Shown piece by piece: positions 1 through 64,000 of a stretch of 64,000 nucleotides of DNA. The notes below the pieces were generated by a model. It saw only the letters and a list, made by a program, of their open reading frames with translations. It was not told the origin of the DNA and did no database searches. Position 1 is the stretch's first letter. The number at the start of each line of letters is the position of its first letter. The translations under genes were made by a program, and so were the position numbers. Source of the stretch: Deltaproteobacteria bacterium (lineage in GTDB: Bacteria; Desulfobacterota; DSM-4660; Desulfatiglandales; Desulfatiglandaceae); contig JAIPDI010000023.1 of assembly GCA_021737785.1 (NCBI GenBank), forward strand, positions 1 through 64,000, given 5' to 3'.

Positions 1-32
1 CTCAATCAAGCACCATATGCCAATAGCCGAGG

Positions 33-135
33 CTAAGAGCCCTTGGGTGTGACGACCTAACCGCTGGAATCGCCCAGTCAGAAAAATGAGCCCAGCGTCA
101 GCACCAAATTAGGGCTCTAAGCCCGACAGGCTGCT
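33..135. repeat. Foldback DNA beside transposase relic
   Basis: An imperfect long stem is visible: AGAGCCCT at 36-43 pairs with AGGGCTCT at 111-118, and the arm continues inward (GGTGTGAC pairs with GTCAGCACC, one bulge). An inner stem follows (CGCTGG at 62-67 with CCAGCG at 92-97). Directly after it lies a short palindrome AGCC-CGACA-GGCT (about 122-134). Foldback and REP-like palindromes are the usual substrates of IS200/TnpA_REP transposases, and a relic of such a gene starts at 188. Reading it as the end of an element is inference; a structured RNA is the alternative. Confidence 0.45.
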
Positions 136-187
136 AGAGTCGCACGCTTAGATACCCCCGGTCTTCTTTCCCGCGAGCCGCGGGATC

Positions 188-382
188 ATGATCCGGGGGA
201 TAGAAAGACGAAAGATCTTCAGGGACGATGGTGATCGTGAAGAGTTTATCGAACGGCTTTCCGATCTTCTGCCAGAAACCCGGCCCCAATGCCACGCGTG
301 GTCGTTTTTATCGAACCATGCCCATTTCTTGTTTCGAAGCGGCCCTCAGGGGGTGGGGGTTGAGGGCCGGGATGGTATCTGA
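188..382 (+). pseudogene. Truncated REP-associated (IS200-type) tyrosine transposase
   Basis: The first ~50 residues match the N-terminal part of the TnpA_REP/RayT Y1 transposase family: an MIRGIERRKIF block, an RDD.DR block, and a SNHAHFLFR block whose H-x-H is the HUH metal-binding motif. After about residue 52 the similarity stops and the frame closes at 382. The family is usually about 150-300 residues, so the part carrying the catalytic tyrosine is missing. The reading frame is open upstream of the ATG (residues before MIRG are also compatible), so the original start may lie earlier. It is almost certainly non-functional. No second half is visible in the next 300 bases. Confidence 0.7.
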
Positions 383-610
383 CTTGGCGGAGCTGGATGG
401 GTGTCCCTATTGCGGGCACAGCGCCTTGCTGGGAATAAGGAAGATGACGCCGCAGCATGGCCGCCTGCCTGGGGAAAAAGATCATCTGCCTGCCATCGGG
501 GTCCCTTTCCCCAATAGCCCTCAAAAAAATCCGACAATTTAAACATGCAGGGTGTGCGGCAGTACGCCCGGTATTATCTGTGGCCGGCCCCTTGAAATGC
601 CAGGCAACCA

Positions 611-645
611 TTGACATACTTTGAACGACATCGTAATATTATGTC
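611..645 (+). promoter_or_regulatory. Promoter and probable operator of the toxin-antitoxin pair
   Basis: TTGACA at 611-616 and TAATAT at 634-639 are separated by exactly 17 bases, a near-consensus sigma-70 promoter. An interrupted inverted repeat GACAT (627-631) / ATGTC (641-645) straddles the -10 box, where a repressor would block transcription. Autoregulation by the antitoxin is inference from the usual behaviour of such modules. Confidence 0.6.
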
Positions 646-674
646 ATACATATTTCATACAATTCGGAGGCAGT

Positions 675-1094
675 ATGGCAAGTATACAAAAAAGCATGCG
701 GATTCCCGAGGAAATGTTGGAAGGAATTCAGGTAATTGCACGGGAAAGGAACATGGATTTCTCTACGGTAACAAAGGAACTTCTGGAGGAAGCGATCAAA
801 ATGCATCGCTGTCCGGGTATTGTATTCAATGCGGGGGTCCACGGACGAAGGGCCCGAATTGCAGGGACCGGTATAGAGGTTTGGGAAATTATTGCAGCCC
901 ACAAGAGCCTGGATGAGGACTATGACCGTCTTCAAGCTGCCTTTCACTGGCTGTCCGAACCCCAGCTGAGAAACGCTCTGGCATACTATCGGCTATATCC
1001 TGATGAAATCACGCATCTTATCGAGCAAAATGAAGCATGGACGCCGAAACACGTTTCCGAGACGTTCCCCTTCCTCGCTGGAAGCGTAGCATGA
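675..1094 (+). CDS. DUF433-family antitoxin
   Basis: This 139-residue protein has an N-terminal ribbon-helix-helix-like segment (residues ~1-40, KSMRIPEEML) followed by a DUF433 domain, recognised by the RIAGTGIEVWEI block and a C-terminal winged-helix-like region ending in the YPDEI.H block. DUF433 proteins are antitoxins that bind DNA and neutralise a partner of the DUF5615/PIN-like type. The start at 675 is chosen because CGGAGG lies 5 bases upstream; an earlier in-frame ATG at 621 has no ribosome site and lies inside the promoter region. The stop overlaps the toxin start by four bases. The A+T content is higher than in neighbouring housekeeping genes, which suits a mobile module. Confidence 0.82.
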   Translation: MASIQKSMRIPEEMLEGIQVIARERNMDFSTVTKELLEEAIKMHRCPGIVFNAGVHGRRARIAGTGIEVWEIIAAHKSLDEDYDRLQAAFHWLSEPQLRNALAYYRLYPDEITHLIEQNEAWTPKHVSETFPFLAGSVA

Positions 1095-1441
1095 AATATT
1101 ATCTCGATGAGGATATCAGCCCAGGGGTTGCCGATATATTGAGAAGCCTCCAGATTAGTGCGATCAGCACTCATGAGGTGCAAATGAAAGGGGCATCCGA
1201 CCATGAGCAACTGAGGTATGCGGACTCCAAAGGCATGGTTATGGTCACCCGAAACAGAAATGACTTTATTCAATTGACGATCCAGTTTTTCAATGAAAAC
1301 CGCCCCCATTTCGGGGTGCTAATCATTCCCTATTCCATCCCCGGCGACAAGTTTGATCTTATGGCGCAGGCTCTCAGGAGGTATGCCTCAAAACATCCCT
1401 CAGGGATGGAGGCTTACACGATTGATTTTTTAAATGTTTGA
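1091..1441 (+). CDS. DUF5615 PIN-like toxin
   Basis: A 116-residue protein beginning MKYYLDEDISP, the typical first strand of DUF5615 PIN-like proteins with the acidic D-E-D site. TRNRNDF (about residue 57) and the following region match the family's second acidic cluster. PIN-fold toxins are Mg-dependent ribonucleases; activity here is inferred from the fold. The ATG at 1091 overlaps the antitoxin TGA (ATGA), so the pair is translationally coupled. An upstream in-frame ATG at 1037 lies well inside the antitoxin and adds unrelated residues, so it was not chosen. Nothing suggests decay. Confidence 0.82.
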   Translation: MKYYLDEDISPGVADILRSLQISAISTHEVQMKGASDHEQLRYADSKGMVMVTRNRNDFIQLTIQFFNENRPHFGVLIIPYSIPGDKFDLMAQALRRYASKHPSGMEAYTIDFLNV

Positions 1442-1674
1442 AAGCAACTGTGTGCTCGTGAGGTCCAAGGGCAAAAAAGGCTGGCAGCCACGCCCCAATC
1501 CCAATAAAATAGGCAATCGTCTCCATAAGTCCCTCATCCGGGGGAGTCTTTGAGAGGCGCGAACAAAAACATCCAGCCGGTGCAGAAGGAAGCGTTTTCA
1601 CTCACCCGACAACACACCTGACAGGCATGCGGCGAAGCCGATGCGATGAAAAAAAAACGAAAAAATCGACATGA
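1442..1674. other. Intergenic, no gene seen
   Basis: Between the toxin stop and the hcp promoter. Short open frames exist on the minus strand, but they have no ribosome site and no family resemblance. No terminator-like hairpin with a T run was found. Confidence 0.5.
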
Positions 1675-1717
1675 ATTGACTTAAGTCAATGCACATCTCT
1701 TTCTCACCCCTCATAAT
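1675..1717 (+). promoter_or_regulatory. CRP/FNR-family (HcpR-like) operator and hcp promoter
   Basis: ATTGACTTAAGTCAAT at 1675-1690 is a perfect 16-base palindrome of the TTGAC-N4-GTCAA form used by CRP/FNR-family regulators such as HcpR. A -10-like CATAAT follows at 1712-1717. The palindrome centre (1682.5) is 41.5 bases upstream of the start expected from that -10 box (about 1724), the geometry of a class II activator site. Assignment to HcpR rather than another FNR-like protein is inference; no regulator gene is in the window. Confidence 0.72.
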
Positions 1718-1791
1718 GGGGGCAAGCTCGAACAAGAACCAGGAAGCATCACAACCAAAAACCAACCATAGCGCGTGAAAGGAGAAAAGCA

Positions 1792-3420
1792 ATGTTTTGT
1801 TATCAGTGTGAACAAACGGCAAAGGGCGAGGGGTGTACCAAGATAGGGGTTTGTGGGAAACAACCTGATGTGGCAGCGCTCCAGGACCTGCTGATCTATG
1901 CCCTCAAAGGTCTGTCGCTTTATGCGGTGGAGGGTCGGAAGGTCGGCATCACTGACCGGGATGTTAATATTTTTACCTGCGAGGCCACTTTTTCCACGCT
2001 TACCAACGTGGATTTTGACCCGGAGCGATTTGTCCCGCTTATCCGTCGCTGCGTGGAATTGAGGGAAGGTCTTAAGGAGAGGGTGAAGGCCGCCGGCGGG
2101 AAGGTGGATTTTTCCGATGCGGCTGCCAGCTTGAAACCCGCTGCAACCCTGGAAGAGATGGTGAAGCAGGGCGAGGGGGTGGGGATCACCTCTGATTCCG
2201 AACCCAACGCGGATATCCATGCCCTCAAGTGGACCCTTGTTTTCGGCCTCAAGGGGGTTGCTGCGTACGCCGATCATGCCCGGATATTGGGCCAGGAAGA
2301 CGACACGGTCTATGCATTTATCCACGAGGGCCTGGCCGCTACCCTCAACAAGGATCTGTCTCTGGAAGACTGGGTGGGTTTGGTCCTGAAATGCGGCGAG
2401 ATTAACCTGAAGGCCATGGAACTGCTGGACGCCGCCAATACCGGTACCTACGGGCACCCTGTCCCAACATCCGTCCCATTGGGCGCTAAGAAAGGAAAGG
2501 CCATCCTGGTGTCAGGGCACGATCTCAAGGACCTGGAAGACGTGCTCAAACAATCCGAAGGAAAAGGGATAAACGTGTATACCCACGGAGAGATGCTTCC
2601 CTGCCACGGGTATCCTGAGTTGAAAAAATATCCCCATTTTTATGGGCACTACGGCACGGCCTGGCAGAACCAGGGAAAGGAGTTTGCGGAATTTCCGGGC
2701 GCGATCCTCATGACGACCAACTGCATCCAGAAACCGAAGGACACATACAAGGATAACATATTCACCACCGGCCTGGTGGGATGGCCCGATGTGACGCATA
2801 TCAGCAATAAGGATTTCTCACTCCTTATTGAAAAGGCGCTTTCCCTGCCCGGATTTGAAGAAGACAGCGACAAGGGATCTGTCATGGTCGGGTTTGCCCG
2901 CAATGCCGTGATGGGTGTGGCAGACAAGGTGATCGAAGCGGTTAAGGGAGGTGCCATCAGGCACTTTTTCCTGGTCGCCGGATGCGACGGTGCGAAACCG
3001 GGTCGAAACTACTATACCGAGTTTGTGGAGCAGGTTCCGAAAGACTGCGTGGTCCTGACGCTCGCATGCGGCAAGTTCCGGTTTTTTGATAAGAATCTGG
3101 GCGACATCGGGGGTATTCCAAGGCTCCTGGATGTCGGCCAGTGTAATGACGCCTACTCTGCCATCCAGATCGCGGTGGCACTGGCAAAGGCCTTTGACTG
3201 CGGGATCAACGACCTGCCGCTTTCCATGATCCTTTCATGGTACGAACAGAAGGCGGTCGCCATCCTCCTGACCCTTTTTTACCTGGGGATCAAGGACATC
3301 CGATTAGGACCGAGCCTGCCGGCGTTCATCACGCCGAACGTGCTGGACGTGCTGGTCAAGAACTTCAACATCATGCCGATCAGTACGCCGGAGGAGGATC
3401 TGAAGGCCATCCTGGGGTAA
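1792..3420 (+). CDS. hcp: Hybrid cluster protein (hydroxylamine reductase / NO-detoxifying)
   Basis: A 542-residue cytoplasmic Hcp of normal length. The N-terminal cysteines C3-X2-C6-X8-C15-X5-C21 match the class I pattern of strict anaerobes such as Desulfovibrio, which bind a cubane cluster; later Cys, His and Glu residues (for example the VAGCDGAKPGR and LACGKFRF blocks) match ligands of the hybrid Fe-S-O cluster. Hcp reduces nitric oxide and hydroxylamine and protects against nitrosative stress. GAAAGGAG precedes the ATG by a good distance. A perfect FNR-type palindrome at 1675-1690 suggests induction by a redox/NO-responsive activator. The two downstream same-strand genes probably form an accessory set for it. 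Confidence 0.96.
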   Translation: MFCYQCEQTAKGEGCTKIGVCGKQPDVAALQDLLIYALKGLSLYAVEGRKVGITDRDVNIFTCEATFSTLTNVDFDPERFVPLIRRCVELREGLKERVKAAGGKVDFSDAAASLKPAATLEEMVKQGEGVGITSDSEPNADIHALKWTLVFGLKGVAAYADHARILGQEDDTVYAFIHEGLAATLNKDLSLEDWVGLVLKCGEINLKAMELLDAANTGTYGHPVPTSVPLGAKKGKAILVSGHDLKDLEDVLKQSEGKGINVYTHGEMLPCHGYPELKKYPHFYGHYGTAWQNQGKEFAEFPGAILMTTNCIQKPKDTYKDNIFTTGLVGWPDVTHISNKDFSLLIEKALSLPGFEEDSDKGSVMVGFARNAVMGVADKVIEAVKGGAIRHFFLVAGCDGAKPGRNYYTEFVEQVPKDCVVLTLACGKFRFFDKNLGDIGGIPRLLDVGQCNDAYSAIQIAVALAKAFDCGINDLPLSMILSWYEQKAVAILLTLFYLGIKDIRLGPSLPAFITPNVLDVLVKNFNIMPISTPEEDLKAILG

Positions 3421-3549
3421 GGCCCCGGGCAGAATCTGCAGGGTCACGGGGATGGTGGAAATGCGCTATCCCTGTGATCGTTCCAAAGGCCGGAGGGCTT
3501 AACGTTCAATCGGCCATATGAATGGTTCAGTTGAAAAAAGGGGGGTATC

Positions 3550-4251
3550 ATGAAATGTCCGGGACAGGACAGCCAGTATTGGAAACCGGGGGCCATTTTT
3601 GAGGTCAAGTGCCCCAAATGCGGCAATGAGGTGGAATTTTTCAGGGATGACCCCACCCGGAAGTGCCCCAAGTGCGGTCATCGCTTTCTCAATCCGGACC
3701 TGGACTTCGGATGCGCCTCCTACTGCCCGCATGCGGAGCAGTGCATCGGGAATCTCCCCCCTGAACTCCTTGCCCAGAAAGAAAACCTGCTCAAAGATCG
3801 GGTCGCCATTGAGATGAAGCGCCATCTGAGACAGGACTTCAAGCGGATCGGTCATGCCAGCCGTGTGGCCCGGTACGCCGAGCAGATCGGCCGGGAAGAA
3901 GGGGGCAATCTGGCGGTCGTTTTGTGTGCGGCATATCTTCAGGACCTGGGGGCCGGTTCCGAGGAAAAAGAAGCGACCGCCCTGGCACGGGAGATCCTGA
4001 CCCGACTGGGGGCCAAGGAGGCGCTGGTGGATGAGGTGTGCGACCTGATCGCCCTTGGCCGTGAGCCGGGGGGAAAAGATGCGATCAACCTGAAAGTTCT
4101 CCATGATGCCGATATGATTGCGCGGCTGGAGGAAAGGCAAAAGGAACATCCGGACGATGAAGCGGAACTGACCCGTGTCCTGAAGACGTCGTTTCTGACC
4201 GGGAGCGGCCGCAGGCTTGGAGAAAAAAGACTTTTGGAAACGAAAGGATAG
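3550..4251 (+). CDS. Zinc-ribbon protein with degenerate HD-like domain
   Basis: A 233-residue protein. The N-terminus is cysteine-rich: CPKC at 21-24 and CPKC at 39-42 form a zinc-ribbon or rubredoxin-like knuckle, and C55, C59 and C65 add a possible second site. Residues ~85-215 align with the helical HD phosphohydrolase pattern (H102 in HASRVARYA; AAYLQDLGA; HDADMI near 180), but the signature doublet reads Q131-D132 instead of H-D, so one metal ligand is missing. GGGGGG precedes the start. It lies 129 bases after hcp and just before an Fe-S protein, so a role with Hcp in stress or signalling is inferred. Actual activity is unknown. Confidence 0.72.
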   Translation: MKCPGQDSQYWKPGAIFEVKCPKCGNEVEFFRDDPTRKCPKCGHRFLNPDLDFGCASYCPHAEQCIGNLPPELLAQKENLLKDRVAIEMKRHLRQDFKRIGHASRVARYAEQIGREEGGNLAVVLCAAYLQDLGAGSEEKEATALAREILTRLGAKEALVDEVCDLIALGREPGGKDAINLKVLHDADMIARLEERQKEHPDDEAELTRVLKTSFLTGSGRRLGEKRLLETKG

Positions 4252-4255
4252 TCCC

Positions 4256-5005
4256 ATGAAGGTGATGCGAAAGATAATCGAAATCGATGATGAACTCTGC
4301 GACGGGTGCGGCCAGTGTGTGCCTTCCTGCGCCGAAGGGGCCATAGAGGTGATAGACGGCAAGGCCCGTCTGGTGGCGGAAAAATACTGCGACGGCCTGG
4401 GCGCCTGCATGGGGGAATGCCCTACAGGGGCGCTCAGGATTGTGGAGCGCGAGGCAGAAGACTTTGATGAGGAGGCGGTGGAGCAGTACCTCAGTGAAAA
4501 GCCAGGCAATGCGGAGCCGGTGCCCATGGCCTGCGGATGTCCCTCCAGCCAGATCCAGACCTTCATCCCGGAGGCTCCCTCCGGGGAGCCCTCGGCAACG
4601 GAACCGCAGGCCGGGACAGGGTCGGCCCTCAGCCACTGGCCGGTTCAGATCAATCTGATCCCGGCCAAGGCGCCATTTTTAAAGGGGGCCGATCTGCTGA
4701 TTGCCGCGGATTGCGTCCCGGTGGCCTCCCCTAATTTTCACCGGGATTTTGTGAAAGGAAAGGTGGTGATGGTGGGGTGCCCCAAGTTCGATGATGTGGC
4801 GGGATATATCAATAAGTTTACGGATATATTCAAGATTGCGGGCATTCGAACGATCACCGTCGTGGTCATGGAGGTCCCCTGCTGTTCAGGACTGCCGATG
4901 GTGGTGAAACGGGCGCTTGAGGCATCCGGGAAAGAGATTCCGATGGAGGAGGTGGTGATCAGTACGCGGGGGGAGATTTTGAAAAGAAGAAAGATTGCCA
5001 CGTAG
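4256..5005 (+). CDS. Ferredoxin-like Fe-S protein, hcp-linked
   Basis: A 249-residue protein whose N-terminus carries one classical 4Fe-4S set, C15-X2-C18-X2-C21-X3-C25, and a second less regular set, C45-X5-C51-X3-CP. A variable linker with a CGCPSS block follows, then a C-terminal domain (~residues 130-245) with the blocks VMVGCPKFDD and EVPCCSGL, whose paired cysteines could bind another centre. Similar proteins commonly accompany hcp in anaerobes, so it may pass electrons to Hcp; this is inference. ATG at 4256 has AAAGGA upstream; an in-frame ATG at 4217 would overlap the previous gene. No membrane segment is present. Confidence 0.75.
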   Translation: MKVMRKIIEIDDELCDGCGQCVPSCAEGAIEVIDGKARLVAEKYCDGLGACMGECPTGALRIVEREAEDFDEEAVEQYLSEKPGNAEPVPMACGCPSSQIQTFIPEAPSGEPSATEPQAGTGSALSHWPVQINLIPAKAPFLKGADLLIAADCVPVASPNFHRDFVKGKVVMVGCPKFDDVAGYINKFTDIFKIAGIRTITVVVMEVPCCSGLPMVVKRALEASGKEIPMEEVVISTRGEILKRRKIAT

Positions 5006-5030
5006 CGATTTGACCTTATATTATCTAGAA

Positions 5031-5092
5031 ATACTCAGACTTTTTTTGGATGTTTGATATCCCAAGGTCTATTTGAGACCGAATCTGAGTAT
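5031..5092. promoter_or_regulatory. Nested inverted repeats upstream of copZ
   Basis: ATACTCAGA at 5031-5039 is the exact reverse complement of TCTGAGTAT at 5084-5092. Inside the loop GGTCT (5066-5070) and AGACC (5076-5080) form a second small hairpin. The position, about 50 bases before copZ, suits a metal-responsive operator or a leader RNA structure. No match to a known CueR, CsoR or CopY consensus is claimed. Confidence 0.4.
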
Positions 5093-5140
5093 CACCCAAA
5101 TTCGGAATGCGCCGATTCAACAGGAAAGGGAGGTAGTGTT

Positions 5141-5338
5141 ATGGCCACTGTCAAGATCAAGGGGATGTCCTGCAACCACTGCGTCATGGCCGTTCAGAAG
5201 GCATTGAGCGGGGTCGAAGGGGTGACGAATATCAAGGTGGATCTGGAGAAGGGTGAGGCCACATTTGATGAAGCCGCTCCCGTTGATACGAATACCATAA
5301 AGGAAGCGATCCAAAAGGCAGGGTATCAGGTTGGCTGA
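5141..5338 (+). CDS. copZ: Copper chaperone, HMA domain
   Basis: A 65-residue single heavy-metal-associated domain: [14 protein letters not shown] carries the copper-binding M-x-C-x-x-C, and the remainder shows the beta-alpha-beta repeat ending in AGYQVG. Such proteins carry Cu(I) in the cytoplasm to a P-type ATPase. GGGAGG lies 7 bases before the ATG. An in-frame ATG at 5054 would add unrelated residues without a ribosome site. The stop codon lies inside the start of copA (8-base overlap), so chaperone and pump are translated together. Confidence 0.9.
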
Positions 5339-7808
5339 CAAGGTCCAGCTCCAGATCTCAGGGATGTCCTGTGCGGCCTGCGTGCGACGGGTCGAGCAGG
5401 GATTGTCAGACCTGAAGGGCGTGTCATCGGCCTCGGTCAATTTTGCCACCCAGAAGGCCACCCTGGAGTATGACCCGGCAGAAGTGGGCCCGGATCAGAT
5501 GGCCGCAAAGGTCAGGGACCTGGGGTACGAGGTGATCGGACGGGATGTGGGAGGGGAACCTGCGCTTCAAAAAACCACCGTTTCCATAGGAGGAATGACG
5601 TGCGCCGCCTGCGTCCGGCGTGTGGAATCCGCCCTCGGAAGCATCGAGGGTATTACCGACGCCGCCGTCAACCTGGCCACCGGGAGGGCGACAGTCCTCC
5701 ACCGGCCGGATTGGGCCGGGCTTGAGGCGGTCCGGAAGACGGTATCCGATGCGGGGTATGAGTTCCTGGGCGCCTCTGAAGCGCTGCTCGAAGATCCGGT
5801 GGAGTCGGCCCGAATTACAGAAGTCAGGGACTTGAAGATCCGATTTTGGACCGGGGTGGTCCTGAGCATCATCATTTTTATGGGTTCCATGCAATCATGG
5901 TTCCCCTTTCTTCGTCCCATTCCCAGGCAGATCATGCTGGTGGCCCTTTTTGTTCTGACCACGCCTGTGGTCTTCTGGGTGGGTAGCCGGTTTATCGTCG
6001 GGGCGATCAAGGCGGCCCGGCAGAAGACCACGGATATGAATACCCTGGTGGCGGTGGGGGCCCTGTCCGCCTATTTCTACTCATCTTTGACGACCTTTGC
6101 GCCCCGGCTGTTCGTCGAGGCCGGCATGTCCTTTCATGTCTATTTTGACGGCGCTGCCATGATCATTACCCTCATCCTGTTAGGCCGGCTTTTAGAGGCC
6201 AAGGCCAAGGGAAAGACCACTTCGGCCATCAAAAACCTCATGGGGCTCAAGCCCCGGACGGCCCGCGTCATCCGAGAGGGGAATGCCACGGACATCCCGA
6301 TAGAGTCGGTCATCCCGGACGATCTGATCATGGTACGACCCGGTGAAAAAATCCCCACCGACGGGGTGGTGGTTTCCGGATCTTCGGCCGTTGACGAGGC
6401 CATGTTGACCGGTGAAAGCATCCCGGTCTCCAAGGAAGCCGGGAGCGAGGTCTTTGCCGCCACCATCAACAAGAGCGGCAGCTTCACCTTCAGGGCCACC
6501 CGGGTGGGGGCTGAAACGGCCCTGGCACAGATTATCCGGCTGGTGGAGGAGGCACAGGGTTCCAAGGCCCCCATACAACGCCTTGCGGACAAGGTCGCAT
6601 CCATCTTTGTCCCGGTGGTTTTCGGGATTGCCGTTCTCACCTTTGTGATCTGGTATGTTCTGGTCCCGGAACCCATCTTCAGCCGGGCCCTCCTCAATTT
6701 TGTATCGGTCCTGATCATCGCCTGTCCCTGCGCCATGGGCCTGGCCACGCCGACGGCGGTTATGGTGGGGACCGGCATCGGGGCCGAACGCGGGATCCTG
6801 ATCAAGGGGGGTGAAAGCCTGGAAAACGCCTACAAACTGACCGCCATCGCCTTTGACAAAACCGGCACCCTCACACAGGGAGCGCCAGCGGTCACGGATG
6901 TGGTATCTTATGGGGAAAGAACCGAAGCGGATATCCTGAAGATTGCGGTTTCCATTGAATCGGTGTCTGAGCATCCCCTGGCCCAGGCGGTGGCAGCAAA
7001 GGCGGCGGAACGCCATATCTCACCCAGGGAAATTGCTGATTTTGAGGCCCTGTCAGGCCTGGGGGCCCGGGGCGTGATTGACGGAAAGGAATGCATTCTG
7101 GGCAATCGCCGACTGATGGATAAAGAAGGTATCGGTGTGGAGGGGCTTGAACAGACGGCCGATCGGCTTGCCGGCGGGGGCAAGACCTGTGTATTTGTGG
7201 CGGAGGAAGGCCGCGTGGCCGGTCTTATCGCGTTTCTGGATCCGCCCAAGGCATCTGCGGCAGGGGCTATCGCCGACCTCAAAGCCATGGGGCTTCGAAC
7301 CGTCCTGATTACCGGGGATAACCAGAGGAGTGCCCGGGCCATCGGTGAACCCCTCGGCATGGATCAGATATTGGCGGAGGTGCTGCCGGCCGGAAAGGTC
7401 GATGCGATCAAGGGGTTGCAGGCAGAGGGGCACGTGGTCGGGATGGTGGGAGACGGTATCAACGATGCCCCGGCCCTGTCAACCGCGGATATCGGCATTG
7501 CCATCGGCGCAGGGACGGACGTGGCCATGGAGGCCAGCGACATCACCCTCATGAGGGATGACCTCCAAACCGTGCCAGAGGCGCTCAGGCTTTCATTCGA
7601 GACCATGAAGGTCATCAAGCAGAATCTCTTCTGGGCATTTTTCTACAACAGTCTGGGAATTCCCGTTGCCGCAGGGATTCTGTATCCCTTTTTCGGCATC
7701 CTGCTGAACCCTGTGTTTGCAGCCGGTGCCATGGCCATGAGTTCGGTTTCAGTGGTGAGCAATTCCCTGAGGCTGAGAAGAAGGGCGGCATTAAGAAGAA
7801 AAGAGTGA
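5331..7808 (+). CDS. copA: Cu(+)-exporting P1B-type ATPase with two HMA domains
   Basis: An 825-residue inner-membrane pump. Two N-terminal metal domains carry CAAC at 14-17 and 91-94. Then come the membrane segments, the TGES actuator motif, the transmembrane copper site CPC at 465-467, the phosphorylation site DKTGT beginning at D509, and the GDGINDAP hinge near 707. This is the full set for a CopA-type ATPase. The start is a TTG at 5331 overlapping copZ; no ATG exists before the first metal domain, and the protein begins [14 protein letters not shown], so TTG is well supported. The overlap implies translational coupling. The SPC/CPx site says copper or silver rather than zinc. Confidence 0.95.
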
Positions 7809-7837
7809 CGCCCGGCGTTCGTTGAAAGGAGCAGAAT

Positions 7838-8158
7838 ATGATGAAAAAAATTGAGCTTTTCAAGGAAAACGAGTTTAACGATCTGCACATGAGCAGACTG
7901 CTGGTGCATGATTCCCCTTATTTCAAGATCCTCAATTTCAACTTCAAGGCCGGACAGGAACTCCCGATACACTCCCACGAGATAGATGGCCAGGTGAGCA
8001 TCGCCGTGCTTGAGGGGGAGGGGGAATTTCTGGCAAAAGAGGGGGCGACCCTCCCTGCCCGTCCCGGGGATGTCCTCGTTTCCGATATCAGCGAACCCCA
8101 CGGCATCCGGGCCAGGAGCGATCTGCGCGTGCTGGTGACTATTGTGCCCCCCATATGA
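7838..8158 (+). CDS. Small cupin-domain protein
   Basis: A 106-residue single-domain cupin. HSHEIDGQ (about residue 48) and the later PGDVLVSDISEPHG block are the two cupin motifs supplying His/Glu metal ligands. AAAGGAG precedes the start. It follows copA by 29 bases on the same strand and could be the last gene of the copper unit. Small cupins bind metals or small ligands; the substrate cannot be told from sequence. Confidence 0.75.
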   Translation: MMKKIELFKENEFNDLHMSRLLVHDSPYFKILNFNFKAGQELPIHSHEIDGQVSIAVLEGEGEFLAKEGATLPARPGDVLVSDISEPHGIRARSDLRVLVTIVPPI

Positions 8159-8233
8159 TGCGAAACCCGCCGGATGATTCACGTCAGGATGGACGGTGAA
8201 CAGGGAACGGACCCGTATGCGAGAGGGTTTGCG

Positions 8234-9112
8234 CTACAGCTTCCTCAAGACCGCCATGGCCGCCCTCTTGACCCCCATCTCCGGATCCGAAAGCATCCCT
8301 TCGATCATCCCCTTAAGGGGTGAAAGGTCTTCTTTCCCGAATTCAGCCAGTTCTCTCAGGGCAAGGGCGCGGATCCGGGGGTCCGGATCCGAGAGGGACC
8401 GGACATACACCTCCAGATGGGACTTTGCGTCGGTTACCAGTCCAAGGAGCACCAGGGCATCAAAGCGGAGATCGTCATCATCATGATTTAGATATTCCAG
8501 ATAAACAGAGACCACCTGGTTTCTCCTGGAATAGAATCGCCACAGGTTGAACAAAATGGCCCGCTTCTGGTCCCGCGACCCATGTTCCAGTCTTTCCAGC
8601 ATGAGATTGAGGATCCGGTCATCGCGCAGATTGGCAAGAGCGTTGACCGCATTCTGCTGGACCCGGGTGTCCGGATCGTAGAGGCGTTCAATCAAGGGGA
8701 TGGCGGCCTGGGCGTTTCCTTCCCAGCCCAAGGCAAAGGCGGCGTTCAACCGCATGAGGGGATCCTCCCGGGTCAGGTCTTGAAGGAGGCGGTCGATGAT
8801 CGGCTGGGGATCTTTCAAAAACGGGAAGATGACGCTCAATTGAATGGAGGCGTCGTGCCGACTGCCCTCGGATTCATGGGGATCGATCATCATTTCGTAA
8901 AGGGGCCACGCCGCTTCCTGTTTGGCAAAGCTGCCGAGGAGCAGCATGATCTCGTGTTTCACACTGCGGTCGGCATGCTTCATTGCCTTTAGAAGCAGAG
9001 GGACCGCCTTATCCCGTTCCTCCAGAAACAGCTCTACGGAATCCAGATAGGGTTGGGCATGCTGGAGGACCTGCTCCCGGGTTTCAAAGGGTATCACCTT
9101 GATTCTGTTCAT
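8234..9112 (-). CDS. HEAT-repeat protein
   Basis: A 292-residue all-helical protein made of about seven HEAT/PBS-lyase-like repeats, seen as recurrent D-P-x-x-R and A-L-x-x-L spacings (for example DPDTRVQQNAVNALANL and DPDPRIRALALREL). These repeats form protein-binding scaffolds. No catalytic motif, signal peptide or membrane helix is visible. The ATG at 9112 (MNRIKVIPF) was preferred because the repeat domain begins soon after; an in-frame ATG at 9175 adds basic, unconserved residues. It converges with the cupin gene. The interaction partner is unknown. Confidence 0.72.
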   Translation of the reverse strand: MNRIKVIPFETREQVLQHAQPYLDSVELFLEERDKAVPLLLKAMKHADRSVKHEIMLLLGSFAKQEAAWPLYEMMIDPHESEGSRHDASIQLSVIFPFLKDPQPIIDRLLQDLTREDPLMRLNAAFALGWEGNAQAAIPLIERLYDPDTRVQQNAVNALANLRDDRILNLMLERLEHGSRDQKRAILFNLWRFYSRRNQVVSVYLEYLNHDDDDLRFDALVLLGLVTDAKSHLEVYVRSLSDPDPRIRALALRELAEFGKEDLSPLKGMIEGMLSDPEMGVKRAAMAVLRKL

Positions 9113-9289
9113 CTCAGCTCGTTTAGAAAGAGTTTGTTTCCGGATATCACATTGCCACCGAGGAAAACACCTCATATATTTTGGACCGCTACAGGGAATC
9201 GGATGCTGTTTTGGGCGAACATATGGTATTTTATTTTATTCCGCAACCCATTTTTCTTGGGCAAGACATAACAAACCACTCCTTTCTGC
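9113..9289. other. Divergent intergenic region
   Basis: A+T-rich stretch between the minus-strand HEAT gene and the cold-shock promoter. It should hold the HEAT-gene promoter, but no convincing hexamer pair was identified. Short open frames here look accidental. Confidence 0.4.
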
Positions 9290-9318
9290 TTGACTTTTCG
9301 TGAAAATGGGTTTATTAT
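9290..9318 (+). promoter_or_regulatory. Sigma-70 promoter of the cold-shock gene
   Basis: TTGACT at 9290-9295 and TATTAT at 9313-9318 are separated by 17 bases. Transcription from about 9325 gives a leader of about 120 bases, in keeping with the long 5' leaders of cspA-type genes, which fold in a temperature-dependent way in Enterobacteria. Thermo-regulation here is inference. Confidence 0.72.
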
Positions 9319-9445
9319 TCATTTTAATCATAAATGGCCCGCCTTTTTTCGGTGGGTCGGTTTCGCTCTGAAGGAAAGCTCCATTTGCTAAAGTGGCAAC
9401 CTGAAGTCTGGAACTATGAAAATTCTTTGAAAGGAGGGTGTCACA

Positions 9446-9646
9446 ATGGCTAATGGAACTGTAAAGTGGTTCAGCGACCAAAAAGGTTTTGGATTTATCG
9501 AGCAGGAAGATGGGCCGGATGTTTTTGTCCATCATTCGGCGATCAATGCGTCGGGTTTCAAGTCCCTCAATGAGGGCGATCGCGTTACCTTTGATGTAGA
9601 GCAGGGTCAGAAGGGGCCGGCTGCGGCGAATGTCACAGTAGTTTAG
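9446..9646 (+). CDS. Cold-shock-family RNA chaperone
   Basis: A 66-residue CspA-family protein of normal length. [12 protein letters not shown] carries RNP1 and VFVHHSAI carries RNP2, the nucleic-acid-binding strands of the OB fold. It binds single-stranded RNA or DNA and melts secondary structure. AAAGGAGG precedes the start. It is a single-gene transcript with its own promoter (9290) and a strong terminator (9674). The paralogue cannot be named by letter from sequence alone. Confidence 0.95.
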
Positions 9647-9673
9647 ACCCGAATTTGATTTTTATTTAAAGCG

Positions 9674-9712
9674 GAGGCATTCCATTGATATGATGGAATG
9701 CCTCTTTTTTTT
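9674..9712 (+). terminator. Rho-independent terminator of the cold-shock gene
   Basis: A perfect 12-base-pair stem (arms 9674-9685 and 9693-9704, GAGGCATTCCAT and complement) with a 7-base loop is followed by eight T residues. Confidence 0.95.
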
Positions 9713-9944
9713 GAAGGGCAATTGGTCTTGATCGGTTCCGATCAGAGCGGTTGTCCCACGGGATCCAGGTCCACGGTTTTGCCTGCCCTGTCTTTTTAGC
9801 GTAGCGTATCTTTGAATCCGCCCGGCTCTCCGGATGGGCGCTGCAGTACGGACATGGGATAAGGCAGGCGCAGAGGTGTGGACTTATGCCCGTTTGAAAG
9901 GCATAATGACCCCGGTATCCTGAGAATCAAATTCGTTGGTATTG

Positions 9945-11768
9945 ATGAAAAGATCTCTTCTCCTCATTTCAATCTGCCTGGTAGGCGTGGTGCTGATCCT
10001 CAAGGAGGGCCGGATCGAGCGACCCTCCGGGGTATTGAAGGATGGGTGTCTCTTCTGCCATAAGGAGATGACAGATCCGGACCCCTCTCACCCGGTTCCT
10101 ATCTTTGGATGTGCGGTGTGTCACCTGGGAAACAGGTATTCATCCGACCGGGAAAGGGCCCACTTCGGCATTGTTCGCAATCCGGGCGATCTCCGCATCG
10201 TAGACAGAACCTGCGGGAAATCCGGCTGTCACCCGGATATGGCGGATCGGGTGAAAAAGAGCGTCATGGCCACAAACAGCGGGATGATCCAGATTATTCA
10301 AGAACAATGGCTTGAGAGGGCCGGCCCGGAAGATGCCTCTCCCATGGTTTCAGGCCTTCATGTCAGCGACCTCTACGAAAATACGCCGCCGTGGAACCTT
10401 GCCATTGACCATTATCGAAAGATGTGCGGGGGATGCCACCTTTGGAAGCCAAGGGGAGACGGAGGGGGGGAAGTCGCCAGGCGGGGCGGCGGGTGCAGCG
10501 ACTGTCACGCCCTGGATCAAGTGAAAAGGGAAGATCCAAACCTGAAAATGAACCAGCATCCTGTGATTACAACGAGGATCCCGTCAGCCAACTGTACCAA
10601 GTGTCACAACCGGTCTGCGAGGATCGGCCTCTCCTATTTCGGAAGATTCGAATCCGCGGGATACGGGACCCCCTACGAGGGGAGCGGCCTGAATCGCAGG
10701 AGGCTTTCCGGAAATCGATTTTTTATGGAACTTCAGGCAGATGTCCATTTCAGAAAGGCCGGCATGGAATGCATCGATTGTCATACGGCCACCGGATTGA
10801 TGGGGGACGGAAATGCCTATGATCGCATGAAAGACCAGCTGGACATTACCTGTGAGGCGTGTCACTCTCCTATGTTTTCCCTGATTGAAACCAGTGACTC
10901 TCTCGCCGGACGACTGGCCTTTCTCAACAAACGAGTCCCGGGCGTTGCGGGAAGATCGGTGGGCTTCACCAAAAAGGGAACCCCCATCTACAACCTGCAG
11001 GAAGAAGGCGAGGGGATCTTTTTCTACCGTAAAATGGATGGCTTCCCCATTGAAATGAATGTGCCATCGCCGGAGAAGCCGCATCATCGTCTAGGGGGGC
11101 ATGAACGTCTCTCCTGCCAGGCGTGTCACGCCGCCTGGATACCCCAGTGCTACGGATGCCACCTGACATACACGGAATCGGAAGCGCAGACAGACTGGCT
11201 GACCAGGGAAAAATCGCCCGGTAGATGGAAAGAGTCCCGTTCCTATATCCGGTTTTCAAGGCCTTCCCTCGGCATCAGAGATGATCGGGAGGCCTTCCCC
11301 CTCTCCCCATGCCAGATGTTTGTCTCTGTTATTGACGAGACAGGCGAATACCGGAAGGAGCGATCCTTCAAGGTCATTAATCTGTCGGCATTTGACCCCC
11401 ATACCACCGCCGCAAAATCAAGGACCTGTATTGAGTGTCATGAAGATCCAAAGGTCATGGGTTTGGGTGAGGGCATCCTTCATCAGAAAAATGGGAGGCG
11501 TGTATTCAGACCGACCGGTGATGCCGCCGACTCCGGCATGGGGCTTTCACATCCTTTAGACGCTTACGTGAATCTAGACGGGAAACCCCTCCAGACGGGT
11601 TTCAAGAACGGCGTAAGGCCTTTCACCGGAGATGAGATCGATCGGATCCTCGGGGTGGTGCCATGCCTGGGATGTCATCCGGCCTATGATGACCCGATCT
11701 ACCGGAACTTTCAGGAATCCAAGAGACGATTCCAAAGAGAAGAGGCGGGACTCCCATGTTTGAAATAA
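9945..11768 (+). CDS. Twelve-haem c-type cytochrome
   Basis: A 607-residue exported multihaem cytochrome. A hydrophobic N-terminal segment (LLLISICLVGVVLIL) serves as signal or membrane anchor. Eleven C-x-x-C-H motifs are visible (CLFCH, CAVCH, CGGCH, CSDCH, CTKCH, CIDCH, CEACH, CQACH, CYGCH, CIECH, CLGCH) plus one C-x4-C-H (CGKSGCH), giving up to twelve haems. It should act in periplasmic or outer electron transfer; substrate or partner is unknown. It overlaps the next cytochrome by 13 bases and shares a CIDCHT...MGDG block with it. ATG at 9945 is chosen over an upstream TTG at 9936; the ribosome site is weak in both cases. Confidence 0.85.
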   Translation: MKRSLLLISICLVGVVLILKEGRIERPSGVLKDGCLFCHKEMTDPDPSHPVPIFGCAVCHLGNRYSSDRERAHFGIVRNPGDLRIVDRTCGKSGCHPDMADRVKKSVMATNSGMIQIIQEQWLERAGPEDASPMVSGLHVSDLYENTPPWNLAIDHYRKMCGGCHLWKPRGDGGGEVARRGGGCSDCHALDQVKREDPNLKMNQHPVITTRIPSANCTKCHNRSARIGLSYFGRFESAGYGTPYEGSGLNRRRLSGNRFFMELQADVHFRKAGMECIDCHTATGLMGDGNAYDRMKDQLDITCEACHSPMFSLIETSDSLAGRLAFLNKRVPGVAGRSVGFTKKGTPIYNLQEEGEGIFFYRKMDGFPIEMNVPSPEKPHHRLGGHERLSCQACHAAWIPQCYGCHLTYTESEAQTDWLTREKSPGRWKESRSYIRFSRPSLGIRDDREAFPLSPCQMFVSVIDETGEYRKERSFKVINLSAFDPHTTAAKSRTCIECHEDPKVMGLGEGILHQKNGRRVFRPTGDAADSGMGLSHPLDAYVNLDGKPLQTGFKNGVRPFTGDEIDRILGVVPCLGCHPAYDDPIYRNFQESKRRFQREEAGLPCLK

Positions 11769-13534
11769 GGCCCCATCCCAGCAAGTCCGCCCTGAGGATC
11801 ATGGCGTTCTGGCTGGCGGTGACAGGGATTATTTTATGGAGTTCCGGCACCTTTCCCCAGACCCCGGCCCCGGAAAAAATCGACTATGCCGACTGCCTGA
11901 GGTGCCATCAGGGGATTGAATCCATCAGTGACAGGCACCCGTTTCCATGTGCTGACTGCCACCTGGTGCCCGGGGACAGAGACGCCAAGTCCCTCCCGGG
12001 GCATCAGAAAATCGTGCGGAATCCTTCGGCCCCTGACCGGGCAGCGGTGTTCTGCGGTCCATGCCATGAAACCGAAATCAAGATGGTTCGCAATTCCCTT
12101 CATTCGACCATGGCCGGGGTGATCAATCAGACGCGTTACCTTTGGGGGGCACAGGAGACGGCGGCCCCGGCCGCTTACGGGCTGAGCGGGCCCCTCAAGC
12201 CGTTGCCGGCTCCCCAATCCCTGGTCTATCCGGAAACCCCGGCCATGCTGGTGGATGATTTTTTAAGAAGGCGATGTCTCAGGTGTCACATCCACGGAAA
12301 AGGCCCGGAGGGCCCAGGACTCTACAGGGCAACCGGCTGCGCTGCGTGTCACGTGCTGTACAATAACCAGGGTCGATATGCGGGTGGCGATCCGGCCATC
12401 GGTTCCTCCAGACCCGGATACCCTGCCAGGCACGCCTTTACCACCCGGATCCCCAACGATCAATGCCTCCACTGCCACGCCCAAAACCATGTGGGCGCTG
12501 ATTACGAGGGGCTGTTCCAGCATGACACCAGCGACGTGTACCGGTCGCCCACGATAAACGGGAGCCCCGGACCGATGACCCATGGGCTGGATCATCACCG
12601 ACTGGCCAGGGACATCCACGCGGAAAGGGGCCTCTGGTGTATCGACTGTCACACCCGGAGCGATGTCATGGGGGACGGCCGCGTGTACAGTTGCCAGATG
12701 GAGGTCCCGAAACGGTCGTGCAGTGACTGCCACGGCGGATTTGGTGAAAAGGCCGCGGATATGACGAACCCGGCGATCCGGAAGGAGCCCTCCGGGCATC
12801 TGTTTATTTCCAAGAGTCATGGAAGAGAACACCGGCTGCCGAGTTTCCGTCCGGATTCCACCGGCCACAGGATCGAGGCCCACTCCAGGGTCCGGTGCAG
12901 CGCCTGCCACGCCCAGTGGTCGTTTCAGGATTATGGACTGAGCGTCATACGTGAAGACCGGATCCATGACTACAAGTGGCGGGATCTCAGCAACCAGGGG
13001 GATCCCCGGCTTCAGAAGAAATTGAAGGCCTATGCCGAGGGCCCGGATACAGCCTATCCGACATCTGTCGATTATCTGTCCGATTCGGAAAGGGAAGGGA
13101 TCTGGTCTGTGGGATGGCGCTTCAGGCGGTGGGAACCGATGCCCCTGGGCGTGGACCATGCCGACACATATGCCGTCCTGCGCCCCTTGTACCAGTACCT
13201 CATCTCCCACGTGGACCGCTGGGGGAATGTTCGTTTGGACAGCGTGGCCCCGCAAAGGGGGGACGGCTCAGGAAAGGGCTGGGCGTTCATGCCCCATGTG
13301 CCCCATACCACCGCCCCGTTCGGGCGGGCATGTACGGCCTGCCACATGAACCGCACGGCGGCAGGCCTCGGGATCCAGGATGCGCTGACCATGGACACGA
13401 TCCTTTCGGTCCCTTCGCCCCCGCCGGTAAAGGGGATGCGCCTGTTGAGTCCGGAAGAGCAAAAAAGACTGATCTCGCCGCCGGTCCGGTGGCATCGAGA
13501 GAGACTGAAGGCCCTTGCCGGCCGAAACAGGTGA
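11756..13534 (+). CDS. Ten-haem c-type cytochrome, paralogue of the preceding gene
   Basis: A 592-residue exported cytochrome with a hydrophobic segment at ~14-32 (IMAFWLAVTGIILW) and ten C-x-x-C-H motifs (CLRCH, CADCH, CGPCH, CLRCH, CAACH, CLHCH, CIDCH, CSDCH, CSACH, CTACH). Two blocks repeat the neighbour's layout: WCIDCHT followed by MGDG, and an H.R..CSACHA.W segment parallel to its SCQACHAAW. Duplication and divergence is therefore likely. The start at 11756 overlaps the upstream gene, so the two are made together. No oxidase, hydrogenase or membrane quinol partner is adjacent. The terminal acceptor is unknown. Confidence 0.85.
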   Translation: MFEIRPHPSKSALRIMAFWLAVTGIILWSSGTFPQTPAPEKIDYADCLRCHQGIESISDRHPFPCADCHLVPGDRDAKSLPGHQKIVRNPSAPDRAAVFCGPCHETEIKMVRNSLHSTMAGVINQTRYLWGAQETAAPAAYGLSGPLKPLPAPQSLVYPETPAMLVDDFLRRRCLRCHIHGKGPEGPGLYRATGCAACHVLYNNQGRYAGGDPAIGSSRPGYPARHAFTTRIPNDQCLHCHAQNHVGADYEGLFQHDTSDVYRSPTINGSPGPMTHGLDHHRLARDIHAERGLWCIDCHTRSDVMGDGRVYSCQMEVPKRSCSDCHGGFGEKAADMTNPAIRKEPSGHLFISKSHGREHRLPSFRPDSTGHRIEAHSRVRCSACHAQWSFQDYGLSVIREDRIHDYKWRDLSNQGDPRLQKKLKAYAEGPDTAYPTSVDYLSDSEREGIWSVGWRFRRWEPMPLGVDHADTYAVLRPLYQYLISHVDRWGNVRLDSVAPQRGDGSGKGWAFMPHVPHTTAPFGRACTACHMNRTAAGLGIQDALTMDTILSVPSPPPVKGMRLLSPEEQKRLISPPVRWHRERLKALAGRNR

Positions 13535-13628
13535 CCGAAGTAAATGCCCTCACGGGGCCACATTACAGACTTTACGCACAAAATACCGGGGGGCGCTGCA
13601 GTCATGAACGGGCACTCGAATTTTATAC

Positions 13629-13657
13629 TTGTCTTTTGGTTCCATTTGTGCTAAACT
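13629..13657 (+). promoter_or_regulatory. Possible promoter for the HNH gene
   Basis: TTGTCT at 13629-13634 and TAAACT at 13652-13657 with a 17-base spacer, in an A+T-rich pocket of an otherwise empty 240-base gap. The leader would be about 110 bases. Confidence 0.4.
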
Positions 13658-13776
13658 TATGTGTATCTATACCAAATGCATGTATGAAGGGGTATGTTTT
13701 GTATTACGTGGTTGCTGTCCGGTAAGGGGCACATGGTTTTTTTCAGCATTGGCACCGATTCGGCGGGTACAGGTAT

Positions 13777-14301
13777 ATGGAACAGGTCTTGCTTTTGAAC
13801 ATCACCTATGAGCCTCTCAAGATCATCAACTGGAAGAAGGCGATCACCCTCTCCATGCTGGGCAAGGTGGAGGTGCTTGAGGAATACGGGAGGGAGATCC
13901 ATTCGGTCAGTTTTACCATCAAACTGCCGTCCGTGGTCCGGCTCCTCAGGATGGTCAAGAAGCCGAAAAACGCCGTGAAATTCTCAAGGCAGAATATATA
14001 CGCCAGGGACAAATACCAGTGCCAGTATTGCGGCCGCAAACTCCCTGTGGAAGAGTTGAGCTACGATCATGTGATCCCCAAGTCCCGGGGAGGGAGGACC
14101 CTCTGGACCAATATCGTCACCTCCTGCATGGACTGCAACCGGAGAAAGGGGGGCCGCACCCCAAATGAAGCCAATATGACCCTGATCCGCCAGCCTGCCA
14201 GGCCCACATGGCTCCCCTCTCTCAGGATCACCATCGGGTTCAGGGAGGTCCCCACATCGTGGCGGGATTACCTCTACTGGAATGTTGAACTGATGGAATA
14301 A
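13777..14301 (+). CDS. HNH endonuclease family protein
   Basis: A 174-residue protein. The N-terminal half begins with the conserved VLLLNITYEPLKI block found in a widespread bacterial HNH subfamily. The HNH core follows: CQYCGR (zinc knuckle, first pair), LSYDHVIPKSRGG (catalytic H), W.N, and CMDCNRRKG (second pair). The architecture indicates a zinc-stabilised metal-dependent nuclease; these free-standing chromosomal copies have no settled role. It ends six bases from the convergent HIT gene. It is complete, and no phage genes surround it. Confidence 0.85.
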   Translation: MEQVLLLNITYEPLKIINWKKAITLSMLGKVEVLEEYGREIHSVSFTIKLPSVVRLLRMVKKPKNAVKFSRQNIYARDKYQCQYCGRKLPVEELSYDHVIPKSRGGRTLWTNIVTSCMDCNRRKGGRTPNEANMTLIRQPARPTWLPSLRITIGFREVPTSWRDYLYWNVELME

Positions 14302-14307
14302 GGGAAT

Positions 14308-14736
14308 TTATAGGGACTGTTTGATGGCCGCGGCAATTTTGGCCGCAGTCCCTTTGATCGCCTCCATGTCGCCCGGTTTAAGGTCCCAGGCTGCCACAGG
14401 AAGCTCAGGTCCTCCGGGGACCCTGGGGACCAGGTGAAGGTGATAGTGCAACACCACCTGGTTGGCACCGGGGCCGTTCAATTGAACGCAGGCCACCCCT
14501 GAAGGATTCAGGACCTTCCCTATCCCCTGAATCACCTTTTTGGATGCCAGATGAATGGCCGTCAGGTCATCGTCTGAAATCTCCCACAGATCTCTGGCGT
14601 GTCTCCTGGGAATGATGAGGGTGTGACCGGGTGAGATCGGATTGATGTCCTCAAAGGCCAGGACCTTCTCATCCTCATACACCTTGAAGCTGGGGATCTC
14701 GCCCTTCACAATTTTGCAGAAGATACACTCGTCCAT
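14308..14736 (-). CDS. HIT-family nucleotide hydrolase/transferase
   Basis: A 142-residue protein. CIFCKIVKGEIPS at the start and HYHLHLVPR near residue 104 (the H-x-H-x-H triad) define the HIT superfamily, HINT-like branch, which cleaves nucleoside phosphoramidates or related nucleotides. Length is normal. Its ATG overlaps the stop of the upstream small gene by one base (TAATG), so the two are co-translated. Confidence 0.88.
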   Translation of the reverse strand: MDECIFCKIVKGEIPSFKVYEDEKVLAFEDINPISPGHTLIIPRRHARDLWEISDDDLTAIHLASKKVIQGIGKVLNPSGVACVQLNGPGANQVVLHYHLHLVPRVPGGPELPVAAWDLKPGDMEAIKGTAAKIAAAIKQSL

Positions 14737-15068
14737 TAACCTTCCTCCTTGTCAGAGGGCTCCTGTTGCCCTTTCAGCGTACCCATCATCCCTTTAAGGT
14801 GAGATTTTATTGCATCGGTCAGGTCGGGGGCCTTCTTGATGTTCATGGCTCTCATCACATCATATGTCCCATCCTCGAACAGGACCGGCACCTGAACCAC
14901 ATAGTCGGGATGACGGCAGCAGCCGGGTGCAAAATAGTGCCCCGGCCGTTTTCCTTGCTTTCGTCTGCTTCCGGCCGTTGCGAGCATTGCCTCGGAAATC
15001 ACTATTCCGGGCTGTCCCGTAAATGCGGTTACCATGTCCCCTGTCTCGAACAGTCTCTTTTTCGCCAT
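14736..15068 (-). CDS. Small conserved-looking protein of unknown function
   Basis: A 110-residue protein that I do not recognise. It begins MAKKRLFETGDMVTAFTG, a beta-rich start, then has GHYFAPGCCRHPDYVVQVPVLF with two adjacent cysteines and two histidines that could bind metal, and a lysine-rich helix plus acidic tail. No signal peptide or membrane segment is seen. AGGAGG directly upstream fixes the start at 15068. It is cotranscribed with the HIT gene (one-base overlap). The Cys/His cluster is the only functional hint. Confidence 0.62.
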   Translation of the reverse strand: MAKKRLFETGDMVTAFTGQPGIVISEAMLATAGSRRKQGKRPGHYFAPGCCRHPDYVVQVPVLFEDGTYDVMRAMNIKKAPDLTDAIKSHLKGMMGTLKGQQEPSDKEEG

Positions 15069-15114
15069 CAATCCTCCTTTCCGAGAGTAGTCTCCCGTCA
15101 CCGACAAAAAAATC

Positions 15115-16161
15115 TTACCCCGATGGTCGAGGGATGTCGAGGATTTTCTTGTGGTGCGTCACCTCCCTTACCAGATGCCTGAGAGGGGAGATTTCCCGGT
15201 CGCTGATCTGATGGAGCAGGCCGTCAAGGGTATGTAACGCCGGGGGGATGTATGCCTCGAAATAAAGCTTGTTCATTACCTGTATCAGATGGGAAAAGGC
15301 TCCCAGCATCTGGAGGTTCCGTTGAACGGCGAGATAGGGATAGTATCTCTCAACTGCCCCGGCCCATGTAGAACTGTGGCCCTTGACCATGTCCAGATAA
15401 TGCTCATAGATGGTTTGCTGGTGCACTCGGGAAAGCCGGGTGTAGGGATCGATGATCAGGGAGGCCAGATCATAGCCAAGGGGACCCAGGCGCCCCCCCT
15501 GCCAGTCCACAAAACCGATTTCCCCCTTGTTAATCATGATGTTCCGTGACTGGAAGTCGCGATGGAGAAAAAAGCATGAATCCGCCCTGGAAGCGGTTTC
15601 CGCCAGATGGCGAAATCCGTGATCCAGCCCCGGCACGTCTCCGGAGAGCCCCAGATAGCGGCCCAGAAAGGCGTCTTTGAAGTAGTCCGCCTCATATCGC
15701 AGCATGACGGTCCGGTCATAACGCCCGGTCTGGCAGCACCACGAAGGGTCAAAGCCCGCTGCCCCCTCGACCTGGAGGAAAAAAAGATGCCCCAGCACCT
15801 TTTCGTATATGGGCAGGGGGTCCTCTCCGGAGGTGGCCGCATCCTGCAGGTGCGTTGATCCCAGGTCTTCCATGATGAACCAGCCGGAGGTAAGATCGTA
15901 TTCATAGATCTCCGGGACCGGAATCCCCTTCTGTCGGAGGTGCATGCCGATATTGAGATATGCATGGTTTTCGGCCCTGGCAGCGGGGTCATCAGGGGGA
16001 TTGGACATGGCGATGAGAGAGATCCCCGGGTTCTGCGTGGCGATCCGCCAGAAGATGCGCCTGGAGCCGTCCCCGGCAAGCCGCTGGAACCTGATCCGGT
16101 CCGGGGCATGGCCCCATGCCGTCAGGCGGCTCAGGAAGGCGTTTTTCAAGTCGGAGTTCAC
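15115..16161 (-). CDS. amgK: AmgK-like cell-wall amino-sugar kinase (APH family)
   Basis: A 348-residue aminoglycoside-phosphotransferase-fold kinase. FLHRDFQSRNIMI is the catalytic loop and GFVDWQGGRLGPLGYDL the metal-binding segment, both in the form typical of AmgK. AmgK phosphorylates N-acetylmuramate (and GlcNAc) at the anomeric position in peptidoglycan recycling. The start is a GTG at 16159-16161 overlapping the TGA of the upstream nucleotidyltransferase (GTGA); a longer in-frame reading would lie inside that gene. Pairing with a MurU-like enzyme strongly supports the role; substrate specificity is still inference. An antibiotic kinase is unlikely. Confidence 0.82.
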   Translation of the reverse strand: MNSDLKNAFLSRLTAWGHAPDRIRFQRLAGDGSRRIFWRIATQNPGISLIAMSNPPDDPAARAENHAYLNIGMHLRQKGIPVPEIYEYDLTSGWFIMEDLGSTHLQDAATSGEDPLPIYEKVLGHLFFLQVEGAAGFDPSWCCQTGRYDRTVMLRYEADYFKDAFLGRYLGLSGDVPGLDHGFRHLAETASRADSCFFLHRDFQSRNIMINKGEIGFVDWQGGRLGPLGYDLASLIIDPYTRLSRVHQQTIYEHYLDMVKGHSSTWAGAVERYYPYLAVQRNLQMLGAFSHLIQVMNKLYFEAYIPPALHTLDGLLHQISDREISPLRHLVREVTHHKKILDIPRPSG

Positions 16162-17060
16162 AGGACGCCCCCGATGAGGTTTTCCGTCACTGTCCGGGAT
16201 GACATCACCACGCTGTCCATCACCCGGACGCCCTTTTGGACGGTTACCCCTTCCCAGAGAACAGACCGGCCTATTTCCGCCGCCGCTTCGAGTATGGTTC
16301 CATGGCCCATGACCGCCCAGTCCGTAACCACGGCAGAGGGATGGATCCGGGAACCCGATCCGGACAGCCGGCGATTGCCGTGCAACGCCTCCTGGTTGGC
16401 GAGGAGATAACTGCGGATGGTCCCCACATCCCGCCAGTAATGCCCCTTTGAGACATGGGCCCGGATCGGATATCCCTTCCTGATCAGCCTCAGGTAACAA
16501 TCGATGATGCTGGAGAACCCGGTCGCCGGGATATGGGAGAGAAGGCCCGGTTCCATGATATGAATCCCTGTAAAGGCCAGTCTGTCGGGGCCGGGGGCCG
16601 CAGCGATATCCAGAATGTCAAGATCATGGTTTATGCGCACCTGGTTGAAAGGTTGGCAGTCATGAAGGATGAGGGTGGCCAGGTTGCCTTTCTCCTGATG
16701 GAATCGGAATGCCCGGACCAGGTCGATATCGGTCAGAACGTCGCTGTTCATGACGATAAAGGGCGCATGATCCCAGAATCCCTCGGTGTTTTTGATGCCC
16801 CCGCCCGTTCCCAGGATGCGTGTTTCCGCCTTGACCTGGATCTTGAGCCCGAAAGGCCGCCCGCTGTCCAGATGGGCCGCCAGCTGCTCTTTGTGATGAT
16901 GGGTGTTCACGATGAGTTCGTGAACACCGTATCGCCTGAGGTATTGGATGACCCGGTCGATCATCGGCCGGTTGCCCACCGGCATGAGGGGCTTCGGCCT
17001 TTTCAGGGTCAGGGGTCTCAGCCTCGTCCCGAGGCCGGCCGCGAGGATCATTGCCTTCAT
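16158..17060 (-). CDS. murU: MurU-like sugar-1-phosphate nucleotidyltransferase
   Basis: A 300-residue nucleotidyltransferase. MKAMILAAGLGTRLRPLT is the nucleotide-binding signature with KPKPLMPV-type sugar site residues following, and NSDVLTDID is the metal-binding aspartate region. The C-terminal ~70 residues form a short left-handed beta-helix-like tail. MurU turns MurNAc-1-P into UDP-MurNAc, bypassing fosfomycin-sensitive steps. The tail is longer than in the shortest MurU proteins, so a mannose-1-P guanylyltransferase is the main alternative. Gene coupling to an AmgK-like kinase and divergence from nagZ favour MurU. The ATG at 17060 begins exactly at the conserved motif. Confidence 0.75.
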   Translation of the reverse strand: MKAMILAAGLGTRLRPLTLKRPKPLMPVGNRPMIDRVIQYLRRYGVHELIVNTHHHKEQLAAHLDSGRPFGLKIQVKAETRILGTGGGIKNTEGFWDHAPFIVMNSDVLTDIDLVRAFRFHQEKGNLATLILHDCQPFNQVRINHDLDILDIAAAPGPDRLAFTGIHIMEPGLLSHIPATGFSSIIDCYLRLIRKGYPIRAHVSKGHYWRDVGTIRSYLLANQEALHGNRRLSGSGSRIHPSAVVTDWAVMGHGTILEAAAEIGRSVLWEGVTVQKGVRVMDSVVMSSRTVTENLIGGVL

Positions 17061-17093
17061 GACGTCTTTTTCCGTTGCATTTATGATGAAGTG

Positions 17094-17120
17094 ATTATAC
17101 ACCATAAACAGGCATGTCAA
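17094..17120 (-). promoter_or_regulatory. Promoter of the murU-amgK pair
   Basis: On the minus strand TTGACA (17120-17115) and TATAAT (17099-17094) both match consensus exactly; the spacer is 15 bases, shorter than ideal. It sits in the 96-base divergent gap with nagZ, so the two transcripts may be regulated together. Confidence 0.55.
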
Positions 17121-17156
17121 TGAATATTCCTCAAAAAATCGGAGGAACACCGATAG

Positions 17157-18242
17157 ATGCATTCCACACTGGACCTGTCGGAATTGAATAGCTGGATCGG
17201 CAGGTTGTTCATGTCAGGAATCCCCGGACCCGAGATGGACAAAGGGACGGAGGCACTGATCCGGGACCGCGCTCTGGGGGGTGTCATCCTGTTTGCAAGG
17301 AATATCGAAACCCCCATCCAGGTCGCCACCCTTTGCAGCCGTCTGCAGGAGGCCGCCATGGACAGCCAGGGGATCCCCCTCTTTCTGGCCGTTGATCAGG
17401 AGGGGGGCCGGGTTGCCCGGTTGCAGGAACCGTTTACCCGGTTCCCCGGCAACAGCGTCATCGGAAACGACCCCCATGCCACGGAACGGGCCTTGGAATT
17501 CGGAAAGACAACCGCGAGAGAGATGGGACTGGTCGGCCTGAACATGGATATGGCACCGGTGGTTGACGTCCGGATGGGAGCGCTCGAACAACACCTGGAC
17601 GGTCGGATATTCAGCCACGACCCCAAGAAGGTCGCCATGCTGGGACAGTGCGTGGTGAAAAGCCTCCAGGAAAACGGGGTGATGGCGGTGGCGAAACATT
17701 TCCCCGGCCTGGGCAGGGCCACCCGCGATCCCCACCACGACCTGCCCACCATCGAGGCGGATATGGATGAGATAGAGGAATCCCATCTCCTTCCGTTCAG
17801 GGCGGCCATGGAACAGGGGGTTTCCGCGGTCATGACCTCTCATGCCCTATATCCGGCACTCGATCCTGAATACCCGGGCACCCTGTCCCACAGAGTTGTC
17901 ACCGGGCTGATGCGGGAAAGGTTGGGGTTTGACGGTCTTGTCGTCACGGACGACCTGGAGATGGGAGCTATTCAGAAGGGATGGGGCGTGGCTGCAGGCG
18001 CTGTGGCCGCATTTGTGGCCGGCTGCGATATCCTTTTGATATGTAAGGATCAGGGGGCTGTCTTGGAAGGGATGGCACGACTGAGGGATGGTCTCCTCCG
18101 CAAAGAAGTGCCTTTGGAGCGGCTCCATCAGTCGGTGAGAAGGGTGATGACGGCAAAGGACCGGTTTCTTGGCAAACCGCCCCATATCTCTCTGGATAGG
18201 GTTAGAGCGTATTTCAAGCGCAAGACGCCGGACAGGGCATAG
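17157..18242 (+). CDS. nagZ: Beta-N-acetylhexosaminidase, GH3
   Basis: A 361-residue glycoside hydrolase family 3 enzyme without a signal peptide, as expected for cytoplasmic NagZ. DQEGGRVARL (near 80) and KHFPGLGRATRDPHHDLP (~180-197) carry the substrate Lys-His and the flexible-loop Asp-His pair used for catalysis, and VVTDDLEMGA carries the nucleophilic Asp. It removes GlcNAc from recycled anhydro-muropeptides, feeding the amgK/murU route encoded divergently. CGGAGG lies upstream. The C-terminal extension is short. In beta-lactam-resistant bacteria NagZ products also act as inducers; no ampR or ampC is seen here. Confidence 0.92.
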   Translation: MHSTLDLSELNSWIGRLFMSGIPGPEMDKGTEALIRDRALGGVILFARNIETPIQVATLCSRLQEAAMDSQGIPLFLAVDQEGGRVARLQEPFTRFPGNSVIGNDPHATERALEFGKTTAREMGLVGLNMDMAPVVDVRMGALEQHLDGRIFSHDPKKVAMLGQCVVKSLQENGVMAVAKHFPGLGRATRDPHHDLPTIEADMDEIEESHLLPFRAAMEQGVSAVMTSHALYPALDPEYPGTLSHRVVTGLMRERLGFDGLVVTDDLEMGAIQKGWGVAAGAVAAFVAGCDILLICKDQGAVLEGMARLRDGLLRKEVPLERLHQSVRRVMTAKDRFLGKPPHISLDRVRAYFKRKTPDRA

Positions 18243-18363
18243 GGTGGAGAACTTCCGGATCCGAGGCGACAGACCCGGATACCCAGCAATACCCAAGGCC
18301 GGTTTCAGCGTTCATATTCAGGTCCGTCGACAATGATCCGCCCCGGGAGGCTGGTCAGGTCCC

Positions 18364-18392
18364 TTGACAGAAGGGGCTATATTATCTATTCT
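18364..18392 (+). promoter_or_regulatory. Promoter upstream of pilC
   Basis: TTGACA at 18364-18369, 17-base spacer, TATTCT at 18387-18392. It gives a leader of about 90 bases before pilC. No sigma-54 -24/-12 pair was seen. Confidence 0.6.
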
Positions 18393-18485
18393 CGGCCAAA
18401 TTTTTCGGGGCTTAAAGGAAACCAAAGAGAATACAGCGGTGCTTGAGTATCCTGTCGGCTTGGAACCCTTTAAGGGAGGAGAGGA

Positions 18486-19697
18486 ATGCCGGTCTATACC
18501 TGGGTTGCGGAGACACGGAAAGGTCGGGTGATAAAAGGAGAACTGGAGGCCGTGGATGAAAAATCGGCAGCCCTCCAGCTAAAACGGCGTAATCTTACGG
18601 TTAAGAAGCTTAAGGTCAAGCCGAAGGATCTCTTTGAAAATCTCTCTTTTATGAAGCCGAAGGTGACCAGCAAAGACATCGTCATCTTCACCCGGCAGTT
18701 TTCAACCATGATCGACGCGGGCCTTCCTCTTGTGCAGGGCCTTACCATTCTTGCGGACCAGACCGAAAACAAGACCTTTAAGGGCATCCTTAAGCAGGTT
18801 GTGAAAGACGTGGAAGGGGGATCGAGCCTTGCCGAGGCCATGGAGAAGCACCCCAAGGTGTTCGATGACCTCTTCGTCAATCTGGTCGCGGCCGGTGAGG
18901 TGGGAGGGATTCTGGATACGATCCTCCAGCGCCTGGCAACGTACATAGAGAAGGCGGAAAAACTCAAGTCCCGGATCAAAGGGGCCATGACCTACCCCAT
19001 TGTCGTGGTCGCAATTGCCGTCATCGTTATCGCCGTGATCATGATCTTTGTCATTCCGGTATTTCAGGAGATGTTTGCAAGCTTTGGCAAGGCCCTCCCC
19101 ATTCCCACGCAGATGGTGGTGGCGATGAGCAATTTTACCAAAGGCAATATTCACTACATGGTCGGTGGCTTCGTGGTCCTGGCGTTCTTGTTTAAAAGAT
19201 ACCGGGCCACGGCAAGCGGCAGGAAGACCACGGACACCCTGGCACTCAAGCTGCCCATATTCGGCCCCTTGCTGAAAAAGGTGGCGGTGGCCAGATTCTC
19301 CAGGACCCTGGGGACGATGATCAGCAGCGGGGTCCCTATCATAACCGCCCTGGAAATTGTTGCCAAGACATCGGGCAATGTGGTGCTCGAAGAGGTGATA
19401 CTCGAGGTCCGTTCCAGCATCGCCGAGGGACAGCCCATTGCCGAACCCCTTTCAGAAAATGAGATATTTCCCAGCATGGTCGTTCAGATGATCGCGGTGG
19501 GCGAGGCGACGGGGGCGCTGGACACGATGCTCGGGAAGATCGCAGACTTCTATGACGACGAAGTGGATGCCGCTGTGGAGGCGATGACCTCCTTGCTGGA
19601 ACCCTTGCTCATGGTATTCCTCGGGGGATCTATCGGTGGGCTGGTCATCGCCATGTACCTGCCCATCTTCAGTATGGCTGCTGCCATGGGATCGTAA
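18486..19697 (+). CDS. pilC: Type IV pilus / type II secretion platform protein
   Basis: A 403-residue GspF/PilC-family inner-membrane protein. It begins MPVYTWVAETRKG (family start), has two repeated T2SSF domains (residues ~70-195 and ~270-395) and three hydrophobic segments (near 170-195, 220-240 and 375-395). It anchors the assembly and retraction ATPases. Length is normal and GGGAGGAGAGG is a strong ribosome site. pilB, pilT and the pilins are not in the window; pilS follows nine bases later, favouring the pilus over secretion. Confidence 0.9.
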   Translation: MPVYTWVAETRKGRVIKGELEAVDEKSAALQLKRRNLTVKKLKVKPKDLFENLSFMKPKVTSKDIVIFTRQFSTMIDAGLPLVQGLTILADQTENKTFKGILKQVVKDVEGGSSLAEAMEKHPKVFDDLFVNLVAAGEVGGILDTILQRLATYIEKAEKLKSRIKGAMTYPIVVVAIAVIVIAVIMIFVIPVFQEMFASFGKALPIPTQMVVAMSNFTKGNIHYMVGGFVVLAFLFKRYRATASGRKTTDTLALKLPIFGPLLKKVAVARFSRTLGTMISSGVPIITALEIVAKTSGNVVLEEVILEVRSSIAEGQPIAEPLSENEIFPSMVVQMIAVGEATGALDTMLGKIADFYDDEVDAAVEAMTSLLEPLLMVFLGGSIGGLVIAMYLPIFSMAAAMGS

Positions 19698-19706
19698 TTC
19701 CTGAAC

Positions 19707-21431
19707 ATGATCAGCCCCAAACAGAAAACACCTCAAGAGGAACTCCTGCGGGAACTTCAGATTCTGATGCTCTTGAGGGTGCTTTGCATTTCCTTTCTTT
19801 TGGGCGCCCTCATTTTTATCCAGGTTCGGGCGAGCCGCACCTATGTCGGGGACATCCATACCTCCCACTACCTTCTTCTGGCAAGTGTCTATTCTATCAG
19901 CATTATTTATGTATTTCTGTTGAAGCGGTCGAAGAATATCAGGCTGCAGGCATATCTTCAGCTGCTTGTGGACACCTTCATTATCACCGTCCTCATATAC
20001 ACGACCGGCGGCATTGAGAGCATCTTTTCCTTCCTTTATATCCTGAGCATATTCAGCGGAAGCATCCTCCTCTACCGGAGAGGCGGCATGATCGTGGCCT
20101 CCAGCAGCAGCATTTTTTACGGACTGCTGCTGGATCTTCATTATTATGGCGTCGTTCACCCCTTATCCAGCCGGTTGAGCTATCCTGATCAGTATCAGAG
20201 TTCCTACCTCTTTTTTACCATTGCTGCAAACATGGCCGCCTTCTATCTGGTTGCGTATCTCAGCAGCTTTCTCTCGGAGCAGACGAGAAAAAGCCGGGCC
20301 GCCTTGCGGGTCAGAGAAAGCGACCTCACCCGGCTGGAGGTCCTCAATGAAAGCATTATCGGGAGCCTGATGTCGGGGTTGATCGTTCTGGATGAGGAGG
20401 AAAGGATTATCCTATTTAATCCAGCGGCGGAAAAGATGTTCGGTTTAACAGCGGCCCGGGTCTGCGGGCATCCCATCCGTGACCATCTGCCCCGTTTGGC
20501 CACACACCTGGCCAGCCCCTTCTTGATTTCGGGTCCATCCGGCCTACAAACACAGCTGATCGATATCAGCTGCCCGAGGCCGGATGAAGAAGATATGCAT
20601 CTACAGGTCTCCATCTCCCCTCTCCGGTATGCGTTGAGTGAGCAGAAAGGATGGATCCTCACCCTCCAGGACGTGACGCGAATGAAACAGATCCAGGAAG
20701 AGATGAAAGAGGTGGAAGGGCTGGCCCTTATCGGCGAACTTGCCGCGGGAATGGCCCATGAGATCCGAAACCCAATGGCATCCATCAGCGGATCCATCGA
20801 AATGCTGAGAGATGAAATCGAACAGACCGATGTCAACAGCCGGCTCATGGATATCATATTGAGAGAGACCGCGCGGCTGAACGATCTGGTGGCAGACTTC
20901 CTCCTCTTTGCCAGGGCCCAGAGGCCGAGGTTGACCGAATTCGATCTGAATCAATTGATCACTGAATCCCTGGAGTTGTTTAAGAACAGCCAGCGATTTC
21001 ATCCGGGAATCGCCGTGGTCACTGATTTTCAAGATCCGGCGGTGATAGAATCGGATTCAGGACAGCTCAAACAGGTTTTCTGGAATCTCCTGCTCAATGC
21101 ATCCGAGGCAATGGGCAAGGGCGGGACCCTCACCGTCACCACATCGTTGAACCGTAGATCGGCTGGCTCCGGAGCCACTCAGGTCACTGTGGTTATTCGG
21201 GATACCGGAGAAGGATTTAACGGAAAAGACCTTCCTCGCATTTTTCTCCCCTTTTTCACCACCAAGGAAAGGGGGTCCGGTCTGGGCCTGGCCATTGTGA
21301 AGCGGATCATTGACCGGCTGGAAGGGAAGGCTTGGGGCCGAAATCATCCCGGGGGCGGTGCTGAAATTACGATCGTGCTCCCTCTCCGATCAACGCTGAG
21401 TGAGGCGCAAGGCGTGAGGCGTGAGGCGTGA
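19707..21431 (+). CDS. pilS: PilS-type sensor histidine kinase
   Basis: A 574-residue kinase. Six N-terminal hydrophobic segments (~30-190) form the membrane sensor, a PAS domain follows (~215-330), then the phosphoacceptor block GMAHEIRNPMASISGS (~350) and an ATPase domain with N (WNLLLNASEAM), G1 (RDTGEGF) and G2 (GSGLGLAI) boxes. PilS phosphorylates the sigma-54 activator PilR to control pilin transcription. No pilR follows, so it is an orphan here or the partner is elsewhere. The last residues (QGVRREA) are encoded by a 7-base tandem repeat that contains the stop codon, so the natural C-terminus has been altered by that repeat. Confidence 0.85.
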   Translation: MISPKQKTPQEELLRELQILMLLRVLCISFLLGALIFIQVRASRTYVGDIHTSHYLLLASVYSISIIYVFLLKRSKNIRLQAYLQLLVDTFIITVLIYTTGGIESIFSFLYILSIFSGSILLYRRGGMIVASSSSIFYGLLLDLHYYGVVHPLSSRLSYPDQYQSSYLFFTIAANMAAFYLVAYLSSFLSEQTRKSRAALRVRESDLTRLEVLNESIIGSLMSGLIVLDEEERIILFNPAAEKMFGLTAARVCGHPIRDHLPRLATHLASPFLISGPSGLQTQLIDISCPRPDEEDMHLQVSISPLRYALSEQKGWILTLQDVTRMKQIQEEMKEVEGLALIGELAAGMAHEIRNPMASISGSIEMLRDEIEQTDVNSRLMDIILRETARLNDLVADFLLFARAQRPRLTEFDLNQLITESLELFKNSQRFHPGIAVVTDFQDPAVIESDSGQLKQVFWNLLLNASEAMGKGGTLTVTTSLNRRSAGSGATQVTVVIRDTGEGFNGKDLPRIFLPFFTTKERGSGLGLAIVKRIIDRLEGKAWGRNHPGGGAEITIVLPLRSTLSEAQGVRREA

Positions 21432-21432
21432 G
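21412..21432. repeat. Heptamer array, GCGTGAG x3
   Basis: Three exact tandem copies of GCGTGAG. The array covers the last codons and the stop of pilS (TGA at 21429-21431). Confidence 0.75.
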
Positions 21433-21562
21433 GAAAAGGCGTGTTTTTATGGGCTTGCGCGCTGGACGTAGTTTCCAGCAACGAGCAACCAGTAACAGGG
21501 CGAAAGTTAAAAGCTGAAGGTAACCCGTAACCTGCCGCCATCCGTCGGAAGACAAGAAAACA

Positions 21563-21610
21563 AGAAGGTAAGAAGGTAAGAAGGTAAGAGGGTAAGAAGG
21601 TGAGAAGGTG
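21563..21610. repeat. Octamer array, AGAAGGTA x6
   Basis: Six contiguous 8-base units AGAAGGTA/AGAGGGTA/AGAAGGTG in the 238-base gap between pilS and the radical SAM gene. Partial heptamer-like remnants flank it. No gene is seen in the gap. Confidence 0.85.
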
Positions 21611-21669
21611 ATAAGTGTATCCGCGACCAGGAACCAAATAACCAGTAACCAGCAACGAGCACCCATATC

Positions 21670-24192
21670 ATGTCCATATTAGATCAGAGCTGTTTTGCCG
21701 ACATTTCCCGTCCGAGCCGTTATATCGGCGGAGAGATAAATACCGTCAGGAAAGACCTATCCCAAACAGAGGTGTCCATCGCCCTCGCATTCCCGGATGT
21801 CTATGAGGTGGGGATGTCCCATCTGGGCCTGAAGATCCTTTACCATATTCTCAATGCCGAGGCGTGGCTGTCCGCTGAGAGGGTCTATTGTCCCTGGATG
21901 GATATGGAGGCGGAGCTGAGGCGGTTGAAAATCCCTCTCACCACACTGGAATCGGACCGTCCCGTCAGGGATTTTGATATGGTCGGTTTCAGTCTCCAGC
22001 ACGAACTCTCATATACAAACGTCCTCAATATGCTGGATCTTGCGGGCATCCCGCCCCTGGCCCGGGATCGATCTGACAACGATCCCCTGGTGATTGCCGG
22101 TGGGCCTGCCTGTTTCAATGCCGAGCCTGTTGCGGATTTTTTTGACCTGATGGTGGTGGGCGACGGCGAATCCGTGGCCCTGGAGATATGCCGCGCTGTG
22201 AGGGAGGCCAAACGCGGCCGGAGGATAAACAAAAAAGATCTGCTCCACACTTTGCGTCATGTGAGGGGCATATACATCCCTTCCTTTTTTGATATCCGTT
22301 ATGGACCCTATGGCACGGTAAAGGAGATCGTCCCTGTGCACGCAGATTACGGGGAGGTGAAAAAGGCCGTCCTCTCCGATCTGGATGCCTATCCCTTTCC
22401 GGAGCATCAGATTGTCCCATTCACCGAGCTTATCCATGACCGGGTGGCCATTGAGATTGCACGGGGGTGTACCCGTGGCTGTCGTTTCTGCCAGGCAGGG
22501 ATGATTTACCGCCCGGTGCGGGAACGAAGTCTCGCATCCATTTTGGAAAAAGCGGAAAACACCCTTAAATGGTCGGGCTATGAAGACCTTTCGCTGCTCT
22601 CCCTGAGTTCCGGCGATTACACCTGTATCGCCCCCCTGCTCAAGGCGTTGATGGACAGGCTGTCTCCCAGAAACATCGGAGTGAGTCTTCCCTCCCTTCG
22701 AGTGGACAGCCTGGATCCAGAGATGATGGAAGAGATCAAACGGGTCAGAAAGACAGGCTTTACCCTGGCGCCCGAGGCCGGTAATGACCGGCTCAGAAGA
22801 ATCATCAACAAGGGATTGACCCAGGAGGATATCCTGGAAACGTCGCAGGCGGTTTACCGGGCCGGTTGGAACCTGATTAAGCTTTACTTTATGATCGGGC
22901 TCCCATATGAAGAAGAAAGCGATCTACTGGATATTATCCACCTTTCCAAGCAAATCACCCGGCTGGAGGGGAGAAAAGGGAAGAAGGCCAATCTGAACGT
23001 GAGCATCTCGACATTCGTACCAAAGGCCCACACCCCGTTCATGTGGACCTCACAGGTCCCTTTGGCGGAAAGCAGACGGCGGATACATCGGATCCAGGAC
23101 GGCCTCCGGGGAAGCCGGATACGAGTGAAATGGAATCAACCCGAATTGAGCTGGCTGGAGGGAATTTTTTCACGGGGCGACAGGCGGCTGGGCCGCGTGG
23201 TCATGGAGGCGTGGCGTCTCGGGGCGAAATTCGATGCATGGGGAGAACATTTCAACAAAGAGGCCTGGGAAGAGGCCTTTTCCCGCTGCGGGGTGGATCC
23301 GGATTTCTATCTTTATCGTGAAAGGGACTTGAAGGAGACCCTGCCGTGGGACCATATTCAATCGGGGGTCACCAAGGCGTTTCTCAGAAAAGAATGGAAA
23401 AAGGCCGCAGAGGCGGATCTGACCCCCGACTGCAGGCACCACTGCCTGGAGTGCGGTGTTTGTGATCATCAGGAGGTGGATCCGGTCTTTTACCCATGTC
23501 CCGGGATAGCCTCCGCTAAAGCCACCGGCGGTGGCATTGGGTCTTCACCCGAATCTGTCAAGAGATACCGCATTACCTACCGGAAGCTTGACAGGGCAAG
23601 GCATCTCAGTCATCTGGAGCTTGTCCGGGTTCTCGTCCGGGCCTTTCGCAGGGCCGGACTGGCGCCGGCCTGTTCCAAGGGGTACCACCCCATGCCCAAG
23701 GTTTCGTTTTTTACCGCCCTCCCGGTGGGGACCGAAAGCATGGAAGAACTGATGCAGGTGGAATTCCTCCATCCGGTGGATGTCTCTACGATAAAGGAAA
23801 GAATTAATGCGGAGCTTCCCGAGGGCGTGGATGTGACTGTTGTGCAAGAGATTCCCCCCGGTGAAAAAAGAGTCCACATCAGCGAAAGCCGGTTTCTGAT
23901 AACCCTTGATCTGAGAAACAGGGAAAAAGATCTGGAAAAGTTCCTTCGGTCAGAGCATTTCCCAATGGTCAAGAAAGGCAAAAAAGGAGAACATGAGATC
24001 GACGTCCGGTCCCTTGTGAGCGACATTTCTCTCATCCCTCCGGATAAGGCATGCCTGATTTTAAGGGAGCGGGAGGGTCCGGGGCTGAAACCGACGGAGA
24101 TTATGAAAGGCATTTTTTCCCTGAAAGATGAAGATCTCCGGAACATGAAGGTGATGAAGACGGGCCAGACGTTGGAGCAGTCAGGGGTCTGA
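21670..24192 (+). CDS. B12-binding-like radical SAM protein fused to DUF2344 domain
   Basis: An 840-residue protein. Residues ~1-230 match the B12-binding-like N-terminus of the TIGR03960 family. CTRGCRFC (C-x3-C-x2-C, near 267) binds the radical SAM 4Fe-4S cluster. From about residue 630 a TIGR03936/DUF2344 domain begins (RITYRKLDRARHLSHLELVRVL). In many bacteria the two parts are adjacent genes upstream of RNase G and rplU/rpmA; here they are fused and RNase G follows 224 bases later. The reaction is unknown, and the linkage suggests RNA or ribosome modification (inference). Cysteines near 590-600 (CRHHCLECGVC) may bind a further cluster. Confidence 0.88.
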   Translation: MSILDQSCFADISRPSRYIGGEINTVRKDLSQTEVSIALAFPDVYEVGMSHLGLKILYHILNAEAWLSAERVYCPWMDMEAELRRLKIPLTTLESDRPVRDFDMVGFSLQHELSYTNVLNMLDLAGIPPLARDRSDNDPLVIAGGPACFNAEPVADFFDLMVVGDGESVALEICRAVREAKRGRRINKKDLLHTLRHVRGIYIPSFFDIRYGPYGTVKEIVPVHADYGEVKKAVLSDLDAYPFPEHQIVPFTELIHDRVAIEIARGCTRGCRFCQAGMIYRPVRERSLASILEKAENTLKWSGYEDLSLLSLSSGDYTCIAPLLKALMDRLSPRNIGVSLPSLRVDSLDPEMMEEIKRVRKTGFTLAPEAGNDRLRRIINKGLTQEDILETSQAVYRAGWNLIKLYFMIGLPYEEESDLLDIIHLSKQITRLEGRKGKKANLNVSISTFVPKAHTPFMWTSQVPLAESRRRIHRIQDGLRGSRIRVKWNQPELSWLEGIFSRGDRRLGRVVMEAWRLGAKFDAWGEHFNKEAWEEAFSRCGVDPDFYLYRERDLKETLPWDHIQSGVTKAFLRKEWKKAAEADLTPDCRHHCLECGVCDHQEVDPVFYPCPGIASAKATGGGIGSSPESVKRYRITYRKLDRARHLSHLELVRVLVRAFRRAGLAPACSKGYHPMPKVSFFTALPVGTESMEELMQVEFLHPVDVSTIKERINAELPEGVDVTVVQEIPPGEKRVHISESRFLITLDLRNREKDLEKFLRSEHFPMVKKGKKGEHEIDVRSLVSDISLIPPDKACLILREREGPGLKPTEIMKGIFSLKDEDLRNMKVMKTGQTLEQSGV

Positions 24193-24416
24193 TTGCTCGG
24201 GATTCACCAAGATGCCCGGAGCAGGCTGCAGGAGGTCCATACCCCGACCCCCTCCTGGAAAGCCGTTTGTACTCAGGCAGAGAAGGCAGGGCTGATCCCG
24301 CCCGCGGCCGGGAGGATCTCAAGGACGATGTCGATTGCCGCTCCAGGACGCTGTTCTGCACCTGGTGCGTGTTACAAATTCGGCAATGACGATTTAAGGC
24401 CAAGGAGGCATCCCTC

Positions 24417-25958
24417 ATGCCCAATGAACTGATTATTAATGCCAGACCCTATGAGACCCGGGTCGCCCTTGTAGAAGATAACGCGGTGGTAGAACTCCAC
24501 ATCGAACGAGATACCGGGCAGGAGTTGACCGGAAATATTTATCGAGGTCGGGTCGCCAGGGTCCTGCCGGGGATGCAGGCCGCATTTGTCGACATCGGGC
24601 TGGGCAGGACGGCCTTCCTCTATGTATCTGATGTCTACAAGGATTTTTCAGACCTTGAAAAGATGATGCTTGAGAACAGCCAGGCCGGGGAGGAGGTCGG
24701 ACAGGGCGAGGAGCCGGACTCCGAGGCCTTGCAACCTGACATCCCCCATGAAACCTCTTTGCAGATAGAGGAACTGCTCCATGAAGGTCAGAATATCATG
24801 GTTCAGGTGGCCAAAGAACCGTTGGGAAATAAGGGCGCCCGCCTGACTTCTCATATTTCCCTTCCGGGAAGACACCTGGTCCTCATGCCTACGGTCAATC
24901 ATATCGGGGTCTCCCGAAGAATAGAGGACAAAGAGGAACGGGAACGGCTGAAGGGGATTATCCGGAAGCTCAGGCCTGATTCTCTCGGGTTCATCGTGAG
25001 GACCGTTGCAGAGGGCGGGACCAAAGAGAAACTGGCGGCCGAGATGGACTTCCTTCTGAAGCTCTGGGGCAACATTCAGGGGAAAATGGAAAAGGGGTCA
25101 AACCCCGGTCTCCTATATAAGGATCTCTCCATTTCCCTGAGAGCGGTGCGGGATCTGTTCACAAGAGAAGTGGACCGTCTGGTCATCGATTCGGAGGAAG
25201 AATATGAGACGATCATGGAGTTTATCGATACCTTTGCCCCGAAGCTTAGGTATTCGGTCGAGTTGTATGAAGGGGCGGATCCCATCTTTGACGCGTTTGG
25301 GGTGGAAATAGAGATTTCCCGTGCGCTGGGGACTAAGATATGGTTGAAATCCGGGGGGTATATCGTGGTCGAACCGACAGAGGCCCTTACCTCCATAGAT
25401 GTGAACACCGGGAGTTACGTCGGAAAGAGGAATCTGGAAGAAACCATCCTTAAAACCAATCTGGAGGCCGTCAAGGAGATCGCCTTTCAATTGCGGCTCA
25501 GGAACATCGGAGGGCTGATTGTCATCGACTTCATAGACATGGAAAAGGTCGCCAACCGCCATCGGGTGTTCATGGCCCTCAAAGAGGCGTTAAGTAAAGA
25601 CAGGGCCAAGACAAATGTCTTGCCCATGTCCGATTTAGGGCTGATCGAGATGACCCGGAAGCGGACCCGGGCGAGCCTGAACCGGTTGCTGAACGACACC
25701 TGCTTTTATTGTGAGGGTCGCGGTACCCTCAAATCGGCCAAGACTATCTGCTACGAAATATTCAGGGACCTGGAAAGGGAGTGCGGAAACCCTGAAGAGG
25801 GGGGGAAAGTCTACATCCTGGTAAACCCGGAAATTGAAAAGGCCCTCAAGGAAGAAGAACAGAAGTCCATTATTGACCTGGAAAAAAGGATCGGTAGAAG
25901 GATCATCATTATGGGCAAGGAAGATTTCCACATGGAACAGTATGAGATAAACTTTTAG
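24417..25958 (+). CDS. rng: Ribonuclease G/E family endoribonuclease
   Basis: A 513-residue cytoplasmic RNase of RNase G length. Residues ~35-125 form the S1 RNA-binding domain (GNIYRGRVARVLPGMQAAFVDIG), interrupted by an acidic insertion (~85-115). The catalytic DNase I-like part has the SIDVNTGSYVG and IDFIDME blocks with the Mg-binding aspartates, and DTCFYCEGRG supplies the zinc-link cysteines that join subunits. It processes 16S rRNA and mRNAs. GGAGG precedes the start. It lacks the long RNase E scaffold tail. The last four bases overlap a convergent gene. Confidence 0.93.
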   Translation: MPNELIINARPYETRVALVEDNAVVELHIERDTGQELTGNIYRGRVARVLPGMQAAFVDIGLGRTAFLYVSDVYKDFSDLEKMMLENSQAGEEVGQGEEPDSEALQPDIPHETSLQIEELLHEGQNIMVQVAKEPLGNKGARLTSHISLPGRHLVLMPTVNHIGVSRRIEDKEERERLKGIIRKLRPDSLGFIVRTVAEGGTKEKLAAEMDFLLKLWGNIQGKMEKGSNPGLLYKDLSISLRAVRDLFTREVDRLVIDSEEEYETIMEFIDTFAPKLRYSVELYEGADPIFDAFGVEIEISRALGTKIWLKSGGYIVVEPTEALTSIDVNTGSYVGKRNLEETILKTNLEAVKEIAFQLRLRNIGGLIVIDFIDMEKVANRHRVFMALKEALSKDRAKTNVLPMSDLGLIEMTRKRTRASLNRLLNDTCFYCEGRGTLKSAKTICYEIFRDLERECGNPEEGGKVYILVNPEIEKALKEEEQKSIIDLEKRIGRRIIIMGKEDFHMEQYEINF

Positions 25959-26182
25959 GGCCTCTTGCGTTTTTTTCGAAGTCCGGAAAGCCCTTCTTCG
26001 ATCTCGTTTTTGGTGAATGTCTTCTTGCACGCGGTACATTGATACCGTTCCTGCACAATTTTGTCATAGATCAGGTCATCAGAAAAATTAACTCCATGAA
26101 ACCGGAGACAGAAGTTGTAAACCAGATTGAAATCCTTATTGGAACAGGCATCACAAACAAAAAAGTCTAAAATATCGTCCAT
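25955..26182 (-). CDS. Small zinc-ribbon protein, unknown
   Basis: A 75-residue protein with two cysteine pairs, VCDAC near residue 10 and YQCTAC near 49, that could hold one zinc, and a strongly basic tail (LRKKRKRP). That suggests nucleic-acid contact, but no family is recognised. The start at 26182 is chosen because AGGGGG lies six bases upstream; another ATG at 26188 overlaps that site. It converges with rng, overlapping by four bases. Confidence 0.55.
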   Translation of the reverse strand: MDDILDFFVCDACSNKDFNLVYNFCLRFHGVNFSDDLIYDKIVQERYQCTACKKTFTKNEIEEGLSGLRKKRKRP

Positions 26183-26504
26183 CAGCATCCCCCTGGAAAT
26201 AGTCGGCCCGCGCAAGGCTGGCGGCACTCGGCGCAACCATAGGCGGATTGTTTGTATCTTTTTTCCCCTCGCTTTACAATAGTTTTTTGCGACTCGGGCG
26301 GTGGATGGGTCCAAGATCGCGACTTCAGGAGATGGCTTATTGCCGAATGATAAGGATGGATGATCCGTGTCTCGTTACGGATGTGGATTTTTTAATTCGG
26401 TTGATTCGGTTATCTCAGCTCGCCTCAGGCACTTCTTTTTCCAGGTGCCGGATGTTGACGTGGCTTTTTAATTATCAATCGATAATCCAAAAGGAATTTC
26501 AAGG
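26183..26504. other. Divergent intergenic region, no gene seen
   Basis: A 322-base gap between divergent genes. It is more A+T-rich at the right end, as expected of promoters, but no hexamer pair with proper spacing could be assigned. No RNA gene is recognised. Confidence 0.4.
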
Positions 26505-27290
26505 ATGTTTCTTCTCAAAAAGATCATCGGTTCGATGTTGCTTCCCTTGCCGGCGTGCCTCCTGATCTCCCTTGTGGGCGTTTTTTTGCTGTGGCGCGGA
26601 AGGAAGGTGATCACCGGAAAGATCCTGGTAACGCTTGGCCTGGTTTCCCTTGCCATAATGAGCTATCTGCCGGTGTCCAGGGCCATTGATGATCCTTTGA
26701 AAAATCCCTTTGAGGCCTACATGCCCGAAAGGACATCGATTCCGGATCCTGCTGCTGAAGGGGAGATAGATTACATCGTGGTCCTTGCCGGAGGACATGC
26801 CGCCGATCCGTCCCTCCCCGTCACCGGCTGGCTGACCTGTCACTCGCTCCTTCGACTCATGGAAGGCGTCCGGATATTCCGTCAACATCCCGGAAGCAAG
26901 CTTGTCCTATCGGGATGCGGGGCCTTTGATCCTGTGCCTGAGGCCCAGGTCATGGCCGATGTGGGCCGCTTTCTGGGAGTGGACCGCCGCCATATCATTC
27001 TTGAGTCCGGTTCCAATGATACAAAGGACCAGGCGCGCCTGATCCGGCCGATTGTGGGGGACCGCCCGTTTGTGCTGGTTACCTCGGCCGTTCACATGCG
27101 GCGTTCCATGGCGCTCTTCAGAAATCAGGGCATGCGCCCGATCCCCGCACCCGCCGGGATGACAAGGGACAGAGAACCGGTTGTGACGCCTGCATGGTTT
27201 TTCCCCAATGTGGACGCCCTGCAGGACTCGACTGCCGCAGTGCACGAGTACCTGGGTCTTGCCTGGGCAAAACTGAAGGGGCAGATCTGA
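26505..27290 (+). CDS. ElyC/SanA/YdcF-family DUF218 membrane protein
   Basis: A 261-residue protein. Two hydrophobic segments (~8-28 and ~38-55) place it in the inner membrane. The DUF218 domain (~85-250) has IDYIVVLAGG, LVLSGCGAF, and the E-S-x-S-x-N-T block in the form ESGSNDTKDQA, the active-site-like loop of the family. ElyC affects use of the lipid carrier undecaprenyl-phosphate in envelope synthesis in E. coli; the chemistry is not settled. It precedes a VTT-domain membrane gene. The order is compatible with an envelope role; operon status is uncertain because of a 118-base gap. Confidence 0.8.
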   Translation: MFLLKKIIGSMLLPLPACLLISLVGVFLLWRGRKVITGKILVTLGLVSLAIMSYLPVSRAIDDPLKNPFEAYMPERTSIPDPAAEGEIDYIVVLAGGHAADPSLPVTGWLTCHSLLRLMEGVRIFRQHPGSKLVLSGCGAFDPVPEAQVMADVGRFLGVDRRHIILESGSNDTKDQARLIRPIVGDRPFVLVTSAVHMRRSMALFRNQGMRPIPAPAGMTRDREPVVTPAWFFPNVDALQDSTAAVHEYLGLAWAKLKGQI

Positions 27291-27408
27291 CCGGATGCGG
27301 GGTACTGGATGGGTGGATGATGGGATGGCGCTTTGCTGCCTCTGCCCTCTGACTTCGGAATTTGATCGTTGATTACCCGTCAAAAAGCTGGTAAAGAGGA
27401 CCCTGCCG

Positions 27409-28140
27409 ATGGGTATCTCTGCGATGAAAAAAATGTTTGATTCAAAAGAAACGGTCACCCGGAAGATGATTGGGAAGTTCCTGGTCCTCGTCCTCTTTCT
27501 GGCAGGGACCGTCTGTTTTTTTCGGTTCACGCCTGCAAAGGACCTGCTCACCCCCGATTCTCTGGGCCGCCTTCTGAATGCGACAGGGGGGTGGGCCCCT
27601 GTTTTGTTCATTCTCCTCGAGGCCGTGGCCATATCGCTCTTTGTCCCGGCGAGCATCCCGATCCTCCTGGGCGCCGGGCTCTTCGGGGCCTCATGGGGCT
27701 TTTTCTGCGGATGGCTGGGCGCCATGGCCGGGGCGAGCATGGCCTTCTTTGTGGGAAGGACATTGGGGAGGGATTTTGTCGCCTCCATGATCGGAGACCG
27801 GCTGAAGCGATATGACGATGCCATCGAGAGAAACGGGTTTACAACGGTGCTTTATCTCCGTCTCCTCAATTCCCCCTTCACCCCGATGAACTATGGCCTG
27901 AGTGTGACAAAAGTCCATTTCCGGGATTTTTTCATCGGAACCGGATTAGGGGTCGCCGTCTCCATCTTTGTCCTTACTTTTCTGGGCGGGATGCTGAAAA
28001 ATGTCTGGGTTTCAGGGCGGTGGAACGACCTTATTTCTCTGGAAGTCGGTTTTGCCGCGGCGATTTTTATTTTTTCCTTTTTTATTCCGATGATTCTCAA
28101 GAGGGTGCGGGGGACGGCATCCTACTCCAACCCGAATTGA
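27409..28140 (+). CDS. TVP38/TMEM64 (VTT-domain) membrane protein
   Basis: A 243-residue polytopic protein with about five to six hydrophobic segments. The VTT/SNARE-associated core is seen in FVPASIPILLGAGLFG, the GAMAGASMAFFVGRTLGRD block, and the later LRLLNSPFTPMNYGLS re-entrant segment. DedA/VTT proteins are linked to lipid scrambling or carrier recycling; the cargo here is unknown. GAGG precedes the ATG at 27409. An internal ATG at 27424 (MKKMF) is also possible. It ends 18 bases before tkt. Confidence 0.82.
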   Translation: MGISAMKKMFDSKETVTRKMIGKFLVLVLFLAGTVCFFRFTPAKDLLTPDSLGRLLNATGGWAPVLFILLEAVAISLFVPASIPILLGAGLFGASWGFFCGWLGAMAGASMAFFVGRTLGRDFVASMIGDRLKRYDDAIERNGFTTVLYLRLLNSPFTPMNYGLSVTKVHFRDFFIGTGLGVAVSIFVLTFLGGMLKNVWVSGRWNDLISLEVGFAAAIFIFSFFIPMILKRVRGTASYSNPN

Positions 28141-28158
28141 AAGGAGCTCGACCGGAAA

Positions 28159-30165
28159 ATGATATCAGAATTGGATGCGTTGTGCGTCAATACCATTCGG
28201 ATGCTCTCGGCGGACGGTGTGGAAAAGGCGCGCTCGGGACATCCCGGCATGCCGATGGGGGCTGCCCCGATGGCCTATGTCTTGTGGACCCGTTTTCTCC
28301 GGCACAATCCCCGCAATCCCCGATGGACTGACAGGGACCGGTTTGTCCTCTCTGCCGGGCATGGTTCCATGCTTCTCTACAGTCTCCTCCACCTGACCGG
28401 ATATGATCTCTCGCTGGACGATCTTAAGGCATTCCGCCAGTGGGGGAGCCGGACCCCGGGCCACCCGGAATATTCCCTTACCCCCGGAGTGGAGATAACC
28501 ACCGGCCCCTTGGGTCAGGGGTTTGCCGGCGGCGTGGGCATGGCCATGGCCGAGCGGTTCCTGGCCGCCCGTTTCAACCGCCCCGGATATCCGATCGTAG
28601 ACCACTTTACTTACGGGATCGTGAGTGATGGAGACCTCATGGAGGGGGTTTCCCACGAAGCGGCCTCGCTGGCAGGCCATCTCGGCCTGGGGAAATTGAT
28701 CTATCTATACGACGACAACCATATTTCCATCGAGGGTTCCACGGACATCTCCTTTACCGAGGCGCGCGATCTCAGGTTCGAGGCCTATGGATGGCACGTC
28801 GCGCGTGTGGCGGACGGAAATGACCTGGAGGCCATCGAGGCGGCCATTGAAACCGCCCGGCAGGTTGGGGATCGTCCCTCGCTCATCGCCGTCAGGACCC
28901 ATATCGGTTACGGGAGCCCCAACAAGGTGGATCGTTCATCGGCCCATGGAGAACCTCTGGGCGAAGAAGAGCTTCGACGGACCAAGGAGAACCTCGGCTG
29001 GCCCGCAGAACCTTCTTTTCTGGTCCCTGACGAGGTGCGGGATCACTTTCGATCCGCAATCGAAAAGGGGAGAGAGAACGAAGAGATCTGGAAGGAGAGA
29101 GTGGGTTTATACGCCGAGGCGTTCCCCTCTCTGGCAAGCACATGGGAGGGCTGTATGGACGGCGTCCTCCCGGAGGGGTGGGATCAAGAGATCCCCGCAT
29201 TCGATGCAGACCCCAAAGGGATGGCCACGCGGGTTGCCTCGGGCAAGGTATTGAATGCCGTTGCGCGGCATATCCCCAACCTGATGGGCGGTTCTGCGGA
29301 CCTGGCCCCCTCCAATAAAACAGAGATCGCAGGTGAAACGGATTTTCAGGCGGATGCGTACGGGGGCCGTAATCTGAGGTTCGGGGTGAGGGAGCATGGG
29401 ATGGGGGCCATACTGAACGGGATGGCCCTTCACTCCGGCGTGATTCCCTATGGAGGGACCTTCCTGATTTTCTCCGACTACATGCGGCCGGCGATCCGGT
29501 TGGCGGCACTCATGGGCCTGAAGGTCATCTACGTCTTTACCCATGACAGCATCGGTCTGGGCGAGGATGGGCCGACCCACCAGCCGGTGGAGCAGCTGGC
29601 CGCACTCAGGGCCATTCCCGGATTGACGGTGATCCGTCCCTGCGACGGCAATGAAACCGCCGAGGCATGGAAGACGGCCCTCCGATCGACCGGGCCGGTT
29701 GCCCTTGCCCTGACCCGGCAGGGCGTGCCGGAGCTGGATCGTTCTCTTTATACCGGAGCCGACCACCTGGCCCGGGGGGCCTACATATTGAAAGACGCCC
29801 CCGGCGGCGTGCCCCATCTTATCCTGATCGCCACCGGGTCCGAGGTCCACATCGCCCTGAAGGCGGCCGAGAGACTGCATGAGAAGGGGATCACCGTGCG
29901 GGTTGTCAACATGCCGTCCTGGGAGCTGTTCGAAAAACAGGATGCGTCATATTGTCGCCGGGTCCTCCCCCCCGACATCAAGGCCCGTATTGCCATCGAG
30001 GCGGGGGTTTCGCAGGGGTGGCATCGCTATGTGGGGGATTCGGGGAGGATTATCGGGATGGACCGGTTCGGGGCATCGGCGCCGAGTGCGGTTTTGTATG
30101 AGAAATTTGGATTTACCCCCGACCATGTGGTTGAAGAGGCCCTGGGCATGCTGCAGAAGATGTGA
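28159..30165 (+). CDS. tkt: Transketolase
   Basis: A 668-residue cytoplasmic thiamine-diphosphate enzyme of normal length. Visible motifs are [12 protein letters not shown] (sugar-binding His), the [14 protein letters not shown]-type cofactor segment (here SDGDLMEG), [10 protein letters not shown] (Mg binding), and in the second domain [10 protein letters not shown] with the catalytic Glu. It transfers two-carbon ketol units in the non-oxidative pentose phosphate pathway. AAAGGAG precedes the start. Coupling with the upstream membrane gene is probable from the 18-base gap. No partner transaldolase is in the window. Confidence 0.95.
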
Positions 30166-30631
30166 ATTCGGTTTCGGCCCCCTGCCGGAAACCGGCCATG
30201 GTCTGCTTCAGGGGCGGCCACATGCCGCCGGATGCCGGTCTTTTTGCCCGATTCCCCCTGCCCATGTGCACCCGGGGGAACTCACGGCAAAGGGATATCC
30301 CCTCAGTCATTAACCTAACGCCTCTCCTCTCAGCCGCCTTATGGTGTCGCTGTAAAGCGGCCAATCGCCCCCGGCGGCATCTGCCCTCCTCCGAAAGAGG
30401 TGTCCTGTTCCTGTCAGGGCGTTGCCCCGGAGTTAATGGATGCCGCCCCAGCAATGCCGGGGCCTGTGGAACCTGCTGAGATACATGGACGCAGCGGTTC
30501 TCATTTTTTGAAACGATGACCTTTGGGAGTGGTTTTTCAGCCGCGAAACGTCGTGGCAGGATGCCACCCGCACGGCATTGTGACTGCAAGGGCGCATCAT
30601 AATGAGAATGGCTGCCGTAAACGGTAATGCC
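30166..30631. other. Long intergenic stretch with weak hairpins
   Basis: About 470 bases without a supported gene. GGCGGC...GCCGCC around 30214-30230 followed by CTTTTT may be a weak terminator for tkt. G+C-rich inverted segments around 30420-30470 could form RNA structure, but no known RNA family is recognised. Confidence 0.4.
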
Positions 30632-30659
30632 TTGACAACCCGGATAAAGTGTTTATTGT
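30632..30659 (+). promoter_or_regulatory. Promoter of the moxR-bat operon
   Basis: TTGACA at 30632-30637 and TATTGT at 30654-30659 with a 16-base spacer, followed by an A+T-rich initial region. The leader is about 120 bases. Confidence 0.65.
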
Positions 30660-30787
30660 GTTGTTGAAAACTTGTTAGCTTAATTATATCAATTGGTTAT
30701 ATTGTATTCCCCCCGGAAGCCGATCGACTGAATGGAGACGACGGGAGACCGGGGAACACCCCGGCGCGACCAGGAGGAGAAGAACGG

Positions 30788-31768
30788 ATGGATATACAGG
30801 AAATCACACGCAAGGTCGAAAAAGAGAGTCTGATGGTCAGGCAGGTGATGGGCGGGATCGAAAAGGTGATCGTGGGCCAGAGGCACCTCATCGAAAGGAT
30901 GATGATCGGGTTATTGTGCGACGGTCATCTCCTGTTGGAAGGCCTTCCGGGACTGGCCAAGACCACGGCCGTCAAGACCCTGGCGGCCTCCATACGTACC
31001 ACATTTCAGAGGATCCAGTTCACCCCCGACCTCCTCCCCGCAGATATACTAGGAACACAGTTCTACCGGCCGGATACCTGCACCTTCGAGATCAAGCAGG
31101 GGCCCATCTTTCACAACATCATCCTGGCGGATGAAATCAACCGTGCCCCGGCAAAGGTCCAGAGCGCACTTCTGGAAGCCATGCAGGAGAGGCAAATCAC
31201 CATCGGCGAGACCACCTTTCCGCTGGCGCATCCCTTTCTGGTACTGGCCACTCAGAATCCCATTGAACAGGAAGGGACCTATCCCCTTCCGGAGGCCCAG
31301 ATCGACCGCTTCATGCTCAAGATCAAGGTGGATTATCCGTCAGCCGAGGAAGAAAAGGAGATCATGGCGCGGGTCTATGCCGGATTGGATGAGGAGATGG
31401 AAGGCGTGGTGGCGGTGGAACAACTACGGTCGGCCCAGGAGATCATGAACCAGATCCACATGGAGGAGCGCATTGTGGATTACATCGTGCGACTGACCGC
31501 GGCCACCCGCCGGCCGGAGGAGTTCGGCCTTGATATCGGGCCCATGATCAGCTACGGGGCCTCCCCCAGGGCATCCATCTGGCTCGGCATGGCCGCCCGC
31601 GCCCATGCCTTTCTGAGCGGTCGAGGCTATGTGACGCCCCAGGATGTCAAGTCGATGGCGCCGGATGTCTTTCGGCACCGGATCATTCTCAGCTATGAGG
31701 CAGAGGCTGAAGAAAAGCAGGCAGACGACCTGATAAAGATCCTGTTGGAACGAATAGAGGTCCCCTGA
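30788..31768 (+). CDS. MoxR-family AAA+ ATPase
   Basis: A 326-residue MoxR chaperone-like ATPase. Walker A is GLPGLAKTT (~52), Walker B with sensor is ILADEINRAPAKVQSALLEAM (~112), and arginine-finger and sensor-2 regions follow. MoxR proteins act on VWA proteins encoded beside them, in complex maturation or stress tolerance. It heads an eight-gene run ending at 39110. GACCAGGAGGAG is the ribosome site. The next ATG is one base after its TGA. Confidence 0.92.
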   Translation: MDIQEITRKVEKESLMVRQVMGGIEKVIVGQRHLIERMMIGLLCDGHLLLEGLPGLAKTTAVKTLAASIRTTFQRIQFTPDLLPADILGTQFYRPDTCTFEIKQGPIFHNIILADEINRAPAKVQSALLEAMQERQITIGETTFPLAHPFLVLATQNPIEQEGTYPLPEAQIDRFMLKIKVDYPSAEEEKEIMARVYAGLDEEMEGVVAVEQLRSAQEIMNQIHMEERIVDYIVRLTAATRRPEEFGLDIGPMISYGASPRASIWLGMAARAHAFLSGRGYVTPQDVKSMAPDVFRHRIILSYEAEAEEKQADDLIKILLERIEVP

Positions 31769-31769
31769 G

Positions 31770-32645
31770 ATGCTTTCAGAGGCGGTATACAAGAAGATTC
31801 AGCGATTCCACTTTACGACCAAACGGAGGGCCAATGATCTCTTTGCAGGCCAGTACGAGAGCGCTTACAAGGGTCGGGGGATGGAGTTTGCCGAGGTCAG
31901 GGAATATCAGATGGGCGATGATATTCGGACCATCGACTGGAATGTATCGGCCCGGTTCGGCCGTCCCTTTGTCAAGGTCTTTCACGAGGAGCGGGAGTTG
32001 ACGGTTATCCTGATACTGGACCTCTCGGGATCCCATCTCTTCGGCACCCGGGGAAAATTTAAGCGGGAACTGCTGGCCGAGGTGGCCGGCATGCTGGCCT
32101 TTCTGGCCATCCGGACCAACGACAAGGTGGGGGCCATCCTCTTCAGCTCCGGGGTGGAGAAATACATCCCTCCCAAGAAGGGGGCATCTCATGTGTGGCG
32201 CCTGATCAAGGAGATCTTTACCTACGAGCCCCAGGACCTGAATACCGATATCAACGCGGTCCTGACCTATCTGAACCGGGTGGCAAAGCGCCACTCGATC
32301 GCATTTCTCATCTCCGATTGCATGGATACCGGTTTTGAGAGATCTCTGAGGCTCACGGCCAAGAAACACGATCTCACGATTATCCAGGTGACGGATCCGG
32401 CCGAAGAGGTCCTTCCCGAGGTGGGGCTGGTGGCCCTCAGAGATCCTGAAACCGGCGAGACCGCGCTTTTGGACACCCGCAGCAGACGGCTCAGGAAAAG
32501 GTGGCAAGACTACCGTACAGAGCAGCGGGCGTACCTGACCGATCTCATGAGGCGGGCGGGGATCGACCACGTGGAACTGACCACCGACGGACCGGTGGTG
32601 GAACCCCTGACCCGGCTCTTTGAAATGAGGAGGCGGCGGCAATGA
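31770..32645 (+). CDS. DUF58 protein
   Basis: A 291-residue cytoplasmic protein. The DUF58 signature is clear: GRGMEFAEVREYQ.GDDIR.IDWN followed by GRPFVKVFHEERELTV and the VWA-like DLSGS metal site (~85). The usual partner of MoxR, it is thought to be a VWA-type adaptor. It starts one base after moxR ends and overlaps the next gene by an ATGA. Confidence 0.9.
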   Translation: MLSEAVYKKIQRFHFTTKRRANDLFAGQYESAYKGRGMEFAEVREYQMGDDIRTIDWNVSARFGRPFVKVFHEERELTVILILDLSGSHLFGTRGKFKRELLAEVAGMLAFLAIRTNDKVGAILFSSGVEKYIPPKKGASHVWRLIKEIFTYEPQDLNTDINAVLTYLNRVAKRHSIAFLISDCMDTGFERSLRLTAKKHDLTIIQVTDPAEEVLPEVGLVALRDPETGETALLDTRSRRLRKRWQDYRTEQRAYLTDLMRRAGIDHVELTTDGPVVEPLTRLFEMRRRRQ

Positions 32646-33631
32646 GGGGGGGAATGGACCGCCGTTTCAAGAGGTTGACCATGCTCTGCCTCCTTTTCTG
32701 TGTGCAAGGGGCCTGGGCAGGCGGTTCAGACCTCCCCGAACCCCGGTTGAAGACCCGGTTCATCCCGGATTCAGCCCGGGTGGGGAGCATGGTCGAACTG
32801 GCGCTTACCTACCGGCTTCCGGAAGGGGCAAAACTCCCCCCGGAACCCTTGATCAAGGGTCTCGAAGGTCTTGATGTGGTGGGTATCCAAAAGAATAATG
32901 GAGAGATCCGGATCCGGCTCCTGGTGGACCGGCTGGGCGAATTTAAGACCGGCCCCCTCTCTCTGGCCTTTCTGACCCCGGAAGGGAGCACGGAATTTCT
33001 TCACACAGACCCTGTCGGCCTGACGGTCCTCTCAAACCTCGGGGAGCGGCCGGACGAGGCCCGGATCAAACCGATCTACGGAATTATCCCCACGGGCTCC
33101 GGCTTCATGGAGTCCCTGGGTTGGGGTCTCGCGGCCCTGGGGGCCTGTGCGGCAGGTCTTGGCATTTTTCTGTGGCTGAGAAGGCGCCGGAAGAAGCGGG
33201 GGCTCCCCCGGGTTCAGGTCCCCCCGCACCACCTGGCGGAGAAGGAGATCCATGCGCTGGCATCCCAGGAGATTTTTGAAAAGGGCCATGTCAAGGAATT
33301 CTATTTCCGATTTTCTGAAATCCTGAGACGCTATCTGGAATCTCTCAGGGGATTTCCTGCGGCGGAGTATACCACCCAGGAGATCGCCCTTTCGATCCAG
33401 GCCCCCGAGGACCGGAAGATCCTCCCCCTGCTGCAGGATGCGGACCTGGTCAAATTCGCGGACCTCATCCCGACGCCCGCCAGGAAACGGGACGAGATCG
33501 AACAGGCCCTCGCATATATCCGCGAGACCGGTTCGGCCTTTGAAAAGGATCCTGCCGATCACAGCGTCAAGGGCCGGGGCATCGGAATCGGCGGTCGACG
33601 GGCAATTCAGAATGAGGGGGCGGCCCCATGA
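32642..33631 (+). CDS. BatD-like / DUF4381-like membrane protein
   Basis: A 329-residue protein with a cleavable-looking signal (LCLLFCVQGAWAGG), an extracytoplasmic beta-rich region (~30-150), one membrane segment (~156-180) and a cytoplasmic tail whose ILRRYLE.LRGFPAAEYTTQEI block is typical of DUF4381/BatD C-termini. It probably links the MoxR/DUF58 pair to the VWA proteins in the membrane. Overlaps are ATGA at the 5' end and ATGATG at the 3' end. Exact family name is uncertain. Confidence 0.7.
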   Translation: MRGGMDRRFKRLTMLCLLFCVQGAWAGGSDLPEPRLKTRFIPDSARVGSMVELALTYRLPEGAKLPPEPLIKGLEGLDVVGIQKNNGEIRIRLLVDRLGEFKTGPLSLAFLTPEGSTEFLHTDPVGLTVLSNLGERPDEARIKPIYGIIPTGSGFMESLGWGLAALGACAAGLGIFLWLRRRRKKRGLPRVQVPPHHLAEKEIHALASQEIFEKGHVKEFYFRFSEILRRYLESLRGFPAAEYTTQEIALSIQAPEDRKILPLLQDADLVKFADLIPTPARKRDEIEQALAYIRETGSAFEKDPADHSVKGRGIGIGGRRAIQNEGAAP

Positions 33632-34623
33632 TGTTTCGGCTTGCCTACCCCGTCCTCCTCTTCCTCCTGGTGGCGGCGGCCGCGTGGACGGCCTTTGCAT
33701 TCCGGCGGCGGCCTGCGGCCATCACCTACTCCATGACCTCCAGAATGGTCCCCATGGCCGGTGCGCGAAACCAGGTCCTGGCGAGGCTGCCCGTGATCCT
33801 GAGGGGATGCGTCCTGGTCCTTCTGGTCCTGACCGCGGCCAGACCCCAGCTGTATAACGTGTCGCGGGATGTCCGGTCTCCGGGTGTGGACATTATGCTC
33901 TGCCTGGATACTTCGGGCTCCATGGAGGCCCTCGACTTCAAATTGGGGGATGAACCGGTCACCCGGCTGACTGCTGTGAAGAAAGTGGTCAGCGATTTTA
34001 TCAAGAAGAGAGAAACCGACCGTATCGGGCTTGTGGTATTTGGCGAAGAGGCCTTTACCCAGTCGCCCCTTACCATTGACAAGGGACTCCTGATGGGGCT
34101 GGTGGACAAGATGGAAATCGGGATGGCCGGCGACCGAACCGCCATCGGATCGGCCATTGCCATCGGCGGAAAACGGTTGAAGGACCTGAAGGCCAAGTCC
34201 AAGATACTGGTCGTCCTGACAGACGGCCGTAACAATGCGGGCGAGATCCCCCCCCTGGCAGCGGCAGAGGCGGTCCGGGCACTGGGCGTCAAGATCTATA
34301 CCATCGGTGTGGGGGGAAAGGGACCGGCCCCCTTCCGGGTAAAGACCCCTCTGGGAACCCGCCTGGTGCATCAGCAGGTGGATCTGGATGAAACGACCCT
34401 CAAGAAGGTGGCGGAGACCGGAGAAGGGAGGTATTTCCGTGCCGCTGACAGCCGGGAACTGTCAGAGATTTACGACATAATCGACCGGGCCGAAAAGACC
34501 GATGTCAAGGTCAAGGAATTCTTTCATTTTAAGGAGCTTTACGCCTGGTTCCTCGTCCCGGCGCTCATCCTGTTCGGGCTGGAGATCCTGCTCAAGACCT
34601 GGATTCTGAGGGTGATCCCATGA
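33628..34623 (+). CDS. batA: BatA-like VWA membrane protein
   Basis: A 331-residue protein. Two N-terminal hydrophobic segments (~5-25 and ~55-75), a von Willebrand A domain with intact MIDAS (CLDTSGSME near 94, later T and D residues in GIGSA/LTDGRNNAGE blocks), and a C-terminal membrane segment (~305-325). BatA and BatB form a membrane complex first described in Bacteroides aerotolerance. It is coupled to both neighbours by ATGA overlaps. Confidence 0.85.
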   Translation: MMFRLAYPVLLFLLVAAAAWTAFAFRRRPAAITYSMTSRMVPMAGARNQVLARLPVILRGCVLVLLVLTAARPQLYNVSRDVRSPGVDIMLCLDTSGSMEALDFKLGDEPVTRLTAVKKVVSDFIKKRETDRIGLVVFGEEAFTQSPLTIDKGLLMGLVDKMEIGMAGDRTAIGSAIAIGGKRLKDLKAKSKILVVLTDGRNNAGEIPPLAAAEAVRALGVKIYTIGVGGKGPAPFRVKTPLGTRLVHQQVDLDETTLKKVAETGEGRYFRAADSRELSEIYDIIDRAEKTDVKVKEFFHFKELYAWFLVPALILFGLEILLKTWILRVIP

Positions 34624-35624
34624 ATTTTGCCTATCTCTGGATGCTCCATTTTTTATGGCTGGCGCCCCTGACGGCCCTCCTCTTCATCGTCTACAACCGG
34701 CAGAAGACGCGGGCCATGGAACGGTTTGCCGACCCGGAACTCCTCAGCCGGTTGTCAGGAGACATCCAAAAGGGAAGGCGAATTCTCAGGTCCGCATGCC
34801 TGTTGGCGGCCCTGATCCTGATGATTCTGGCCCTGGCCGGTCCGCGGTGGGGGAGCCATTATCAGGAGGTCAGCCAGAAGGGGGTGGACATCATGATCGT
34901 CTTGGATGTCTCCCGAAGCATGCTGGTGGAAGATGTGGAACCGGACCGGCTGGAGAGGGCCAAGCGGGAGATCTCGGATTTTATTCGCGTGGTTCAGGGG
35001 GACCGGGTGGGTCTGGTGGCCTTTGCAGGGGCGGCCTTTACACAATGTCCTCTCACCCTGGATTATGGCGCCCTGGCCATGTTTCTGACTGCCCTGAGCC
35101 CGGATATGGTGCCGGTCCCGGGGACCGATCTGGGGGCGGCGCTTCAGAATGCCATGTCTTCCTTTGACGCCGCATCCGAGACCGACAAGGTTATTCTCCT
35201 GATCACGGACGGCGAGGACAACGAGAACCGGGGACTTCAGGCGGCCCGTGAGGCGGCCAAAAAAGGGATCAAGATCTTTGTGTTCGGGATCGGGGATCCG
35301 TCCGGAGGCCCCATCCCTTCGGCCGACGGGAAAGGCGGGTTCAAAAAGGACGCTGAGGGTCAACTTATCCTGTCTAAGCTGGATGAAGAGGGACTCACGG
35401 AAATCGCCTCGGCCACCGGCGGGACCTATGTCCGATCAATGGCCGGTGACCTGGATCTGGATCTCCTCTATTTCGATGGGATCAAACAGCGGACAGAGGC
35501 CGCCGAACTCAAGAGCGGCAAGATAAAGGTGTATGAGGAACGGTTTCCCCTGTTTGTTCTGGCCGCCTTTGTCTTGCTGCTGGTGGAAGGCCTGATTCGT
35601 GAAGTGGGAAAGGAGCGCATCTGA
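34620..35624 (+). CDS. batB: BatB-like VWA membrane protein
   Basis: A 334-residue paralogue of the preceding gene with the same layout: hydrophobic segments at ~5-20 and ~58-75, MIDAS VLDVSRSM (~97), LITDGEDNENRG, and a C-terminal membrane helix (~305-325). The first MIDAS serine is replaced in order by S-R-S, still D-x-S-x-S. It begins with ATGA overlap. The stop is followed at once by a 7-base tandem repeat. Confidence 0.85.
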   Translation: MNFAYLWMLHFLWLAPLTALLFIVYNRQKTRAMERFADPELLSRLSGDIQKGRRILRSACLLAALILMILALAGPRWGSHYQEVSQKGVDIMIVLDVSRSMLVEDVEPDRLERAKREISDFIRVVQGDRVGLVAFAGAAFTQCPLTLDYGALAMFLTALSPDMVPVPGTDLGAALQNAMSSFDAASETDKVILLITDGEDNENRGLQAAREAAKKGIKIFVFGIGDPSGGPIPSADGKGGFKKDAEGQLILSKLDEEGLTEIASATGGTYVRSMAGDLDLDLLYFDGIKQRTEAAELKSGKIKVYEERFPLFVLAAFVLLLVEGLIREVGKERI

Positions 35625-35657
35625 ATGCGGAATGCGGAATGCGGAACGCGGAATGCG
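35625..35657. repeat. Heptamer array ATGCGGA at the batB/batC junction
   Basis: Units ATGCGGA x3, ACGCGGA, then a partial ATGCG, starting on the base after the batB stop. Each unit supplies an ATG. Since 7 is not a multiple of 3, unit gain or loss would shift any frame that starts within the array. Confidence 0.85.
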
Positions 35658-35678
35658 TTAAGGGGAAAGAGACGCCTG

Positions 35679-36542
35679 ATGCGTATGGCTGTGTGGGCCG
35701 GGGTATTTTTTGGCTCCCTTGCTCATGGGGCGGAGGACCCGGATGAGCTGTACCGGAAGGGCCGGTTTACCGAGGCGCAGAAGATCTATTCCCAAGCGGA
35801 CATGGATCATCCCAGGGACCTGAGATATCGCTATAACCGGGGGTGTGCCGAGTATCAGGCCGGCGACTACAAGGGGGCCATGGCGGCATTTTCCAGTGTT
35901 CTGAGAAGGGGGGAAGAACGGGAGATCCGTTTCAGGGCGGCCTACAATCTGGGCAATGCGGCCTTCAAGGAGGGCGATGCCGCCTCGGCGGCCGAGTATT
36001 ACCGGCAGGCCATTCGGATCGATCCAAACCAGGAGAATGCGCAACACAACCTGGAACTCGCCCTCAGGGAATTGAAAAGCCAGGAAAAAGAAAAAGAGGA
36101 GAAAGAGAAATCTTCGGGGAAAGAAGGGGGTCAACAGGACCCCTCGAAAACAGAGGGTGAAAAGGAAAAGCCCCTGGAGAGGCCTTCTCCGGACGCATCG
36201 CCTGACAAGGATGGCGATCAGGAAAGAGACACGGACGGGAAAGACGCCGGGACCCCGCCTGAAGAAAAGAGAGGTGAGGATGAGGGGGAAAAGAGCGGAC
36301 AGGATCAGGACGAGAGGCCTGACCGTGAGTCCCCCAAAGACCTGTCAAAAGAATTAAAGCCCCGCGAGGCCTTGCCCGAACCGTCTCAAGAACCAGAGGG
36401 CGGCCCTCCGGCCGCCTCTTCGATGGATAGCAAAAAAGCCGAGGCCCTGTTGGACAACGTAACCGAAGATCGCTCCAGATTCCTGCAGCTTCAAATGCCC
36501 GAAGAAAGACGCCGCGGGGCAGTATCAGGAAAGGATTGGTAG
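35679..36542 (+). CDS. batC: BatC-like TPR protein
   Basis: A 287-residue protein from the ATG at 35679, which begins a signal-like segment (MAVWAGVFFGSLAHGAE). Three TPR repeats follow (~25-125), then a ~120-residue Lys/Glu-rich disordered linker, and the typical BatC end LLDNVTEDRSRFLQ. An open reading from the ATG at 35625, inside the tandem repeat, would add 18 residues (RNAECGTRNALRG); I prefer the later start because it gives a normal export signal. It is coupled to batB and precedes batD by one base. Confidence 0.78.
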   Translation: MRMAVWAGVFFGSLAHGAEDPDELYRKGRFTEAQKIYSQADMDHPRDLRYRYNRGCAEYQAGDYKGAMAAFSSVLRRGEEREIRFRAAYNLGNAAFKEGDAASAAEYYRQAIRIDPNQENAQHNLELALRELKSQEKEKEEKEKSSGKEGGQQDPSKTEGEKEKPLERPSPDASPDKDGDQERDTDGKDAGTPPEEKRGEDEGEKSGQDQDERPDRESPKDLSKELKPREALPEPSQEPEGGPPAASSMDSKKAEALLDNVTEDRSRFLQLQMPEERRRGAVSGKDW

Positions 36543-36543
36543 G

Positions 36544-38301
36544 ATGCACAGACTTGTATTCTTGTTGGCGGTCCTTATGGCAGTACCGGGATTTTCAAAC
36601 GCCTATGCAGAAGTTTCCATCACTCTGACCCTGGACAGGCAGGAGGCGACGCCCTCCGATTCCATACGCATGGTGGTCAGCGTGACCGGCGCCAGACAGA
36701 CTGACGCCCGGCCGGTGATCGAGGGGGTGGATCGGTTTCGGGTGACACAGGGGGGGAGTTCGAGCCGGGTGGAGATCAGCAACGGCACCATCCGTTCAGG
36801 GGTCGATTATACCTATTTTCTTACGCCGTTACAGCCGGGGTCTTTTCAGGTCGGACCGGCCAGGATCCAGGTGGACGGGGAGATCCTTGAGAGCAATACG
36901 GCGCCCCTGACCATTGTCAAGGCGCCCTCCCGGGCATCTCCCGGCAAGAACCCCATTTTCCTGAAGGCGGCCCTTTCATCAGAAAAGGCATATGTTGAGG
37001 AACAGCTTCTGTACACGCTCAGCCTTTATCTGAGGACCAGGGTCGCCAATATCTCTCTTGAGCTTCCGGAGCAGGATCATTTGACCTTTCAGCAGTTGGG
37101 CAAGCCGAGGGAATACCAGGGAGTGCTGGATGGGCACACCTATCGAATCGTAGAGGTCACTTATGCGGTGATGGGCCTTAAGGACGGGGATTACCATATC
37201 CAACCTGCCCAGATGGATATGACCGCCTATGGATCCGGACAGCGGTCCAGACGGGGATTTTTCGACGATCCCTTCTTCTCAGACCCGTTTTTTAGAACCG
37301 GACAGCCGGTAAGCGTCTCCAGTGAACCGCTTGAATTGACGGTTATCCCCCTCCCCGAAACAGGAAAGCCGGAGGGTTTCAGCGGGCTCGTGGGCAGCTT
37401 CACCATCGCCTCTGAGCTGTCTCCGGCCAAGATACGAGCGGGTGAATCCGCCACCCTGACCGTAAAGGTGAGCGGCAGGGGAAATGTCCACCGCATTCCA
37501 GACCTCAAGATGCCATCACTGGATTCGTTGAAAATCTATGCAGACCAACCGGTTTTTGCGGCAGCCCACGATCATGATGGCCTGGCCGGTTCCAAGATAA
37601 TGAAATGGGCCATCGTGCCCGAATTGCCGGGCGATTATCCAATTCCTCCCCTCACTATCAGTTTTTTCGACCCCAAGGGAGGTGAGTATCGGATCCTCCA
37701 GAGCCCCGGACACTCCCTGGCCGTTATCCCGGGGAAGGGAAAGATGATCATGGTGGAAGCCGGAGAAGAGAGACAGGATGGGGGTCACGGACCGGAAAAA
37801 AAGGAGATTCGGGAAGTCGGACATGATATCCTCCCCCTCCATACCTCTGTCAGAAATTTGGGAACCCAATCATTGCCGCGAAGCAACCTGTTTTTATGGA
37901 CTGTCCTTTTTCTGCCGGTCTTTGTCTATGTCTCTACATTCCTGGGACTACGGCTCCGGAAAAGGTCGCTCCAGACCCTGCCTGCCCAGCGGGCAAAGCG
38001 GGCGGCCCGCAATCTGATCCGGGAGTGCCGGCAATCCGAGGGAAATGATGCAGAACGCTTGAACCTGGGGATAAGGGATTATTTCAATGACCGCTTCGGC
38101 CTGGCCCTGGCCTCTCTGACCCCTGAGGATGCGGTCGGCATATTGGAATCCCGGGGGGTGAGTCCGGAAACCGCCGGAAGGCTCCGGGATATCTTGCAGC
38201 GGATGGAAAATGCAATCTACGCGGGGAGGGGCCGGGGATGGGACAGCTTCAGCCGGGAGATCCCCGGGGTCGTCCGGGAGATCGAGAGGGAGATCCGGTG
38301 A
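36544..38301 (+). CDS. batD: BatD oxygen-tolerance protein
   Basis: A 585-residue protein: signal peptide (1-23, ending in NAYAE), several Ig-like beta domains (~25-440) with the conserved F..R......V..S..L.L.V.P.P pattern, one membrane helix (~447-467) and a cytoplasmic helical tail (~480-580). BatD is the periplasmic part of the Bat complex. FFDDPFF..DPFF near 240 is a normal feature of the family. The 3' end overlaps batE by GTGA. Confidence 0.85.
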   Translation: MHRLVFLLAVLMAVPGFSNAYAEVSITLTLDRQEATPSDSIRMVVSVTGARQTDARPVIEGVDRFRVTQGGSSSRVEISNGTIRSGVDYTYFLTPLQPGSFQVGPARIQVDGEILESNTAPLTIVKAPSRASPGKNPIFLKAALSSEKAYVEEQLLYTLSLYLRTRVANISLELPEQDHLTFQQLGKPREYQGVLDGHTYRIVEVTYAVMGLKDGDYHIQPAQMDMTAYGSGQRSRRGFFDDPFFSDPFFRTGQPVSVSSEPLELTVIPLPETGKPEGFSGLVGSFTIASELSPAKIRAGESATLTVKVSGRGNVHRIPDLKMPSLDSLKIYADQPVFAAAHDHDGLAGSKIMKWAIVPELPGDYPIPPLTISFFDPKGGEYRILQSPGHSLAVIPGKGKMIMVEAGEERQDGGHGPEKKEIREVGHDILPLHTSVRNLGTQSLPRSNLFLWTVLFLPVFVYVSTFLGLRLRKRSLQTLPAQRAKRAARNLIRECRQSEGNDAERLNLGIRDYFNDRFGLALASLTPEDAVGILESRGVSPETAGRLRDILQRMENAIYAGRGRGWDSFSREIPGVVREIEREIR

Positions 38302-39110
38302 GAAAGAAGAGGATCTGGTTAATCATAGTCCTCCTCACGGTCGGGCTGTCTGTTGTGTCAGACACATGTGCAGACATCGGGTGGGAGGAGACCTTTTTCA
38401 GAGCAAATCAGGCATACCGGGAGGGTCATTTTCAAGAGGCCATCGACGGCTATCTATCTCTCATCCGTTCGGGAAAGGAGGGCGGTCCGGTCTATTACAA
38501 CCTGGGCAACGCCTATTTCAAATCAAACCAGCTCGGCCGGGCCATCTGGGCCTATGAACGGGCCCTCTTGCTCACGCCGAGGGACCCGGATCTCCGGTTT
38601 AATCTCTCCCATGCACAGGATCAGACCCGGGACGCCATCGAAGATCCCCGGGGAGCCATTGAGATGATATTTTTCTGGCTGAGATCATTCAGTCTCCGTG
38701 AGCTGTTCAGGGGCTTTGCTGTCTTGAACCTCCTCTTCTGGTCCATCCTTGTGGTCCGGTTTTTCAATCGATCGGAATGGCTCTACTATCTTTTTCTGTT
38801 CGTCATCTCATTATGGTTTATCGCAGGGCTTTCCTTCGGCCTCAAATATTACCGGATCAGCACTGATGACCGGGCCGTTGTCCTTCAGAAAGAGGTCGAT
38901 ATCCTGGCTGGTCCTGACACGACCGATACCGTGCTTTTCAAGCTCCACGAGGGAACAGTGGTACACCATGAGAGATCAGAGGATGGGTGGTCCCTGATCC
39001 GTGTATCCGAAAAGAACCGTGGCTGGACCACGGCAGGGGCCATCGGCCGCATCTCGGGCGAGGCGACCCTGCCCGATGAAGAAGAGGGAAAGGCCTTAAG
39101 TGGTGGGTGA
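38298..39110 (+). CDS. batE: BatE-like TPR/SH3 protein
   Basis: A 270-residue protein starting with GTG at 38298 (overlapping the batD TGA) directly before a signal segment (IWLIIVLLTVGLSVVS). Two or three TPRs follow (~25-105), two membrane segments (~130-150 and ~160-185), and a C-terminal bacterial SH3 domain (~195-255, VDILAGPD...GWSLI). This matches BatE. It is the last gene of the operon. An upstream in-frame ATG at 38238 would lie within batD. Confidence 0.82.
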   Translation: MRKKRIWLIIVLLTVGLSVVSDTCADIGWEETFFRANQAYREGHFQEAIDGYLSLIRSGKEGGPVYYNLGNAYFKSNQLGRAIWAYERALLLTPRDPDLRFNLSHAQDQTRDAIEDPRGAIEMIFFWLRSFSLRELFRGFAVLNLLFWSILVVRFFNRSEWLYYLFLFVISLWFIAGLSFGLKYYRISTDDRAVVLQKEVDILAGPDTTDTVLFKLHEGTVVHHERSEDGWSLIRVSEKNRGWTTAGAIGRISGEATLPDEEEGKALSGG

Positions 39111-39131
39111 GCGCCTTCCGCTGATCCCCTC

Positions 39132-39163
39132 GATATTCCACCCTTCCAATATTCCCTCATTCC
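39132..39163. repeat. Octamer array NNNATTCC x4
   Basis: Four degenerate 8-base units (GATATTCC, ACCCTTCC, AATATTCC, CTCATTCC) just after batE, before the convergent receiver gene. Same unit type as at 51865. Confidence 0.6.
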
Positions 39164-39254
39164 ATTCTCAGGGTCCGCAAGCCTGTTCAAAAGGAACGTT
39201 TTCTACGGTCTCCCCCATAATAAACAGAAGCTTTCAAGTCACTCTGGATAGCCT

Positions 39255-40073
39255 TCACGGGAGGGTATTCTCGGGCCAGCCTTTCCGGATATCATAGTCC
39301 TCCGCGGCCTCTATGGCGGTCAATGCCTGAACAGCGGCCTTATGGTCCCATGACGCCTTATAATTGGCATAGATCCAATCGGTCATGGCCGCATGAAAGG
39401 CAAGTACATCGGCCTTTGTCATGGGGATGTTCTGATTGTCCGATGAACGCCAGGCAAAACCGGCCGGCAATCCAGGGTCGGCCACGGCCGTCCTGGCGGC
39501 GACCGCGGCCAGGGCGCAACGGCTCCTTTCACTGCTGTCGAAGGCGTTTCCCCTGAAGACAACCCCTCCCTCTATCTTTCGGGCACGCAGGGCATTGATC
39601 TGGCTGCATTTTTTTTGAACCACCTCTTCCAAAGTGATCAGTACATCATGAATCACGGCCATGAGGGCTTCCGGCTCAATCGGTTTTTCCAGGAATGCAT
39701 CCGGCCTGGTCTCGATAAACCGGTTCAATACCTCTTCTGTGGGCCTGTCCCCCAGCGATTCAATATCTTCATGAAAGTCGCGCAGTTCGGCCAGGTGCTT
39801 CAGGAATCCTCCCTCGCCGGTGAGAATAATTACAGGTATGTCCCGGTATTCCGGCGACTTCTTGAGTTCGTTGAATACGAATATCCCACTCTTTTTGGGC
39901 ATCCGCAGGTCCAGGAGGATCAGCCCGGGGGAGACCTCCGCGACCTTGGCAAGCCCTTCTTCTCCGTCAAAGGCACTGGAAATGTCGGCAAAACCGTTTT
40001 CTTCCAGTATGGTGGTCAAATAGCGCACATTTTCCTTTTCATCATCAATGATCAATACCTTTGTTTTTTTCAT
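39255..40073 (-). CDS. CheY-like receiver fused to DUF4376 domain
   Basis: A 272-residue protein. The receiver is complete: DD at 10-11, phosphorylated D55 in LILLDLRMP, T in VIILTGE, K in FLEKPIE. About 25 extra residues sit between the T and K strands (AELRDFHEDIESLGDRP region). From about residue 170 the protein matches DUF4376 of phage tail-associated proteins: a GGVVFRGNAFDSS start, PMTKADVLAFHAA, then a helical run ending DIRKGWP. No DNA-binding or enzymatic output is visible. GGAGGAAATT precedes the ATG at 40073. A kinase lies upstream on the same strand. The function of the C-terminal domain is unknown; the fusion itself is seen directly. Confidence 0.8.
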   Translation of the reverse strand: MKKTKVLIIDDEKENVRYLTTILEENGFADISSAFDGEEGLAKVAEVSPGLILLDLRMPKKSGIFVFNELKKSPEYRDIPVIILTGEGGFLKHLAELRDFHEDIESLGDRPTEEVLNRFIETRPDAFLEKPIEPEALMAVIHDVLITLEEVVQKKCSQINALRARKIEGGVVFRGNAFDSSERSRCALAAVAARTAVADPGLPAGFAWRSSDNQNIPMTKADVLAFHAAMTDWIYANYKASWDHKAAVQALTAIEAAEDYDIRKGWPENTLP

Positions 40074-40233
40074 AATTTCCTCCTTGTATAAATTTTTGCG
40101 TAAGCGGTTCCCCTTCTCTTGACAACCATTCTTTCCGGTGCTACCAAACTGCATAGATGCATTGACGGTCAGGGCTCACAACAATACCGTGGGTCCTTGC
40201 CGTTTGTGGTGAATACCCGGGGCCCGATTCCTT

Positions 40234-40566
40234 GTGAAGACAACCGTCAGGGGCCGTTATCAGAGCAATCCCATGTCCATCGCATATTCGGTAATCAACG
40301 TATCCGTCACCACTGTTCTTGCCCTGGAACCGTTCCGGGTGAGTGTCGGATCTGTCTGGACCACCGGCAATCTCCTCTTTCGCGCCCAGTTTTGCGGTCG
40401 AGACATTGTCGCCTGCATGGAACGATGGGCAGGCGCCGTAGACAGGACCGGCCGCGCCTATATCCTCTACCCTGCGGATCACCCCAGGGCAGAAGGTCTG
40501 GTGATTCAGGCCCTGGACAGCCGCTACTGTTTTGAGGTGTTTCCCTCCAACGGCAATGCCGCCTGA
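40234..40566 (+). CDS. Possible small protein opposite the signalling genes
   Basis: A plausible 110-residue reading frame (GTG at 40234; ATG at 40273 gives 97 residues) between the receiver and kinase genes, on the other strand. Third codon positions are rich in G and C as in real genes here, and a mid-protein block CGRDIVACMERWAGAV looks protein-like. No ribosome site, signal or family was recognised. The opposite strand is also open and weaker. The remainder of the 544-base gap (40074-40617) shows no other feature. Confidence 0.35.
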   Translation: MKTTVRGRYQSNPMSIAYSVINVSVTTVLALEPFRVSVGSVWTTGNLLFRAQFCGRDIVACMERWAGAVDRTGRAYILYPADHPRAEGLVIQALDSRYCFEVFPSNGNAA

Positions 40567-40617
40567 AAAGGCCATGAACCCCGGGGGAGACGGAATCATA
40601 CGCCCAACCCAAATTCG

Positions 40618-42486
40618 TCATTGTATATCTTCAATTCGAATTGTAAAGACCGAACCTTTGCCCAGTGACGATTGAACCGAGATATTCCCCCCATGCTCTG
40701 ATACCATCTTGTCTGACACACACAGACCCAATCCTGTGCCATGGCCGTCCTTGGTGCTGAAAAACCGGGAGAAGAGTTTGCTCCGGGTCTCTTCGCTCAT
40801 CCCAACACCGTTATCCGCAACAATAAAGCGGACATCCCCTTTGTCCCGTTCCACCCGGACGTCAACCGTGGGGGTCTCTCCTGCCGGATAGGCCTTTTCC
40901 CTGCACGCATCCATTGCATTGGAAACGAGGTTTAAGAGGGCGCGGCCGATGGTCTCGGGATCCAGCTTCACCAAAGGCCCCTCCTCCCCGCTGCAAGAAA
41001 TATGGATCCCTTCCTGTTGCGCGGCAGTCGCCACCAGGTCAACGGTCTCCCGGGCCAGTTTCAGAGGATCCGTGGGGCGTCGCGCCGGTTCTCTCTCCCG
41101 GCAATAACTGAGCATGTCCAGGCTGAGCCTGCTGATGCGTTCGATCCCCTTCTGGACGGTCCCCCACCCCTCCTGCAGCAGTTTGTCATCTTTCCGCTTC
41201 AGACCCACATTCAGCATGTATGAACCGCCCTTGAGCCCATTGAGCACGTTCTTGATGCAGTGGGTGATCCCTGCAACCGTTTCCCCCACTGCCGCAAGGC
41301 GTTCCTGCTCCATGAGCTGTTGACGCAACCGGTTTTCTTCGGTGACATCCCTGCTGATCCCGACGGTTCCCAATATGCGGCCATCGCTGTCTTTCAATTG
41401 CGACAGTGACAGACTGACTTCCACCTCGTCCCCACCCTTGGAAAGAAGCGTTGCAGGGAAATTGTTTACAGCGCCCCTTGCTTCCACCTCAGCCATCAGC
41501 TTCCGGCGTTCATCCGGTGCCTTCCACAATCTGTCAATCCCCTGGCCGATGATGTCATCCCTGCCGTAGCCCAGCATCCGCTCGCCTGCCGGGTTGAAGG
41601 TGACGATACGGCCCTTGAGATCGGTGGTGATGATCATATCGGAGGAATGAACAAGGATGTTTTCCAGATACTCCTTATGCTGTCGTACCGCTTCCTGAAG
41701 TTCGATTTCCTCGGTCATGTCCCTGGCCATGACGGCGAATGACACCATTTCCCCCTGCTCGTTCCAGATAGGGAAGCGGACGGTATGGAAATGGAAGGTC
41801 TGTCCGTTGACCTCCATTTTCTCGTTAAAAAAGAGGGTTCTTCGGTGATCGAGGACCTGTTGATCGTGGGCGGCCATGGCCCTGGCCAGCGGGGCCTTGA
41901 AGATCTCCGCATCGGTTTTGCCGATCACTGCTTCCTGGGGCATTCCGATGTAGTGAACCGTGGCAGGATTGACATAGAGATAGCGGCCTTCGAGGTCCTT
42001 GATACAGATAATATCCTGGGCAGACTCCAGGAATTGACGGAGCTTCTGCTCCCCTTCCCGCTGCACCTGCTGCTTTTCTGTTTCAATCTGTACCAGATCC
42101 CACAACAGGCGAGCCCCCCGATGGTCAATGGAGCTGATATCGAGGGGTTTGGTTCGGATGATTTGTTCCCGCACCTCATTGGATCCGGTCAATTCGATGA
42201 GCAGATTCAACCCCGGGATGTCATACAGCTTCTTGAAATCGTCGGTGGTAAAGATCCCCATCCCCTGGGCGCGTAGAATGCCCGGGGCAGTGGGGGTGCG
42301 ATCGGCAACGCCCACGATCTCCATGTTCAACCGTTTCAGCCGTTCCTGACTCAACAGGATCAGGAGGTCGTCACAGGCCTTGCCCCCTCCGATAATGGCG
42401 GCCTTGAGGGGCACCCGGGATTGGGCGCCTCTTCGGATCACAGGAGGCGCGGTGGCCTCCTGGTTTGCTTTTTTATTCCGGTCCAC
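40618..42486 (-). CDS. Histidine kinase: Rossmann-like N-terminus, two PAS domains
   Basis: A 622-residue soluble kinase with a GTG start at 42486 (AAAAGGGG upstream). Residues ~27-130 look like an NAD(P)-type Rossmann domain (KAAIIGGGKACDD, then IVGVADRTP and LLIELTG), as in dehydrogenase N-termini. PAS domains span ~150-275 and ~280-395. The phosphoacceptor block is THCIKNVLNGLKGG (H-x-I-K-N type), and the ATPase has NLVSNAMDA, DNGVGM and GTGLGL. No membrane segment is seen, so the signal is cytoplasmic, perhaps a nucleotide cofactor (inference). It lies between a CBS/ACT protein and the receiver-DUF4376 protein, its likely partner. Confidence 0.85.
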   Translation of the reverse strand: MDRNKKANQEATAPPVIRRGAQSRVPLKAAIIGGGKACDDLLILLSQERLKRLNMEIVGVADRTPTAPGILRAQGMGIFTTDDFKKLYDIPGLNLLIELTGSNEVREQIIRTKPLDISSIDHRGARLLWDLVQIETEKQQVQREGEQKLRQFLESAQDIICIKDLEGRYLYVNPATVHYIGMPQEAVIGKTDAEIFKAPLARAMAAHDQQVLDHRRTLFFNEKMEVNGQTFHFHTVRFPIWNEQGEMVSFAVMARDMTEEIELQEAVRQHKEYLENILVHSSDMIITTDLKGRIVTFNPAGERMLGYGRDDIIGQGIDRLWKAPDERRKLMAEVEARGAVNNFPATLLSKGGDEVEVSLSLSQLKDSDGRILGTVGISRDVTEENRLRQQLMEQERLAAVGETVAGITHCIKNVLNGLKGGSYMLNVGLKRKDDKLLQEGWGTVQKGIERISRLSLDMLSYCREREPARRPTDPLKLARETVDLVATAAQQEGIHISCSGEEGPLVKLDPETIGRALLNLVSNAMDACREKAYPAGETPTVDVRVERDKGDVRFIVADNGVGMSEETRSKLFSRFFSTKDGHGTGLGLCVSDKMVSEHGGNISVQSSLGKGSVFTIRIEDIQ

Positions 42487-42501
42487 CCCTTTTTCGCCCC
42501 C

Positions 42502-43215
42502 TTATCCAACGATCCATTCGCCGGGTGGTCTGGTGTAATCCTGAAAGACCTCCTTTGTTTTTTCCCGGCGGTCCACCAGATAGAGCAGTTTGGCCTTGGC
42601 TTTCAAGGCCGCTTTCATCTCTTCCATTCGTCCCCTGTCACAGTCAAACACCCTTATGTAGACATGCCTGGTGCCTTCAAGACCGGCAGTGGAACTCAGG
42701 ATGCTGCCCACGCGACAGCCGTAGCTGCGAAGAATATCCGCTACTTCTTTGATGGACCCCGGCCTGTTTTCCAGCAAAAAAGCAACCTGTACGCCCTTTT
42801 CCCGGACGCCTGTCAGCGAAACCAGCACCTGGAAGATGTCCGTCTGGGTGATCATCCCCACCAGTTTTCCCTCAGGATCCACCACAGGGGCCCGCGACAG
42901 CTTGTGATCAAGGAGGACCTCGGCGGCCTCCTCGACCGTGAAATCGACGGGGATGGTGATCGGATCCTTGGTCATGATATCCTGGACCTTGATCCTCGAG
43001 ACCAGGTACAAAAGCTCATGAATATCCAACGTGTTGGCATCGGAGGCAGACGCCCTTTTCAGATCTCTGTCCGTCACTATGCCTACCAATTTCCCTTTTT
43101 TCATAACCGGCAGTCCTCTGAAATGATGCTCTTTCATCAGCCTGGACGCGTCCGACATAGAGTCGTTTACATCGACCGTGATCACCTCTTTGCTCATCCA
43201 ATTCTTGACTAACAT
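42502..43215 (-). CDS. CBS-pair and ACT domain protein (AcuB-like)
   Basis: A 237-residue protein. Two CBS motifs (~1-58: MSKEVITV...GIVTDRDLK; ~75-130: IMTKDPITI...GMITQTDIF) form an adenylate-binding Bateman module. An ACT-like domain follows (~140-212, FLLENRPGSIKEVADILRSYGCRV). This is the AcuB arrangement, where nucleotide and small-ligand binding tune a partner. GAGGAGG lies upstream of ATG 43215. It ends 16 bases before the histidine kinase, so a regulatory role within that system is plausible; acetoin genes are not present. Confidence 0.88.
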   Translation of the reverse strand: MLVKNWMSKEVITVDVNDSMSDASRLMKEHHFRGLPVMKKGKLVGIVTDRDLKRASASDANTLDIHELLYLVSRIKVQDIMTKDPITIPVDFTVEEAAEVLLDHKLSRAPVVDPEGKLVGMITQTDIFQVLVSLTGVREKGVQVAFLLENRPGSIKEVADILRSYGCRVGSILSSTAGLEGTRHVYIRVFDCDRGRMEEMKAALKAKAKLLYLVDRREKTKEVFQDYTRPPGEWIVG

Positions 43216-43460
43216 GGGTATGCCTCCTCTCGTTAATGCGTTCATAATAATTAACCTACTTTATCCTAAAAGCATGCAGGATGTCACCCGGAATCGTAAG
43301 TTGAGGGATTGGGCCTTTTTGCGATCATGATGTCTTCTGTTTACACCTTCGAAAGCGCTGTATTCCCTGAGAGCATATCGGCCGCAACCAAAAAGGTATT
43401 GGTGCTTACCCATAAGGCACCAACTTCTCCGCATGGTCCAGAGAAGTTACAACCAAAGGT
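43216..43460. other. Intergenic region, no gene seen
   Basis: Left part of an ~870-base stretch between the divergent CBS and birA genes. A small hairpin (GGTGC...GCACC near 43401-43422) is visible. Open frames here are translated repeats. Confidence 0.4.
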
Positions 43461-43581
43461 TCTAAAGCGGATAACCGCAACCAAAACGGCTGGTGCTGTC
43501 CCGTCATTCCGGCATGCCCTTAGCCGGAATCCAGTCCATCGTATTTCTGGATTCCGGCTAGAATCGTGCCGGAATGACGGA
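43461..43581. repeat. 121-bp foldback repeat, copy 1
   Basis: A lead of ~33 bases is followed by a long imperfect hairpin: CCGTCATTCCGGCATGCCC... ...GTGCCGGAATGACGG, with inner arms CCGGAATCCAG / CTGGATTCCGG around a short loop. A near-identical copy lies at 62157-62278. No open frame is maintained, so it resembles a MITE or an intergenic palindromic repeat. Confidence 0.85.
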
Positions 43582-44084
43582 AGGCTAAACGTGCAGTGGA
43601 AGGACGGCCATATTTTCTTGTTTTTCATGACAGAAGACCAGGGAATAAGGTTCTAAATGGCGGGCTCACCCCGCCGGCCGGAATCCGGGTCTCTTATTCC
43701 TCTGGTGAGCAGCTGGATGCAGGATCCGGAGGATCCGGTGCGGATCGGTGGGGGATCCGTAAGCACGCGGGTTTTGACGGCCCTGTCAAAAGATGTTAAG
43801 ATGATATTTTTTGATGCAGCCGCCCCGGTCAAGAGGAGCCCAAAAAATATCATATGGAGACACAACGCCGCTTTTTGAACAGATCGTGTTGCTCTGGGCC
43901 GGTCCTGACAGCCGCCGGTCCTTTCCTCGCAAGCTGCCGGCATCATAACGTCACAAATGCCAAACGCATCCAAGAGAATACTCCTTGAGATCTTTTTGCT
44001 TTTATGGCTTGTATAAAAATTTACCGGAGGTGCCTATGCTGGAAAAAGGACAGCCTATATGTGGATTGCCGAGGACAGGGTGTG
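43582..44084. other. Intergenic region upstream of birA
   Basis: About 500 bases with no supported gene. A fragment GCCGGAATCCGGGTCTC near 43677 recalls the foldback repeat and may be a decayed piece. Near the right end TATAAA at 44012-44017 may be a -10 box for birA, but no matching -35 at standard spacing is present. Confidence 0.4.
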
Positions 44085-44879
44085 ATGAATGATTCGGATT
44101 CGCTCCTCCCCCGGGAAATTGTGAAAGGACTTGACACGGAGGTCTTGGGAAGAAAAGAGATCGTCCATCTCGTGGAAACAGACTCCACAAATGCCAGGGC
44201 CAGGGAATTGGCTGAGCAGGGGGCCCCGGAAGGGACCCTCGTGGTCGCCGAAAGGCAGACTCAGGGAAGAGGACGGAAAGGGAGGGCCTGGTTTTCACCT
44301 TCCGGCGCCGGCCTTTACACCTCTCTCGTCCTCAGACCCTCCATGCCCCCCAATGAGGCAACCCGGATCACCTTCCTGACCGCGGTTGCCGCGGCCGAGG
44401 CCCTTCTCCATCTGACAGACCTGAATGTGAGAATCAAGTGGCCCAACGATATTCTCGTCAACGGGAAGAAAATTGCCGGTATCCTGACGGAAATCAGCAC
44501 AGGGCGGGGGGGTGTGGATTACGCCGTGGTCGGTCTGGGGATGAATGTCAATACGCCGGGCTTTCCGGACGACATCAGCGAAAAGGCCACCTCCGTATTT
44601 ATCGAAACCGGTGAACGATTTCCGAGGGCGGTCCTTCTCAGAGAATATCTGAGACAACAGGAGGCATGTTTCAGGCGGTTGCGGACATCGGGGTTTGAGC
44701 CGATTTTGGGGCGTTGGAAAGAGCTGGCAGACAGTATGGGAAAGGAGATCAGGGTCCGGATGATGGAGAATACCTATGAGGGGTGGGTTGAGGATATTGA
44801 TCCGGAAGGCATTTTAATTCTTAGAGACAGGCAAGGGATCTCTCGCCGGATACTGGCGGGCGATGTCTCTTTTGTGTGA
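44085..44879 (+). CDS. birA: Biotin-[acetyl-CoA carboxylase] ligase, without repressor domain
   Basis: A 264-residue cytoplasmic enzyme. The biotin/ATP loop is GRGRKGRAW (~65) and KWPNDILVNGKKIAGIL (~120) carries the catalytic lysine region; a short C-terminal SH3-like domain follows. It attaches biotin to carboxylase carrier protein. The N-terminal winged helix of E. coli BirA is absent, so it is a monofunctional group I ligase and not a repressor. Start taken at ATG 44085; an in-frame ATG at 44004 has no homology and crosses a probable promoter region. bioY follows ten bases on. Confidence 0.9.
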   Translation: MNDSDSLLPREIVKGLDTEVLGRKEIVHLVETDSTNARARELAEQGAPEGTLVVAERQTQGRGRKGRAWFSPSGAGLYTSLVLRPSMPPNEATRITFLTAVAAAEALLHLTDLNVRIKWPNDILVNGKKIAGILTEISTGRGGVDYAVVGLGMNVNTPGFPDDISEKATSVFIETGERFPRAVLLREYLRQQEACFRRLRTSGFEPILGRWKELADSMGKEIRVRMMENTYEGWVEDIDPEGILILRDRQGISRRILAGDVSFV

Positions 44880-44888
44880 GTCATACCC

Positions 44889-45449
44889 ATGAAACAGAAG
44901 AGGATATCCCCACGGGGAATGGTTTATGCGTCGATCTTCGGCGCTGTGACCGCGGCAGGGGCCTACCTGATGATACCCCTCCCTCCGGTGCCCATTACCC
45001 TCCAGACCTTATTTCTCTATGTGGCCGCGGCCCTTTTGGGCGGCCGGCTGGGTGCATTGAGCCAGATCGTATATCTGCTGATCGGGATCATCGGGCTCCC
45101 GGTTTTTTCCGGCGGCAAGGGGGGCTTGGGGGTCTTACTTGGGCCTACCGGGGGATACCTGGTGGGATTTGTTGCCGGGGCGTATGTCATCGGCAGATTG
45201 GTGGAAATGAAAAAGACCCCGGGGCCTGTCTGGTTCGTGTTCGCATTGGGTGCAGGCACGGTGGTGATTTACCTGTTGGGCGTGATGCAGCTGGTACTGA
45301 TTGCAAGGTTTTCCATATACCAGGCGATTACCGTGGGGGTTCTCCCCTTTTTGATCGGCGATGCCCTGAAGGTGGGTCTTGCCATCTTTATCACCATGAA
45401 ATTGCGGAGCCGGTTAGGCCTCCATGAACTGGAGATCATGCGGGGATAG
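44889..45449 (+). CDS. bioY: Biotin transporter S component
   Basis: A 186-residue integral membrane protein with about six hydrophobic segments. PVPITLQTLFLYVAAALLGG and PVFSGGKGGLGVLLGPTGGYL are the BioY signatures. It captures biotin and works alone or with a shared ECF energising module (ecfA/ecfT not seen here). Ten bases after birA: uptake and use of biotin are co-expressed. No biotin synthesis genes are present, so the strain may rely on uptake (inference). Confidence 0.93.
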   Translation: MKQKRISPRGMVYASIFGAVTAAGAYLMIPLPPVPITLQTLFLYVAAALLGGRLGALSQIVYLLIGIIGLPVFSGGKGGLGVLLGPTGGYLVGFVAGAYVIGRLVEMKKTPGPVWFVFALGAGTVVIYLLGVMQLVLIARFSIYQAITVGVLPFLIGDALKVGLAIFITMKLRSRLGLHELEIMRG

Positions 45450-45485
45450 ACCGATTCTTTCACTGGATTATCCATAAGGGGTAAA

Positions 45486-46427
45486 ATGAAGCGCGTACTT
45501 TTAAACCTGCTGATCTGTCCTGCCTGCCTTCCTGCTGAAATCGTCCTCGGCAGCAGGATCATCAAGGAGGAGGGAGAAGATATCCTGGAGGGGTCGTTAT
45601 CATGCCCTCAATGCGGCAATGTCTACCCGGTCAGGGAGGGCATTGCATTCCTGGACCCGGTATCTCCGGCAAGGGCGGCCAAACATGATTCCAAGTATGA
45701 GACTGCCCCGGTCCTGTCCTCCTACCTGTGGAGCCATTACGGAGATATCCTGAAAGATCCGGAGGCAACCCCTGCCTATCGTGAGTGGGCGGATCTGATG
45801 GCCCCTCATGCGGGAATGGCCGTGGATGCCGGATCTGCAGTGGGGCGGTTTACCTTTGAGATGAGCTTGAAGAGCGACTTTGCCGTGGGCGTGGACAATT
45901 CCCTTTCGTTCATTCGCTCGGCACGGCGGTTGATGATGGATCGAAGTATGAAAATCGATCTGAAAGAGGAGGGACATTTCACAAGAGAAGTCGTCCTTTC
46001 CCTGCCCGAGGCATGGGACAGCCGCAAGGTGGAGTTCATTGTGGGAGATGCCCAGTGTCTCCCCTTTCCCTCCGGGACTTTTTCATCCCTTGCCTCTCTG
46101 AATCTGGTGGACAAGGTCCCGGTCCCTCTCCGGCATATGAAAGAGCTGCATCGCCTGGCCGCGGAACAGGATGCCCAGCTCCTCTTATCCGATCCTTTTT
46201 CCTGGTCTGAAGATGCGGCGCCCCAGGAAAACTGGCTGGGCGGAACGGAAAAGGGGCCTTTTACCGGAAGGGGGATGGAAAATATCATGGCGCTTCTTGC
46301 AAATGAAAAAAACGGGTGGTCCCCGTTGTGGAGGGTGGAAAGGCATGGACACATCTGGTGGAAGATACGGACCCATGCCAATCATTTTGAACTCATTCGA
46401 AGCTGTTTTGTGAAGGCGGTCAGATGA
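45486..46427 (+). CDS. Class I methyltransferase with Trm112-like zinc ribbon
   Basis: A 313-residue protein. The N-terminal ~60 residues are a Trm112-like zinc ribbon: CPAC at 11-14 and CPQC near 40-43, followed by YPVREGIAFLDP. A SAM-binding Rossmann fold begins near 110 (MAVDAGSAVGRFTFEM, motif I) with a later VGDAQCLPFP motif. The substrate is unknown. Its TGA overlaps the ATG of the Mo/W oxidoreductase (ATGA), so the two are translated together, which suggests a shared pathway. Confidence 0.8.
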   Translation: MKRVLLNLLICPACLPAEIVLGSRIIKEEGEDILEGSLSCPQCGNVYPVREGIAFLDPVSPARAAKHDSKYETAPVLSSYLWSHYGDILKDPEATPAYREWADLMAPHAGMAVDAGSAVGRFTFEMSLKSDFAVGVDNSLSFIRSARRLMMDRSMKIDLKEEGHFTREVVLSLPEAWDSRKVEFIVGDAQCLPFPSGTFSSLASLNLVDKVPVPLRHMKELHRLAAEQDAQLLLSDPFSWSEDAAPQENWLGGTEKGPFTGRGMENIMALLANEKNGWSPLWRVERHGHIWWKIRTHANHFELIRSCFVKAVR

Positions 46428-48517
46428 AACATAGTCAAGCATCTGCTGGAGGGAAACAGGTGAAAAGAGACACCGTGTGTCGCCTCTGTTCATCGTGTTG
46501 CCCGGTCGAGGTAATACTGGAAGATAACCGGCTGATAGCCGCTGTGAGGAAATCGTCTCCTCTTGGGGAACGCGCTTCCTGCCCAAAGCTCAAGGCCGCG
46601 GCCGACATTGTATATTCCCCGGACAGATTGAAGGCACCCCTTGTGAAGGAAAAAAGGGACGGCATTTTCAAAGAGGCCTCATGGGATGACGCCCTGGACA
46701 GGGTCGTCGACCGGTTTCACTATTTCAAGAAAACCTACGGCGCGGAATCTATCTGCTGGTTGCGGGGGATGGCCGCAGACTGGGGCGCGCCGTGGGATTA
46801 TGTCAACCGGCTCATGAACCTTTTCGGCTCCCCCAACACCATCGGCAACGGGTCTGTCTGCCATGTGGCGCGCGAAATGGCCCATGTACTCACATACGGG
46901 GCCATGACGGCTTCGGATCAGAAGAATTCGGGCTGTATCATTGTCTGGGGAAAGAATGACCGGGACACCAACCCGGCCGCATTCGAAGGGATCCGTCATG
47001 CAAAGGACCGAGGCGCCAAACTCATTGTGGTAGATCCAATCCGCACCGAACTGGCGGCAATGGCGGATATCTGGCTCCAGATAAAACCGGGCTGCGACGG
47101 CCTGCTGGCCATGTCCATGATCCATGAAATCATTTCCAACGGGCTTTATGACCGGGACTTTGTCGAAAAATGGACCGTCGGTTTTGACTCCCTGAGAAAG
47201 GCGGCCGCCAAGTATCCCGCGGAAGCCGTTGGCAGGGGCATCTGGCTGGCCCCGGATGCGATCCAGGCGGCCGCCCGTCTATATGCCACCCAAAGGCCGG
47301 CTTCCATTATCGAGGGAAACGGTCTGGACATGCAGCTCAATATCTTTGACAACACCCGGGCGGTCTGCTTTTTGAGGGGATTGACCGGCAATCTGGACAG
47401 GCCCGGCGGCGATCTGATCCCGCAGCCGATTCCGGTGAGAAATATCCAGATGAAGGATCGCCTTCCCGAAGATGTCAAGTCGATTACCTGCGACTACCCC
47501 CTGTTCAACGAATTCCACGAGACCTGGGGCCGGCATGTCCAGTCCTGCGTGATCGACGCCATCCTGGATGAAACCCCTTACCCCGTCAAAATGCTGGTGG
47601 TTCAGTCCGCCAATCCGGTGGTGACCATGACCGACTCCAGGAGGGTGATGCGGGTCCTTGAACGGCTCGAATTCCTGGTGGTCATCGACCCGTTCATGAC
47701 CCGGACGGCCCAATTCGCCCATGTGGTCCTCCCTGCAACCAGTTGCTTTGAAAAGACCCAGTTGAACCGCGCCTTTCTGCGCAACAACCCGGTGGTCCTT
47801 CAGAACCAGGTGATGGACTGTGTGGGCGACAGCTGGCCCGACTGGAAGATTACCTTTGAACTGGCAAGGAGGCTGGGTCTGGAAGAGGAATTTCCCTGGC
47901 AGAGCGCAGAGGAGGCCATCGATTATCAACTGGCGCCTGCGGGCATCACCGTGGATATGTTGCGGGAAAACCCCGGCGGGATCCGTGTGGAAGACATCGC
48001 CTATGAAAAGTACACCACCAGGGGATTTGATACCCCCTCAGGCAAGATGGAATTTTATTCCAGGACCCTTGAAAAACACGGCTATCCTCCTGTTCCCTCT
48101 TTTGACCACGATGCGCAGAACCAGATCAGCTTTTACGAACAGCGAGACGAATTTCCCATGCTGGGCATCAGCGGCGCCCGCTCGCGGTGTTTCACCCATT
48201 CCCAGTTTAAATTTGTCCCGTCTCTTTTAAACCACGAGAAGGAATGCGCCATCGATATCCATCCCGCCGACGCCCGTGAAAAGGGGATTTCCGATGGAGA
48301 CAGGGTCAGGGTGGAGACGCCTCGGGGGCACATCACCATGAAGGCAAGGATCTCCGATGTGGTTCATCCGGAGGCCATTCGGATTGCCTGGGGATGGGGC
48401 GAGTTCAGCAGTGATTACAATCTCAACAATCTGACCGATGATGACCGGAGAAACAGGGTCACCGGAACGCCATCCAATAGGAGTTTTATGTGCAGGATAA
48501 CAAAGGTGACTTCCTGA
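46424..48517 (+). CDS. Mo/W-bis-MGD oxidoreductase (DMSO-reductase family)
   Basis: A 697-residue molybdopterin enzyme without a twin-arginine signal, so probably cytoplasmic. C19-X2-C22-X3-C26-X26-C53 binds a 4Fe-4S cluster. C146, in GSVCHVARE, sits where the metal-ligating cysteine lies in formate dehydrogenase-like and acetylene-hydratase-like members. The C-terminal dinucleotide-binding domain (~575-690, GDRVRVETPRGHI) is present. No electron-transfer subunit is adjacent; the only partner is the overlapping methyltransferase. The reaction cannot be told; acetylene-hydratase-type or a small-molecule oxidoreductase are possibilities. Confidence 0.88.
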   Translation: MKHSQASAGGKQVKRDTVCRLCSSCCPVEVILEDNRLIAAVRKSSPLGERASCPKLKAAADIVYSPDRLKAPLVKEKRDGIFKEASWDDALDRVVDRFHYFKKTYGAESICWLRGMAADWGAPWDYVNRLMNLFGSPNTIGNGSVCHVAREMAHVLTYGAMTASDQKNSGCIIVWGKNDRDTNPAAFEGIRHAKDRGAKLIVVDPIRTELAAMADIWLQIKPGCDGLLAMSMIHEIISNGLYDRDFVEKWTVGFDSLRKAAAKYPAEAVGRGIWLAPDAIQAAARLYATQRPASIIEGNGLDMQLNIFDNTRAVCFLRGLTGNLDRPGGDLIPQPIPVRNIQMKDRLPEDVKSITCDYPLFNEFHETWGRHVQSCVIDAILDETPYPVKMLVVQSANPVVTMTDSRRVMRVLERLEFLVVIDPFMTRTAQFAHVVLPATSCFEKTQLNRAFLRNNPVVLQNQVMDCVGDSWPDWKITFELARRLGLEEEFPWQSAEEAIDYQLAPAGITVDMLRENPGGIRVEDIAYEKYTTRGFDTPSGKMEFYSRTLEKHGYPPVPSFDHDAQNQISFYEQRDEFPMLGISGARSRCFTHSQFKFVPSLLNHEKECAIDIHPADAREKGISDGDRVRVETPRGHITMKARISDVVHPEAIRIAWGWGEFSSDYNLNNLTDDDRRNRVTGTPSNRSFMCRITKVTS

Positions 48518-48686
48518 CAGAACGCAAGCGGCACGGGCGCAACTGACAATGCCGCACGCAACGCCATCAAGCCACAAAGAAGTTTTATTGTATGAGACTC
48601 CCAAGGATAAACTGCCTGGATTGATAACATCGTGAGAATCCAAAAAAAGGGATCTTTCTGAGGGGACGGGGTCAAGGCGTGTGGTT

Positions 48687-49397
48687 TCAGAAATAGAATT
48701 GTATACCCGCTTGAACGGCATGGGTGTGAATGGGATCCCCGTGCAGGGGCACCCCTCCGGTTTCATAGTCCTGTTGTCCCCCTATTCCCATAAAACGATA
48801 TCCCAGGATAAGGCGCCATGCATCTGTAAGGGCGTAAGAAATCCCTGCCATGAACCTGTACGTGAAGAGCGTATTGCTGCCACAGGTCGGCGGGAACCCG
48901 GTCAGGGTGATATCGTGGGCCTTGAAACGGATGCCGCCCAGACCCGCCCCCACATAGGGCCTGAATCTGGCGCCAACGGGGATGTCGTAAAAGATGTTGA
49001 CCGTCGCCCCCCACATGTCATAGTACCCTGAGAGGTCGCCGCCTCCCCCTGAAAAACTGACATGATCCGCATCGCTCCGCCCGTACATGACCTGGCCCTC
49101 GACCCGGAAGTCATTGTACCGGTATCCCAGTCCTCCGTCGATGGCAATCCCCCATCGGGTCTTGGTTGTTCCCGGTGAAAGGTCTGGCGAGGTGGTATCT
49201 ATGGAAAAAGGGCCCACGGCAGACGGGGTGAATGAAATATAGAATCCGGTCTGCGGGGTTGTCCCCTCTTCTTCATCCGCAGCCCGCAATGTCTCTGCCA
49301 TAAGCAAGAAAAAGACGCCGGAAGCCATAACCGCAATGATTTTAAGGGCGGTCTCCTTGTTCTTCCCGATCCTGAACAGGAATGTTCTCAAAAACAC
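48687..49397 (-). CDS. Outer-membrane beta-barrel protein
   Basis: A ~236-residue exported protein: a basic start and hydrophobic segment (ALKIIAVMASGVFFLLMAETLRAA) form the signal peptide. Alternating strands follow (WGIAIDGGLGYRYNDFRVEGQVMYG...), ending in the terminal phenylalanine QAGIQFYF that is typical of barrels inserted by BamA. It matches OmpW/Opa-like small barrels in length. The start is unclear: no ATG precedes the signal. GTG 49397 or TTG 49391, just after GGAGGG, fit best; the ATG at 49319 would truncate the signal. Function unknown. Confidence 0.72.
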   Translation of the reverse strand: MFLRTFLFRIGKNKETALKIIAVMASGVFFLLMAETLRAADEEEGTTPQTGFYISFTPSAVGPFSIDTTSPDLSPGTTKTRWGIAIDGGLGYRYNDFRVEGQVMYGRSDADHVSFSGGGGDLSGYYDMWGATVNIFYDIPVGARFRPYVGAGLGGIRFKAHDITLTGFPPTCGSNTLFTYRFMAGISYALTDAWRLILGYRFMGIGGQQDYETGGVPLHGDPIHTHAVQAGIQFYF

Positions 49398-49523
49398 GAA
49401 ACCCTCCACGATGATGGTGTAAAATTCCCCGTTCTCTCTGCACGGGTCGCAACGTGGCGGCAACCCCGCCGGACCACCGTTGCCGAGATCCACTCCGGTC
49501 TCACACATCGCGACCAAAAACCC

Positions 49524-49552
49524 AAAAAAAAGGCCGCTTGGAAAAGCGGCCT
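49524..49552 (-). terminator. Rho-independent terminator of tRNA-Val
   Basis: Nine-base stem AGGCCGCTT / AAGCGGCCT with a four-base loop; seven T residues follow on the minus strand (49530-49524). Confidence 0.9.
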
Positions 49553-49569
49553 AACCCTTGATATAATTC

Positions 49570-49644
49570 TGGTAGGCACGAAGGGATTTGAACCCTTGAC
49601 CCCTACCGTGTCAGGGTAGTGCTCTCCCCCTGAGCTACGTGCCT
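49570..49644 (-). tRNA. tRNA-Val (GAC)
   Basis: On the minus strand the cloverleaf is complete: acceptor AGGCACG/CGTGCCT, D arm GCTC..GAGC, anticodon stem CTACC/GGTAG with loop CTGACAC (anticodon GAC), T arm AAGGG TTCAAAT CCCTT, and encoded CCA. It is a single-gene transcript with its own promoter and terminator. No integrase or duplicated 3' end is nearby, so it is not serving as an attachment site here. Confidence 0.96.
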
Positions 49645-49655
49645 ATAATCTAAAA

Positions 49656-49684
49656 TTTTTATCATTTAGCCACAGGGATGTCAA
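49656..49684 (-). promoter_or_regulatory. Promoter of tRNA-Val
   Basis: TTGACA (49684-49679) and TAAAAA (49661-49656) with a 17-base spacer on the minus strand; transcription would start close to the tRNA 5' end. Confidence 0.5.
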
Positions 49685-49917
49685 GATGTATCTTCAACAG
49701 ACACCGATTCTCATTTGGGGTCTCATGGACTCTGGAAGAAGGCTCGGCCAGGCATCCTTATTTCTTTGGAAGATCCTGATGCTGTTGAACGGGGAAAGGC
49801 CCCCTGGGGCGGGCCGTTCGAGGATTCAGATGCGGAATTGAAAAATCGCTCCGATTGGATTTGAAAAAATCCGGCAGAGGCGTTATGATGGTGGGAACAG
49901 CAAGGAGGTGTATGTCC

Positions 49918-50427
49918 ATGAAACAGATACTCTTCTTTTCGGCATGGGTGGTCATGGCGGGATTTTTCATGTCCCCGGCCTACGGAGCGGAATCCCTCTG
50001 GGTTGCATCCGAGGGCGCCAAACTCAAAGCCGAGCATTCGGCGTCGTCCAAGACCGTCTCAGACCTGCCCGTAGGGGCGGAGTTAAGGGTCCTGAAATCG
50101 GAAAGCCGGTGGTACCGGGTCCGGACCGCCTCCGGTAAGGAGGGATGGATCTACCGGGGCAAGGTTTCGGATACTCCTCCTCAAAAGGAGACCGAGGACA
50201 CGGGCGATCTTTTTGCAGGGATGCAGGGGAGCCGCATCGGCGCGGATGAGGCCCAGACCTCGCGCAGTATCCGCGGGCTGTCCAAGGAGACTGAGGCCTA
50301 CGCCAAGGAGCGCGGCACACCCGAGGCCTATAAAAAGGCCCTGGACCAGGTCCTGGCTGTCACAGTAACTCCCAAGGAGCTTGAGATTTTTCTGCGCAAC
50401 GGAAAGATTGGAGAATATGCTCAGTAA
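49918..50427 (+). CDS. Periplasmic SH3-domain protein
   Basis: A 169-residue protein with a signal peptide (MKQILFFSAWVVMAGFFMSPAYGAE), a bacterial SH3 domain (~25-85, LWVASEGAKLKAEHS...GWIYRGKV) and a helical C-terminal part (GKVSDTPP onward). SH3b domains bind peptidoglycan or metal-bound peptides. AAGGAGG is seven to nine bases upstream of ATG 49918; the ATG at 49912 is too close. A peptidase gene follows 57 bases later, and a joint envelope quality-control role is inferred. Confidence 0.8.
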   Translation: MKQILFFSAWVVMAGFFMSPAYGAESLWVASEGAKLKAEHSASSKTVSDLPVGAELRVLKSESRWYRVRTASGKEGWIYRGKVSDTPPQKETEDTGDLFAGMQGSRIGADEAQTSRSIRGLSKETEAYAKERGTPEAYKKALDQVLAVTVTPKELEIFLRNGKIGEYAQ

Positions 50428-50484
50428 CCCGCCGGGTGGACATGCCGTCTTACCCCGGCAGGCCTTAAGGTGGAGAGAAGCGAT

Positions 50485-51408
50485 ATGAAAAGGAAAGTTC
50501 TTGCATGGTGCATGGCGGCCGGGTTAGGGTCGCTGGTGTGGTGTTTCGGTCCCCCTGTTGCTCTTTGCGAAGCGCCCAAAGCCAAGGAACAGTCCAAGGA
50601 CTCCGGCGGCCTTTTTCAGAAATTGATGGATCCTAAATCCAAGGAAAGACAGATTCTTCAGGGCGTCGGCGCCATCCTCGGCTCGACCTCGGAGATGGAC
50701 TATGAATCGGAACGGACCATCGGGGAAAGCCTTGCCCTGGAGGGATTCCGGCGGTACGGGATGCCGGTCAATAACCCGATCATCCAGAAATACGTCAATC
50801 TGGTGGGAAACGCCGTGGCCCGCAATTCGCTGCGGCCCAAAATCCCCTACAGCTTCGTTGTGGTGGACAGTCCGCTCCAGAATGCCTTCAGCTGCCCGGG
50901 GGGGATCATCTTTATCAGTGAAGGTCTCTTCAAGACCATCCGGGATGAGGCCCAACTGGCTGGCATCCTGGCCCACGAAGTGGCCCACGTGGGGCATAAG
51001 CACGCCCTTCAATCCATACAGCGGGCCCAGTTTTTCCAGGGCGTAGGCAAGATCACCGCAGCAACCATGAAGGGGGAGAAGGGGAAGGAGTTTGAGGCCA
51101 TGATCGGAAATCTCCAGGAGACCTTGTTCGACAAGGGACTGGATCAGAACATGGAATTCGAGGCGGACAAGAGCGCCATGGAGACCGCCTACCGGACCGG
51201 TTATGACCCGGTCGGAATCATCGAGGTCCTCAAGGCGCTCAAGAAAATCGAGGCCCAATCCAAGAAACAGGGATCATGGTTTTCCACCCACCCCCCCTTG
51301 AGCGAGCGGATCCGGAGATGTGAGGCGGAGAAGGGCCAGTATCCCGATGCCGGATCCCTGGTGCGCCTCCCGGAAAGGTACCAAAGGGCGAACACGATGA
51401 CCCCCTGA
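50485..51408 (+). CDS. Periplasmic M48 metallopeptidase (BepA/LoiP-like)
   Basis: A 307-residue exported protease. Signal segment (VLAWCMAAGLGSLVWCFGPPVALCEA), catalytic zinc site HEVAHVGHKH (~167), third ligand E in the ..EFEADKSA block (~226), and the preceding FVVVDSP.QNAFSCPGGIIF block of M48 enzymes. These remove misfolded outer-membrane proteins. Start at ATG 50485; an upstream GTG at 50470 would add five residues. It lies in a unit with the SH3 protein and a small unknown gene. No TPR domain, so shorter than BepA. Confidence 0.88.
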   Translation: MKRKVLAWCMAAGLGSLVWCFGPPVALCEAPKAKEQSKDSGGLFQKLMDPKSKERQILQGVGAILGSTSEMDYESERTIGESLALEGFRRYGMPVNNPIIQKYVNLVGNAVARNSLRPKIPYSFVVVDSPLQNAFSCPGGIIFISEGLFKTIRDEAQLAGILAHEVAHVGHKHALQSIQRAQFFQGVGKITAATMKGEKGKEFEAMIGNLQETLFDKGLDQNMEFEADKSAMETAYRTGYDPVGIIEVLKALKKIEAQSKKQGSWFSTHPPLSERIRRCEAEKGQYPDAGSLVRLPERYQRANTMTP

Positions 51409-51427
51409 ACCCTTCGAAAGGCAGGCT

Positions 51428-51757
51428 GTGGGAGAAACGATAAGACAAGATGGCGGGTATCTTAAGGCCTATTACGAGTTCAGGGAATCGGTCGATTTTG
51501 CCCAGGGCGGGTTCCTGCCGGACCTTGATAATTTGGTCTGGTATCTGCTCGTCGGGGTGCCGCCGGTCCCTGCGGATGGAGATGATTCGGAAGAAGGGAA
51601 GCTCGCGGCCCTGGACCAGCGGCTGAATATCCTGAAGGCGGTATTCGTGGAACTGAACCGGAACATGCCCGATCCCTTTCTGGATCAAGGCCTCGGCATC
51701 TATGACACGGCCGGAAAAAACGCCCGGGAAATGATCCGAGAAAAGTGCCTGAAATGA
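51428..51757 (+). CDS. Small acidic protein, unknown
   Basis: A 109-residue acidic cytoplasmic protein starting with GTG at 51428, 19 bases after the protease gene. I do not recognise it. It contains YLKAYYEFRESVDFAQGGFLP and a helical region with an LN..KAVFVELN block. No cysteine-rich site, signal or membrane segment is seen. Same-strand spacing suggests cotranscription with the M48 gene. Confidence 0.55.
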   Translation: MGETIRQDGGYLKAYYEFRESVDFAQGGFLPDLDNLVWYLLVGVPPVPADGDDSEEGKLAALDQRLNILKAVFVELNRNMPDPFLDQGLGIYDTAGKNAREMIREKCLK

Positions 51758-51864
51758 TCTAAGGGGGACGTACCCGGACGTACCCGCAACCCAATTTTGT
51801 CCCTTAGCTCGAAGGTTGGGAAAGGAACCTGGATCACCCAGGAAAGGTTTTTTCCTTAAACCCA

Positions 51865-51896
51865 TTATTCCATCATTCCATACTTCCATTATTCCA
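51865..51896. repeat. Octamer array ATNATTCC x4
   Basis: Units ATTATTCC, ATCATTCC, ATACTTCC, ATTATTCC in tandem in the gap before the MBL gene. Same unit type as at 39132. Confidence 0.75.
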
Positions 51897-51918
51897 AATT
51901 AAAGACGTCACCCTCTCC

Positions 51919-51967
51919 CAGTATCCAGCATCCAGTATCCAGTATCCAGCATCAAGCATCCGGCTTC
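51919..51967. repeat. Heptamer array CCAGTAT/CCAGCAT x7
   Basis: Seven 7-base units, CCAGTAT and CCAGCAT variants degrading to CAAGCAT and CCGGCTT. The array enters the 3' end of the MBL gene: its stop codon (51952-51954) lies inside, so the last residues (KPDA) come from repeat units. Confidence 0.88.
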
Positions 51968-53061
51968 CAGAAATGCGTTTCCCCATGTTCCAGGTGCACC
52001 AGCCGATCGGAAAGACCTGCCCTCTCCAGTTCCCGCCTCAACTCCACCGGAGGAAGGTAAACCGGTTCGTCGCCCAGGCGAAAGGTCCCCCAGTGGACGA
52101 TGAGGAGTCGTTTGGCCCGGAGTTTCAAAAATGCCTGCACGGTCTCCCGAGGGTTCATGTGGCTCGGGCCCATGAACCAGCGGGGTTCGTAGGCCCCCAG
52201 ATTGAAAACGGCCAGGTCGATGGAAAAGGCCTCTCCGATTTCGGCGAAGCCGTTGAAGTAGGCCGTATCACCCGAGATGTAGAGGGTCGGTCCGGCGGTG
52301 GTTTCGATCAGAAAAGACCCCCACAAGGCCTTGTTGGGGCCGGTCAGGGGATTGCGCATGGTCCAGTGATTACAAGGAAGAAGCGTGATCTTTTGCTTTC
52401 CGTCTTCAAAGGAATTGAACCAGTCCAGAGAGGTTCGTCGCTTCATCTCCAGATGCTCGAAAATATCCTCATATCCCAATGGGCTGATAATGTGGGTGTC
52501 CCTGTCCAGCACGTCCAAAGAGGCCGTATCCAGGTGGTCATAATGACCATGGGTGATCAGTACGTGATCCGGACGCGGCATCAGGGCCATATCCGTAACA
52601 ATGGGGGTGTAATCCTTGATAAACCAGGTGAGATCGAAAAAGACAGGATCCACCAGGATATAGTGATCCAGGTCCTTTATCATCAGCCCGCAGTGCTTGA
52701 TAAAGGTAATGGAAAGCCAGTTCTCCTGCCGGACGGCCTCCCAGTCAATGTGCACGGGGGTTACCCGCTCCCGGTCATAATCATCTCTGAACCGGTTTTC
52801 GCTGAAGATCTTCCAATGGAGAATCTCCCAGAGGTTCTTCCGTCCCGCCTCCCCGAAAGGGTTAATGAAGTGTCCGTTGCCGTGATGAAGCCTTCTGCGG
52901 GCGATTTCTTTGAGGCTGAGGCCCTCCGACCGGTCTCCGGTTGGGTCCGCATTATCCCCTGCCCCGGCATGCCTGGAAAGCGGCCCCCATGAAAAGAACT
53001 GTGCCATGACCATCATTTTACCCCATTGAAGGAGTCGCTTGATAAGATGTCGGCGGGTCAT
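51952..53061 (-). CDS. MBL-fold metallohydrolase (NAPE-PLD/UlaG-like)
   Basis: A 369-residue exported hydrolase. TRRHLIKRLL followed by a hydrophobic stretch resembles a twin-arginine signal. The metal site HGHYDHLD (H-x-H-x-D-H) is intact, followed by LYISGDTAYF with the bridging Asp and IVHWGTF with the last His. The layout resembles NAPE-phospholipase-D-like and UlaG-like lactonases; the substrate is unknown. ATG 53061 has GGGAG upstream; an in-frame ATG at 53130 would precede the Arg pair with 23 additional residues. The C-terminus is shaped by a tandem repeat. Confidence 0.82.
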   Translation of the reverse strand: MTRRHLIKRLLQWGKMMVMAQFFSWGPLSRHAGAGDNADPTGDRSEGLSLKEIARRRLHHGNGHFINPFGEAGRKNLWEILHWKIFSENRFRDDYDRERVTPVHIDWEAVRQENWLSITFIKHCGLMIKDLDHYILVDPVFFDLTWFIKDYTPIVTDMALMPRPDHVLITHGHYDHLDTASLDVLDRDTHIISPLGYEDIFEHLEMKRRTSLDWFNSFEDGKQKITLLPCNHWTMRNPLTGPNKALWGSFLIETTAGPTLYISGDTAYFNGFAEIGEAFSIDLAVFNLGAYEPRWFMGPSHMNPRETVQAFLKLRAKRLLIVHWGTFRLGDEPVYLPPVELRRELERAGLSDRLVHLEHGETHFWKPDA

Positions 53062-53416
53062 CGGGTTGCCGTCTCCCTTATCTCTTGAAATGATGCGAAG
53101 AATCTTATCCTGGAAAATCATCTGGTTCATTTATACATTATAGCAGCAGGACAATCATATCTGTTCAGACCAGGCAGGTCAAATTCTTATCTGATCGGAT
53201 TACCCCTTGCGGCCGTTCCTCTCTGGTTTCCAATATCGACAACCGCAGCCTTACCGCGACACAACGGACAGGACATGCAAAACATCTTTATGGTAGAATG
53301 AGCATCGATGTGTTGCCCCATTTTCATTTGACATTTCACACCTTGGTAACGCATGCTGAAGGTACATGGAAGGCAGGTCAATGCCAGTAGCTATGCCCAA
53401 TGGGAGGGAGTTCGGA

Positions 53417-54985
53417 ATGGGATCAAAGACAAGAGGAAGCGGGGTGTTGCTCCATATCGCCTCGCTGCCGGCGCCTTATGGGATAGGGGATTTCGGGGCG
53501 GCGGCTTACAGATTCGCGGATTTTCTGGCCCGCACCGGACAGACCTCCTGGCAGGTCCTCCCCTTGAGCCCCACGGACCTCATGTGCGGCAATTCCCCCT
53601 ATTTCAGCCGATCTGCCTTTGCCATGAATCCCCTTTTCATCGGGATAGACCGCCTCATAGAGGAGGGGCTCATCTCTGAAACGGACATCCCGGCACTCCC
53701 CTATTTTTCCCCCGGGCGCATCGATTATTATCAGACAGGCGCATATAAGGCCGCTATTCTTGAAAGAACCTTTCGGCAGTTCAAAAAATCACCGGTCCCT
53801 GACGACTACAGGGCATTTTGTGCAACACACTCAGGCTGGCTGGATGACTTCGCCCTGTTCACCGCCCTCAAGACCCGGTTCAAGGGAATGGTCTGGAGCA
53901 GGTGGCCCGAGGAGTTGCGGGACAGGGAGCCTGAGGCCCTCAAGGAGGCCTCGGAATATCTGAAAGAGCAGGTGGACAAGGAAAAATTTGTCCAGTACCT
54001 CCTGTTCAATCAGTGGACTTCGCTCAAATCCTACTGCAACAAGAGGGGGATAGAGATTATCGGGGATCTCCCCATCTATGTGTGTTACGACAGCGTCGAC
54101 GTATGGGTGAACCCCCATATCTTTAAACTGGACAGGGACAAGGCCCCCACTGCGGTGTCCGGGGTCCCGCCGGATTATTTCAGCGAAACCGGTCAGTTGT
54201 GGAACAACCCGGTCTATAGATGGGACGTGCTGAAGGAGACCGGGTATGGGTGGTGGATCGAGCGGATGGGTCATACCTTCAACTCCTTTGACAGGGTGCG
54301 GATCGATCACTTCCGGGGGCTTGTGAAATACTGGGAGGTTCCGGCGGGCGAGGAGACCGCCCTGGATGGGGTGTGGAAAGCGGTCCCCACGGAACACTTC
54401 TTCAAGACCCTGATCGAGTGGTTTCAGCGGTTTCCCGTAATTGCCGAAGACCTGGGGTTTATCACGCCCGATGTCTATGAGGTCATGGAGCGGTTTCAGT
54501 TCCCGGGGATGAAGGTCCTCCTCTTTGCCTTTGGCGACGACGACCCGATGCACCCCTTTCTCCCCCATACATACCCCAGAAACTGTGTGGCCTATACCGG
54601 TACGCACGATAACAACACGCTTCGAGGATGGTTTGAAAACGAGGCCTTACCTGTAGAGAAGAAGCGGCTGTTTCGTTATCTGTACCGGAATCCCCCCGCC
54701 CATGAAATCCACTGGGAGATGATCCGGCTGCTTATGATGTCGGTGGCGGATACCGCTGTTTTCCCCATGCAGGATATTTTGAATCTGGGCGAGGATGCGC
54801 GGATGAACCGGCCATCCACCCCGTCCGGCAACTGGACATGGCGGCTGGCGCCCGGACAGATTACCCCGGCGATTGAAGATACCCTGTCGACGATGACAGA
54901 GACCTACGGGAGGGCACCTGAACCGGTGGCAGATGATCCGGAGTGCGAGGCAAGCGGGCCGGAGGATGAGAATGTGAGAGGCTGA
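53417..54985 (+). CDS. malQ: 4-alpha-glucanotransferase (amylomaltase), GH77
   Basis: A 522-residue cytoplasmic enzyme of normal amylomaltase length. It starts RGSGVLLHIASLPAPYGIGDFG and shows WQVLPLSPTD, GDLPIYVCYDSVDVW, RIDHFRG with the nucleophile Asp region, and AEDLGFI with the acid-base Glu. It moves maltodextrin segments between glucans. GGGAGGGAG seven bases upstream supports ATG 53417 over ATGs at 53366-53396. It converges with glgB across a heptamer array and belongs to the glycogen cluster. Confidence 0.93.
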   Translation: MGSKTRGSGVLLHIASLPAPYGIGDFGAAAYRFADFLARTGQTSWQVLPLSPTDLMCGNSPYFSRSAFAMNPLFIGIDRLIEEGLISETDIPALPYFSPGRIDYYQTGAYKAAILERTFRQFKKSPVPDDYRAFCATHSGWLDDFALFTALKTRFKGMVWSRWPEELRDREPEALKEASEYLKEQVDKEKFVQYLLFNQWTSLKSYCNKRGIEIIGDLPIYVCYDSVDVWVNPHIFKLDRDKAPTAVSGVPPDYFSETGQLWNNPVYRWDVLKETGYGWWIERMGHTFNSFDRVRIDHFRGLVKYWEVPAGEETALDGVWKAVPTEHFFKTLIEWFQRFPVIAEDLGFITPDVYEVMERFQFPGMKVLLFAFGDDDPMHPFLPHTYPRNCVAYTGTHDNNTLRGWFENEALPVEKKRLFRYLYRNPPAHEIHWEMIRLLMMSVADTAVFPMQDILNLGEDARMNRPSTPSGNWTWRLAPGQITPAIEDTLSTMTETYGRAPEPVADDPECEASGPEDENVRG

Positions 54986-55009
54986 GAACATGCCGGACCT
55001 TTCAGCTTT

Positions 55010-55065
55010 CTGCCTACTGCCTACTTCCTACTCCCTACTTCCTACTCCCTGCTCCCCGCTCCCTG
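55010..55065. repeat. Heptamer array CTNCCTA x8
   Basis: Eight 7-base units of CTGCCTA, CTTCCTA, CTCCCTA drifting to CTCCCTG/CTCCCCG, filling the short gap between the convergent malQ and glgB ends and stopping five bases short of the glgB stop. Confidence 0.9.
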
Positions 55066-55069
55066 CTCT

Positions 55070-57298
55070 TTACGCCTCCGGCTTCAATATGAGCATTCCG
55101 AGGGGGGGGAGGTGAAGGCTCACGGAAAAGGGCTGATTGTGCCAGGGCCGGGAATCGGCCGTCACTCCGCCGCCAAGCCCCATGTTGCTCCCGCCGTAGC
55201 AGGCGGCATCGGAATTCATCAACTCCTGGTAGTGACCTTCCCGGGGAACCCCTATATGGTAGTCGATCCGGGGAACCGGCGTAAAATTGAAGACAAAAAC
55301 CAGGGCCTGGCGGGGAGACTTCCCCCTCCGGATAAAGGATACCACATTGGCGTCCGTGTCACTGAAATCGATCCATTCGAAGCCGGAGGGATCAAAATCC
55401 AGTTCGTAGAATGCCGGTTCCGAGAGATAGAGCCGGTTGAGGTCGCGTATCAGGCGCTGAATCCCTGCGTGCATGTCATACTGAAGGAGATCCCATTGCA
55501 GCTGTTGGTCATGATCCCATTCAGACCATTGACCCAGTTCCCCGCCCATAAAAAGCGTCTTCTTGCCCGGCTCTCCATACATGTACCCGAACAGGAGCCT
55601 TAGGTTGGCAAATTTCTGCCAGCTGTCCCCCGGCATTTTTGACAGGAGGGAGGCCTTTCCGTGGACCACCTCGTCGTGGGAGAGGGGGAGGATGAAATTT
55701 TCATGAAAGGCGTAGAGGAGGGCAAAGGTCAATTTTTCCATGTGAAAACGACGATGGATCGGATCCTTGGACATGAAGGTAAGCATGTCATGCATCCAGC
55801 CCATATTCCATTTAAAGAGAAAGCCGAGCCCACCCAGATGAACCGGCCGGGTCACCCCGGGCCAGGCAGTGGATTCTTCGGCAATGGTGACCACCCCCGG
55901 AAACCGGCCGAAGACCTGGGTATTGAGCGTCTTAATGAATTCGATGGCTTCGAGATTTTCCCTTCCGCCGTAACGGTTGGGGATCCATTCCCCCTCTTTG
56001 CGGGAGTAATCCAAATAGAGCATGGACGCCACTGCATCCACCCGCAATCCGTCAATATGATATTTCTCGAACCAAAACAAGGCATTGGCCACCAAAAAAT
56101 TTCTTACCTCATTTCGGCCGTAATTGAAGATAAGGGTGTCCCAGTCCTTCTGTATTCCCTGCTTGGGATCCGCGTGCTCGTACAGATGGGTTCCGTCATA
56201 ATACTCCAGGGCATAACTGTCTTTAGGGAAGTGGGCCGGAACCCAGTCCAGGATCACACCGATTCCCTCGGCATGGCAACGGTCCACGAAGTAGCGAAGG
56301 TCGTCTGGGGTGCCGTAGCGGGATGTGGCTGCATAATAACCGGTAACCTGATAGCCCCATGATCCATCGAAGGGATGCTCGGCCAAGGGGAGAAACTGGA
56401 TGTAATTAAATCCCATCTCCTTGACATAGGGGATCAGTTCCTCGGCCGCCTCCCGGTATGACAGCCATGCCTGAGACGACTCTTCCGCCTCCCCGCGGCG
56501 TCGCCATGATCCCAGATGCACCTCGTAGACGGCCATGGGCCGGGTCAGCGGCTTCCCTGCAGACCGGGATGTCATCCAGTCCTGATCGGTCCACTCGAAC
56601 TGACTCAGATCGTAAACAATGCAGGCGGTCTTGGGCCGTTTTTCAAAACAGAATGCAAAGGGATCGGATTTAATGAGAATCGTGCCGTCGGTCGTGCGGA
56701 TCTCGAATTTATACAGAAGCCCCGGCCCTAACTGGGGGACAAAAATCTCCCATATCCCGGATGCCCCGCGGGAGCGCATGGTATGTCGCCTGCCGTCCCA
56801 CTGATTGAAATCGCCCACCACGCTCACGCGCGCGGCAGATGGGGCCCAGACCGCGAACAGGACCCCTGGGACACCCTGATGGCGAATGGCATGGGCGCCC
56901 AGTTTCTCATAGATCTCGTAATGGGTGCCCTGGTTGAACAGGTAGAGATCATATTCCGACAGGACAGGGGAAAAGGAATAGCTGTCATAGAAGGTGGACG
57001 TCAGGCCTCCGCCGAAATCCGCCCTGAGCCGGTAGGGCGCAATCTCTCTCTTTCCCTCCAGGACCAGCTCAAATAGACCGGCCTCTTCAATGAGAGACAT
57101 CTCAGTCTCTTTTCCCGGATCGAGGTCCAGAACAGCGACCTTTTGCGCCCCGGGGAGAAAGGCCCGGGCCACCACTCCGGGGCCGGAGTCCAGTGCAACC
57201 GGGTGAACCCCTAAGACGCCGAATGGGTCTTTTGTTTTACCGGAAAGGAGGTCCTTTAGTTGTCGAGTTTTTAATGTGACGCCAGATGCAGCGGACAT
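55070..57298 (-). CDS. glgB: 1,4-alpha-glucan branching enzyme, GH13
   Basis: A 742-residue enzyme. An N-terminal carbohydrate-binding domain (~20-120) precedes CBM48 (~125-225) and the catalytic barrel with VILDWVPAHFP, HIDGLRVDAVASMLYLDYSR (nucleophile Asp), TIAEESTAWP (acid-base Glu) and LPLSHDEVVHGK; a C-terminal beta domain ends at VSLHLPPLGMLIL. It creates alpha-1,6 branches in glycogen. ATG 57298 has GAGGGGG upstream; ATG 57319 overlaps glgP by nine bases and is less likely. Directly downstream of glgP, probably cotranscribed. Confidence 0.94.
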   Translation of the reverse strand: MSAASGVTLKTRQLKDLLSGKTKDPFGVLGVHPVALDSGPGVVARAFLPGAQKVAVLDLDPGKETEMSLIEEAGLFELVLEGKREIAPYRLRADFGGGLTSTFYDSYSFSPVLSEYDLYLFNQGTHYEIYEKLGAHAIRHQGVPGVLFAVWAPSAARVSVVGDFNQWDGRRHTMRSRGASGIWEIFVPQLGPGLLYKFEIRTTDGTILIKSDPFAFCFEKRPKTACIVYDLSQFEWTDQDWMTSRSAGKPLTRPMAVYEVHLGSWRRRGEAEESSQAWLSYREAAEELIPYVKEMGFNYIQFLPLAEHPFDGSWGYQVTGYYAATSRYGTPDDLRYFVDRCHAEGIGVILDWVPAHFPKDSYALEYYDGTHLYEHADPKQGIQKDWDTLIFNYGRNEVRNFLVANALFWFEKYHIDGLRVDAVASMLYLDYSRKEGEWIPNRYGGRENLEAIEFIKTLNTQVFGRFPGVVTIAEESTAWPGVTRPVHLGGLGFLFKWNMGWMHDMLTFMSKDPIHRRFHMEKLTFALLYAFHENFILPLSHDEVVHGKASLLSKMPGDSWQKFANLRLLFGYMYGEPGKKTLFMGGELGQWSEWDHDQQLQWDLLQYDMHAGIQRLIRDLNRLYLSEPAFYELDFDPSGFEWIDFSDTDANVVSFIRRGKSPRQALVFVFNFTPVPRIDYHIGVPREGHYQELMNSDAACYGGSNMGLGGGVTADSRPWHNQPFSVSLHLPPLGMLILKPEA

Positions 57299-57309
57299 CT
57301 CAATCCCCC

Positions 57310-59862
57310 TCACGCCCATGTCACCAGGCCCATTACGAACCTGTTTTCAAGCCGGTGCTGGCTGGGCATGACCCGCACGGTATAGCCGAAGCGGCCGGTC
57401 TTGCGACACGGGACATACCCGCGATACAGGTGAAGGCCGTCGGAAGATTCAACCGGCTCCAGCGGGACGGTATTCCGCTCCGCGAAATCACCGTTCGGGT
57501 CCATGCGGCCGTAATAGGCATCCACGGTCACGTCTTCGGGCGACATGGCGCCCAACCTGATCCGGGCGGACACCTCAACCCGGTCTCCCACCGGTCTTTC
57601 CCGTACATGATCGGAGAGGATTGCTTCCACGGCGACCTCATGCCATCCTGTCCTGACCTTCTGGACCCACCCGGAAAGGTTCAGGGCACCGGCAAAATCA
57701 TCACGCGACAAGGTGTCGAAGCGCTTGGCGCTCGGGATATAGAAGCGGTTCATATATTCCTGCACCATCCGATGGCTGTTGAATATGGGCACCAGGCGGC
57801 TGAGTCCGGCCTTCATTTTTTCCACCCACTCCCTCGGGATAGCGGCCTCGCCTCGTCTGTAAAAAAGGGGGACGATCTCTTTTTCGAGGCAATTGTAGAG
57901 GTCCTGGCTTTCGATATCGTCCTGGGCCTCGTGGTTCTGATAGACCTCCCCCCGGCCGATGGCCCAGCCGAAGTCGCGGTGGTATCCTTCATCCCACCAG
58001 CCGTCCAGGACGCTCAGGTTCAGACACCCATTGGCAAGGGCCTTCATGCCGCTGGTCCCGCAGGCCTCCAGCGGACGGCGAGGCGTATTGAGCCAGAGAT
58101 CGCTTCCGGATACCAGTCGGAGGGCCACATCGATGTTGTAATCCTCCAAAAAAATGATGCGTCTTCGGAAGCGCTCCTGGCGGGCCAGATGGACAATGCG
58201 TTTGATGAAATCTTTCCCCTCGGTATCCATCGGATGGGCCTTGCCGGCGATGATGATCTGCACCGGATGCTGAGGATTGTTGACAATGCGATCGAGTCGA
58301 TCCGGATCCCTGAAAAGGAGCGTGGCCCGCTTGTATGTGGCAAATCGCCGGGCAAAGCCGATGGTCAGGACCTCAGGAGAAAGGACCTCGGCTGCAGCCC
58401 GGATTTCTTCGTTGGAGGCCCCTCGTCGGACGAGCTGATTGCCAAGCCGGTTGCGGGCGTAACTGACCAGGCGTTCTCTCTGGCGTTCGTGGGCGAGCCA
58501 GAGCTCGCTGGCAGGGATTTGTTCAACCTGATCCCATATCCGCTCGTTATCAGGATCTTCACTCCAGTCCGGACCTAAATATCTGTCAAAGAGAACGGCC
58601 ATATCCCCTGAACTCCAGGTGGGAACATGGACGCCGTTGGTGATATGTTCGATGGGTACATCTTCCTCCGGATGCCGGTGCCAGATTTTGTGCCACATGG
58701 CCCTGGAGACCTCTCCGTGGAGCCTGCTCACCCCGTTGACATGGGCCGAAAGTCTCAGGGCCAGGGTGGTCATGCCGAAATGCTCGGATTCGTCCCTCGG
58801 CTCCAGGCGGCCGTATCCTAACAAGACCCTGAAGTTGATGCCCAGCTCCATGGCATATTGTTCGAAATAGGCCCTGACCAGGGCAGGATCGAAGGTATCG
58901 TTTCCGGCGGGGACCGGCGTGTGGGTGGTGAAAACCGTAGTTGCGATGACGATTTCTCGGGCCGCGTCAAAGGATAACCCTTTCTCCTTTCTCAAGAGAT
59001 TAATCCGTTCCAGGGCGGAAAAGGAAGAATGCCCTTCATTCATGTGAATTACGGTCGGCTCGATGCCCAAGGCCTTCAGCGCCCGTATTCCCCCAATGCC
59101 CAGGACAATCTCCTGTCGCAGCCGCATCTCCCGGTCCCCGCCGTAGAGCTGTGCTGTAATTCCTCGAAACTCCGGTGGGTTTTCCTTCACATTGGTATCC
59201 AGCAGATAGAGGGATATTCTTCCCACGGCCACGCGCCAGATGGCCACCTGGACCGGCGCACCCTTGAAGTCCACGGATACCCGGAGCGGATTTCCGTCCT
59301 GATCAAGCACCTGGGTGACCGGCATGTTGGCAAAATCATTGAGCGGGTACGTCTCCATCTGCCACCCGTCCGAGCTGAGGTACTGGCTGAAGTATCCTTC
59401 CTGATAGAGGAGCCCCACCCCCACCAGCGGCACGTTCAGATCGCTGGCGGATTTGAGATGATCCCCGGACAGGACCCCCAGGCCGCCGGAATAGACCGGA
59501 AGGGAGGCAGCCAGACCGAATTCGGCCGAGAAGTAGGCGACCTGGATGGGAAAGTCAGGAGAATAATCCCCTGAATGGATACGCGGCTGAGATATGTATC
59601 GCTCGAAATCGCGGTCGATCCGCTCCAACTGGGCCAGGAAGCCCTGATCCTCGGATAATTCATCCAGGCGCTCTTGGCTGACCAGTCCGAGCATCAGCAC
59701 CGGATTGTGCCGGCATGCAGACCACTGCCCCGGATCGATACGCTGAAAAAGATCCCGGATCTCACTTTTCCAACTGAAACAGAGATTGTACGCCAGCTTC
59801 CTGAGAGAACCCAACCGTTCGGAGAGGTTGGGGATAACGCTGTATTCGACCTTGGCCTTCAT
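57310..59862 (-). CDS. glgP: Alpha-glucan (glycogen) phosphorylase
   Basis: An 850-residue PLP enzyme of the TIGR02094 branch, with a DUF3417 N-terminus (RLGSLRKLAYNLCFSWKSEIRDLFQRIDP) and the phosphorylase core. The GTSGMKALANGC block and the preceding NTPRRPLEACGTSG are typical of the active site. It releases glucose-1-phosphate from stored glucan. Gene order glgP-glgB, gap or short overlap, suggests coordinated storage and use. Length and motifs show no defect. A heptamer-rich region lies upstream. Confidence 0.94.
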   Translation of the reverse strand: MKAKVEYSVIPNLSERLGSLRKLAYNLCFSWKSEIRDLFQRIDPGQWSACRHNPVLMLGLVSQERLDELSEDQGFLAQLERIDRDFERYISQPRIHSGDYSPDFPIQVAYFSAEFGLAASLPVYSGGLGVLSGDHLKSASDLNVPLVGVGLLYQEGYFSQYLSSDGWQMETYPLNDFANMPVTQVLDQDGNPLRVSVDFKGAPVQVAIWRVAVGRISLYLLDTNVKENPPEFRGITAQLYGGDREMRLRQEIVLGIGGIRALKALGIEPTVIHMNEGHSSFSALERINLLRKEKGLSFDAAREIVIATTVFTTHTPVPAGNDTFDPALVRAYFEQYAMELGINFRVLLGYGRLEPRDESEHFGMTTLALRLSAHVNGVSRLHGEVSRAMWHKIWHRHPEEDVPIEHITNGVHVPTWSSGDMAVLFDRYLGPDWSEDPDNERIWDQVEQIPASELWLAHERQRERLVSYARNRLGNQLVRRGASNEEIRAAAEVLSPEVLTIGFARRFATYKRATLLFRDPDRLDRIVNNPQHPVQIIIAGKAHPMDTEGKDFIKRIVHLARQERFRRRIIFLEDYNIDVALRLVSGSDLWLNTPRRPLEACGTSGMKALANGCLNLSVLDGWWDEGYHRDFGWAIGRGEVYQNHEAQDDIESQDLYNCLEKEIVPLFYRRGEAAIPREWVEKMKAGLSRLVPIFNSHRMVQEYMNRFYIPSAKRFDTLSRDDFAGALNLSGWVQKVRTGWHEVAVEAILSDHVRERPVGDRVEVSARIRLGAMSPEDVTVDAYYGRMDPNGDFAERNTVPLEPVESSDGLHLYRGYVPCRKTGRFGYTVRVMPSQHRLENRFVMGLVTWA

Positions 59863-59899
59863 TTATAACACCCTATTGATGTTGCCGGTTGATGTTGCT

Positions 59900-59948
59900 G
59901 GATACTGGATACTGGATGCAGATGGCTGATAGCTGATGGCTGATGGCT
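59900..59948. repeat. Heptamer array GGATACT then GATGGCT
   Basis: GGATACT x2, GGATGCA, then GATGGCT, GATAGCT, GATGGCT, GATGGCT: seven contiguous 7-base units, with a change of unit in the middle but no loss of period. Confidence 0.88.
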
Positions 59949-59964
59949 CATGGCCTTTGTTGCC

Positions 59965-60041
59965 GCTTACTCCCTGCTGCCTACTGCTTACTCCCTACTC
60001 CCTACTCCCTACTGCCTACCGCCTACTCCCTACTGCCCGAG
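59965..60041. repeat. Heptamer array CTNCCTA, second locus
   Basis: About eleven 7-base units (CTCCCTG, CTGCCTA, CTGCTTA, CTCCCTA x3, CTGCCTA, CCGCCTA, CTCCCTA, CTGCCCG). The unit type is the same as at 55010, five kilobases away, and flanks the same pair of genes. Confidence 0.88.
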
Positions 60042-60076
60042 GCCTCACCCTCTCACCCTCTTACCTTCTCCCCTTC

Positions 60077-60111
60077 TTCCGACTTCCGACTTCCGACATC
60101 CGACATCCGAC
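60077..60111. repeat. Heptamer array TTCCGAC x5
   Basis: Three TTCCGAC then two ATCCGAC units, reaching to within about twelve bases of the glgC stop codon at 60123. Confidence 0.88.
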
Positions 60112-60122
60112 TTCTGCTCCTT

Positions 60123-61403
60123 TCAGCTCGTTTCGGGAAAATCTTCCTCCGTTACCACAGTAATCCCTCGTTGAGTCACGGTGAAGCGCTCCCGATCCAC
60201 CTCGGGATGATACCCGATTTCAGTGTATGGCGGAATGTGCACCCCTTCGGCGATGATGGCCTTCTTAATTCGGGCATGCCGGCCGACGACCACATTTTCC
60301 ATGATGACCGATTCCTCCACCACGGACCAACTGTGAACAAACACGTTGTAGGACAGTACGCTGTTCCTGACTACCCCGCCGCTGATGATGGATCCGTGGG
60401 CCACCAGGGAATCGAGCGCCCGACCCGCCCTGGGGTCAGCGCCCCATTCCTGAGAAAAAACCGTCTTGACCGGAGGGTGTTGGCGTTGAAAGGTCCGGAT
60501 GGGCCAGAGCCGGCCGTACATATTGAAGTAGGGATCTACCCCGGTCAGGTCCATGTTGGCATTCCAATAGGCGTCGTGCGTTCCGACATCCCGCCAGTAT
60601 GAGGAGTCCCTGGCATGATCGACCCGTTTTTCCCTGAGGACACCCTCTTCATCCGTGTACTGAATGATATCCCGGATCTTGTTCTCACGACGATAGGGAT
60701 ATGCCATGAGCCGGTGGCTGTCAAGAATCTCCGGCAGGATCTCCTTGCCGAAGTCAGTCTGTGAACTCCTGGCAAGCAGGTCGATCAGGACCTCGGTCTT
60801 GAACATATAGACGCCCATGGACGCCAGTACATGACTGCGGTCTCCAGGGATGGTGCGGGGATCTTCCGGCTTTTCCTGAAACCCCGTTATCCGGAAATCA
60901 TTATCCACCTCCAGAATCCCGTATTGGCTGGCGGATTCCTTTCCCATCTCTTTGACAGCAATGGTGACATCCGCATTTTGGGCCTCATGGTAATCCTTGA
61001 AGCGGCTGTAATCCATCTTGTACACATGGTCCCCGGAAAGGATCAGGACGTGTTCGGGGGATTCCTGTTCGATCAGGTAGGCATTTTGTCGAATGCAGTC
61101 CGCGGTCCCTTGATACCATCTCTCTCCCTGCATCATCTGGGGCGGGGCGATCTTGAGATAATGTCCCAGGTCCTGGCTGAAGAGATTCCATCCCCGTTCC
61201 AGGTGCTGCATGAGCGTCTGGGACTTATATTGGGGCAGAACGATGATCTTGTATATTTCCGAATTAATGCAGTTGGACAGGGTCAGATCGATGAGGAGAT
61301 AAATCCCCCCAAAGGGGATGGCCGGCTTTGACCGGTGTTTGGTCAACGGCATCAACCGTTCGCCCTTGCCTCCTGCCATCACGACGGCCAGAGTATTTTT
61401 CAT
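60123..61403 (-). CDS. glgC: Glucose-1-phosphate adenylyltransferase
   Basis: A 426-residue enzyme with the AVVMAGGKGERLMPLT pyrophosphorylase signature, an SGDHVYKMDY catalytic block, the YWRDVGTHDAYW sugar site, and a left-handed beta-helix C-terminus (from ~300). It makes ADP-glucose for glycogen. GGAGGCGAG lies before ATG 61403; an in-frame ATG at 61430 lies just upstream of that site. Same strand and close to the cyclophilin gene. Glycogen synthase (glgA) is not in the window. Confidence 0.93.
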   Translation of the reverse strand: MKNTLAVVMAGGKGERLMPLTKHRSKPAIPFGGIYLLIDLTLSNCINSEIYKIIVLPQYKSQTLMQHLERGWNLFSQDLGHYLKIAPPQMMQGERWYQGTADCIRQNAYLIEQESPEHVLILSGDHVYKMDYSRFKDYHEAQNADVTIAVKEMGKESASQYGILEVDNDFRITGFQEKPEDPRTIPGDRSHVLASMGVYMFKTEVLIDLLARSSQTDFGKEILPEILDSHRLMAYPYRRENKIRDIIQYTDEEGVLREKRVDHARDSSYWRDVGTHDAYWNANMDLTGVDPYFNMYGRLWPIRTFQRQHPPVKTVFSQEWGADPRAGRALDSLVAHGSIISGGVVRNSVLSYNVFVHSWSVVEESVIMENVVVGRHARIKKAIIAEGVHIPPYTEIGYHPEVDRERFTVTQRGITVVTEEDFPETS

Positions 61404-61470
61404 TTTTATGCTCGCCTCCTGCGCCGGCACACCCTCTCAGCGGCAGAAAAAGACCTTAGGGGTGCACTCA

Positions 61471-61956
61471 TTATTCCTCAATTACCGTGACCTTGAGCAT
61501 TCGATCTCCCTGGCGGATACTGTCGACAACATCCTTTCCTGCGACCACCTTGCCGAACACGGTGTGCATCCCGTCCAAATGAGGCTGCGGTGAATGGGTG
61601 ATGAAAAATTGACTCCCGTTGGTATTGGGCCCGGCATTGGCCATGGAAATCACGCCGGCCTCGTGCTTCAGCGGATTTGTCTTGAGTTCATCATCGAACT
61701 TGTAACCGGGTCCCCCACTTCCCGTGCCTGTGGGATCTCCTGTCTGGATCATGAAGTCATCGATCACCCGGTGGAATGTCACCCCATCGTAGAAACCTTC
61801 CCGGGCCAGAAAGACAAAGTTGTTAACCGTCTTGAGCGCATACTTGGGATAGAGTTCGAGTTCGATGGTGCCTCTGTTGGTTTCAATTGTTGCGCGATAG
61901 GTCTTCTTCAGATCGATCTGTATCTTCGGCGGGTTTTTCCACTGTTTTGCGGTCAT
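61471..61956 (-). CDS. ppiB: Peptidyl-prolyl cis-trans isomerase, cyclophilin type
   Basis: A 161-residue cyclophilin without an export signal. [30 protein letters not shown] and [24 protein letters not shown] carry the catalytic Arg, Gln and His/Trp region. It speeds proline isomerisation during protein folding. GAGGAGG is upstream; the ATG at 61956 is taken rather than the TTG at 61959. It lies 67 bases before glgC on the same strand. Confidence 0.92.
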
Positions 61957-62156
61957 CAAAATGGTTCCTCCTCAATAAAAAGTCACAGGGGAGCTTCCCC
62001 TGAGTAGATCCTGCAAACAGTCTTCACGGGCACAAGAATTTTTGGGTTCCCGAATATTCAATTTACCAGCTTCCCCCTTAAACTGCAAGCAGGTTTGCGC
62101 CGGGTGTTGAAAGGGCAATGAATCCTTTACATCGGTTGTCGGCATGCGCTATACGA
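61957..62156. other. Intergenic, no gene seen
   Basis: Left part of the 432-base gap between divergent ppiB and the E1-like gene. It should hold the ppiB promoter; no clear hexamer pair was assigned. Confidence 0.4.
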
Positions 62157-62278
62157 TCTAAAGGGGTTAAACGCAAACAAAACGACTGTGTGCTGTCCCG
62201 TCATTCCGGCATGCCCTTGGCCGGAATCCAGTCCCCCGTATTTCTGGATTCCGGCCGGAATCGTGCCGGAATGACGGA
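62157..62278. repeat. 121-bp foldback repeat, copy 2
   Basis: Same unit as 43461-43581: TCTAAAG lead, AACCAAAACG-like linker and the long CCGTCATTCCGGC / GCCGGAATGACGG hairpin. Identity with copy 1 is high through lead and hairpin and ends abruptly at the outer arm. It lies 110 bases before a GTG-started gene. Confidence 0.85.
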
Positions 62279-62388
62279 GTGGCAAGTTGCGTTGTAGGGG
62301 TAAAAAACTCGCAAGTTGTTTCCGGGAGGAGGCATCCGTCCGGCGCAATCAGACTGCATATACTCAACCGCTTTGGAGATGAGGAAAA

Positions 62389-63270
62389 GTGAACATTCAG
62401 GAAGTGCTTCGGTCAGAAAGCAGGAATATTCTTGACCCGGCAGGCCGGGAAACCATGATCCTGGAAGACAGTGCCGCACAGGAGACCGCCTCCCGATTCG
62501 GTCTGACCACCTATGACGTCTATAGGGAAGCCTTGCGTCTGGGGATCTGTCCCTATCGCTACCTGCGCAACAGGGAGTCGATCTCGGGAGAGGAACAGCT
62601 CAGGCTGTGCACAGCGTGCGTGGCCGTTGTGGGGGCCGGCGGGCTCGGAGGGCATGTGATCCTTCTTTTGGCCAGGTTGGGGATCGGGCATATCGTGGTG
62701 GTGGATAATGACCGCTTTGACGAGACCAACCTGAATCGTCAGGCATTATCCGGCAGTCAGGCCCTGGGCAGGTGGAAAGCCGAAGAGGCGGAAAGGGTGG
62801 TAAGCGCCATCAATCCGGGCGTCAAAGTGACCTCCCATCGTATCAGGATCGATCCTTTCAACGCCGGGGATCTGCTGAACGGCTCGGACGTGATCGTGGA
62901 TGCCCTTGACAATATTGGGGATCGTTTCACTATTGAGAGTGCTTCCAAATCTCTGGGAATTCCGCTGGTTCACGGGGCACTGGCAGGTTTTGAGGGTCAG
63001 GTAATGACCATTTTTCCCGAAGATCGCGGTCTGAAGCTGATCTATAGCGGGCATGAACCGGGGGGAGAGGGTCCCGGCAGGGACATGTCGGAAAACCCGG
63101 AGGCCGTCCTGGGGGTCCCGACCCTAACCCCCGCGCTCATCGCCACGCTCCAGGCAATGGAGGTGGTAAAGATACTCCTGAACCGGGGAAAACTGTTTCG
63201 AAATGTCATGGTCCATGTGGATTTGGAGACCGGCGAGATATGTCCTTTTACCTTCGGGGAAACTGATTGA
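62389..63270 (+). CDS. ThiF/MoeB/HesA-type E1-like adenylyltransferase
   Basis: A 293-residue protein starting with GTG at 62389. An N-terminal helical extension (~1-75) precedes the Rossmann core: AVVGAGGLGGHV (nucleotide loop), VVDNDRFDETNLNRQ (adenylation Asp/Arg), IVDALDN (metal Asp). The family adenylates the C-terminal Gly-Gly of small ubiquitin-like sulfur carriers. The two Cys-x-x-Cys pairs that bind zinc in MoeB are absent and no catalytic Cys near the crossover loop is obvious. No thiS or moaD gene is adjacent. It converges with the Spy-like gene. Confidence 0.85.
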   Translation: MNIQEVLRSESRNILDPAGRETMILEDSAAQETASRFGLTTYDVYREALRLGICPYRYLRNRESISGEEQLRLCTACVAVVGAGGLGGHVILLLARLGIGHIVVVDNDRFDETNLNRQALSGSQALGRWKAEEAERVVSAINPGVKVTSHRIRIDPFNAGDLLNGSDVIVDALDNIGDRFTIESASKSLGIPLVHGALAGFEGQVMTIFPEDRGLKLIYSGHEPGGEGPGRDMSENPEAVLGVPTLTPALIATLQAMEVVKILLNRGKLFRNVMVHVDLETGEICPFTFGETD

Positions 63271-63282
63271 AACTGATCGAAA

Positions 63283-63316
63283 TTCCTCCCCGCCCTGAGC
63301 AGCGGGCGGGAAGGAA
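63283..63316. terminator. Hairpin between convergent genes
   Basis: Arms at 63283-63295 and 63304-63316 pair at 12 of 13 positions (CCCGCCC/GGGCGGG core). No long T run follows on either strand, so it is a possible bidirectional terminator only. Confidence 0.5.
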
Positions 63317-63330
63317 TGGGTCGTTAAGTT

Positions 63331-63858
63331 TTACCGGCAACCGCCCGGACCCCAGCCGGGTCCGGAACGCTCGCCAATGCCCGGAGATCCGGCCATCCTG
63401 CCGCCCCGGTCGCCTCTGCCTTTGCCCCAATTGGCGCCCGGGCCCCTGCCAATGCCTTCTGCAAGGAGCCGGTTCGTCTGCTCGGGGGTCAGCAGATTTC
63501 GAAAGGCCAGACGGAAATCGGTGGCCTTTTCCTGCATCTGTTCCATAAGACCCTGGACTTCCTTCTGAGTGGCCCGTATCTTGGCCTCATCCAGGCTGGT
63601 CTGGATCCACAACAACCTTAGCTCAGTCTTTTTTGTAAACAGCTGGGTCCGGATCGGCGCGGTTTCCTTAACAAACGATTCGCGCAGACCGCGGATTTTC
63701 TCAGTCTGTTCTGCAGACAGGTTTAAGTCCGACAGTTGAGAAGCGCCCGGACACCATGCCTCATCTCCCCAATTGGCCCTGCCTCGCGGCCCTGCCATGA
63801 CCCATGTTGCCGAGGCAACCAAGAGTACCAACGCTACCATTACACTGAATTTTTTCAT
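63331..63858 (-). CDS. Spy/ZraP-like periplasmic LTXXQ protein
   Basis: A 175-residue exported protein: MKKFSVMVALVLLVASATWVMAG signal peptide, then a helical core with LNLSAEQTEKIRGLR and LLTPEQTNRLL, two LTxxQ-like motifs, and a Gly/Arg-rich tail. CpxP/Spy/ZraP proteins are envelope-stress chaperones and some bind zinc. The single mature Cys and the charged middle helices fit. GGAGGTAT precedes ATG 63858; an in-frame ATG at 63951 lies in a promoter-like region. Regulators (zraSR, cpxRA) are not adjacent. Confidence 0.82.
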   Translation of the reverse strand: MKKFSVMVALVLLVASATWVMAGPRGRANWGDEAWCPGASQLSDLNLSAEQTEKIRGLRESFVKETAPIRTQLFTKKTELRLLWIQTSLDEAKIRATQKEVQGLMEQMQEKATDFRLAFRNLLTPEQTNRLLAEGIGRGPGANWGKGRGDRGGRMAGSPGIGERSGPGWGPGGCR

Positions 63859-64000
63859 CGAACCATACCTCCTTCTTGTTAAGTTGTTTTGTAAGGGATC
63901 ACAGGTTCCAAGTTCAACCTTGAACCTCTGAACCTTTGAACCCGTGAACAATTACGGTGATTTCTTACGAACGTTCAGGTTGTATCTTTACCTATAGCAG
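63859..64000. other. Right edge, no gene seen
   Basis: Upstream region of the Spy-like gene. It contains A+T-rich stretches and a degenerate ACCTTGAACCTCTGAACCTTTGAACC-type repeat with an ~8-base period around 63915-63940, akin to the other short arrays. Confidence 0.4.

Follow-up and report, generated by a model that had tools for sequence, protein, structure and literature searches.

A family of Desulfobacterota response regulators that carries a phage-type DUF4376 domain as its putative output

Response regulators mostly act through DNA-binding domains or second-messenger enzymes, or consist of a bare receiver. What, then, does a receiver do that is joined in one chain to DUF4376? The question is raised by a gene in the window, by which we mean the whole 64,000-nt stretch of DNA that was analyzed (contig JAIPDI010000023.1, from a Deltaproteobacteria bacterium of the Desulfatiglandaceae). 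The preliminary description, made from the sequence alone, knew of no receiver with a DUF4376 output, and our literature search likewise found no paper on a protein that combines a response regulator with DUF4376. The literature found on DUF4376 places it in products of phage or prophage-type genes, and the literature that names both a tail fiber chaperone and a response regulator concerns Alteromonas phages. We class the protein as a response regulator, a known kind, whose putative output domain is new.

We found that the fusion gene starts at an ATG on the minus strand (Table 1) and that a clear AGGAGG ribosome-binding site lies immediately 5' of this codon; hence, the start of a longer 299-aa open reading frame is unneeded. 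A promoter scan at the locus gave results near chance. Both Pfam matches fall within the single 272-aa frame, Response_reg (PF00072) at residues 6-88 (69.9 bits against a cut-off of 30.2, E 2.5e-19) and DUF4376 (PF14301) at residues 153-260 (78.2 bits against a cut-off of 25, E 8e-22), and residues 146-268 match the PHROGs families 'tail protein' and 'tail fiber protein'. The Response_reg match ends at residue 88 because an insertion precedes β5. The first seven homologues in the alignment all share D10, D11, D55, T85, K130 and F127, the switch aromatic, and the receiver half scores 74.9 bits with the NF045717 model for DVU0259-type response regulators, below its cut-off of 160. Hence, a complete CheY-like receiver and a C-terminal DUF4376 domain do share one chain, as had been read from the sequence, and the profile match by which the preliminary description proposed to check the second domain was obtained.

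Table 1. Features of the regulator locus, in window coordinates
Feature	Position	Strand	Evidence
Receiver-DUF4376 fusion protein, 272 aa	39255..40073	-	Gene call, Pfam, homologue alignment, AlphaFold2 model
Receiver domain (residues 1-146; insertion ~88-122; D10/D11/D55/T85/F127/K130 intact)	39636..40073	-	Pfam, alignment, model
DUF4376 domain and leading helix (residues 147-272 and stop; Pfam match 153-260)	39255..39635	-	Pfam, PHROGs, model, fold search
Conserved orphan protein, 97 aa, antiparallel between kinase and regulator	40273..40566	+	
Cognate histidine kinase, 622 aa (Pfam-negative N-terminal ~150 residues, two PAS, H-box region, HATPase_c)	40618..42486	-	
CBS-CBS-ACT protein, 15 nt upstream of kinase	42502..43245	-	

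The AlphaFold2 model (monomer, 38 aligned sequences, mean pLDDT 88.6, pTM 0.71; with only 7 sequences, pLDDT had been a poor 64) consists of a CheY fold followed by a domain like those of phage DUF4376 proteins. Its receiver half superposes on PleD and CheY, and the matches listed in the PDB fold search were almost all receivers. Some 25 extra residues had been noticed before the last receiver strand, and the model puts this insertion between β4 (81-85) and β5 (126-129), where helix α4 (90-97) leads into a low-confidence loop (96-111) and then an extra helix (112-119). Helix α5 (134-145) is followed with almost no break by a helix at residues 148-168. For the DUF4376 half, the fold matches in BFVD were phage DUF4376 proteins (A0A6J5KL38, target TM-score 0.82, rmsd 2.3 Å, 24% identity), in line with the structural comparison that had been suggested, and the DUF4376 profile found nothing beyond chance matches among PDB sequences.

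The fusion is not peculiar to the window. We found nine intact copies including that of the window, each in one open frame: seven in the window's family (G000, G002, G003, G011, G019, G027 and G073) and two, in G222 and G194, from a family that is distant but belongs to the same phylum. The eight other copies, all from Desulfobacterota, are 62-82% identical to the window protein over its full length, and the named carrier records are metagenome-assembled genomes of that phylum. Among the 85 genomes of the window's class, which holds a single order in our genome set, DUF4376 matches occur in eight, each being the fusion or its remnant, and a free-standing DUF4376 gene was not found. The remnant lies in G008, where a deletion has brought a piece of the kinase up against the end of the receiver and, in another frame, a shortened DUF4376. 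This locus (L007, 1372-1785, G008:C108), with its truncated DUF4376, is a decaying copy.

In pairs with finite dS, the receiver core had a dN/dS of 0.00-0.07 and the DUF4376 half one of 0.08-0.28, and dN was lower for the receiver core in every pair. Hence, both halves are under purifying selection, DUF4376 less tightly. Since carriers are mostly metagenome-assembled drafts, one might suspect that the junction arose in assembly or sequencing, or that the two domains came into one frame by chance, and the preliminary description had itself named a frameshift or assembly join as the danger. However, the same junction is intact in independent assemblies of two families, with purifying selection on both sides, and we consider an artefact virtually impossible, ruled out by the intact copies in independent genomes and by dN/dS. 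The receiver-DUF4376 fusion is confirmed as a real family.

How the two halves came together is indicated by relatives that have only one of them. We found stand-alone receivers of 147-148 aa, without DUF4376, in four genomes of the second family (G093, G165, G222 and G194). They are 57-63% identical to the receiver of the fusion, have a matching insertion and immediately precede an orthologous kinase, whose catalytic part is 55-62% identical, and an orthologue of the 97-aa protein converges on the 3' end of that kinase. A branch of the receiver tree separates the nine fusions from the four stand-alones (support 86/75, 99% of bootstrap trees). Since a sister 148-aa receiver without DUF4376 lies beside the same kinase, a single-domain regulator probably gained DUF4376, and one such gain followed by transfer or loss would be the simplest history. 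The preliminary description suggested capture from a prophage; the donor may have been any phage, but these sisters and the receiver tree support capture onto a bacterial single-domain receiver.

On the donor side, we collected and compared about 45 phage DUF4376 domains. In their tree, the domains of the fusions group with the phage domains L095 and L064, with a support of 98/90 for the branch of the fusions and L095; we do not rely on the placement of two rows with long branches, L080 and L023. Together with the BFVD fold matches and an alignment to gp27 of Alteromonas phage V22 at 96% probability, this grouping bears out the assignment of DUF4376 to a phage type. The L095 phage is a candidate for the donor lineage. 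A scan with the DUF4376 part found no close match in viral contigs, a profile search gave two distant phage loci, and the best annotated phage relative was in Sinorhizobium phage Phosso (33.6% identity over 126 residues). With no more than about 34% identity to even its best annotated phage relatives, the domain was probably captured long ago. We found no receiver-DUF4376 fusion among 50,697 phage records (no place covering 80% of the query). V22 gp30, a CheY-like protein, was rejected as the source of the receiver because it is too distant (25% identity over 83 residues). As a separate observation, the L095 gene (208-672, minus strand of a phage contig) encodes a DUF4376 motif unusually near that of the fusion (STNY..SFAHK.AIAALTDI...DYD...GW).

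The locus itself looks like that of a two-component system. Besides the window, an orthologous kinase (62-75% identity) directly adjoins the fusion gene in G003, G027, G073, G222 and G194, and an orthologue of the CBS-CBS-ACT protein is found near the locus in G003 and G073. The N-terminal ~150 residues of the kinase (window 42037-42486, minus strand) have no Pfam match; by eye they possibly form a nucleotide-binding, dehydrogenase-like fold, which might serve as a redox or metabolite sensor.

The 97-aa protein has no Pfam or NCBIfam match. Among 46 genomes of the window's family, all seven that have an intact fusion encode it, as does 1 of the 39 others (Fisher p = 1.5e-7, which is not a formal test because the genomes are related). 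The sole exception, G001, carries the kinase (86% identical) and the 97-aa protein at a contig end; since the contig stops exactly where the regulator is expected, its absence is probably an assembly gap. In G019, the 97-aa protein and the kinase are on a different contig from the regulator and yet are present. The 97-aa gene lies antiparallel between kinase and regulator, so co-transcription of kinase and regulator in the window is not required. Across both families, the protein is kept in 12 genomes, mostly beside such PAS kinases, with or without the DUF4376 fusion. From its conservation and position, the protein seems to be a part of the two-component system that has been overlooked.

The wider neighbors are Bat/MoxR, biotin and molybdopterin genes. 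A MoxR/DUF58/BatA/TPR/BatD-like operon (window 30788-39110, plus strand) ends 145 bp from the 3' end of the regulator gene, convergent with it, and is probably unrelated to it. No fiber or phage gene was recognized beside the locus, and the fusion gene does not adjoin a tail-fiber gene as a phage tail-fiber chaperone gene does. We rejected the fusion as a prophage gene, given this chromosomal housekeeping neighborhood and a genome in which Baseplate_J was not found.

DUF4376 had first been taken for a domain of unknown function; published work instead identifies it as a tail-fiber chaperone domain, which sharpens what an output of this kind could do. V22 gp27, which carries a C-terminal DUF4376, is needed for active V22 tail fibers (PMC7289586, PMC10579305), and in CJIE1-like prophages the fiber needs a downstream DUF4376 gene (PMC7882524). 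The domain is predicted to trimerize (PMC7289586, PMC10579305, PMC7882524); in models, the chaperones form trimers with a helical core and β-hairpins, like intramolecular chaperone domains, and bind the fiber through a shared β-sheet (PMC10579305).

Our preferred reading, to which we assign a probability of roughly 0.55, is that the protein is a response regulator with a phage-derived tail-fiber-chaperone domain as its output, which holds a host protein partner. It builds on observations: the fusion, its conservation and selection, its pairing with a kinase, its single-domain sister and the homology of its C-terminal half to chaperone domains. The PAS histidine kinase would sense a signal and phosphorylate D55 of the receiver, and the change at the α4-β5-α5 face would pass through α5 to the first DUF4376 helix; since α5 runs almost directly into that helix, the path from the phosphorylation face into the output would be short. 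Either the oligomeric state of DUF4376 or the exposure of its client-binding β elements would be altered, and the domain would then bind and hold a host protein partner instead of DNA. Phosphotransfer, allosteric coupling, oligomerization and the existence of a client are what we infer from these observations. The partner might be the 97-aa protein that co-occurs with the system, the CBS-ACT protein or the kinase itself, and switchable oligomerization or client binding would be the likeliest mode. The fuller version, in which a domesticated fiber-chaperone domain is a phosphorylation-switched output that holds or trimerizes a client, has a dedicated small partner and forms a new output class, seems to us an even bet.

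DUF4376 may instead have kept its phage job: gated by phosphorylation, the regulator would chaperone or cap a trimeric fiber or adhesin encoded elsewhere (in a tailocin, a prophage, an injection system or a cell-surface fiber). Chaperone function is known for V22 gp27 (PMC7289586), and the fusions retain the hallmark phage motif W-x(3)-DNxx-[VI]xM[TDN]. However, chaperone genes usually adjoin the fiber gene, as in L064 and V22, and such a neighbor was not recognized here; moreover, among the seven intact-fusion genomes of the window's family, all drafts, six lack a Baseplate_J gene and only G019 has one. We therefore hold this explanation to be improbable, and retained fiber-chaperone work is less likely than switchable oligomerization or client binding. 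The six genomes without a phage baseplate gene suggest that DUF4376 was probably exapted as a phosphorylation-controlled binding or oligomerizing output.

DUF4376 could also be a mere stabilizing or multimerizing appendage, with the receiver and its conserved insertion doing the work; it might bind a target, for instance, or serve as a phosphate sink. Next to a kinase of the same type, the single-domain sisters do without DUF4376, so that in the fusion, too, the receiver may still act as the output; the receiver core is the more conserved half; and the low-confidence insertion loop (96-111) could itself be the output surface. Against this, DUF4376 is intact and under selection in nine copies, and G222 and G194 keep both forms in one genome, which suggests different jobs for the two. 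Hence, we regard the appendage as a minority possibility and continue to favor a DUF4376 that holds a partner.

It seems that, in a few related Desulfobacterota, a signaling protein that normally ends after its receiver gained the tail of a phage fiber chaperone. If so, a selected output made from a phage fiber chaperone would show one way in which parts of phage assembly come into host signaling. The fusion also offers a soluble setting in which DUF4376 can be studied by itself, and the sister genomes with the unfused form, together with the two genomes that carry both, make the effect of gaining DUF4376 directly testable.

The closest known systems lie on two sides. The named DUF4376 chaperones are those of Alteromonas phages V22 (gp27) and A5 (gp9), of Campylobacter CJIE1-like prophages and of Fletchervirus. 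V22 gp27 scores 76.2 bits with the Pfam DUF4376 model, and hhalign aligned the profile of our DUF4376 half to it with 27% identity over 104 columns. Phage DUF4376 chaperones have a fiber-specific N-terminal part and a gene beside the fiber gene, whereas in the fusion the receiver takes the place of the N-terminal fiber-binding domain and the gene lies beside a histidine kinase on a bacterial chromosome. In V22, the CheY-like gp30 is encoded three genes after gp27, so that both domain types occur in one phage tail module, but as two separate proteins, unlike the fusion; given its low identity to our receiver, gp30 is a parallel rather than a demonstrated ancestor. CheY-like receivers also lie close to tail-fiber genes in Alteromonas phages of different types, V22, R9Y1 and XX1924 (L172, 24372-24959 and 25749-26198; L170, 6998-7450; L171, 2044-2457). 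On the bacterial side, the receiver half aligns with single-domain response regulators (DivK, MrrA) and with the DVU0259 type (NF045717), from which the fusion differs by a C-terminal domain after α5. To our knowledge, its output is neither an enzyme nor a member of any known output class. Like PleD, whose output does not bind DNA, the fusion joins a receiver to an output outside the known DNA-binding domains.
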